A stretch of 43,817 nt of DNA from Bifiguratus adelaidae (Eukaryota; Mucoromycota; Endogonomycetes; Endogonales): positions 1 through 43,817 of the forward strand of contig MVBO01000126.1 of NCBI GenBank assembly GCA_002261195.1, written 5' to 3'. Below the pieces are notes generated by a model. The model saw nothing but the letters and a program-made list of their open reading frames with translations. It was not told where the DNA came from and made no database searches. Position 1 is the stretch's first letter. Every line of letters starts with the position of its first letter. Positions 1-43,817 of the stretch are shown here, one piece after another. A program made the translations under genes and the position numbers.

Positions 1-856
1 CTTCACTCACATGCTAAATCTTTGACTGTCCGACGAACGACATCACTTTTCGGCGACCCCAGTTGATTAAACTGGCCGGGGTGCGTTGTCTATAGAAGAA
101 TTGAGTATGAATCACTGATGGCCGGACTTCTACTCACAAGTCGATGGCCGTACTTCTTTGCCAGGACTCCGATCGCTTTAAGCTCCTCATCGGCATATTC
201 CAGCGAGTATCTGAGCCCACATTAGGTGAAGACTGTGGAAGGTGAAATCATTGCAGATGCATACCCCCAATCATCATGACTCGCAAATGGAAACATGTCG
301 CTAGACATTCTCATGAATTTGATGTTATTCTCTAGCGCCAGATTGGGTTAGAAGTTGCCAGTATTGACCGAGAATGAGAAGCGCACCTTCATTCCACTAT
401 TAAGCGGTAGTCGAACGGAATTGATCAATCGATTTGCTAAGCACCATTCAGTATCCGTACCTCAACGAGTTTAACCAAGTCCAGGACATTCTGAAGATAT
501 CCAGTGAATACAGATCGCCATGATCCAACATTACGTGCTCACCAATCTTCCGAGTTCCTTGACGTAATCCAGACCTTTCTCCTTGATTGTATCTAATAAA
601 GCAGTTCGCTTTCAATTCCTTGTTGTCAACTTGAATGTCAACATACCTATCCTACATGTCCTAGAACAGAACACGGGCGGCTTTTGAAAACGTAATATGG
701 TATTTAGACAGCTAAATAATATGCGCTCCTATAAGATACCACGAAATCACCTCGAGGCTTTACTTACGCATATCCTAAGCGTCCTTTAAAACCATGAGTT
801 TCGTTCTTGACCACTCCTGCTGCCATAGTGACCAAAGTGCGAAGAACTAAGCTCAT
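1..856 (-). CDS. uve1: UV-damage endonuclease (UVDE/Uve1 family), 5' part
   Basis: UVDE nicks DNA 5' to UV photoproducts and other distortions, starting an alternative excision repair route in the nucleus and mitochondria. I read eight exons on the minus strand: 856-768, 711-647, 592-543, 490-461, 396-387, 331-265, 210-138 and 89-11. All junctions keep frame. The spliced product carries the family hallmarks in order: GRLGYACLNT, PPVFCSRTCR, MSSDMFPFASH, EEL.AIG.LA..YGHRL and HPGQFNQLGSP. The last contains a metal-binding His. The gene runs off the left edge, so the C-terminal half of the TIM-barrel is missing here. Exon 5 is only 10 nt. The N-terminus is short compared with the long leader of S. 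pombe Uve1. It is divergent from NDC1 across 143 bp that hold CRE and E-box palindromes. The family call is very secure; the exact start is less so. Confidence 0.93.
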
Positions 857-910
857 ATTGTTCACCTGTCAAACGGAACAATTCCTTATATAGGGTAAGA
901 CTTCGCAGGG

Positions 911-918
911 TGACGTCA
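911..918. promoter_or_regulatory. CRE palindrome TGACGTCA between UVDE and NDC1
   Basis: This is a perfect 8-bp CRE, the site bound by Atf1/CREB-type bZIP factors. It lies 55 bp upstream of the UVDE start codon and 82 bp upstream of the NDC1 start. Stress-responsive control of the repair gene is plausible but inferred from the motif only. Confidence 0.5.
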
Positions 919-936
919 TCGACATTTAAGATCGAG

Positions 937-944
937 TCACGTGA
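937..944. promoter_or_regulatory. E-box palindrome TCACGTGA
   Basis: A perfect palindrome of the type bound by bHLH proteins such as Cbf1/USF. It lies 19 bp from the CRE in the same divergent promoter and 56 bp upstream of the NDC1 start. Confidence 0.45.
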
Positions 945-999
945 TATGCCATTTTATTGTCTCGAAACGCCAGTTGGAAGCTTGGAGCGTGCATGAAGC

Positions 1000-3644
1000 A
1001 TGAATGCAACAAAAGCTTTTGGCGTGTCCGACTTTAGGACGTTATGCCAGAGATGTCTTCAGGAAAGGCTAACCCATCTATTGTTTGGGGCGTTTGCAGT
1101 CGCGTATATCTTGGTGATCCTCGCGCAATTGCGGCCAGTGTTTCCATTCTCGTCGTCTGCTTTACGTAAGTGCTTTATACATTGCTTTTGAGTAGAAAAG
1201 GATGGAAGAGCATATACTGATCCCACTTCAGGCCACATTGTCCATATATTTCTTGCTGCTAATACGCTATTCAATGCGGTCGTTGTTGGATTTCCCTTGG
1301 TGCTCCTAACGATAGCCCGCAAACAGCGCATGACTGGTGAGTAGAAGACCGCTCAGGGCGCAAAAATCGTAATGTCACTGAGCTCGTTGACCTTTTAGTA
1401 CAAAAGCGCGTGAATTTGACATTATATGAGGATCTGGTCGCCATAATCCTGAACTCAGACAGCTGGACATTCATTGGTCTCTACATGTTATCTGCGTTGG
1501 CCACGACATTTGTTGTTCTGAATCTGACTGGGGAGAACTACTTTTTGCGCGTCATGGTTAGGCCAGAAGGGTAGGGACTAGGTCGGATTAGACATTGATT
1601 GAACTCATCGAAAATTACTAGGCAATACGGCACTCCTCAACTGAGTGAGAAGTATATTTGGTGTTGGACTCATTGCCTGTGTCTGGCATTCTGTTTTTAC
1701 GTTCGTCGAACCTTGCAACATCGTGATACCCTGAAATTTCCGTCCATACAGGTAAGTCATTTTGCTATTATGTGGAGTGGTAGCGTTAACTAGCAACACT
1801 AGTTACCTCAATGGTTCGCTATAAGGAGTCGCTTCCCCATTATTGTTTTCGACGCTCTCTCATTTTATCGCAAATACTTCGTTCGCTACGTGCTTGTCTC
1901 CGAATTTGCCTCGTGGTTAAGTTACCGGCTGGTTGCGCTCGTCTGGAATATGTTCTACGCGTGAGTTGCATCTACGAAAATGGGTCAAAGGAGGCAAATT
2001 TAAGAAATATTTTAGCGTTTTGGATACACCAGTCATCCGACTACATATATGGGATGTTCCCTTTTACCTGCGTCTGGCCTTCTGTGGATTTTTGTGTGTT
2101 CTGGGGTGGACAGCTATCGATGAGCTTACAGAGGCGGTATTCACACAGGTCAGTCTACCACACTTGAATGCGAGCGAGCATTACGGTCGTCTTACGATGC
2201 TATAGATAACACAAGCCATAAGTTCGGCAACAGACCCTGTGACGTGTATCATCACCGGTCTTCAGGAAAAGCGGCCCTATATACAGGTGAGTGGACTAGA
2301 TTGTTGTCACTGCTATCATCTAAAGCTTTGGTGTAGTCTCTGGCTTTGGCTGAATCCGCTTGTATGCTAAAGACTAACGCGAGGTTACGAGCGGCGATTT
2401 TCCACGATGTGGATCGAAAACCATCCACTTGGGAGCAAATTTCTGGCCAAAGTTTGACTATAGTTAACGGACTGGAAACAGAGTTGGCAAAACTCAGGCA
2501 GGGCCCTGCTCTCGGTAAGTTGGTTAATAATGGACGGTTAAAGCAGCTTACCAAATTCGTTACTCTAGCTTCAAATACGAAGACAAGTCCGCAAAGTATA
2601 ACTCCTTCCAGTCAAGATCCACATCAGCTTAAAGTAATGGAAGCTGATATCTTTAAGCCTGCTCCCAAACCGCAGAATATATTCGAACAACTGAGCGTAA
2701 CGCAACGATTACCATGGTCCTCTGGCCCAAAACCTCAACCATCACCATCAAATCCAACAAACACCACCAACACCAACGACACCACTGCCACTGTTCCCAA
2801 TATCTTCTCCAGCCCGGGGAAGCCTTCCTTACCTCAATCAGGCAGCAGACTTAGCGCACCCATCTTGCAAGGTCATCCAGCTAAAAGTATTAGTCAGCCA
2901 CTGCCAGAGACTGCGACTCTGTCCGAAAGTGTCAAAGGGATCGCGGACCTACTGAGCGAAATGCGCGCTTTGTTTGCATCTAACCAGTTTCTGATGCACG
3001 CTGTTAGCGACGTTTGGAAGAAGATCTATAAACGCCTAGGATCTTCTCCCGTGGCTGAGAAGGCCGAGCAAAAGTTGGCGCTCATCAAAGGTGAAGAAAT
3101 ATCCACAAAGGAACTGACTACTCGGTACCGACAGCTCACGAGTCCGACTCTGGAGAGAATTACACAAAAGGCGTTCGCCAATGTACAACAGCTTGTGTGG
3201 GCAACAGATCGTAAGTAACAAGGAACGATATCGTATCGCGTGAGATCTAAGTTGCCGTGCTTCCAGTCCTGCGCACGTTAGTCTTGGCCTCCTATAGTGA
3301 GGACCGCTATGGGATCGTGCAAAATTCGATACCCCAAGTTTTGGAAACATTTCTTTCCTGCCTCTTAGAGATAGAAAGTTTTATACAACATCCACCAGAG
3401 ACGGTGACAATCGAGCAAGCAGATGTGCCACAAGTTGCAGTACGGGAAGCCAATATAGCAGCACAAGGTAGGTCTCATGTCGCGCATTCTGTCTTGTCGA
3501 CTGATACTGGTTGATTACCCTCGCTCAGCCCTAAATCAGACATTGTACGATATCACGACGACGTTTCGCGAAAGTTTAGGCGATCTACGGGTATCACCTC
3601 GATATCGCGAGAAATTGCAAGCCTTTGTAGATTTTGCTGCATAA
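1000..3644 (+). CDS. NDC1: Nucleoporin NDC1 (pore membrane protein)
   Basis: NDC1 is an integral nuclear envelope protein that anchors nuclear pore complexes and, in fungi, the spindle pole body. The N-terminal half, in several short exons, gives successive hydrophobic segments (LLFGAFAVAYILVIL, VHIFLAANTLFNAVVVG, FIGLYMLSALATTFVVL and others). The cytosolic half begins with SLALAE and carries the diagnostic DVDRKP.TWEQI block near 2400-2450. It is followed by a low-complexity Asn/Thr/Pro linker (about 2730-2800). The conserved C-terminus is RYGIVQNSIPQVLE and then a last exon ending in KLQAFVDFAA and TAA. About nine GT-AG introns and about 700 residues fit the family. The start at 1000 is the first ATG of the frame, just before the first membrane segment. 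Confidence 0.9.
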
Positions 3645-3650
3645 TGGATT

Positions 3651-3664
3651 TCACGCGAACGTGT
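3651..3664 (+). promoter_or_regulatory. CACG-N4-CGTG dyad upstream of TPX2
   Basis: The 14-mer TCACGCGAACGTGT begins 7 bp after the NDC1 stop and lies about 150 bp upstream of the TPX2 start. It holds an inverted repeat CACG/CGTG around CGAA. The identical 14-mer recurs at 38893-38906 in another promoter. Function is unknown; it contains an ACGCGAA core resembling G1/S (MBF/E2F-like) sites. Confidence 0.3.
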
Positions 3665-3810
3665 CACTCTCCTATTTCCTTTTTAGGGATACGTTCCTGG
3701 ACTTGGAGCGCTAGGTTGTATTTGCGTTGGCATTAGGCCGTCCACCGAGATTTAGTGCCTGAACTCATACAAACAAGACTTTCTTGGATCCTAAATCTAC
3801 GACAACAGCA

Positions 3811-6113
3811 ATGATCGAAGTCACGCGGACGTCGCGCTCCTATCTCACCACTCCAAAGCGTGCGCACAAGCATAGACGCAAGCCCTCACAAACGCCGAGT
3901 CTGGACCTCCAAGTAGAGAGTCCGCTCAAAGAGTTACCTGTAGGAAGACGCGATACCATACCGGCACGAGGACTATTTGCGCTGAACTCTAACGGTGAGT
4001 TATTCAAATATTCTAACTAGCTCAGTGCTCAATTGCGACGTGTTCTTGTAGGGGATAATAGCGACTCGCCATTTCAGAGCACACCAGTAAAGCTGAATGC
4101 GCTCGAGAAGCTGTATGCCAAGTCATCCAAAACACCAAAACTTGATAATGGTTATTATCCCATCACGGAGGAGGACACAGAGAATGACGAGGGGGTATTG
4201 TTGCTGGACGACATACATCATCAACCGACCGATCAGCTTAAAGAAACACCAGCACATGAGACGGCTGAGAATCCTTCACCCATCGAAGAAGTAAATGCGG
4301 AAGATAGTGTGTTTGCACAAGACACAGTAGCGTATTTAGACGATCACGAAAGCAGGAAGCGGCGAATGTCGCGAGGGTCGCATTCATCGTCTTTCATTGA
4401 TCCAGATATGCCGGAAGATATGCCAAACGTTCGCGAAAAAATAGCGGCATATAGTCAATACGTCGGCATCAGCCATTCTCCCTTCCTCACGACTTCGTCG
4501 GCTCATAGTTGGAAGAATTTGACCGCTATTGGCGCTAAGAAATCGACGAAGGCCCTCACAGTGCCCATAGGCTTCAATGCGGCCGAAAAAGAGACAATAG
4601 CGAGCCAATCTAAGCGTTATCTAGCTCCAAAGTCGCCTGGCATCACGGTAGGGTAAAATTTCTTGTTGCTTGAACTGAACAGTATCGTAGAAAGTCAAAC
4701 GGCCTCCACCCAGGTCAGGGAATACTACCATCCCTGAACCTTTCAAATTTCATTCGACAACAAGGGAAAACGCTCTATTTGAGATATCGCAAAACTCCAC
4801 TGAAAGCGAACCCTTCATACCGCTGTCTGAGCGCATTTTAAAGTTCCAGAAGAAAGAGTCGGGTCACCTGGAGAAAAGACATGCACCGGCTCAACCTCGA
4901 CAGTTGACGATACCTCTATCCCCCAATTTCCGATCCGGTAACCGCAATCCTCATGCCAGGTAGGATCGCGCGGCAGTTGTTTGGCATCCTGGTGTTTAGT
5001 TTACATGTTCATGATTATCTTAGGAACGCGAAAAGTACGGAGGAGCAAGAGCTTGAAGAATTTCAAAAGCATCAATTCAAAGCCCATGCTGTCAACAAGA
5101 AGGTCAGTAACACGGCAACCCAAACTTTGCCGAAACATTGTACTGAACATAAGAATAGGTGCTGGACGGAGCGGGAGACTTGGGGGTCCCGAGGGTAAAG
5201 AAGGCTGCGTTGACAGTTCCAAAATCACCAACCTTCCAACCCATGCGATCGCGTGATAAACTGCCATTGAGTGACAATGACAAGGCCGACCTGCGTCCTT
5301 CCAATGATTCTAACAAGCCTTTCAAGCCAAAGATCGAGCATCGCCTTGTGATACCTGAAGAAGTTCGCCTTCCAGGAGACGAGCGTGCGGAAATGAGGAA
5401 GAAGCAGTGGCAGGAAAAGATGAAGCGCGAGCTGGCAAGGCACAGGATGACAGATAACTTTCTGCGTGCCAACTCACCAACGGAGGAAAAGCCAAAGGTA
5501 CGTCTGTGCGCGTGAACTCGCAGAGGACTAATGACAGTGCGTCTTTTAACAGACCAAACCGCAATCAGGCGGGCAATTTCCTCTTACAGAGCCAGTCCCC
5601 TTCACATTTGAGACATCTGCCCGTGGTGAGCGATATCAGAAGGTATTTCGGGAGAGATTGGCAAAGTGGCAGGAAAGAGAAGAGAAAAGTCATGATTTCC
5701 GCGCATTGCCAGTGCCCAAATTCTCTGACAAGCCCTATGTCCCTGCAAAATCCACAAAGCCTCCAACGGTCGCAGAAGATGTCCATCTGAATTTGGATAC
5801 GCGGGCACATGAGCGGATGGAGTACGAGCAGGCGAAGGCCGAGCGCGAGCATGAACGCAGCGAGCGAAAGCGAAAAGCAGAAGAGGTAAAATCGCATTAT
5901 GGACGCCGACAATTAGCTTGACGTTCATGTGTTTAGGAAGCCGAAAACGAACGACTACGCCAACTTCGGAGAAGCTTGATTCACAAACCTGAACCAATCT
6001 CATCTTACCCGGCTATTGCCATTCATCCCTCCGATCGACCCGTCACGAAACCTGTCTCTCCAAAGTTTTCAGACAGATGGCGACATCGCTTCATGAGCCA
6101 CGCAGGTGATTAA
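3811..6113 (+). CDS. TPX2: TPX2-family spindle assembly factor
   Basis: TPX2 binds microtubules, is released from importin by Ran-GTP and promotes spindle assembly. The reading starts MIEVTRTSRSY. In order it contains TTIPEPFKFHSTTRE (about 4720-4760), an FKAHAVNKKVLDG..GVPRVKK block typical of the TPX2 importin-binding region (5080-5200), ALTVPKSPTF, and PVPFTFETSARGERYQKVF (5590-5650). It ends with the canonical TPX2 C-terminal domain: a long charged helix, RSLIHKPEPI, then PVTKPVSPKFSDR and stop. About six short introns give roughly 640 residues. I saw no clear animal-type Aurora A-binding N-terminus. The start at 3811 is the first ATG; an upstream exon is possible. TPX2 is absent from budding yeasts, so its presence supports an early-diverging fungus. 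Confidence 0.88.
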
Positions 6114-6257
6114 TATCTCCTCGGTTGTATCCTGTGTTTTCTCCACTGTATCATCTACATGCAAAAATTATTCTTCTTCTCTTCTTTTACTCTTCTTTTG
6201 AGCAACATTATAAGATATGCTTGGTAGGCAACATAGCGCATACACCTTGCTAGCTTC

Positions 6258-7132
6258 ATGCTTGCTTATCAGACTACGCTGCCGTATGCAGTGGAAGGCC
6301 ATAGCAGCCGCATAGGAAAGTCTACGGAACAAAGTGGAAAGTTTCCATCAAAGAAGCAGCCGGTCGCTGGAAGAGGTCTCAACTCGGACCATGAGCATCA
6401 GGAAGAAGAAGCACTGCTTGACGAGTTGCAAAGTAGGTACGTTTTTCACCGCAACGATGACTTACGTATCTCTTTTTGAAACAGGGCTTTTGATGGGTCG
6501 GAGTGAGGTCACTAGAAACAATGCCGAGCAAGTCCTATCCAAAACGACCGAGAAAGTTCAGCGATCCATTGATTCTATTATCAAGAGCAGTCAATCCTTC
6601 TTGTATGCGCGTCTCTAAAACTTGCGACGAGGCTCTAGGACTCACGATGCTCGGCTAGGGAAAAGGATGCTCAAGAATTAAAGAGTAACATGCGTCAGTT
6701 GCAAGAACAGGAGCAACAATTGTTACATGCAAGCGAAATGGAGCTTCATAAGTACAAGGTATGAGAACTTTAATTCGCTCACCGCTCATACCTTCCATCT
6801 TGCCAGGCTTCTATTGCGTCCGCCATGGCAGCCTTGGAAAGAGTTCAACGCGAGAGATTACGATTGCAAAGGGATTTCAAACATGATATCGATATGACGC
6901 GTAAGACCGTTTGTAAGAGAGCGAATTGACCATTTACTGTGATCTTTAGTCGCCAATCATCAAAAGGAGCGTCAAGAATTTGAACGAATGTGCGAGAGAG
7001 AATTTGAAAACTATCAAGAACAATTGAACAAAGGCGTCAAGGTATCTATCTGATCAGTGACACATTATGCATCTTATTGAGCGATTTGCACAGGAAATGT
7101 CGACAAGCACTTTGCTCAAGTATTTGTCTTAA
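6258..7132 (+). CDS. Coiled-coil protein of unknown function
   Basis: Six exons (6258-6432, 6485-6602, 6659-6758, 6807-6900, 6950-7041, 7094-7132) join without frame break into 205 codons. After a polar N-terminus of about 45 residues the protein is almost entirely predicted coiled coil, rich in Glu, Gln, Lys, Arg and Leu. It includes ELKSNMRQLQEQEQQLLHAS and ERLRLQRDFKHDID, and ends LLKYLS. There is no signal peptide or membrane segment. Size, architecture and the short hydrophobic C-terminus vaguely recall the SYCP3/Cor1 class of axis proteins, but I see no decisive motif and do not assign it. It follows TPX2 by 144 bp on the same strand and converges on the ubiquitin ligase. The start codon is the least certain part. 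Confidence 0.65.
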
Positions 7133-7239
7133 GTCGTATTTAGCAAACATAAAATAGTAGTACACGAAAAGATTTGAACATAACAACAGGTCCGCAGACA
7201 ATGAAATCCAGTGGTTGTCTTACGGTAGCGAAACTGAGT

Positions 7240-10426
<3,187 letters not shown>

Positions 10427-10503
10427 CGTGTGTAAGAGGACAGACGAAGAGCAAAGTAAAAAGGAAGGCGAAGCGGGTCAAACAGGCAATTTAATTCATT
10501 AGT

Positions 10504-12334
10504 CTATATTTGGACGAATTTGCCTCGCGTCAGGTTGACGCTAAGAGTTTTCCCGAGCAGCTTCTGAAGCTTTTCAACAAAGACATCAATCTCTTGCCGC
10601 TTTACTCCAATGGCTGCAGCAGCTGTCATATAGCTCGTGGGAGCATTTGCGAGTCGCGGGGTGTATTCATCAATGTGTGACATGAATCCGTTGAATGAAT
10701 AGCCAGATATCGTTTTGGTGGTATGGGGAGGCACGACGCGGGTGCCTGACACGGAGCGGGAAAACAACATAGATCCCAAAAAGGTGACAGATGTGGCGGA
10801 TGTGTCGGTGGGCAGATTCAAGGTCATGGCTAGGATTTGTGCGTTGAGAGAGGCATTAAGGCTGTTGGGTAAATTTTACCTAAGGAGACGTCATTGACGG
10901 GAGTTTCGAGCACTCGGCAGCCTAGATTGTGGGCTACTAGGCTGAGGCTATGGCAAAGATGCGCATAATTTTCACGTCGCTCTTGCAGCAATGCCAAAAA
11001 GCCATCAGCGCCAACCTCTAGAAGAGTGATAAACAGGTCCATAATGGGTGCAATGGACGCTCTTCCTAGGGTTCCCGAGTGAATGAAATGGCATGCTTGA
11101 GATATCTCGACATACCTGGGTACATTTGGGACAAGGCTGCGATGGGTTCGTTTTGAGGTCCAGCCACCACAGAACCGCCAACGGGGACAAGGAAATTCTT
11201 GTCCGTCGATTGGATATATAGATCGACTCGCCCTTGCCGACAAGCTTCATTCACTAGATTGACGCACTTTTGGGAGGCTAAGCCATAGGCGTTATTGATG
11301 ACATGGGGAATATCATGTTCCTGGCAGATCTTTGCCAATTCGATGATCCTAACAATGGTTTACTTTAAGAGGTTTCAGAGTCTCAACGCGTACCTATCTG
11401 GTACTCTTGGAGCAAAGCAGCTGGTTGTGGACATGATACACACAATGTTCTCAGGACCTAATTCATGTACCTTTCCTTGGACAGCTGCTAGATTGGTACG
11501 GACCATATCGCCTTCCATCACATTAGGTATCACCACAGGTACGTAACCTGTGGATACCGGTATGAGTTTGCAGGTTCAACATGTTGACTAGCGTTGCTAA
11601 CCTGCAGTAATGATGGACTTGAAGCAACTTTTTTGATCGATTCTCGGCCACAGGACGTATTTCGCACGGGGTCTTTGTGATCCCACTGTTCTCATGGACA
11701 AAGTCAGGGCCATTCCCGTTGCCATAGGTAGTATAACACACGCTGCTGCTGCTGCTTTTGTAAGACCTAATATTGCTCCTTGAGCCAAGGCAACGGTGAT
11801 AAAATGGCCAAAGACATCTACCGCAAATCCGCAATAGATCGAGCACCATATACTGGGTCAACTTGTAAAGTAAGCTGGATCCAGCCGCCTTGGGCTGAAC
11901 TTCCGAGATATCTCCACTTCTGCCAATGCCATGTCCAAAACTACACCGGCTTAGTTATCTGAGCCAACTCCAACTGTTCCGCTCACCCATAGTGTCGGCG
12001 CGCAACAATTCGACTCGCTATACGAGCCTCACGCTCTCCCAGACCCACATTGGCTATCACCTCTGTTTAGATTACGCGTTCGAAACATGTTCTCAAACCT
12101 TGACTCACACTGAAAGTTGTTGCTATCCATCTTGGCGATATGACCCAATACCCATTCAATGTCAGCCTCAGACCAAGGCGTCCTTGGAACGCGTCGTTGG
12201 GACAATAACGTCTGAAACTTTGCATGTCGCTGCTCTAGTGATTGTCTACCCTGTGATGCATATGTCTGTGAGCCAAGCAGTTCTCCTATGAGTCGTTCTT
12301 CCATAGGCGCTATTCCTTTTCCGTTGCACGTCAA
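10504..12334 (-). CDS. SEPSECS: O-phosphoseryl-tRNA(Sec) selenium transferase (SepSecS)
   Basis: SepSecS converts phosphoseryl-tRNA(Sec) to selenocysteinyl-tRNA(Sec) with selenophosphate, using PLP. Eight exons (12334-12109, 12053-11987, 11940-11822, 11766-11602, 11547-11394, 11348-11116, 11065-10880, 10829-10504) total 1476 nt, exactly 492 codons. Family blocks follow in order: [120 protein letters not shown] (with the PLP-binding Lys), QMYPGRASIAP, and [16 protein letters not shown] near the C-terminus. The length of 491 aa is close to human (501); the C-terminal tail is slightly shorter. No in-frame stop interrupts it. The start could instead be the Met at 12304. It is divergent from the RhoGAP gene across about 51 bp, and Rsp5 follows 77 bp downstream on the same strand. 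Confidence 0.96.
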
Positions 12335-12385
12335 ATAGTATTCGCGCTTGACATGGTGATGGTCTAAACCGCAATCATTCCAGTC

Positions 12386-14327
12386 ATGTCGACCACGCTC
12401 ACGAATCGCATGCTAACTTATCTCAAGCCATCAAAGGCGAAAGCTAAACGGGCTGGAACGGGTCAGAACGGAGGTCCGCGAGGACCAGGTACGTTGTCCT
12501 GTCGGCGCGATTGTCATCTTGGCCTTTTCTGACCCGCTTGCTCATTGGATGCAGCTCCAAGGTCGCATATCTTTGGCGTATCGCTTTATGAATGCATCCT
12601 TCGATCAAACTGCCCAATAAGCTATGTTGACGAAGACACCGGAGAGGTGTGCTACGCCATTATACCAACACTTATTGCAAAGTGCGGTCAGTTCCTCAAG
12701 GACCACGGTATGGCCTGCTACGATTGCTTCTGATAGGCAACTCATGTTCCACACTTTTTACAGGACTTGAGGAGAAGGGCATCTTCCGAAAAGCGGGGTC
12801 CAGTAAACGGGCGGATAGCCTGATGGAAGAGTTTGACAGACCTCCGCGATATGGAGCTACTCTCGACTTTCAAGCAAACGGCTACGACGTGCATGATGTC
12901 GGAACCGTTCTGAGACGGTTTTTAAGAATGATGCCTGAACCCATCGTCCCATTGCAACATTACGACCGCTTTCACGACGTTATTCGTAAGTCCTTCAGTA
13001 GTTTTATATGCCAGCAACTCATTGGTTTTGCAGGAGCAAACAGCGAGCATACCGAAGAGTCTTACATCAAGACCTTTCAAAATCTAATTTCATCACTACC
13101 GGCCGCAAACCAATTCCTGCTACTTTACATACTGGACTTTCTAAGCGTCTTTGCATCGCAGAGCGAAGCGACTTTGATGGATGTCAAAAATCTTGCCATC
13201 GTCTTTACACCTAGTATACTGTTTCACCCAGATCATGCTCGAGATCGTCTTCACTACGATGTTTCGCACGGCATCGTTGAATTTTTGATAGAGCACGACC
13301 AATTCTTCAAAACACCAAGCAAGGAGCAAAGACTGCAATTGGAAGCTGTCCTTAACTATTATCGAACGCAGACATCCCCAGGAGCACCAACACCTCGGAA
13401 GATGACTAGTCCTACAGAGGAGAGACCAAAGCGTAAAATCATGACGGACGATATCGTACGTCGTGTATCTCCTCAGCGAATCCCGGATCCATGGATCCTT
13501 TCAAAGTCCCTCGAACACAGCAGTGAGGACGCAGATACCCCAACAGGTCGCGCAGAGAGAGAAGTGGCCATTGCGCAAAGCATTATACCCGACCTACAAA
13601 ACACACCAGAGCCGTCGACAATGACCGCCTATCCGGTTTCGGACAAGATGGCTGACGAAGACACGGCGGAATTACAGACCCCGGTTCCGCATGCGCGCGG
13701 TCCGGCTTCTATAAGGTCTACGACCTCTCAAGTCTCGCAAGGTGAGTTCGTCGAAAGGATCGCCGCCGTCACGGACACTTAGACGTTTTCATAGATGCTC
13801 CCTTGAACAATTACGTGCTTCACGGCATCACCATATTTATTGCCGCATGGTTCCTGGTGTATGTTGCCCAAGGGCAGTACTTTAAGGGCCTTCTTTTCGC
13901 TGGCAGTTTTGTGTTGCTGGGTTACCTGATGGTACAAGGCATGGAACCTGTGGAACCCGGTGAAGGTCAAACCGTAGACGGAACAGATTCGATTCCCCAG
14001 TCACAGAGTGGGGAAAGCATTCAAGCCGGCGAACGAAGGTCAAGTGCAGGGGACAGCTTGCGAGACGAAGAAGGACACATACGGCAAGAATTTCAGTCCT
14101 TCTTGGCCAAGGATTACATGCACGCTCCCGCATCCGGATTTCAACCACAATTCTCGAATCTACCCGGTGGTGATGATAGCGCTTCGGTCATATCAAATGT
14201 CTCTAGATTTCAAGAGCGATTCGCGTCCAAGAGTCTGGAATCTCCGGAGGATGATTACGACTTGTTTTTGGATGCTCAAGATCTAGACTATGCCATTGAA
14301 CATGGTATATCCAGTCTAAAGCGCTGA
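12386..14327 (+). CDS. RhoGAP-domain protein with C-terminal membrane anchor (Sac7-like)
   Basis: RhoGAPs stimulate GTP hydrolysis by Rho-family GTPases that steer actin and wall synthesis. The start MSTTLTNRML is followed by FGVSLYE, an IAKCGQFLKDHG stretch, GLEEKGIFRKAGSS (with the catalytic arginine finger), FLRMMPEPIVP, and the distal conserved block NLAIVFTPSILF. This is the complete fungal Sac7/Rga-like RhoGAP fold, residues about 35-250. A Ser/Thr/Pro-rich linker follows. An intron at about 13741-13797 then joins in frame to NYVLHGITIFIAAWFLVYVA and a second hydrophobic segment (GLLFAGSFVLLGYLMV). An acidic cytosolic tail ends at 14327. There are four short introns and about 570 residues. 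Without that last splice the protein would stop at 13782. The membrane hairpin is unusual for the family. Confidence 0.88.
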
Positions 14328-14443
14328 AATGGTTGCGCATGCATTTCTTCTTTATCACGGATAACCTTTTGTACATCCTGTGTGTACTCTGTCAAAACTT
14401 ATGTATTAATTACGGATATAGTCGACATCTATGGTGTCTCCTT

Positions 14444-16003
14444 TTACTTGCTGTCTTTGGTGGCCACGACGTGGTCAATGACCGAACCAAGAGTCCCATC
14501 GAGGTTGGATTGGTAGTGAGTGAATTCCAACTCGGTAGGAGTAGCACGGACAACTGAGAAACCGTAACCGTCGTACCGGCTGGCACTCCAATCAGGCAAA
14601 GGTCCGGTGCTGTTGAAAGGGATAGTCAACTCATAGTTGCCAGCGTTACCGACCAAGATTTCAAAGTAGGAAGGAGCGTTGTGGTACGACGTGCTTGTAC
14701 GCTTGCCCTTGGCGACGGGGTAAGTTCTCTCATAGTTGTGACGATGTCCACTAGGTATACTGTAAGTCGGGATCTCGCATGTGTGGATTGACTTACGTAA
14801 GGTAGACATCGACACCATATTGGAGCATCAAATCCTCAATACCACCAGTTGCATTGCCATCAGGTCCGATGGGTCCGTCACGGACAATAGCGGTTTGGGT
14901 AAGGCATGACATGTCCGTAGGGCTACCGTAGGAGGTACAGTAAGCAGGGTGATGAGACATGACGATGATCCAGGGTTGCTTCTTGCGGTTCTTTTGAGCT
15001 TGCTTGAGATCTTCCTCGAACCAGTTCAAAGCGGTTGTAATCTCTTCAGCAGAGCCTTCGAAATAGATTTCAGTGTTGAAGGAAATGATGTGAAGGGTCT
15101 TGTAGTTGAACGAGTATTGCATGTTGTTGACGAAGTTGGACTCTTGGTAAGGAACGTTGTTGAATCGGTTCTTCCAGTGAGAGAAGTTGTAGGCAGACTC
15201 ATGGTTACCAACACCTCCGATGAAGGGAATGTTGGCGAAAAGGTCTTGAACCATGTTCATGTAGTCGTCGCCCTTAGTGCCATTGAAATCAGCCATATCG
15301 TAGGCTTGATCACCAGAAAGGGTCATGAAATCATACTCGTGGCTCTTGGCCAAGTTGATCAAGTTAGGCAAAGCGACTGCGTTAACCAAGCCCTATGAAA
15401 ATCAGAATTTGTTAGAAAGAAATTGTGTCCCACGACACTTACAAGATCAGCAGTAGCGATAAAGTTGGTCGTATCATCTTTAGAAGCTGTGTGGAACTCG
15501 AACGTGCTCTGGGACCAAGTTGAGTTGCCACTCATATCGATAGTGCCGACCTTGTATTGGTAGATAGTGGCGGCTTTAAGAGGACGGGTTTGGAGATTGT
15601 GGAGGTAAATGGTGTGGTGTGCGGTACCGTTGTCAACAAAGGCCCAATTCTAAATGGATAATCAGCCAACAATCTCAACTATGCTTCCACGTACCTGTCC
15701 GTTCTCGATCGTGACAGCTTTGCGCTGAGAGCCTTTGGGCCAGTATTGGAAGAGAGGGGTCTTGATCTCCTCTAGCGTAGCAAATTGAACCTTGGCATAT
15801 TGGGCATTGTCCGTGATGGAAATGTGGATTTGTTGGGGCTCGGCGGGAGCATATGTGCGATTCCAGTTGGTGTTGGCATTGTAGAGATCACGAGTTGCGA
15901 GCTCTCCAGGACCACCAGCAATGCCACGGCGAGTGACGGCTGCAGCAGATGCAGACAAGGCGTACAAGCCTGCGATAAGGCCTGAGACTAAGAAGCCTTT
16001 CAT
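14444..16003 (-). CDS. Secreted purple acid phosphatase (metallophosphoesterase)
   Basis: This enzyme releases phosphate from organic esters outside the cell or in the vacuole. It starts MKGFLVSGLIAGLYALSAS, a clean signal peptide ending in Ala-rich sequence. An N-terminal fibronectin-like PAP domain follows (IHISITDNAQYAKVQF). The dinuclear metal site is complete: ATADLG, GDQAYD, GVGNHE, IVMSHHP and GHRHNYER. The C-terminal VVRATPTELEFTHYQS matches PAP C-domains. Three short introns and about 470 residues fit fungal PAPs. Several Asn-X-Ser/Thr sites suggest glycosylation. A CACGTGG box lies about 230 bp upstream. The ATG at 16003 is chosen because the signal peptide begins there. Confidence 0.94.
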
Positions 16004-16546
16004 GGTCAAGAATCGAATATGTCGCTTGGTTCACCTCGGGCCTTTTATGTACGTTGAAGAAGTGCTCTGGATGGCTCCCCTTACCACGCTAATCCGCGTC
16101 CCCGAATCATCGTACGCTTATCCAATGAGCACTACGGTCCTTTACACGCGATCTGCAGAGGTTACACATTTTGTTTATTGCGCGCCATAAGGGGACATTC
16201 AAGTCTCTTTAAGGTATGGGAACGATGTTGGCACGTGGACATTTTGGACCGTTGAAGGCGATCGTGCGTCAATACAGGAAAGTGGGACCATTCGAAGGCT
16301 AATCCGTGCGACATTGGATGTACTTTTGTGTAAATCAGGCTAAGACGGGAATGTGAAGCGGCTTCGGAGAAAAGTGCAACGAGAGCTATGGGCAAACCAT
16401 GAGTGGACAGCGGCTTGCTGTGGCCATGTTCAACAAGCATGAGACGCGCATAGCTATACCAAGGTTATGACATGTATCGAGTGCAGCGTTGTTTCAACAA
16501 TGAGTAACATTTGATATTTTCACCCCGAAAGGGAAATTCCAGGTTT
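16004..16546. promoter_or_regulatory. Divergent intergenic region, acid phosphatase / HDAC
   Basis: This 543-bp spacer separates the minus-strand phosphatase from the plus-strand deacetylase. It holds a TATA-like ACATAAAAGG on the minus strand near 16040 and a CACGTGG box at 16232-16238. A 92-codon minus ORF (16440-16162) shows no recognisable domain, and I treat it as chance. Confidence 0.4.
16232..16237. promoter_or_regulatory. CACGTG E-box upstream of the acid phosphatase (Pho4-type)
   Basis: CACGTGG matches the high-affinity core bound by the bHLH phosphate regulators Pho4 and NUC-1 of ascomycetes. It lies about 230 bp before the phosphatase start, a typical distance. Whether this organism uses such a regulator is inferred, not seen. 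Confidence 0.4.
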
Positions 16547-18199
16547 ATGGGTCGGTCGGTCGGATACGTACTCTCGGAGCAACTGGTGGAGGTCACTTCA
16601 CGATTACCGGCTAATGAGGGTCGAGTAAGTATGCAGTATGACACAGAACACTGGCAATGAGGCTAAGTTGTGCTTGTAGTCAAAGGTTGTCCATGAGCTC
16701 GCGAGAGAAACGGGCCTACTTCAGGACGTAAGGTAAATTCAGGCACGGTCTTTGTTGACACGCGGACTGCGTGCTGACCTTTGTCGGACAGATTAATCGA
16801 GCCAACGCCACTGCCAAGAGGTGGCTTATGCATCTTTCACGATTCTGGCTACATTGGCAAGGTTTTCAACAATCATCAAAATAGAGATGTAACATGACTC
16901 ACAGATTTCATATCGGATTTGGCGCACAATGAGGCCACGATGGACAAGGATGAATTTGAGGAGTGTCTTGAAGAATATGGCTTACAACATGTGCGGTGAT
17001 GAATGTCTGAGACCTTCAGTAAACTGAATGCTTTGCTTGCTCAGGATTGTCCAACATTTGAAGGGATGGCAGAATACATTGCGCTCGTAGGAGGTGGAAG
17101 CGTACAAGCGGCTGCAGCTATAGCCAAAGGTGCTTGCGACGTAGTTATTCATTGGGATGGTGGAAGGTAAAACATTGGGAGTATGATCATTTGACATCGA
17201 ATGTTAATTGGAATTTTTGCTCCGTAGGCATCATGCAAAAAGGTTTCACCAATATGAAAGGATGGCAAGGATGCTGAACGTCTATTGTAATCTCCAGGGC
17301 ACATGCAGATGGATTCTGCTACGTACAAGATATTGCCCTGGCTATCTTGGAGCTACAGAAAACATTTCCGAGAGTCATGTACGTAGATATAGACGTTCAT
17401 CACGGCGATGGTATGCATACCCCGAGCAACAATACTATCATTTCACGCTCATGTTTGCTCCGTAGGCGTTGAGAAGGCCTTCTTGTATAGCGACGCGGTT
17501 CTGACTATATCTGTTCATCGCCACGCAGTGGGTTTTTATCCCGGTATGTTCGATTTTAGACCTTCACGATTGCTTATCGCGTTTGCACTATAGGAACGGG
17601 ATCGAGTGACTCGATTGGCAAAGGCAGAGGGAAAAATTACAACCTAAACATCCCGACACAAGCTGGTCTATCTGGTCCGAACCTTCTGCGGATTGTGAAT
17701 GGTGTCGTCCGACCCGCCTTGGAACGTTTCAAACCAGGTGCTTTGGTTCTGCAATGTGGTACCGACGGTAAACAGTTTGCTGATCAATCAAGGCCGTTGC
17801 TTACAAATGATTACTAGGGTTGGCAGCCGATCCGACCAGTGAGTGGAATCTAGCTAGCAGCGACTTTGCAACCTGTGTCAATGAAATAATCAATTTGGGC
17901 CTTCCCACAATCGTCTTGGGTGGTGGTACGTTTGAAATTACATGCATCTTGCAAGTATTGACGCGGCCAAAGGTGGTTACGATAATTCCGCAACTGCTAA
18001 GACGAATACGGCAATCCTCGCACGCATCATTGATAAACCGCTACCGCAAGTCATTCCAGAGACCCTAGCAGGGTCGTTTGCGGATCTGGATATGTCGGAG
18101 GACGCAGGTGTAAGAGTAGACGAGAATGACATAGATGGGTATCTGGACAAAGTAATCGAAGAGACGAAGAACATGATAAGCCTCCTACCACAACGGTAA
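16547..18199 (+). CDS. Class I histone deacetylase, HDAC8/Hos1-like
   Basis: This zinc-dependent lysine deacetylase probably acts on histones. It starts [12 protein letters not shown], matching the usual YIYSPEY-type opening, then RLPANEGR. About ten exons give the whole catalytic domain: [30 protein letters not shown] (the His-His pair), [33 protein letters not shown] (zinc Asp and His), [29 protein letters not shown] (second zinc Asp) and LGGGGY (catalytic Tyr). The EYGL.HDCP.FEG segment resembles HDAC8 and Hos1 more than Rpd3 or Hda1. The third intron (16857-16904) uses a GC donor to keep frame. The usual Asn of GFCYVND is Gln here. The end at 18199 follows an acidic, coiled tail. Confidence 0.92.
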
Positions 18200-18425
18200 A
18201 GGCCTGTTGATGTACATGATCCGTGAGAATAAATGGCTCACGATAAGCGTGTGGTCTATGCCCGCACTAAGCCAGGCACACGGTGCACGTTGCCTTTTAT
18301 GGATAAAGTGCTATGGGATCGACACCACAAGGGAATAGCACTGGAGGAATGACGTTGAAGATTCCGTCGGTTCGGGTGATGCTGGTAAATATATATTCCT
18401 ACAAACGTAATTCGACTTTTCCACC

Positions 18426-20437
18426 ATGAAGCTCTCTGGTATTCTCATCGCTGCTGCCGTCGCGCGTGCCGTTTCGGGTTGGCCACTGCACAAATTGAAC
18501 AAAAATGGTGCTGTTGCGACGGAAATCAAGGAATGCTCAGATATAGGTGTGAGCATGCTCAAGAAGGGCGGTACTGCCGTCGACGGCATAATTTCTTCTG
18601 TGTTATGTATTGGTATGTTGCGTAGCATTTGGTGAACGTGCTTCTAACGTTGCTGCTTAGGCACTGTTGCAGGATATCATAGTGGCATTGGCGGAGGCGG
18701 TAGGTCACGAGGCATAGCAAGCAAGCGGCATCTTTGACGTTTTTGACTAGGTTTCATGCTTGTTCGAGATCCAAGTGGTCATTATGAGATGATAGACTTC
18801 CGAGAGGTAGCACCCGCCGGCGCTAACCAGACCATGTACAACAATGCATCATCAACTATCGGTGGATTGGCTGCCGGAGTACCCGGAGAGTTGCGAGGTC
18901 TGGAAATGGCGCACTCAAAGTATGGAAAGCTTCCGTGGAAGACGCTGTTTGAGCCTTCGATTAAGCTCGCCAGACATGGCTTTGTCGTTACGCGAACTTT
19001 GGAGAAAGCCTTGCAGCAATCGCAATTCATTCTCAATGTATGGATTGCAGCCAGCGAGCACATATCGATGTACACTGACCATTGTCTATCTGTAGGATAC
19101 TACCTTCCGCGAAGTTTACGCTCCAAATGGTACCTTTCTGCAGGTTGGCCAAAAAGCTTATCGACCAAAGTATGCCGACACATTGGAAGCCATTGCCGAA
19201 AAAGGTCCCAATGTGTTTTACGAGGGTCCGCTTGCAGAAGCTTTCGTAAAGGCGGTGCAGGAAAGAGGCGGCATCATGACGCTTGAAGATCTCAAGAACT
19301 ACAAGGCTAAATCGCGTGTGCCTATCACCATCAAGTACCGCGATTATAAGCTTACCTCTTGTACAGCGCCGTCGGGAGGCCCCATTGTTTTATCGGCTCT
19401 CAATATCCTTCAGAATTACAACCTCAACATCTCTGATACTAATCTCACCACCCATCGGACCATTGAGGCTGCAAAGTAAGGCTCGAAATCTGCTGCAGTT
19501 GTCCATGCATTGACTCATAATCTTACAGGTTCGCGTACGGTCAACGTACGGTACTCGGAGACCCCGATTATGTGAAAAATGTCACGTCCCTCATCTCCGA
19601 GTTCCTGCTGCCGGAGACAGGAAAGATCATACAGAGCAAGATCAAAGATAATGCAACGGAACAACCAGCTTATTACGATCCTTCTGGCTACGAGATCAAG
19701 CAAACTCCGGGAACTTCTCATCTTGCCTCTGCAGATAAGGAAGGCTATGCCGTCAGTTTGACCACCACTGGTAAGCAAATGCAAGCGTCTAGCATGTTAT
19801 TGACTAGGCTGTCCAGTCAACTTGTATTTCGGAGCGCAGATCATGGTACCGTCTACTGGTGTCATCGTGAACGATGAAATGGACGATTTCTCCAAGCCTG
19901 GCTCATCCAATTCATTCGGCTATATTTCGACACCTGCAAACTATATCGTACCCGGGAAACGGCCCTTGTCTTCCATGTCGCCAACGATTGTGGAGAAAGA
20001 TGGTTCTTTCTATCTAGCAATTGGTGCCGCTGGTGGTAGTCGTATTATCACTGCTACGTTGCAATCAACCATTGGCGTTCTTGATGAGGGATTGGATGCA
20101 GGTTAGTGACAAGTTGATTTCCTGCGTATTGTAAGCTCATCACTTTCGTTGCTATAGAATCCGCGATTGCAAAACCAAGATGGTGTGTGACAGACGTCAT
20201 TGAGCGCGTGCGTGTATGACTGACCATCCGGTTTCTTTTAGGCATGATCAAATAATTCCCCAGACTACCGGATTCGAATACACCTTTTCCAATGTGACAA
20301 TTGATTACCTGCGTCATGTTGGACACAACATTTCGTACATCGGTAATCTCTCCGTAGCCCAAGCTGTGCGTTATACGGACGGTTTTGAGGCAGCAGCTGA
20401 TCCACGCGTGCTCGATTCCGGAGGCAGTGTTTGGTAA
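18426..20437 (+). CDS. Gamma-glutamyltransferase (gamma-glutamyltranspeptidase)
   Basis: GGT cleaves the gamma-glutamyl bond of glutathione and its conjugates outside the cell or in the vacuole. The start MKLSGILIAAAVARAVSG is a signal peptide, followed by the family opening GAVATEIKECSDIG..ML. The domain continues with GGTAVDGIISSVLCIG, SGIGGGG, the Arg-bearing DFREVAPAGA, and GLAAGVPGELRGLEMAH. The autocatalytic cleavage site is GTSHLASADKEGYAVSLTTT, whose Thr becomes the nucleophile of the small subunit. It ends with RPLSSMSPTIV, the GAAGGSRIITAT oxyanion loop and VLDSGGSVW. About eight introns and about 540 residues. A TATA-like AAATATATATTC lies 35 bp before the ATG. Confidence 0.94.
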
Positions 20438-20474
20438 AACAGCACTTCATATGTATTTATGATAATTGTTTGTG

Positions 20475-21739
20475 TTAGACGAATCCAGCGATCTTTCGAG
20501 GCGCATAAATTTCTTCTAATGCTTCAATCTCCTCGGGGGTCAATTTAACTTCGAGAGCACCTATGAGATCATTCAGATGCTTCTCGCTTGAGATACCCAA
20601 AATGGGAGCAGAAATATAATCCTTTGACAAGACCCAGGCCAAGGAAATTTGAGCGGGAGTGCAACCCTTCTTGTCCGCTATTTCCACAACCTTGTCCACG
20701 ATGGCTGCCGTCATGGCTTCATCGCGTTCCTGGCCAAACCATTTCTTGGTGTTCAGATCTGTCTCGGCGCGCGTAGTATTCCTGTCCTTCCCAGTCAAGA
20801 CACCGCGGGCCAAAGGAGACCACGGAATAACTGTCAATGATAGCAGTGAACAAAGAGACGCAAGGGGCTTTTGCATGAACTTACTTCCAACTCCCTGATC
20901 GACACACATGGGAATCATGTCGCGCTCCTCCTCGCGGTAGATGAGGTTATACAAATCTTGCATACTGACAAATTTGGTCCAGCCATTCTTCTCGGCGACA
21001 TGTTGAGCCTTTGCAAACTGCCAAGCGTGCATCGACGAGGCCCCAATATAGCGAGCTTTGCCGCTTTTAACAACATCGTGCAAAGCCTCCATGGTCTCTT
21101 CAATTGGAGTGTTGTAGTCCCAGCGATGAATTTGATAAAGATCGACGTAGTCAAGCTGAAGGCGCTTCAAGGACGCGTCGATCGAATCCATAATATGCTT
21201 TCTCGATTGACCCCTTTGGTTGATAAAGTAGTGATCCTCAGGATCGTCCTGCAAACGGACACTAACATCTGGGTGGACAAATCCGTGAACCTGTTCAAAT
21301 CAGTCAGTCTGCTTTCTCTATTATGATACAGCACGATACTTTACCTTAGTCGCAATCACGAGATTTTCGCGGGGAATGTTGAAATGTTTGATAGCCTTGC
21401 CCACCACTTTCTCACTTTCACCATTCGAGTAGACATCTACGTTGTGATACGGTAAACGGATGACGAAGCGACGAGCATAGCAATACGTACTGGCAGTGTC
21501 CCAGAAGTTGATACCCGCGTCATAGGCCTTCTTGATCATTTTCAAGCTTTCCTCCTCGTCAAGAACCCACTTTTGCCACTTGGATGTACCATAGCTCATG
21601 CATCCCAAAGCCAGTCGAGATACCTTGATGCGAAGAGTAAGTAACTGCTTGTCCGAACCTTACCGAACCTTACCTTGAGTCCGGTCTTGCCCAGGCGCAC
21701 GTATTGCATTTTACAGGTGTTGGAAGCTGCTTCGGTCAT
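20475..21739 (-). CDS. Aldo/keto reductase, yeast YPL088W/aryl-alcohol dehydrogenase-like
   Basis: This is an NADPH-dependent oxidoreductase of small aldehydes or ketones. The protein starts MTEAASNTCKMQYVRLGKTG and continues LALGCMSYG. The tetrad residues are visible: Asp in INFWDTA, Tyr in NVYSNGESEKVVG (reached through an intron), Lys in LVIATKV and His in VDLYQIHRWD. NADP-binding IPWSPLARGVLTG and the Ser/Arg-type C-terminal loop APILGISSEKHL follow. Four to five introns and about 340 residues are typical. It converges on GGT with only 37 bp between stop codons and is divergent from eIF3c. A TATTTATAAG box sits about 40 bp upstream of the start. The substrate cannot be told. Confidence 0.92.
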
Positions 21740-21776
21740 GTTGATAGAGAAAAAGAATGATTTAAAGGATGGCCCT

Positions 21777-21785
21777 TATAAATAT
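21777..21785 (-). promoter_or_regulatory. TATA-like box of the aldo/keto reductase gene
   Basis: TTATAAATA lies about 40 bp upstream of the reductase ATG. It reads as TATTTATAA on the minus strand. Confidence 0.4.
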
Positions 21786-21939
21786 TGCTTCTGGCGCAAT
21801 GATATTAGTCAGCGTTGCCCTTGAACTCGGTAAACGTCTTCAGGCGTTGCTCGCTTGTTTCTTTACCCGATCATGTCGAAGTTAGGCGATGCTTCCATAA
21901 ATGGCAACTCCCACGCCCACACAGTCACCCTATCTGGCT

Positions 21940-21962
21940 GTAGGTGGTGACGTCACACCTAC
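21940..21962. promoter_or_regulatory. Extended CRE palindrome in the eIF3c/reductase promoter
   Basis: A perfect 10-bp palindrome GTGACGTCAC is flanked by GTAGGT on one side and ACCTAC on the other. This makes a 23-bp near-palindrome with one unpaired base. It lies about 60 bp upstream of the eIF3c ATG. The core matches the bZIP CRE also seen at 911-918. Confidence 0.5.
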
Positions 21963-22021
21963 GATTTTTTGAACAGTGGCTTAAGTCTGGTGTGGCCTTG
22001 TTGCTTGCTTGCCTGTAGACC

Positions 22022-24689
22022 ATGTCTCGATTTTTCAGATCGGCTAGCGACTCAGAGTCTGAAACATCTTCGTCCGATAACGAGTCCTTCATCTCCGATG
22101 AGGAGCTCTCTGACGAGGAGCAAGAGTCAGAGGATGAGGGAGGTAAGACCGGCAAGTCGCGGTGGCTTGTTGGTGCTGGAGGCGACTCTAGCGATGAGGA
22201 CGATGAAGAAGAGGAGAGTGGCAAAAAGAAAGTCAAATCAGCAAAAGACAAGCGATATGAGGAGATGGAGGACACAGTCAAAGCGATGGAGAACGCTCAA
22301 AAGATTAACGATTGGGTTGCCATATCTACTGGTCAGTGACTCGAGCTCATACAGTGCGATCGCGGTTGTATATGCGCATACTCACCTTCCCTCCCTTTGA
22401 TAGAATTCGACAAGCTGAACAGACAAGTTACTAAAGCGTCAAACCTTATGGCTCACGGTGTACCTCGATTCTATATTAAAGCCATCGCAGAATTGGACGA
22501 CTTCTTGCAAGATGCTGTTCAGAAAGAAAAAGCTGCCAAGAAGAAGATGAACGCCAACAATGCCAAAGCTCTGAATGCCATGAAGCAAAAGCTCAAGAAG
22601 AATAACAAGCAATATGAGGAGCAGATCGAGAGATTCCGCAAAGTAAGTAGCCTGCCGACGCAGGGTCTGAGGATGCCAGGTCTAATGTGCGTTTCGTTAG
22701 AACCTTGATGAGGAAGAAGAGGAGAGCGAGGTGGCTGAAGAACCTGAGGTCGAGGCGGCTCCGAAGAAGGGCATCAACAAATATCTGAGCAGTATTCCTG
22801 ATGAAGAAGGAGTCGCTGAAGAGATGGTTGATGATGCGGCGTTCACTCCCATCGGTAAAGGTGGCAAGGTGTTGGAGTTGACTCAAGAGAACCTGTTCAA
22901 AAAACTCAGAGAGGTTATGGAGGCTCGTGGACGCAAGAACACCGATCGTACCGAACAAATCAACATTTTGCAACGTCTTTTAACAGTCGCAGTGTCACCA
23001 TACCAAAAGATCAAGGTTCTGCTTGCACTCATCTCAGCCCAATTTGATACAAATGTTAGTGCAACAGGCTACATGAACATTGAGCTCTGGAAAGACGCCG
23101 AAAGGGAGATCAACCAATTGTACAACATACTTGAGGAGAGCACACAGTTCGTGGTGCGCGATGATGTCGAAGATTTTGACGATGGCGACAAGGATTACAC
23201 TCCCGCTCCTGGTGAACCTCCTGTTGCCCTTCGTGGCTCAGTGGCCTCTTTCGTCGATCGACTTGACGATGAATTCACAAAGAGCTTGCAACATATTGAT
23301 CCTCACACCACGGAATACGTCGACAGACTCAAGGATGAGACCGGCTTATACGCTCTCATTGTCCGCTCCATCGCCTATCTCGACAGGTTGGACATGCAAG
23401 AGCATAAGGGTAGAGCTGTAATGCGTCGTTTGGAGCATTTGTACTACAAGCCGGACCAGGTCATTCGCCAGGTCGAGGAGACTGTTCGCACCATTCTTCC
23501 TGAAAAAGTTAGCAAGCACTTCCCTCCGCAAGATTCGACTGACCTCATACATTCCCTCTGTGTCGAACTCTATCAGCAAACCGGCTCACTTCTTCGCACC
23601 AGAGCTATGCTCTGTCACATCTACCATCATGCTCTTCACAACCGCTTTTATCAAGCCCGTGACATGCTGCTCATGTCTCATTTGCAAGAGTCGATTCATC
23701 AAGCCGATGTTGGAACGCAAATTCTGCACAATCGAGCAACGGTCCAAGTCGGATTGTGTGCTTTCCGCCAAGGCTTGATCAAGGAATCTCAGACTTGTCT
23801 ACAGGAGATTTCCGGCTCGGGACGTCCTAAGGAACTGCTCGCTCAAGGAATTCAAATGCAACGATATACTCAACTCACCGCCGAGCAGGAACAAGCCGAT
23901 CGTCAACGTCAACTACCCTTCCACATGCATATCAATCTGGAGCTCCTAGAGTGTGTCTACTTGACCTGCTCTATGTTGCTGGAGATTCCCTCTATAGCTG
24001 CAGCTGGGCCAGGTTCCAAAAAGATCATTTCCAAGCCTTTCAGACGCCTTCTAGAATACAACGAGCGACAAGTCTTTTCTGGTCCACCGGAGAACACGCG
24101 TGATCATATCATGGGAGCTGCAAGAGCCCTAGCCTCTGGCGAATGGCGAAAAGCCAAGGAATTGATGATCGCTATCAAAATTTGGGATCTGATACCCGGC
24201 AACGACAAGATTAAGGAAATGCTTGCCAAAAAGATTCAAGAGGAAGGACTTCGCACCTACATTTTCACCTACGCCTCCTATTACAGCACCCTTGGATTCC
24301 AGCAGTTGTCCGACATGTTTGATCTCCCCATCAATCAAGTATCTTCCATAATATCCAAGATGATTTGGAATGAGGAAGTGGCTGCCTCATTGGATCAAAT
24401 TCAGCAATGCGTCGTCCTCCACCAAGTCGAGCTCTCCAAGGTGCAAGAGCTGTCTCTCCAATTCGCTGACAAGGCCGCCGCACTAGTGGAGCATAACGAA
24501 AGAATATTAGAGCAAAAGTCTTTTGAACAAAAGTCCAACGGCTCTGTGGGTCCAACAAGTGGTACTCAAGGACGCACCTCTGGTGGCAAAAGCTTTCAAA
24601 AACGAACTGGGACAAGGAATGTCTTCAACAATGTACTTGGAAACTCTGTCCGGTCGCGGGGTGTAGCCGTTGGCGGACGGAGAAACTAG
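22022..24689 (+). CDS. NIP1: Translation initiation factor eIF3 subunit c (Nip1)
   Basis: eIF3c is a core subunit of eIF3, which binds the 40S subunit and recruits eIF1, eIF2 and eIF5. It starts MSRFFRSASDSESE, the standard eIF3c opening, with an acidic Ser/Asp/Glu tract to about residue 60. Then come NDWVAISTG, EFDKLNRQVTKA and VPRFYIKAIAELDDFL. After two short introns a single long exon (about 22701-24689) carries the rest. That exon includes KIKVLLALISAQFDTN, the helical repeats with MLCHIYHHALHNRF, FRRLLEYNERQVFSGPPEN, and a C-terminal PCI domain (LRTYIFTYASYYSTLGFQQL). A Gly/Arg-rich tail ends it. About 850 residues matches the family. The 3' UTR has AATAAA at 24702. Confidence 0.96.
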
Positions 24690-24701
24690 ATCATCATCTT
24701 C

Positions 24702-24707
24702 AATAAA
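24702..24707 (+). terminator. Polyadenylation signal AATAAA of eIF3c
   Basis: A canonical AATAAA lies 13 nt after the eIF3c stop. The next start codon is only about 62 nt further, so the 3' UTR and the next promoter nearly overlap. Confidence 0.45.
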
Positions 24708-24769
24708 AGCTCAAAAGCATTCTTGCATGTGATTGCAGGTTGCCCCTTTCGGATGCGCGCTGATTAGCC

Positions 24770-25795
24770 ATGCGGGGAGCGCTCACGTTTTGGACGTTGG
24801 CCGTAGCGGTTGCTGCCGCGGTGATTGCGGTGTTGTCGCCGTCAACGACACCTTTGTCGTCGTTAGCTTCATACAGTGGCGATCTTCAAGCCGCGCCTTA
24901 TCCACCCGACTTTTATCCCGGAGGACAATACCTCAAGTTACCTCAAGGCACTATGCGCTATTACAAGTTTGGTCCAGAAGGCGGAGCAAAGATTGCTTTC
25001 GTGCACGGTATTAGCTTGCCTTCACCATGTTTCGCCAAGGTTGCCTGGACGCTCGTTGACCATGGATACCAAGTCCTCCTCTATGATACCTGGGGCAGAG
25101 GATATTCTGATGCGCCAAGTACGCGCTATGACGAAGGCCTGCACGTCTCACAGCTTGCCATGTTGCTTTCACATGTCGGTTGGGACAAGGAACCCGGCGG
25201 TATCAATTTATTGGGATACAGTATGGGAGGAGCCATTGCAACGTCTTATACGGCATTTTGGCCGCATGTTGTCAAAAGACTAATTCTGGCGGCACCGGCA
25301 GGATTGATTGCAGAAGACTCAATTCCTTTCGGAGGTCGACTGATGAAATATCCGGCCATAGCTCAGCTGACCTTGACGTCGCTGGTTCGACCAATCGCCC
25401 TGAAACTTATACTCAAGCATGTCGCGCGTCCAAATCAGAAACTGCTAACTTACGATAACGAGACCCGTGACTTTATACAGACAATTGCAGATATCGGTGC
25501 TTTCCAGATGAGCCACCATCCAGGCATCTTTCGGGCCTTCTTTGGTTCCATATCGGCATTTCCTGTCAGTGGATTGGACGCTCGATACGCAACTGTTGGT
25601 CAAAACACGACGAGACCGACGCTCGTCATTTGGGGTGAGAATGATCACACAGTACCCTACAAGACATCCAAGACCCTAAAGGACTATATACCCTCACTAC
25701 AACTCGTCTCAATCCCTGACGAAGGGCATGGCATCTTTATGACTAATTTCAATGACATTTCTAATGCATTGAGAGACTTTTTGAGTGCCAAATAA
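24770..25795 (+). CDS. Alpha/beta hydrolase, membrane-anchored or secreted
   Basis: An intronless 341-residue serine hydrolase. An N-terminal hydrophobic segment (TFWTLAVAVAAAVIAVLSPS, residues 6-25) could be a signal peptide or anchor. The fold is clear: IAFVHGISLPS (oxyanion strand), LLYDTWGRGYSDAP, nucleophile elbow LLGYSMGGAIA, acid residue in LVIWGENDHTVP and the catalytic His in DEGHGIFMTN. A cap region separates the elbow from the acid. It resembles fungal monoacylglycerol-lipase-like or esterase proteins, but the substrate cannot be inferred. It sits 80 bp after eIF3c and its stop is only 9 bp before the eIF2B beta ATG. Lack of introns sets it apart from most neighbours. Confidence 0.9.
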   Translation: MRGALTFWTLAVAVAAAVIAVLSPSTTPLSSLASYSGDLQAAPYPPDFYPGGQYLKLPQGTMRYYKFGPEGGAKIAFVHGISLPSPCFAKVAWTLVDHGYQVLLYDTWGRGYSDAPSTRYDEGLHVSQLAMLLSHVGWDKEPGGINLLGYSMGGAIATSYTAFWPHVVKRLILAAPAGLIAEDSIPFGGRLMKYPAIAQLTLTSLVRPIALKLILKHVARPNQKLLTYDNETRDFIQTIADIGAFQMSHHPGIFRAFFGSISAFPVSGLDARYATVGQNTTRPTLVIWGENDHTVPYKTSKTLKDYIPSLQLVSIPDEGHGIFMTNFNDISNALRDFLSAK

Positions 25796-25804
25796 ACTTC
25801 AGAC

Positions 25805-27387
25805 ATGCTCTACAACCAAGAGTTGGACAAGGAAGTGGAAGAGTTTATATCGCGCCTTAAGCGAAGGTATAGTCTGCTGCGCGGTATTGTTCAGGTGGAG
25901 ACAGTCTAATGCCGATTGGATCGTCTGTAGACAACTGGTCGGATCATACGCAGTTGCTAAAGAAACGGCAAAGATTCTTCGGTCCACGGTGTCGACAACG
26001 CGCTGGAGCAATGAGACGCAACTGATTGAGATTATCAAACATGTCGGGCGTACACTTTCAGCTGCGCAACCACAAGGTAGGTGTTGGCAGGAGATTGCAG
26101 TCGGAAAGTCAACGAGGTATTGTAGAACTTGCAATCATGAATATTGTGCGGAGAGTGCTCAAGATCATCCGAGAGCTTGCAAGAGGAGAAGTAGAGGAAG
26201 GTGTCTCAAGGTTAGAGTTGTCTGACGAAGAAAGTATGGAGGATGAGGATTTCGCAGACGCATCCGATGATTCGACGGACGATAAACTCGGCGACAATTC
26301 CCTCGTTAATGCTTTTGCCATGCCACAAACCTCGCGTTCAAATTATCAAATCAATGAACATCCCGACAAAGAGTCTGGTGATGGCCCAAAAGGAGGCATG
26401 TCGCGACCTCTGCTGAGAGAAACCACTAGCATGTTCAATTTACTCGGTGATGTGGTTACAAAGACACCAGAGCATCAGATGAAAGTGAATGTGTTTAAAC
26501 CATTGATCATCTCAGAAATCAAGGAAGAAATTATATCAGAGCTCGATACCGTATACAAGGAGATTGCCGACCAAGCTTTGGAACACATCTATTCAAAGTG
26601 AGTAAGCGGAAGAGAAAGTGCAATTGAATTGCTAAATGCATGGTTTGTAGTGAGGTGATCCTGACGATAGGGCGGTCAACGACCGTAGAACGCTTTCTGA
26701 AAAAAGCGGCAACGAAACGGAAATTCTCAGTATTTGTCGTAGAAACCGCTCCAACGTATGTTTCGGGCTAAATCTTATTCGAATGAATAACTCAATGGAT
26801 CTACAGGTATCAAGGACATGACATGGCTCTTGAATTATCCAAAGCCGGCATAGATACAACTGTTATAACTGATGCTGCCGTATATGCCGTCATGTCACGC
26901 GTGCATAAGGTGATTGTGGGTGCGCATGCAGGTATGTGAAGCCTAACAGTCAAGCTTTAACGCGACTGCATACTAAACGCAATGTCTCAGTCCTTGGAAA
27001 TGGAGCTTTGATCTCTGTTGCCGGCACCGCCACAGTAGCTGCAGCTGCAACCCATCAAGCTACACCCGTTATTGTATGTACGGCCCTTTTCAAAGTTTCT
27101 CCTACCCTCCCCTACGATACCGACGTTTTCAACATGGTGACAGCACCGGATTCGGTCATGGATTTCAAAGAAGGTAGGATTCATTGAAGCAGCCATGTTG
27201 CTGGCTTTCACACTCATATGTGTCTACAGGTGATCTTATCGACAAGGTGTCTGTAATCAATCCCTACTACGACTACGTACGGCCAGAATTGATTAGCTTA
27301 TTCGTGCACAATCTTGGTTCGGCACCTCCCTCCTACATTTATAGACTCATCAATGATAGTTATGACGCTGAGGATTTGTCATTATAA
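25805..27387 (+). CDS. GCD7: Translation initiation factor eIF2B subunit beta (Gcd7)
   Basis: eIF2B beta is a regulatory subunit of the guanine nucleotide exchange factor that recycles eIF2; it helps sense eIF2 alpha phosphorylation. It begins [20 protein letters not shown]. It continues [20 protein letters not shown] and [13 protein letters not shown], an acidic insert (about residues 115-150), and [12 protein letters not shown]. The C-terminal fold has [66 protein letters not shown] and [20 protein letters not shown], closing with [17 protein letters not shown]. That last stretch is diagnostic of beta rather than alpha or delta. About eight short introns. The ATG lies 9 bp after the hydrolase stop. 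Confidence 0.93.
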
Positions 27388-27450
27388 ACCATGTTTGCTA
27401 CGAGGCCTTTTTGCCATCTTCCACTGCCTCTCTTCTCCTCTTTGCTCGCC

Positions 27451-29175
27451 ATGGCGTCTTATACCAACCCTACAGAGAGTGGCATTGAAGCAGACATGCA
27501 CAGGATGCGTGAGCTGTCACGAGGAAAGCGGGATCCCATTGACGGAAACTCAGTGGAAGCAGCTGATCTGGCTGTGGGACCTGTGAAGCGTCGTGGCTCC
27601 GCAAGACCAGACCAAACAGCGCACTCTGGATTGTCGAGTCGCCGGCATCCCGCAACAACTTTCGAGCACACGCTTCCCACGGGTATAGAGGAGGAGCGAG
27701 AAGAATTGTTCCATGAACGGGACGATGTGGTCCCGGATGGTGGATTGAAGGCTTGGTTGGCCGTTGTGAGTCTCTTTACGTCCAGTGTATTCGTGGATGG
27801 CTTCAACTACTGTAAGTGCTGACGCTAGCGGATCTGCTCTTACAAACGCTTTTATTGCCCAGGTTGGGGTCTCTACCAGGAAGCCTACCTGAAGGATGCA
27901 TTTGCCGGACAAATCTCGGCTACTAGTCTCACATGGGCCGGTAATATTCTCGTCGCTACTTATATTGCTCTTGGACCCTTCGCAAGTAAGGGTTTTGGGG
28001 TTCGTCTAAACTCTGTCGGTTAAAGTAATCGTTGCCTAGCCCCGTGCATTTATCGTTACGGTGTGATGCGAGTTATCCTGGCCGGCAATGTCATCTGTCT
28101 GGCTGCGCTGATAGCTGCTTCTTTCGCCCAAGCACCTGTCGTCATTTTATTGACTCACGGTTTCCTCATGGGAGTGGGTTGTACCTTTGTCTACTATCCT
28201 ACAGCGTGCTTGCCATCACAATGGTTCAAGAAGAAGCGTGGATTAGCCAACGGCATTGGCATGGCTGGAGCCGGTACGTTTTTACGCAATGTCTGCAACG
28301 AATTTTAATATTGTGGACGCCAGGATTCGGTGGTCTGATTCTTTCTCCCTTGACACAGTATTTGATCGACGCATACGGCTGGCGATGGGCGCTTCGTATC
28401 ACAGCCGCAATATTCGCTGTTCTCGGTGTGGTCATTGCCGTTACTGCTAAGGAACGCATCCCAATGAAACTGGAAGGATTCAAGATGCGAATGAAGCTGG
28501 AAGACATTTTTGATATCAGCGTCGTCAAAAGTTGGAACATGGTCTTGCTCCTTTGGATGGAACTTTGGGTTCCATTTGGTTACTATCAAGCATGGTTCTT
28601 GCTGCCCAGTAAGTCACAGATGACACTTTTTTTAAATGATATGGAACGCTTACCGACGGTAACCCACAGGCTATTGTTCGAGTTACGGTATTTCACCCTC
28701 GATTGCATCCGTCATGGTCGGTGTTCTTTCCGGCAGTAATGCGACCGGCAAAGTCATGATGGGCTTCATCAGTGACAAGTTTGGCAAGATCAACACCTTG
28801 TTCATGTCGACACTATTGAGTGGAGCGAGTTACTTGTTCATTTGGGGATTTGCAAACGGAAGCATTGCCGCCATATAGACCTTCATCATTGTATACGGCC
28901 TGACGAGCGGCGCTTACTATAGTCTCATTCCAACCGTGATTGCAGATATTGCTGGAGTCCACAATATGCAGAATGCTTTGGGCGTGGTATATTGCTCAGA
29001 ACTGTTCGGATCACTAGCTGGAAGCCCGATCGCCATTGCCATCTTGGCCGGTTCCGCAAATCTCGACTATATACCTTGCATCATGTATTCTGGCGCTGTG
29101 ACGATCCTAGGCGACTTGAGTATGCTTGCTCTCAAGTATCGTCTCGGACGTGGTCGTCTGTGGCAGTTGATTTAG
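27451..29175 (+). CDS. MFS monocarboxylate-type transporter, one in-frame stop
   Basis: Fungal MCT-like (MCH/MCP) major facilitator. A start at 27451 (MASYTNPTESG, good Kozak context) gives a polar N-terminus of about 100 residues. The family entry DGGLKAWLAVVSLF and FVDGFNYCWGLYQEAYL follow. Then come YRYGVMRVILAGNVIC, MGVGCTFVYYPT, WFKKKRGLANGIGMAGAGFG, YGWRWALRITA and the C-half (GFISDKFGKINTLFMSTLLS). The frame GSIAAI / TFIIVYGLTSGAYY is broken by TAG at 28876-28878. The sequence on both sides is conserved and in the same frame, and no splice pair removes it in frame. Either a recent nonsense mutation or a base error (a Trp codon is one transition away). An in-frame ATG at 27391 is only 3 bp after eIF2B beta and is less likely the start. 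Confidence 0.82.
28876..28878 (+). other. In-frame TAG inside the MCT-like transporter
   Basis: A single stop codon interrupts an otherwise intact membrane segment about 100 codons before the natural end. No other lesion was seen in the gene. It is TAG, not TGA, so selenocysteine decoding does not explain it. Confidence 0.75.
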
Positions 29176-29518
29176 ACACGTGCATCGACACATTCACCTG
29201 CATCATCATTTCACGCATTCTGTAAGATATCACATACGCACACACTATAGAGCATTCGGTAGACACTTGTGGGTACATAGAGAATAGATCATGTCGTCTT
29301 GACTACGTTGTTCCATGTCATTCGCAAACACGTAGAGTTTGAATGCTTCGATTGACAGAATCTGGCACGCCATGAGCAACCGGATCCTTGGATTGACATC
29401 ACCAGCCCCATTTCTGGGATCAAAGGCCGACGTAAATCCGATCGGGGTGACACCGTCGACGGTTTGCATAACGTGGAGGTAGACTTGTCAAGGTTCACTT
29501 GTTTTCCGCTTCGCGGCC
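29176..29518. other. Spacer between two transporter genes
   Basis: This 343-bp region serves as 3' UTR of the MCT-like gene and promoter of the DHA2 gene. A minus-strand ORF at 29469-29245 (74 codons) reads like a protein fragment (FTSAFDPRNGAGDVNPRIR), but I recognise no family and no splice context. Nothing else is apparent. Confidence 0.35.
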
Positions 29519-31644
29519 ATGCAAGCTGATCAAGATCTGGAGAAAGGCGGAGGTGCCACGAAACATGCACTTCCCACACCTGAACAAAGCGAATCAATCG
29601 AGTCGGCGGAATCGGATGTGACGCACGTCGAGAAGCCACAGGTGGAGCAGAACGAAACGGCTAAACTGGATGAGAGCGGAGCGCAACCAGAGCAGAAGCA
29701 AGAGAGAGGAGGTAGTGGAGAACAAGCCGTTCGACTGGGCAAGAAAGAATTTGCCATTGTCTATGTGGGGTATGTACCACGAACAAGTTCAGAGCAAAAG
29801 GATGTTCCCGTTGGCTTACTCTCTTCACAGGCTCATCTTGGGCTTGTTTCTGGCAGCTCTAGATCAAACGATTGTTTCTGCGACCTTGCCGGTGATCGCT
29901 TCCCAGTTCAACGCCTTGAATCAGATATCCTGGATTGGAACATCCTATCTGCTGACTAACACGGCCTTTCAGCCCTTGTTTGGTCGATTCAGCGACATTT
30001 TTGGACGTAAACCGACGTTCCTCGCTGCCATCACCATCTTTTTGATCGGAAGCGTATTGTGCGGAGCAAGTCAAAACATCATCATGCTCATTGTGGGTGC
30101 GCTTGGATCGCTGGCAATCGGGTCTAATGGGATGTTTAGGTGTTTCGTGCCGTGGCTGGTTTAGGCGCGGGAGGCATTATCAGCGGCGTCATGATCATCA
30201 TAAGCGGTATGGTGCCGCTCAAGGACCGTGGCAAATACCAAGGGTATCTTGGCGCAGTGTGGGGTGTCAGCGCCATTGTAGGCCCGTTACTTGGTGGCGG
30301 TAAGCAACTCTTGGAGCAAAGTTATCCTCTGCGGAAATGGAGACTTAGCGTGTGTACTCCAGCCCTTGCCGATAAAGCGTCCTGGCGATGGATCTTTTAC
30401 ATTAATTTGGTATGATGCGTCCATTGTTATTTTCTGGTTACTGACGAGATGGCCCAACTAGCCCATTGGCGCAGTGACGCTCGTCGTGGTGGTCCTTTTC
30501 CTACATTTCCCTCCAGTATCAGGCAATTTCAAGAGCAAGTTAAGCACCGTTGATTACGGAGGTTCTCTTTTGGTGGTTGCAGCCACTATTTGGTACGCGG
30601 GACAACCGACGCTCTATTCCTATACTCACATGTGTTTTAGCATCTTGTTAGCGACGTCTTGGGGCGGCACAACCTATCCATGGCGGAGTGGTGAGTGCTG
30701 TGACAGAGCGATCCTTTCGACACTAACGTTTTCTCCAGCCCCGATTATCGTCTGTTATCTCATTGGTGGATTATTGATTATTGCGCTTGCCGTCTTTGAA
30801 GGCAAAGTGGCTGTCGCGCCAATTATACCCTTCCGCATCTTCAAAATACGAACGCCCTTGGGATGTTACGTCCTTAATCTCTTCATGGGTATGGTATTTT
30901 TTGGCATTGTCTACTATGTACCAATTGTAAGTCTACATGCTTGGTTGCCCTTCCATTGACGCAACACAAAACAGTACTTCCAAGCCGCCTTGTACCAGGA
31001 CCCGACAACTTCGGGTATATCTCTTGTGCCACTCGTCATGGCTATGGTCATTTTTACTATATCATCCGGTATACTCATATCCAAATTGGAAAACTACGTA
31101 TGGCTCATCCGTGCTGGAGGTATCTTCATGACCGTTGGCGTTGGAATGTTATCCACATGGACGCAGTATTCAAATGAGGGTGAGCGGATCGGTTATCTCA
31201 TCATTGCTGGTGTTGGCTTTGGCCTCTTGTTCCAAACCACTGTTGTCGCCGCTCAGACTGCAGTAGCACCTAAAGGTACGTTGCCTGTGCCATACGAAAA
31301 CAACGACTTAACCCGTCCTCATAGATCTCGCCATATCCATTTCTCTATGTACTTTTTGTCGTCTTCTTGGAGGGGCCTTTGGCGTGTCAATCCTCGGATC
31401 CATCTTCAACGACTCGCTAGCTCAAAACTTTGCTGCGCTTGTCCCCAATAGTCAACAGTATGCCGAGGCCAAGACCTCGGTAGGAATCATCAAGACCTTT
31501 CCCGCCAATATTCAGCCACCTATTATTGAATGCTATGTACGAGGTATTCGCCTTATTTTCCTAGTGTCTATACCGTTAGCAGGCATCGCGTTTATTGCCT
31601 CGCTCTTGATTCAGCAACATAGCATGCGGACTAGTCGGAAATAG
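29519..31644 (+). CDS. MFS drug/proton antiporter, DHA2 (14-TM) family
   Basis: This plasma-membrane exporter of drugs or toxic metabolites starts MQADQDLEKGGG with an acidic cytosolic N-terminus of about 80 residues. The first membrane helix bears the DHA2 signature LGLFLAALDQTIVSATLPVI, then WIGTSYLLTNTAFQPLFGR and motif A GRFSDIFGRKPTF. Motif B/C residues follow in VFRAVAGLGAGGIISG and GVSAIVGPLLGG, then ASWRWIFYINLPIG, the usual DHA2 mid-domain sequence. The second half includes LLATSWGGTTYPW, GIVYYVPIYFQAALY and GLLFQTTVVAAQTAV, ending ISLLIQ-like helices at 31644. About nine short introns, about 560 residues. It is in tandem with the MCT-like gene but from a different MFS family, so they are not duplicates. 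Confidence 0.92.
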
Positions 31645-31988
31645 AATGGATCCAAGTTGAACTCCATGTCTTGCATACCAAAAGTTTATTTTGGTTCACT
31701 TGTGTGACCCACCAGATGCATCAGATGCTGAGGGAAAAGTGACCCAATGATGCATCAACTTGTAGGTTGCGTCATGGGCAGTGAGGCGCACTTATAATGC
31801 GGCTATATTCGCAGAAAAGAGTTGCGCCCCCAAGCGTTTGTTTGATGCACCGAATTTGTGCTCTGTAACACCTGTCATGCTCAGCTTTTTTTTCTTGTTT
31901 TGCGCTTTATAAACAAGCGCGTGAAAGTGTACGTTCCTTTTCTCGAGGCATTGGTGCAGTGGAGGCGGTGTGTGAGGAGCTTTAGAGG
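31645..31988. promoter_or_regulatory. Promoter region of the four-TM gene
   Basis: This 344-bp spacer has no supported gene. A TATAAA box at 31908-31913 lies 76 bp upstream of the next ATG, preceded by a T-rich stretch at 31885-31899. Between about 31700 and 31765 the sequence repeats ATGCATCA-like words (gatgcatcagatgc, gatgcatcaac), a possible binding-site cluster. Confidence 0.35.
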
Positions 31989-32972
31989 ATGGCGTTCTTG
32001 TACACGGTGATAAGAATCGCGTTGCTTGCCGTGAGCGTTGCTGTACTGGTACTGCAGGGCGTCACGTCGGCTATATCCAACCAGAATCTAGACACTGGCA
32101 GCTTATACAGCTTCAGTGATATACCGCCCTTCGCCGTTTATCTCATAGCCGGGATATCCGTCGCGGTCAGCTTGGGCGTGATATTTCTCGGCTACAAGCA
32201 TAAGGAGCCGTTTGTGGATTCATCGGAACGTCTCTTGGTCGGATTAATGGGCTTGATCTGGCTCATATTCACGGTCGTTATCCTTGTCATCGACGGAGGT
32301 CTAAAGTCTTCTGTCAGCACATCCAACACCAGCCAACAAAATGAATACAACACGCTCTGGTATACTACCCGAATACTCTGTATTCTTGCGACAATCGTTT
32401 ACATTCTATGCTTTGCGGCCATCTACGCCGTCGTTCTCCTGGAGAGACGCAAAGCCGACATTCCCGACGATATCACGAGCATAAATCTACCTTCCCGACA
32501 CTCCTTTACCCTGACCGACGACAAGATGGGATTTAGAGATGGTTACTCGAGTGTGCCAACAAGCGTCTATGATAATTTAAGTCCTACTCTAAGTCCGCAG
32601 CAAATCAACTACTACCGCTCACCTCGAGCAGTAGCTCAAGAACCTCGCCGAGGCTACTTTGGCACTCAGTTCTCAGACTCTAATAGCCTCGATTGGGCCC
32701 GTCTGGATTACGGAGCCAGCACTGAATTACCAGAGATCCCCATTGTCAGCGGTAGAGAAGATGATTATCTACCACCCCCAGACAACTCCTCTATGCCCAT
32801 CCAACAATCCACCTTACCCTTTCGGACACCCAAGTCATATCCAGCTATACCCTTTGATACCGCACCGCAACCATCGACAACGCCGCCTGATCCTATTCGA
32901 GACACGATGGCCTATCTTTTGGCTCCACCACGACGAGGTGAACTACGACGCTCGCGTTCAGTTGTCACTTGA
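31989..32972 (+). CDS. Four-transmembrane protein with long Ser/Pro-rich tail
   Basis: An intronless gene of 327 residues without a family I recognise. Four membrane segments are clear: LYTVIRIALLAVSVAVLVLQ (4-23), FAVYLIAGISVAVSLGVIFL, LLVGLMGLIWLIFTVVILV and ILCILATIVYILCFAAIYAV. The layout resembles MARVEL or fungal tetraspan proteins. The C-terminal half (about 165 residues) is predicted disordered and cytosolic. It is rich in Ser, Pro, Asp and Tyr, with repeated YRSPRA / LSPTLSPQ-type sites and a basic end RRGELRRSRSVVT. The start at 31989 fits a TATA box 76 bp upstream. It converges on Nup133 with 207 bp between stops. Confidence 0.75.
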   Translation: MAFLYTVIRIALLAVSVAVLVLQGVTSAISNQNLDTGSLYSFSDIPPFAVYLIAGISVAVSLGVIFLGYKHKEPFVDSSERLLVGLMGLIWLIFTVVILVIDGGLKSSVSTSNTSQQNEYNTLWYTTRILCILATIVYILCFAAIYAVVLLERRKADIPDDITSINLPSRHSFTLTDDKMGFRDGYSSVPTSVYDNLSPTLSPQQINYYRSPRAVAQEPRRGYFGTQFSDSNSLDWARLDYGASTELPEIPIVSGREDDYLPPPDNSSMPIQQSTLPFRTPKSYPAIPFDTAPQPSTTPPDPIRDTMAYLLAPPRRGELRRSRSVVT

Positions 32973-33179
32973 TCTGGGCTTCGCTCACGTGTTGCATAAG
33001 ATTGAGCATACCTTGTATTTGAAGCGGAGTAATTTCATATAGACGCCATGCGTGTTCATGGTCAATTCTATGCACATAGCAATAATGAGCTAGCACGAGC
33101 TTCGAGTGCGGGAAGAGGGGGTATGGTGTATTGGACAATCTATGTACGGTCTGTTGGTCCAATAGTACAATATGTCTGC

Positions 33180-36100
33180 CTATGCTGCAGCATCGCTGGA
33201 TACCGAACCCACATTCAAACCACCTGTCTGCGCATATTCAGCGAGCTTGCTAATGGCAAGGTATAGGTTGCGTTTTGCGCCATCTTTTGATGCCTCGGCG
33301 AGTTCCTTTACTTGGTGTGCAACTGTAGCATACATGCCAAGCTTGATGTCATGAAGCCAGGCCAAATCGTTGTCGGGAACTACTTCTTGTAGGAATGTCT
33401 GGACGAGATCGTTGAAGATGTCAGGCTGTTTGAGGACTTTATAGCGCAGACCTAAACGATATGTTAGTACAAGGTCTAGACAAAATGAAGGGTTCATCTT
33501 ACCCGACGTCCAGTAAAAGTTGTAGAGCACATTTGCAAATGGCTGACCGTATCGCTGCAGGTACAAATCGGTCCGTTTTCGGTACTCTTTCTGCGGTAAT
33601 GGGTGTAGAAGATCCAGTAGGAGCTCAAAGTCGTGGAAGTCTTCTGCAACGCCGATTGCTGCCTCCACTTGATCAAGATTTCGTAATCGGTCGCAAATTT
33701 CTTTACGCTGAGTTGACAGAAGATTCCTGTGGATAATTCGTCAGTCATGGAATGTGAAAGGTCTCGCCAACCCACTTGTTCTCATTTCCACTAAGCTTGG
33801 AGGCTTGCAGTTTGCAGATAAAGCTGGCTAATTCACAGAATTGACGTTGCAGTGCGCTTGCGTTTTCCCTATTGGCCGCGGACCGATTGACTCCCGTATT
33901 GCCACTCTCAGAGGCATTTGCTTTGAGTCCTTTTTCAGTCCGGTCAAAGTGTTCTTGCGCCATGGTCAAGGATTGGTCGGTCATCATCCAGTCCAGAGCA
34001 TTGTCGTCCGTCGGTAGATCATAGAATGTCTTGAATACCTCGTGAAAACGTATGGCGCCAAGAGCGACAGCGAGCAATGCGTCGTTTAAGTCTCTCAAGG
34101 TGGTCAATGATGGGGCTTCTTGCTCGTAAGTAGCAAACGAATTCTGCTGCAGAAAGACGTGCAGCTCCTGAATCTTTGAATAAAGGTCAGATACTATCGT
34201 CAGTCGATCCAAGCACACTTACATGATTTTGGACAAAGTCATGGACCCGATGGAAGATGCCACTTGTGTCCAGATGGCCAAAACTCTCGAATTCGTCCAG
34301 ATAATCCAGGAGCGCCAATCCTGCGGCCAATTTAGAGGCATCGGAGCACAGTCGACATCTCGTCGAAGGCTTCAACTGCAAAACGCAACGTTATCAGGAC
34401 ACCGCGGTATATGCCAACGACAGCTCGTCTTACCCGTGAATAATGGCCCTTATTTCGAAGAAGCTCAACTATTTTCCTTTCTTGATGCATCTTCTCACTG
34501 AGGTCTGCTTTCGGCGCGATTGTCTTTGGGCCAACTACTACAAGAATAAAGGTCGGTATACATCCTACGCTATATGCCATGGACCTCACCTCGAGTCAAC
34601 ACGTCGTGGCTGACACTGAGTACAGCCTCATCCAGATCGCCTTGCACAAAGTCGGGCAGTTCATAAGCTATTGGGTTCTGGAAAATATGAGTACCATACT
34701 ACGCCGGCAATAAGTGAACGTATTACCTCTGTAAAGTCCCCGTAGAGGACCACTTGTTCCAGCTGAGACTTGAGTAGACGTGTTTTTGGATTCTACATGA
34801 TGGAGTGAGCATGACTGCAATAATAGCGAAGCGAGAACTCACCAATTCAGCGTCAGTACTCTCTTGATCACTCAATCTAACCATCGGTAAGTTATCATTA
34901 GCGTGATTGGTGTCAAAAGCTTACCGGTTCTGTTGGCTCTTCACCGTGACCTTCAACAGGCCAGGCTTTTGTGCCAGGAACACCCAGCAATCCTCCTCTG
35001 CCTCAATTTCTGGACTCCATATTAAATCATTGCCGGTTTGCATACATATTATTGGTACTCGGAGATGAATGAGATCTTCGTGATCATCGGTATATGATAT
35101 GGTGGTGTTGATGAGGATGTTTGAAAAGCAAACGAAGGCTATTGGCCCGCCATTTGGAAGACAGAGATTGGGACTTCGGTCCTGTGGCGGTCGTTCCGGC
35201 TACTCAGATGTCAGAGAGATGAATGACCGATCAACCTTATCCTTACTCACCGGTTCGTATCGAAGACACCGTATGACTTTACCTGCAAACGGCTCGATAC
35301 CGTAGTCTCGAAGGACGTTGATCTCGACTTCCAACAAGACATACTTGATGAGCTGCATCTCTCGAAAGCTTGCCAACAAGATGGGAAACTTGAATCTGCT
35401 TGACTGTAAGATTTTCGCACCTCTCAATTGTGGAACAACGTACCTTGAGATGTCCATATCATGGATAACGACATCCAGATCCTCGCCCTCCAACCACGGA
35501 TAGCGACGAACGATAGCTTCCTTGGCCAGATCTATTACCGAAACATCCCAGAGAAGCTAGGGTTCCGTCAAGCTACATTCATACATTCCCCTCTACGTAC
35601 CGTATCCCTACCGCCACCTTGCATTCGCCAACCTTGTAATTGCACTTGACCGAGAACTAGGGTATTGAACTGCATCTCTGCGTCTTGACCCTCGTTCATG
35701 AGCCAATGCTTGGTAGAACGTATCTTGATAATCTGCCTGTTGTCGCTGAATGCTGACCGCATCATATTGCTGAAAGGTCTCAGCAGAAGACCCAGTACGT
35801 CAAGATTACCGTCGCTGCTTTGCACCGGTTCAACAAAGATTTGTGGTCCCTGCTTGTGACCAAAGCCGATCCGTGCTCGCAAGACTCTTCCTCGTGACGT
35901 TGCCATGAGCGCATTGAAGGACTAGGATGAGGTTAGCCATGGTTCGATGAGATTACGCTGAGTGTTAATGCCTTACATTTCCTTCTTGTTGTAGGCTAAC
36001 AATCTTTTCGTCTGGGTAGATGAGTGCTTGACTAGTGACATATTGACTACTGTCTGCGCCGCCAAATGTCATTGCTAGATTTGGCCAGTATCGAATTTGA

Positions 36101-37725
36101 CCGAGAGAAGTGGCGGCCATGAAGGAGATGATGGATGAAGATGATGAAGGAGCAAATAGCAATAGATAGGGCGGTTGTTTGGCGACGCGGAGATGAGCAG
36201 GTTGCGGCGAACCATCCGTGGGAAGCTCAAGTGTGAACACCATGATGGGAGGTGTGTGCGGTGACAACTGATCATTCGGAGAGTGTTACCAAGAAATGCC
36301 ATGGTTACCTCGTACGATACTTACCTTATCGTACTTCCAGATATAAGCCATACCCCTCGAAGCCACAGTCACGTACTTGAGCGATACATTGATGTAGGCG
36401 GCGATATCCACAGTGTCCAAACCTGCAAAGAGAATTAGGAGCCAAATCAACCATTCCTGTTACTCGCCATCACCTTGATTTCGCTCCAGCTCGCTCTCCA
36501 CTACTTCAGGTAAACCTCCTTCAACGCGAACAAGATGAGCTTCATTGCGCGAAAGGCAGCCATCAGCCCTCACGGTATACATGGGTTGATATTGCGTTTC
36601 TAGACGTTCAAACTGGGGTCGATGATCACGATCCATTATGTCTGACGGGGTAGAGACAGAGGGATATGTGGAAGTGGAAAGAAACCGGGCCATATTGATG
36701 AAATTGAGCTTCGGGACGTCAGAGGGCGATGAATGGCTTTCCTGGGTCGGGGAATCGTCTTTCACTTTGTCTTGCTCGGGTTGTGTCTTGGTATCTGCAG
36801 GTTGCATGGCTGTTGCATGCTCTGCTTTTTGACTCGTGGAGTTTTGGGGTGCGTCGGCAGCATTCTCTGATTGCTTTGGTTCTTCTTCAGCAGGTAATAT
36901 CGGCAGTTCATCTCCTTCGATGTCCTTTTTCGTTTCTGATGATGGAGATTTGTCCTCTTCCGTCATTTTCGCCAGATCGAAGGTGACCTCCTTGGGTTCC
37001 AGTGTCTCTTGCAAAGGCTTTCTGGCAACTTCTTCTCCTTGCGCAGGTTCCTCGGTCGCTTCAGGAGGCTCGACAGCATTTGCCGCGTCTGATTTGTCGT
37101 TATCTACCTCCTCGCTCGAAACTGCCTCTTCCTGAATGTCTGATTTGGCCGCAGTGGAAGCCTTTGCGGCTTTCTTCCTCTTGTTTCTCTTCTTTTTGGC
37201 GTTCTTTGAAGGTTGCGCGTTCTCCTTGCTTTCTTCTGTAGACTCTGCCTTTGCTGAGCTTTCCGGCGCGTCCTCATCTGCCTGAGTGGTCTTTAAGCTT
37301 TCGGGTCGCGTCTCCTGATCCTCCATAGGCTCTGTTGTTGGTTCAGAGACCGATTCAGTCCCTATGGTCGCTGGAGTCGACTGCGTACTATTGGACCCTT
37401 CTGATTTAGAAGGCCGCGCTTGAGGTGCAGCAAGTTGCCCCTTTCTGGTCTCTGCAAGACTTTGACGCCAAATGTCTAGTTCGACTTCTGAAGTATCTTG
37501 AGACATTTTGCGACTAAACGTTCCTTTTGGAGGAGAACGCGGCTCAAGCGACCGGCTGGCTCTTCGAAAGAATGGTGACTTGTTGGCTGAACGTTGTGGA
37601 AAACCAAACTGTCTGCTTTCGCCAACACCCTCGAAGGTGGTCACTGTCTGCGGTATACGCGACGGTATTCTAGAGTCCGAGCTCTGACTTTTCTCGTGTG
37701 TCAAGTCTGACGCATTCTCCTCCAT
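33180..37725 (-). CDS. NUP133: Nucleoporin Nup133 with long charged N-terminal extension
   Basis: Nup133 is a scaffold subunit of the Y-complex of the nuclear pore. The first exon (37725 to about 36472) encodes an N-terminal region of about 340 residues, rich in Glu/Lys/Ser with a basic cluster KKKRNKRKK at residues 177-185. The beta-propeller starts at YTVRADGCLSRNEAHLVRVE. It continues DTVDIAAYINVSLKYVTVAS, MAYIWKYDKLSPH, ATSLGQIRYWPNLA and RGRVLRARIGFG. The helical part includes RLLKSQLEQVVLYGDFTENP, KLAAGLALLDYLDEFESFG, GQPFANVLYNFYWTSGK and WLHDIKLGMYATVAHQVKEL, ending KLAEYAQ and stop. More than ten introns; total about 1,200 residues. The splice from the first exon (donor after ERNQ) keeps frame, so the charged region belongs to the same gene. 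Confidence 0.87.
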
Positions 37726-38171
37726 GACGCGCGCACCAAAATTTCATTGTTGTGCTCCTTTGCTTGTATGCATGCGCACTGAACACAGTTTGCCTTAGTT
37801 GTTGGTTTGAATGGTGCAATAGATAGGCTAAGAAAGTTATGAATATCGGTATATGCATGTAGCGGGATCGTTTGGCGAAGCAATGGCATAGGTGGAATTT
37901 GAGTAATGGATAGAAAGGGGTTTCCATTTGTCTCTGTATGGATTGGTTACTCCGCGATGGATTGATTTCTACGGACATCTGTTCATGTTTGCATAAGCGC
38001 ATCCATGCTTCAAGCACCACAATGAAATCAAATGTCAAATACGATATGGTCACCAGCGGGTAGCCAGTTAAGCTACAGGAGCGCATCCAAGCAAAGTATG
38101 TGAGGCAGACGAAACTTGTATTGTGCGGAATCATGATTGCTTGAAGAACATTATGAAAAGAGTCATGACTT
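37726..38171. promoter_or_regulatory. Upstream region of Nup133
   Basis: This 446-bp spacer lies between the stop of the unknown protein gene and the Nup133 ATG, both on the minus strand. A 206-codon minus-strand frame (38290-37670) spans it but overlaps both neighbours and has no recognisable domain, so I treat it as chance. No clear motif seen. Confidence 0.35.
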
Positions 38172-38714
38172 TTACAAATCACCAAGGTCATCGTCACCCA
38201 TGACAAAGTCGTCATCAGAATCATCTTCTTGCTCGGGGAAAAGCTTTCTGGCGCGGAGGTATGCGATGGAGTTGGACAAGGCTTCATCACGGACCTTCAA
38301 GGTGAAGCGACCCTTGTCAACATCAGCCTTGATGAGACCCTTGGCGAGAGTGGCATTGCCCTCGATAACTTCACCCTCATAAGGCGTGATGATTTCCGAG
38401 AGCCAGTCCTTGGCGTTGATCTTGTCTTGCTTGTCGGTGGGAACGTAGGCGACAACAGCAAGGTTGGAGTTGCTAGTAGAGAAGATCATTTTGCCGACGG
38501 ATCCGGATCCACCCTTGGACTCTTCATCGTTGGGATCGATTTCCTTGTTCATCGCGTTCATGGACTCGACGGTAAGTTCGACATCACCCTCGGGCTCCTC
38601 AACCTTGGTACAGAAGAACTCAAGTCCACCCATCTCAGCGACACCAATAATCTCCACACCCCGCTTGCCACCCTCCTTGATGACGGCCTTGAGTTTCTTT
38701 TGATCAACAGACAT
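38172..38714 (-). CDS. Conserved protein of unknown function with acidic C-terminus
   Basis: An intronless coding region of 180 residues starting MSVDQKKLKAVIKEGGKRGV. The sequence has strongly constrained codon use and a folded, repeated-unit look. The first half is GVEIIGVAEMGGLEFFCTKV..GD. The second half is KMIFSTSNSNLAVVAYVP, AKDWLSEIITPYEGEVIEGN, LIKADVDKGRFTLKVRDEA and SIAYLRARKLFPEQ. It closes with an acidic DDSDDDFVMGDDDLGDL tail. From memory, similar uncharacterised proteins occur in protists, but I cannot name the family. No signal, membrane segment or catalytic motif stands out. Just upstream, a TTTCAG before TATTCATCATG suggests a 5' UTR intron. It is divergent from SCAMP across 262 bp. 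Confidence 0.82.
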   Translation of the reverse strand: MSVDQKKLKAVIKEGGKRGVEIIGVAEMGGLEFFCTKVEEPEGDVELTVESMNAMNKEIDPNDEESKGGSGSVGKMIFSTSNSNLAVVAYVPTDKQDKINAKDWLSEIITPYEGEVIEGNATLAKGLIKADVDKGRFTLKVRDEALSNSIAYLRARKLFPEQEDDSDDDFVMGDDDLGDL

Positions 38715-38892
38715 GATGAATACTGAAATGACCAAGGTCAGTGAACGGGTTCCAGTAGCTCATCTCCAGTAGCTTTGCACACCAATGATCGTATCCTAGC
38801 GCGCAATGCTCTCTCCTTCTCTTGCTCCATCTGCAACACTTACCTCTCTGTGGGAAGCAACAAACCAAAAAGCACAACAATTCAAATTTTTA

Positions 38893-38906
38893 TCACGCGA
38901 ACGTGT
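38893..38906 (+). promoter_or_regulatory. CACG-N4-CGTG dyad in the SCAMP divergent promoter
   Basis: The same 14-mer as at 3651-3664. It lies 71 bp upstream of the SCAMP ATG and about 180 bp upstream of the opposite gene. A half-CRE (ATGACGTA) follows at about 38917. Confidence 0.3.
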
Positions 38907-38976
38907 TCCAATATGATGACGTAGACAAATTAACCATTTGGCTGGGCGCACGTTCCTTGGCTTTGTAGCGCACACC

Positions 38977-40043
38977 ATGTCTCAGAACCCCTTCTCAGAT
39001 CCAGAGAATCCCTTCCAGGATCCCTCCATCACCTCCGCATTACAGTCTCATCATAGAACTGAACCAGCTTATCAGTATGATGACGCTGATGAGCACGAAC
39101 ACTTTACTTCCATTACACAACTCGACGACTATTCGCCTGCCAAGCCCGCCGCCGACCTTTCAACACCTTCAGAGAATGCGCAGAAGCTCGGTCAGAATGG
39201 ATTCTCATTTGGTTCAGATAGTCGTGAAGCAGAGCTGGAGAGACGCGAGCGCGAATTAGAGGAACGTGAACGGGCATTGAGGGACCGGCAACAGGATCTG
39301 AACCGTTCAGGCGTGCGGAAGGCCAACAACTTTCCACCCTTCTTTCCGCTCATTTTCATGGATATCAGCTTTGAGATTCCATTGGAGCATCAAAAAACGG
39401 TGACCTGGATCTTTCGGTCATGGCTTGCCTTTATCGCGACTCTTGCCATGAACTTTGTCGCCTGTCTCATCCTGCTATTCTCTCATCCGCCGAGTGTGAC
39501 CAGTGCGCCTGCCGATTTTGGAGTCGCTTTGACCACTTTGTTCACACACAGCTTGCTCAGCTTCTTTCTCTGGTACCGACCAGTCTACAATGCCTACATG
39601 AAAGAGGTGTCTCTTTACTATTGTAAGTAACGCAGGTACACTGCTTTGGCGCGTATACTCACCCGAAGGCCTTCTCTTAGACTTTTACTTTGTGTTTGGT
39701 GGTATTCAATGCCTATACCTAATCTACATGGCGCTTGGCATCCCCAACACGTAAGTGCGTACACAGGCGACCAGTAATCACGGCATTGACCATGCATTGT
39801 AGCGGTGGCGCTGGATTGATCCTCTTGGTTACACTCTTTTCCGATGGGTGGATATTGTCAGGTGTCTTTACCCTAATCTCCACGCTTCTCTGGCTTGGTA
39901 CAGCCGGCCTGCATTGCTACTGCTTCAAAAAGACCTACGATCAGTACAAGAACGCGGGCCACACGTTTACAGAGGCAAAGCGAGATGCTTACAGTCATAT
40001 GGCCAGAGGTGGAGCTCATGCGGCTGCTGCTGGATATGTATAG
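38977..40043 (+). CDS. Secretory carrier-associated membrane protein (SCAMP)
   Basis: SCAMPs are four-TM proteins of recycling endosomes and post-Golgi vesicles. The protein starts MSQNPFSDPENPF, with the NPF-type motifs that bind EH domains. A short coiled coil follows (ELERRERELEERERALRDRQ, near residue 90), then NFPPFFPLIFMDISFEIPLE, the SCAMP signature before TM1. Four membrane segments are visible, with LFFLWYRPVYNAYMKE-type sequence between TM2 and TM3 and GGAGLI before TM4. Two or three short introns (about 39624-39680, 39751-39802). The C-terminus GHTFTEAKRDAYSHMARGG matches the usual tail. About 310 residues, as in animal and plant SCAMPs. The ATG at 38977 is chosen over an upstream in-frame one at 38938 because the NPF start is conserved. 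Confidence 0.93.
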
Positions 40044-40090
40044 AATAACGTTTCTGTTGTATACCCTCAAATGCGCATGCAAGCCAACGC

Positions 40091-40097
40091 TATAAAA
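40091..40097 (+). promoter_or_regulatory. TATA box of the DUF1647-type gene
   Basis: TATAAAA lies about 150 bp upstream of the ATG at 40248, in the 204-bp spacer after SCAMP. Confidence 0.4.
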
Positions 40098-40247
40098 ATA
40101 CCCGCGCCGGATCACCACTTTCCATATAAGGATTTCATTTGTGCAAACCCGTGCTGTTTGCTTGATTTCCGGCTGGGTGAGATTGAAAGCAAAAGCACCA
40201 GCCGGCGGTCCTTACAGCTTGTTCCTGTTCCCATTCGTCATCGCACG

Positions 40248-41267
40248 ATGGATGGACATGGCCTTGGCTTTATCCATGGAGTATCCATTGTCATCATCTT
40301 GACGTATATAGTCTATGTAACCCACAATCAGAGCGCGAGCGTGCTTGGTAGGTACAATGCACGTTCCAAAACCATTGGCTCATTCATCGAATCAGATGAT
40401 AGAGGGCTCGGTAGGCTTCAAGAGGTCCTGACGCTCAACACGACCTCATCCTCCGACTTTCCTTTTACTATCGTGACTGCCGCTAGTTCAAATCACTTTT
40501 GCTCACTGGAGCATTATCTATACTCCCTGCATGCCATCCGAAAGCAGGTTCCAAAGGACAAGTTTCCACGGATTGTGGTGTATGACATTGGACTGAAGGC
40601 AGAACAACTACCAGTCATGGATCAATTGGTAGAAAACGGCCTGGTGAACGATCACCATCAACTAGACTTTAGCAGGCATCCCTCCTTTTGGAACCTTCGA
40701 AAGAATCGGGGTGAATACGCATGGAAGACGGGTATCGTGAATGAAGTCCGACAACGGATCGGAGGCGTAATAATCTGGTTGGATTCAGGAGACGTGCCCA
40801 ACAAGAATTTCATCCTCAAGGTACCTCTCTATATACGCAAACACGGTCTTTGGTCGCCTAGTTCATCAGGGACAATGAATGCCTACACGCATCAAGGCAT
40901 GTTTAATTACTTTGGGGCCAATAGGAAGAAATATGCCAGGAAGCGGAATTGCAATGGAGCCGCTTTTGGATTTGACTCTGATAACGAAATTATCGTGAGG
41001 GATATTATTGTGCCATGGTATGAATGTGGGTTGGATCAGAACTGTATTGCGCCGCCTGAATCATCTCGCGCCAACCATCGGCAGGATCAAGCGGCGTTCA
41101 CCTTTTTGGTCTATAGAGCCGATTATCTCTGTACGGTGCATCCGCAGGAATATGGGGTCAAGGTCCACGAGGATGGAAAGTGTAAGCAAAAGTTGAAAAA
41201 GTTGGACGAGGCAGGAGAGTTATTTCATCCGTCGGGAATAGGTACGATTGGTGAGCCTGTGGCATAA
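40248..41267 (+). CDS. DUF1647-like, putative type II membrane glycosyltransferase
   Basis: An intronless 339-residue protein. A start at 40248 (MDGHGLGFIHG) places a single signal-anchor helix VSIVIILTYIVYVTH at residues 12-27, as in Golgi type II enzymes. The lumenal part has a glycosyltransferase-like look: PFTIVTAASSNHFCSLEHYL, KFPRIVVYDIGL, YAWKTGIVNEV, VIIWLDSGDVP (a DxGD acidic motif in the position of a DxD), and ANHRQDQAAFTFLVYRADYL near the end. These blocks match the DUF1647 group known from fungi and nematodes. The reaction is not known. The open frame extends upstream to 40071 but that part looks non-coding. N-glycosylation sites are present. Confidence 0.8.
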   Translation: MDGHGLGFIHGVSIVIILTYIVYVTHNQSASVLGRYNARSKTIGSFIESDDRGLGRLQEVLTLNTTSSSDFPFTIVTAASSNHFCSLEHYLYSLHAIRKQVPKDKFPRIVVYDIGLKAEQLPVMDQLVENGLVNDHHQLDFSRHPSFWNLRKNRGEYAWKTGIVNEVRQRIGGVIIWLDSGDVPNKNFILKVPLYIRKHGLWSPSSSGTMNAYTHQGMFNYFGANRKKYARKRNCNGAAFGFDSDNEIIVRDIIVPWYECGLDQNCIAPPESSRANHRQDQAAFTFLVYRADYLCTVHPQEYGVKVHEDGKCKQKLKKLDEAGELFHPSGIGTIGEPVA

Positions 41268-41450
41268 CGCTTATCTGATCCATTGGAACCTCTAGATCCT
41301 CCAAACCAAGCACCCAAGAATTCTCCTGGAAACGCCTTGGTCGAAGCACTAGCAGAAGAGATAGACAATGTAACATAAAATGTATGTATAGTCTATGGAG
41401 AAGTCTACTTTAATACTCTTACAAGCCGTGTTGCAGGCTATAATGATACT

Positions 41451-42064
41451 CTACAATATTTTTTTGAGCACCTTAAAGTGCATGTCCTTCTGTTTGAGCA
41501 ACTCGGGCCAGGGGAATGGTTGCGTGCTGCCGCTGTCTACAAAGCCCATCCTGGTGTACCACTTTAGAATATCATCTCTGTTCCTCAAGACCCAAATGAC
41601 GCCTTTGCTCAACTTGAGATCCTTCTTGCTGTACTCGAGAGCAGTTCGGACAAGCTTTGAGCCAATGCCTTTTGATTGAAAGGTGGGATCAACCGACAGT
41701 AAGCCAATGAGCGCTTCATCGTGGTCCGGTTTCGGCTCCAGTTGGATCGTTCCTACCACTCGGTCCGGGACAGAGAGATCCGTCGATCGCTGGAAAGCGA
41801 ATAGCAAAATATCCGGCTGATGGTTATCTTCGATAAACTCGCGTAGATTCTCTTCCGAGATGCGCTCACCCGAGACGATATGTGCTTCGGTGGTCCATGA
41901 CGCCTCTATATGCACTCAACCTGGCTCAGTCGAACATTCGCCCTGCTCATGATGTCAGTCTTACCTGACCGGTAGGCTGCATAAATCATCTTGCAGACTT
42001 GCGGCACATGAACAGCGTCTGCTGGTACACACGGTCGAATGTAAATGTCATCGGATGCTGCCAT
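41451..42064 (-). CDS. GNAT-family N-acetyltransferase
   Basis: Two exons: MAASDDIYIRPCVPADAVHV... to about 41969, and the second from about 41909 beginning EASWTTEAHIVSGERIS. The intron (GTAAGACTG ... GCATATAG) keeps frame. The acetyl-CoA-binding motif A is clear: LLSVDPTFQSKGIGSKLVRT, with the Q-x-x-G-x-G loop. It is followed by GVIWVLRNRDDILKWYTRMG, the family's beta-6/alpha-4 region with the usual Tyr. About 185 residues. Similar single-domain GNATs are common in fungi and act on small molecules or antibiotics, but the substrate is not predictable. It starts a 162-bp divergent region with the next plus-strand gene. Confidence 0.88.
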
Positions 42065-42226
42065 GGTCAACCTGTAGAAGGGAAACCCTTGATCTGAGAC
42101 AGGTTCGCGTCAAAGAGGCGTGAGATCTGCTCGCGGTGAGCGACCTTTTTAAGTCATCACGCACATCGTGGATGTTATTATGGCACTCTACACTAGGCAT
42201 TGAATCTTAAGTGGAATGTATTCCAC

Positions 42227-42505
42227 ATGCTTTCGATCCGTGTCAATCGGTACCCCATATTCTCTGCCTTGTACTGGACACTTGTCATGCTCGTTGCACG
42301 CATTGTAGATCATCGACCCTACTCCACAGCGGATATTTCCACCCCTGGTGAGAAAGCCAAGTTGATCGGGAAAGCCGCTATGGAAGAAAATGTGTCACGA
42401 TTGCAGAGTTTTCGTTCCCTGAAGATGAATTACTATGAATGGCGCAAGACGGAAGGAGGGTACCGCTATATGTCGGCATTTCGTTGGATGGGCGTACGGG
42501 GTTGA
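42227..42505 (+). CDS. Small hypothetical membrane protein
   Basis: A 92-codon frame starting MLSIRVNRYPIFSALYWTLV. One probable membrane segment (residues 9-25, IFSALYWTLVMLVARIV) is followed by a soluble tail with KAKLIGKAAMEENVSRLQSF and a Tyr/Arg-rich end. The Arg-containing N-terminus would suit a small mitochondrial inner-membrane protein, but I do not recognise a family. It lies 162 bp from the divergent GNAT gene. It may be a whole short gene or one exon of a longer one. Confidence 0.45.
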   Translation: MLSIRVNRYPIFSALYWTLVMLVARIVDHRPYSTADISTPGEKAKLIGKAAMEENVSRLQSFRSLKMNYYEWRKTEGGYRYMSAFRWMGVRG

Positions 42506-42709
42506 TTAGATCGATGTGTGTAACCTGCGAGGATTACGGGGAAAGGTGAAGCGAATTTAATATGGATGTGTCGTGCCATGGACAGGCGCAATATGCGTTT
42601 CCGATTCACCGCCATTCGATGGCTTTATGCTGGTAGGATGATGAGATGTTGAAATGATCATTGCTCAAGGAGATGAAGCTTTAGCACTCCCAATTGTTTC
42701 TGCTACCTA
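42506..42709. other. Spacer before the GH81 gene
   Basis: No gene supported. It should contain the promoter and any signal-peptide exon of the GH81 gene, but I could not identify either. Confidence 0.3.
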
Positions 42710-43817
42710 TTGGGCCAGCGACACGCCTATTGCAACAATATCTCCAATAATCTCCCTGGTGGAAGCTTGGAAAACTCTGCACCTCCCGGGCCGTTCTTTC
42801 AAGACTTTAAGCCACCTTTCCCGACGGATTCTTTTAAGTCAATGGCTGATAGCGGGAAGGGACTCATCAATGTTCGCAGGGTGGGTTGGATATACGATAG
42901 GATCTCAAGCGGAGTAGGTGTACGCATATCAATCTTCGACAGGTACTCATCGCACGGCACTCACTCTAGTGCTGTGGCAGGTCCATTTCCGTTTACGACT
43001 TCAACGACTAACACAACAATTGTGTTTTGGTATATTCCATAATCGTAGCTTCGACGGCACGTCTATCCACCAACCAACGGCAACGGATTGGGCAGTTGGA
43101 ATGGCGGAGTCGCCCAACATTCAGGCGAACCATAAGGCCACTTCCTATGACACTCGAACGGTCTGCATGAAGTACCTTACTAGTTCAAGCGTTACAATGT
43201 CTTCTTGCATGATCCCTGGATCGCCCTACATAACCTTTACCTTCACAAGCGCAACGGTACAATTGACATACTTGAATGGGGCGATCGCCAACTTTCAATG
43301 GGTCAATCAAGATAGAGGACATCATCCCATCCTTTGAACAATGGCTCAAAGTTTCTGATGTCAATGCTTGTTTCAGGCACAAAGGCAAAGGTGACCACCA
43401 ATGCCGGAACCTATCTCATCTACTCGGTTGGTGGGTCAATCACCTTGACGCAGAATCAGAACGTCTTGCAATCACCCGCTGGCTTCTCTGGTACCCTTCG
43501 CATGGCATTGTTGAACGATGCGAGTCAAGAAGCATCTTGGATCAGTATATGGGGAATTATACAAAGGGAGTGACGATGACCTACAATGTCAACAACGATG
43601 TCGCTACCTTGACTTGGACTTGGGACGTTGTGGGTGATGCATTGAAGCTTTTGTTATTGTGCTGGCCACATCATCGGTAAGCCTTGCAATGCATTGAGCT
43701 TGTGATGTCTGTAACTGTACCTTAGCAAAGTCTTGGTCAACGCCAATTATGTCAACATTCAATATCTCACCATCAAAGCGTACATGAAAGGCGTGGCGGG
43801 CAATGTTTGGACACTGT
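42710..43817 (+). CDS. GH81 endo-beta-1,3-glucanase, partial and apparently frameshifted
   Basis: GH81 enzymes cut beta-1,3-glucan in fungal walls. The 5' end is unresolved. Recognisable family pieces in order are PFFQDFKPPFPTDSF (about 42770-42830), GKGLIN joined by an intron to VYAYQSST (about 42915), TDWAVGMAES, GSPYITFTF, and, after another intron of about 50 nt, VSGTKAKVTTNAGTYLIYS. LRMALLNDASQE follows, then ILDQYMGNYTKGVTMTYNV, TLTWTWDVVGDALKLLLL..PHHR, an intron, and MKGVAGNVWTL at the window edge. The step from DASQE to ILDQY changes frame by one base at about 43531-43537 with no room for an intron. The 42940-43050 stretch is also hard to read in one frame. The catalytic half lies beyond the window. 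Confidence 0.75.

Follow-up and report, generated by a model that had tools for sequence, protein, structure and literature searches.

Machinery for the use of selenocysteine (Sec) has been described in nine early-branching fungi, among them Bifiguratus adelaidae and Gonapodya (Mariotti et al. 2019, Nat Microbiol, doi 10.1038/s41564-018-0354-9, as cited in the available text of PMC7988114), and the nine Sec-using fungal species are mentioned again in the accessible portions of PMC10778597 and PMC6627142. In the excerpts at hand, PMC11378755 lists three fungal groups with Sec, including Mucoromycota, and PMC10386755 and PMC12611240 cover Sec in Harpellales. The available text of PMC7988114 disputes the existence of fungal selenoproteins, pointing to the absence of the letter U from annotated proteomes. 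As far as these excerpts go, the Sec trait of early-branching fungi is known already, and for B. adelaidae it was very probably reported in 2019. The novelty implied by an initial annotation of the DNA studied here is thus not upheld, given that the same excerpts show published Sec use for early-branching fungi, Bifiguratus among them.

We analysed a gene for SepSecS in a 43.8-kb stretch of the B. adelaidae genome (hereafter the window, i.e. the whole stretch, contig C31), together with the rest of the assembly (18,628,366 bases, 18.6 Mb, in 286 contigs). What it has in common with the fungal cases of Mariotti et al. 2019 (Bifiguratus, Gonapodya, Harpellales), as these are summarized in the excerpts above, is the presence of Sec machinery in an early-branching fungus.

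The SepSecS gene of the window

The SepSecS gene occupies positions 12304-10504 on the minus strand of the window. Its eight exons, joined by hand, are separated by seven introns of 45-55 bp each, all of the GT-AG type, and the spliced frame has no internal stop. The features are as follows.

12305..12334, minus strand: ten in-frame codons from a TTG upstream of the SepSecS ATG, probably 5' UTR
12109..12304, minus strand: exon 1, starting with the first in-frame ATG (12304); homology from residue 5 onward
11987..12053, minus strand: exon 2 of the hand-joined gene model
11822..11940, minus strand: exon 3 of the gene model, carrying the conserved block at 105
11602..11766, minus strand: exon 4 of the hand-joined gene model
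11394..11547, minus strand: exon 5 of the hand-joined gene model
11116..11348, minus strand: exon 6 of the gene model, with the PLP-lysine block
10880..11065, minus strand: exon 7 of the hand-joined gene model
10504..10829, minus strand: exon 8 of the gene model, ending in a TAG stop

With the first in-frame ATG (12304) as start, the spliced coding sequence of 1446 nt encodes 481 amino acids plus the stop. The frame stays open upstream of this codon as far as 12412 without any ATG, which makes the ATG at 12304 the likelier start. The eight exons, the absence of a stop and the PLP-Lys motif given in the initial annotation all stand; its count of 492 codons needs the TTG at 12334 as start. When the entire assembly was searched with the PF05889 profile, four match rows came up, all of them on this gene; it is the single SepSecS of the B. 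adelaidae assembly and is intact by sequence. The window itself holds no tRNA according to ARAGORN and no RNA family at Rfam gathering scores, in line with the previous failure to see a tRNA-Sec within it.

The encoded protein matches TIGR03531 with 577.4 bits (E 1.6e-173; curated cut-off 224.85 bits) over positions 3-443 of the 444 in the profile, which puts chance out of the question as its source. Residues 5-465 align with the solved SepSecS of PDB 3hl2 (E 5.9e-159), which we take to be human SEPSECS. R75, S98, Q105, N252, K284, R313 and R398 of the solved chain, presumably residues important in the human enzyme that include the PLP lysine and positions contacting phosphate or tRNA, are all kept (7/7); the PLP-binding lysine of the fungal protein is K284, in the motif DKNF, and residues 173-174 are K and S in both chains. 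The two proteins thus share homology over residues 5-465, the PLP lysine and the other active-site residues examined. The fungal protein differs in carrying two inserts, one of 7 residues close to the C-terminus and one of 2 residues around residue 133, and in having a tail after residue 465 without an aligned counterpart in 3hl2. The predicted activity of the window protein is the conversion of O-phosphoseryl-tRNA(Sec) to selenocysteinyl-tRNA(Sec).

Host context and origin of the gene

Ten of the window's 26 open reading frames of at least 150 aa were run against Pfam, and six of the ten scored above the cut-off (Ndc1/Nup, RhoGAP, aldo-keto reductase, eIF3c, alpha/beta hydrolase and SCAMP). 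Among the best 120 matches listed, the window eIF3c is closest to that of Jimgerdemannia (name abbreviated '[Jimg'; 69% identity), the next being those of Umbelopsis, Rhizophagus and Podila. Bifiguratus is classified in the order Endogonales, to which Jimgerdemannia also belongs. With six Pfam families and a Mucoromycota-like eIF3c, the neighbours look fungal, which bears out the earlier argument that the flanking genes speak against contamination.

The SepSecS comparisons contain some features that would fit contamination or a recent transfer of the gene from an animal or another eukaryote. Animals make up most of the named rows among the best 120 SepSecS matches, the highest identity over the columns of the SepSecS tree is that to Branchiostoma (54%), and the tree has three long fungal branches, two of which may join falsely according to a warning of the tool. 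The best-scoring protein among the 120 matches listed is nevertheless that of a chytrid, Polychytrium (56%, BLASTP). In the tree of 28 rows (27 proteins hand-picked from the best 120 matches, with protists and Harpellales absent, and rooted at the midpoint), the window protein shares one side of a branch with two chytrids, Polychytrium and Hyaloraphidium, with support of 100/99; on the other side are 19 named animals and six unnamed rows. The tree, to which the initial annotation had looked for evidence on contamination, therefore leaves contamination unsupported. Contamination is also made less likely by the presence of the Mucoromycota-like eIF3c on SepSecS's own 43.8-kb contig and by the spread of the other Sec pathway genes over five further contigs. 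We consider it extremely unlikely that the gene is a contaminant or was recently acquired from an animal or from some other eukaryote; the fungal neighbours and the tree speak for the window SepSecS as a resident fungal gene.

Other components of the Sec pathway

A tRNA-Sec with the anticodon UCA is found at C23:39599-39685, where it scores 67.1 bits (gathering score 47 bits). The gene for SPS2 lies at C2:23593-25161 (+); its ten-exon model encodes 361 amino acids, scores 239 bits against the selD family (cut-off 125) and matches the solved selenide water dikinase 1 with E 6e-113. It contains one in-frame TGA, at residue 29, which is the catalytic position (context LKGUGCK). The SPS2 model requires a micro-exon of 8 nt, located in KVPQ, as well as an intron of the GC-AG type; homology is the basis for both.

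A PSTK-like kinase is represented by a 190-aa open piece on C146. Its best NCBIfam family is TIGR03575 (89.5 bits, E 2.4e-25), the full-length cut-off of which, 382 bits, is above the score of this half-gene piece, and its best match among solved structures is PSTK (E 6e-9). A downstream piece guessed to be the C-terminal exon was dropped, as it matched no PSTK model. The presence of a PSTK gene on C146, of which the N-terminal half has been read, is for this reason graded as probable only. The gene for eEFSec, on C249, was also read in part: it scores 64.1 bits against PF21208 (cut-off 27) over positions 77-120 of 120, and a 99-aa piece matches the solved eEFSec (E 4e-19) ahead of EF-Tu (E 2e-10).

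Together with the SBP2 described below, these matches in a single assembly agree with the earlier proposal that the whole Sec pathway is retained, the PSTK match being to the N-terminal half only. SepSecS, SPS2, SBP2 and tRNA-Sec are intact as judged from their sequences, and eEFSec and the PSTK-like kinase are present and read in part.

SBP2 and a predicted ankyrin fusion

The SBP2 gene, at C233:42447-44628 (+), has five exons encoding 659 amino acids. The first 306 of these match the solved SBP2 with E 8e-31, the sole solved-structure match at E<=0.1. The SBP2 chain in question, that of PDB 7zjw and presumably human SECISBP2, aligns in its RNA-binding/L7Ae part over residues 129-272, with a weak additional match (9.1 bits) to a KKPT block. 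The last exon (43271-44628) is free of stops from inside the L7Ae domain into a series of ankyrin repeats, and the C-terminal part matches Ank_2 (E 1.6e-26) and Ank (E 5.9e-21). The RNA-binding/L7Ae part is thus common to the fungal protein and SECISBP2, whereas the fungal open frame runs on into ankyrin repeats; to our knowledge, animal SBP2 has no such repeats.

Shallow searches of proteins and of the literature found no precedent for an SBP2-ankyrin fusion. In the protein search with the SBP2 RNA-binding part, two of the 337 candidates were SBP2-like at E<=0.001, both of them from fish and both with PF01248 alone. It is conceivable, if somewhat short of probable, that SBP2 has acquired a C-terminal ankyrin domain in this predicted 659-aa fusion, so that Sec insertion may be tethered or regulated via a protein partner, a mode that is not known in animals.

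Genes with an in-frame TGA

Six families were examined for a TGA at the catalytic position (selD, Rdx, GPx, AhpC, SelO and PMSR), and two genes carry one: SPS2 and a GPX4-like peroxidase. The latter, at C33:33345-32600 (-), has five exons encoding 183 amino acids. Its TGA is the first codon of the third exon and corresponds to residue 49, the catalytic codon (VASK-U-GLTP), and the homology extends to either side of it. If Cys is put in place of U, the protein matches GPX4 enzymes among solved structures at about 1e-49; its three best solved matches, led by one at 1e-55, are all designed variants. The two TGA-bearing genes lend substance to the earlier prediction that this genome would encode fungal selenoproteins.

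A paralogue of the peroxidase, at C228:30588-31208 (+), is a Cys form. In both copies an intron interrupts the gene at the catalytic codon, in almost identical position: that of the Sec copy ends just before the TGA, and that of the Cys copy splits the codon as TG|C. By sliding, an intron at the catalytic codon of GPx could provide a way from Sec to Cys or back.

Several candidates from the other families were rejected as selenoproteins. Rdx on C273 reads as a Cys form (CTGC), and so does SelO on C216, the end of which is LICSCSS (by eye, with one splice choice); several of the oxidoreductase families examined are therefore without Sec here. A TGA is present within one of the 12 AhpC match rows, on C185, where it is intronic and the catalytic residue is Cys. 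None of the three PMSR match rows holds a TGA.

Candidate SECIS elements

In the 3' UTR of SPS2, a core TGAC-N12-AAA starts 26 nt past the stop. The stem can be closed by a TGAC/TGAA quartet, with the AAA in apical position, followed by two small hairpins. The folding energy of the element is modestly better than that of shuffled sequences (z -1.7 and -2.0; 9 and 10 of 200 shuffles were equally good). In the 3' UTR of the C33 peroxidase, a similar core starts 77 nt past the stop, with a weaker stem. The core common to both, ATATGACGC-N10-AAA, occurs three times when 23 loci and the window are counted on both strands (396,650 nt in total), namely in the 3' UTRs of SPS2 and GPx and inside the PSTK open piece. 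The last of these looks like a chance occurrence, and because of it the ATATGACGC-N10-AAA motif alone is unspecific.

A purpose-written SECIS scanner, in its first geometry without a bulge, gave five hits in 14 sources (165,409 nt), none of them at SPS2. With one bulge allowed, the corrected scanner gave 28 candidates scoring at least 8 on both strands of the same 14 sources. The SPS2 element has the joint top score among these (11.5, tied with one other place), a result that is a description and not a blind test, since the geometry was corrected after the SPS2 element had been seen by eye. The GPx element falls below the threshold and is absent from the 28. At the genome-wide level, 133 of 332 candidates were scored with RF00031, and a single row was obtained at E<=10, C34:20027-20087 (-), with 20.7 bits. 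It was not retained as a SECIS, as its fold and the frames upstream showed no recognisable gene with a Sec-like TGA. The SPS2 element is probably a SECIS, and we propose the GPx element as a candidate SECIS.

Is UGA still read as selenocysteine?

The presence of SepSecS could also mean that the gene persists as a relic, or has been repurposed, in an organism where UGA is no longer decoded as Sec. Such a state would be consistent with the catalytic TGA being found in just two genes across the six families, with Cys in one of the two GPx genes, in Rdx, in SelO and in the sole TGA-bearing AhpC match, and with the result of Rfam cmscan, which reported no SECIS at the SPS2 or GPx locus at E<=5. Against it stand the dedicated components, including tRNA-Sec and SBP2, for neither of which we know of another well-established role, and SPS2 itself, which appears to need Sec. 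That SepSecS is a relic or has a new function is, on this evidence, highly improbable.

We are instead strongly inclined to see the window SepSecS as the single working copy in a complete eukaryotic Sec pathway that would insert Sec at UGA in SPS2 and in the GPX4-like peroxidase. If established biochemistry applies in this fungus, serine would be loaded onto tRNA-Sec and then phosphorylated there by PSTK. Selenophosphate would be made by SPS2, itself a selenoprotein, and SepSecS, with PLP on Lys284, would exchange the phosphate for selenium. SBP2, bound to the SECIS in the 3' UTR, and eEFSec would then bring Sec to the in-frame UGA of the SPS2 and peroxidase messages.

Both genes bear on the dispute over fungal selenoproteins. 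Gene prediction in which TGA counts as a stop would truncate GPx or SPS2 at that codon, which suggests why a test based on the letter U in annotated proteomes, as described in the available text of PMC7988114, fails.

The SBP2-ankyrin fusion, if true, would be an unusual architecture for a SECIS-reading protein. The raw sequence supports a Sec pathway, and two genes using Sec, in a fungus of the Mucoromycota.
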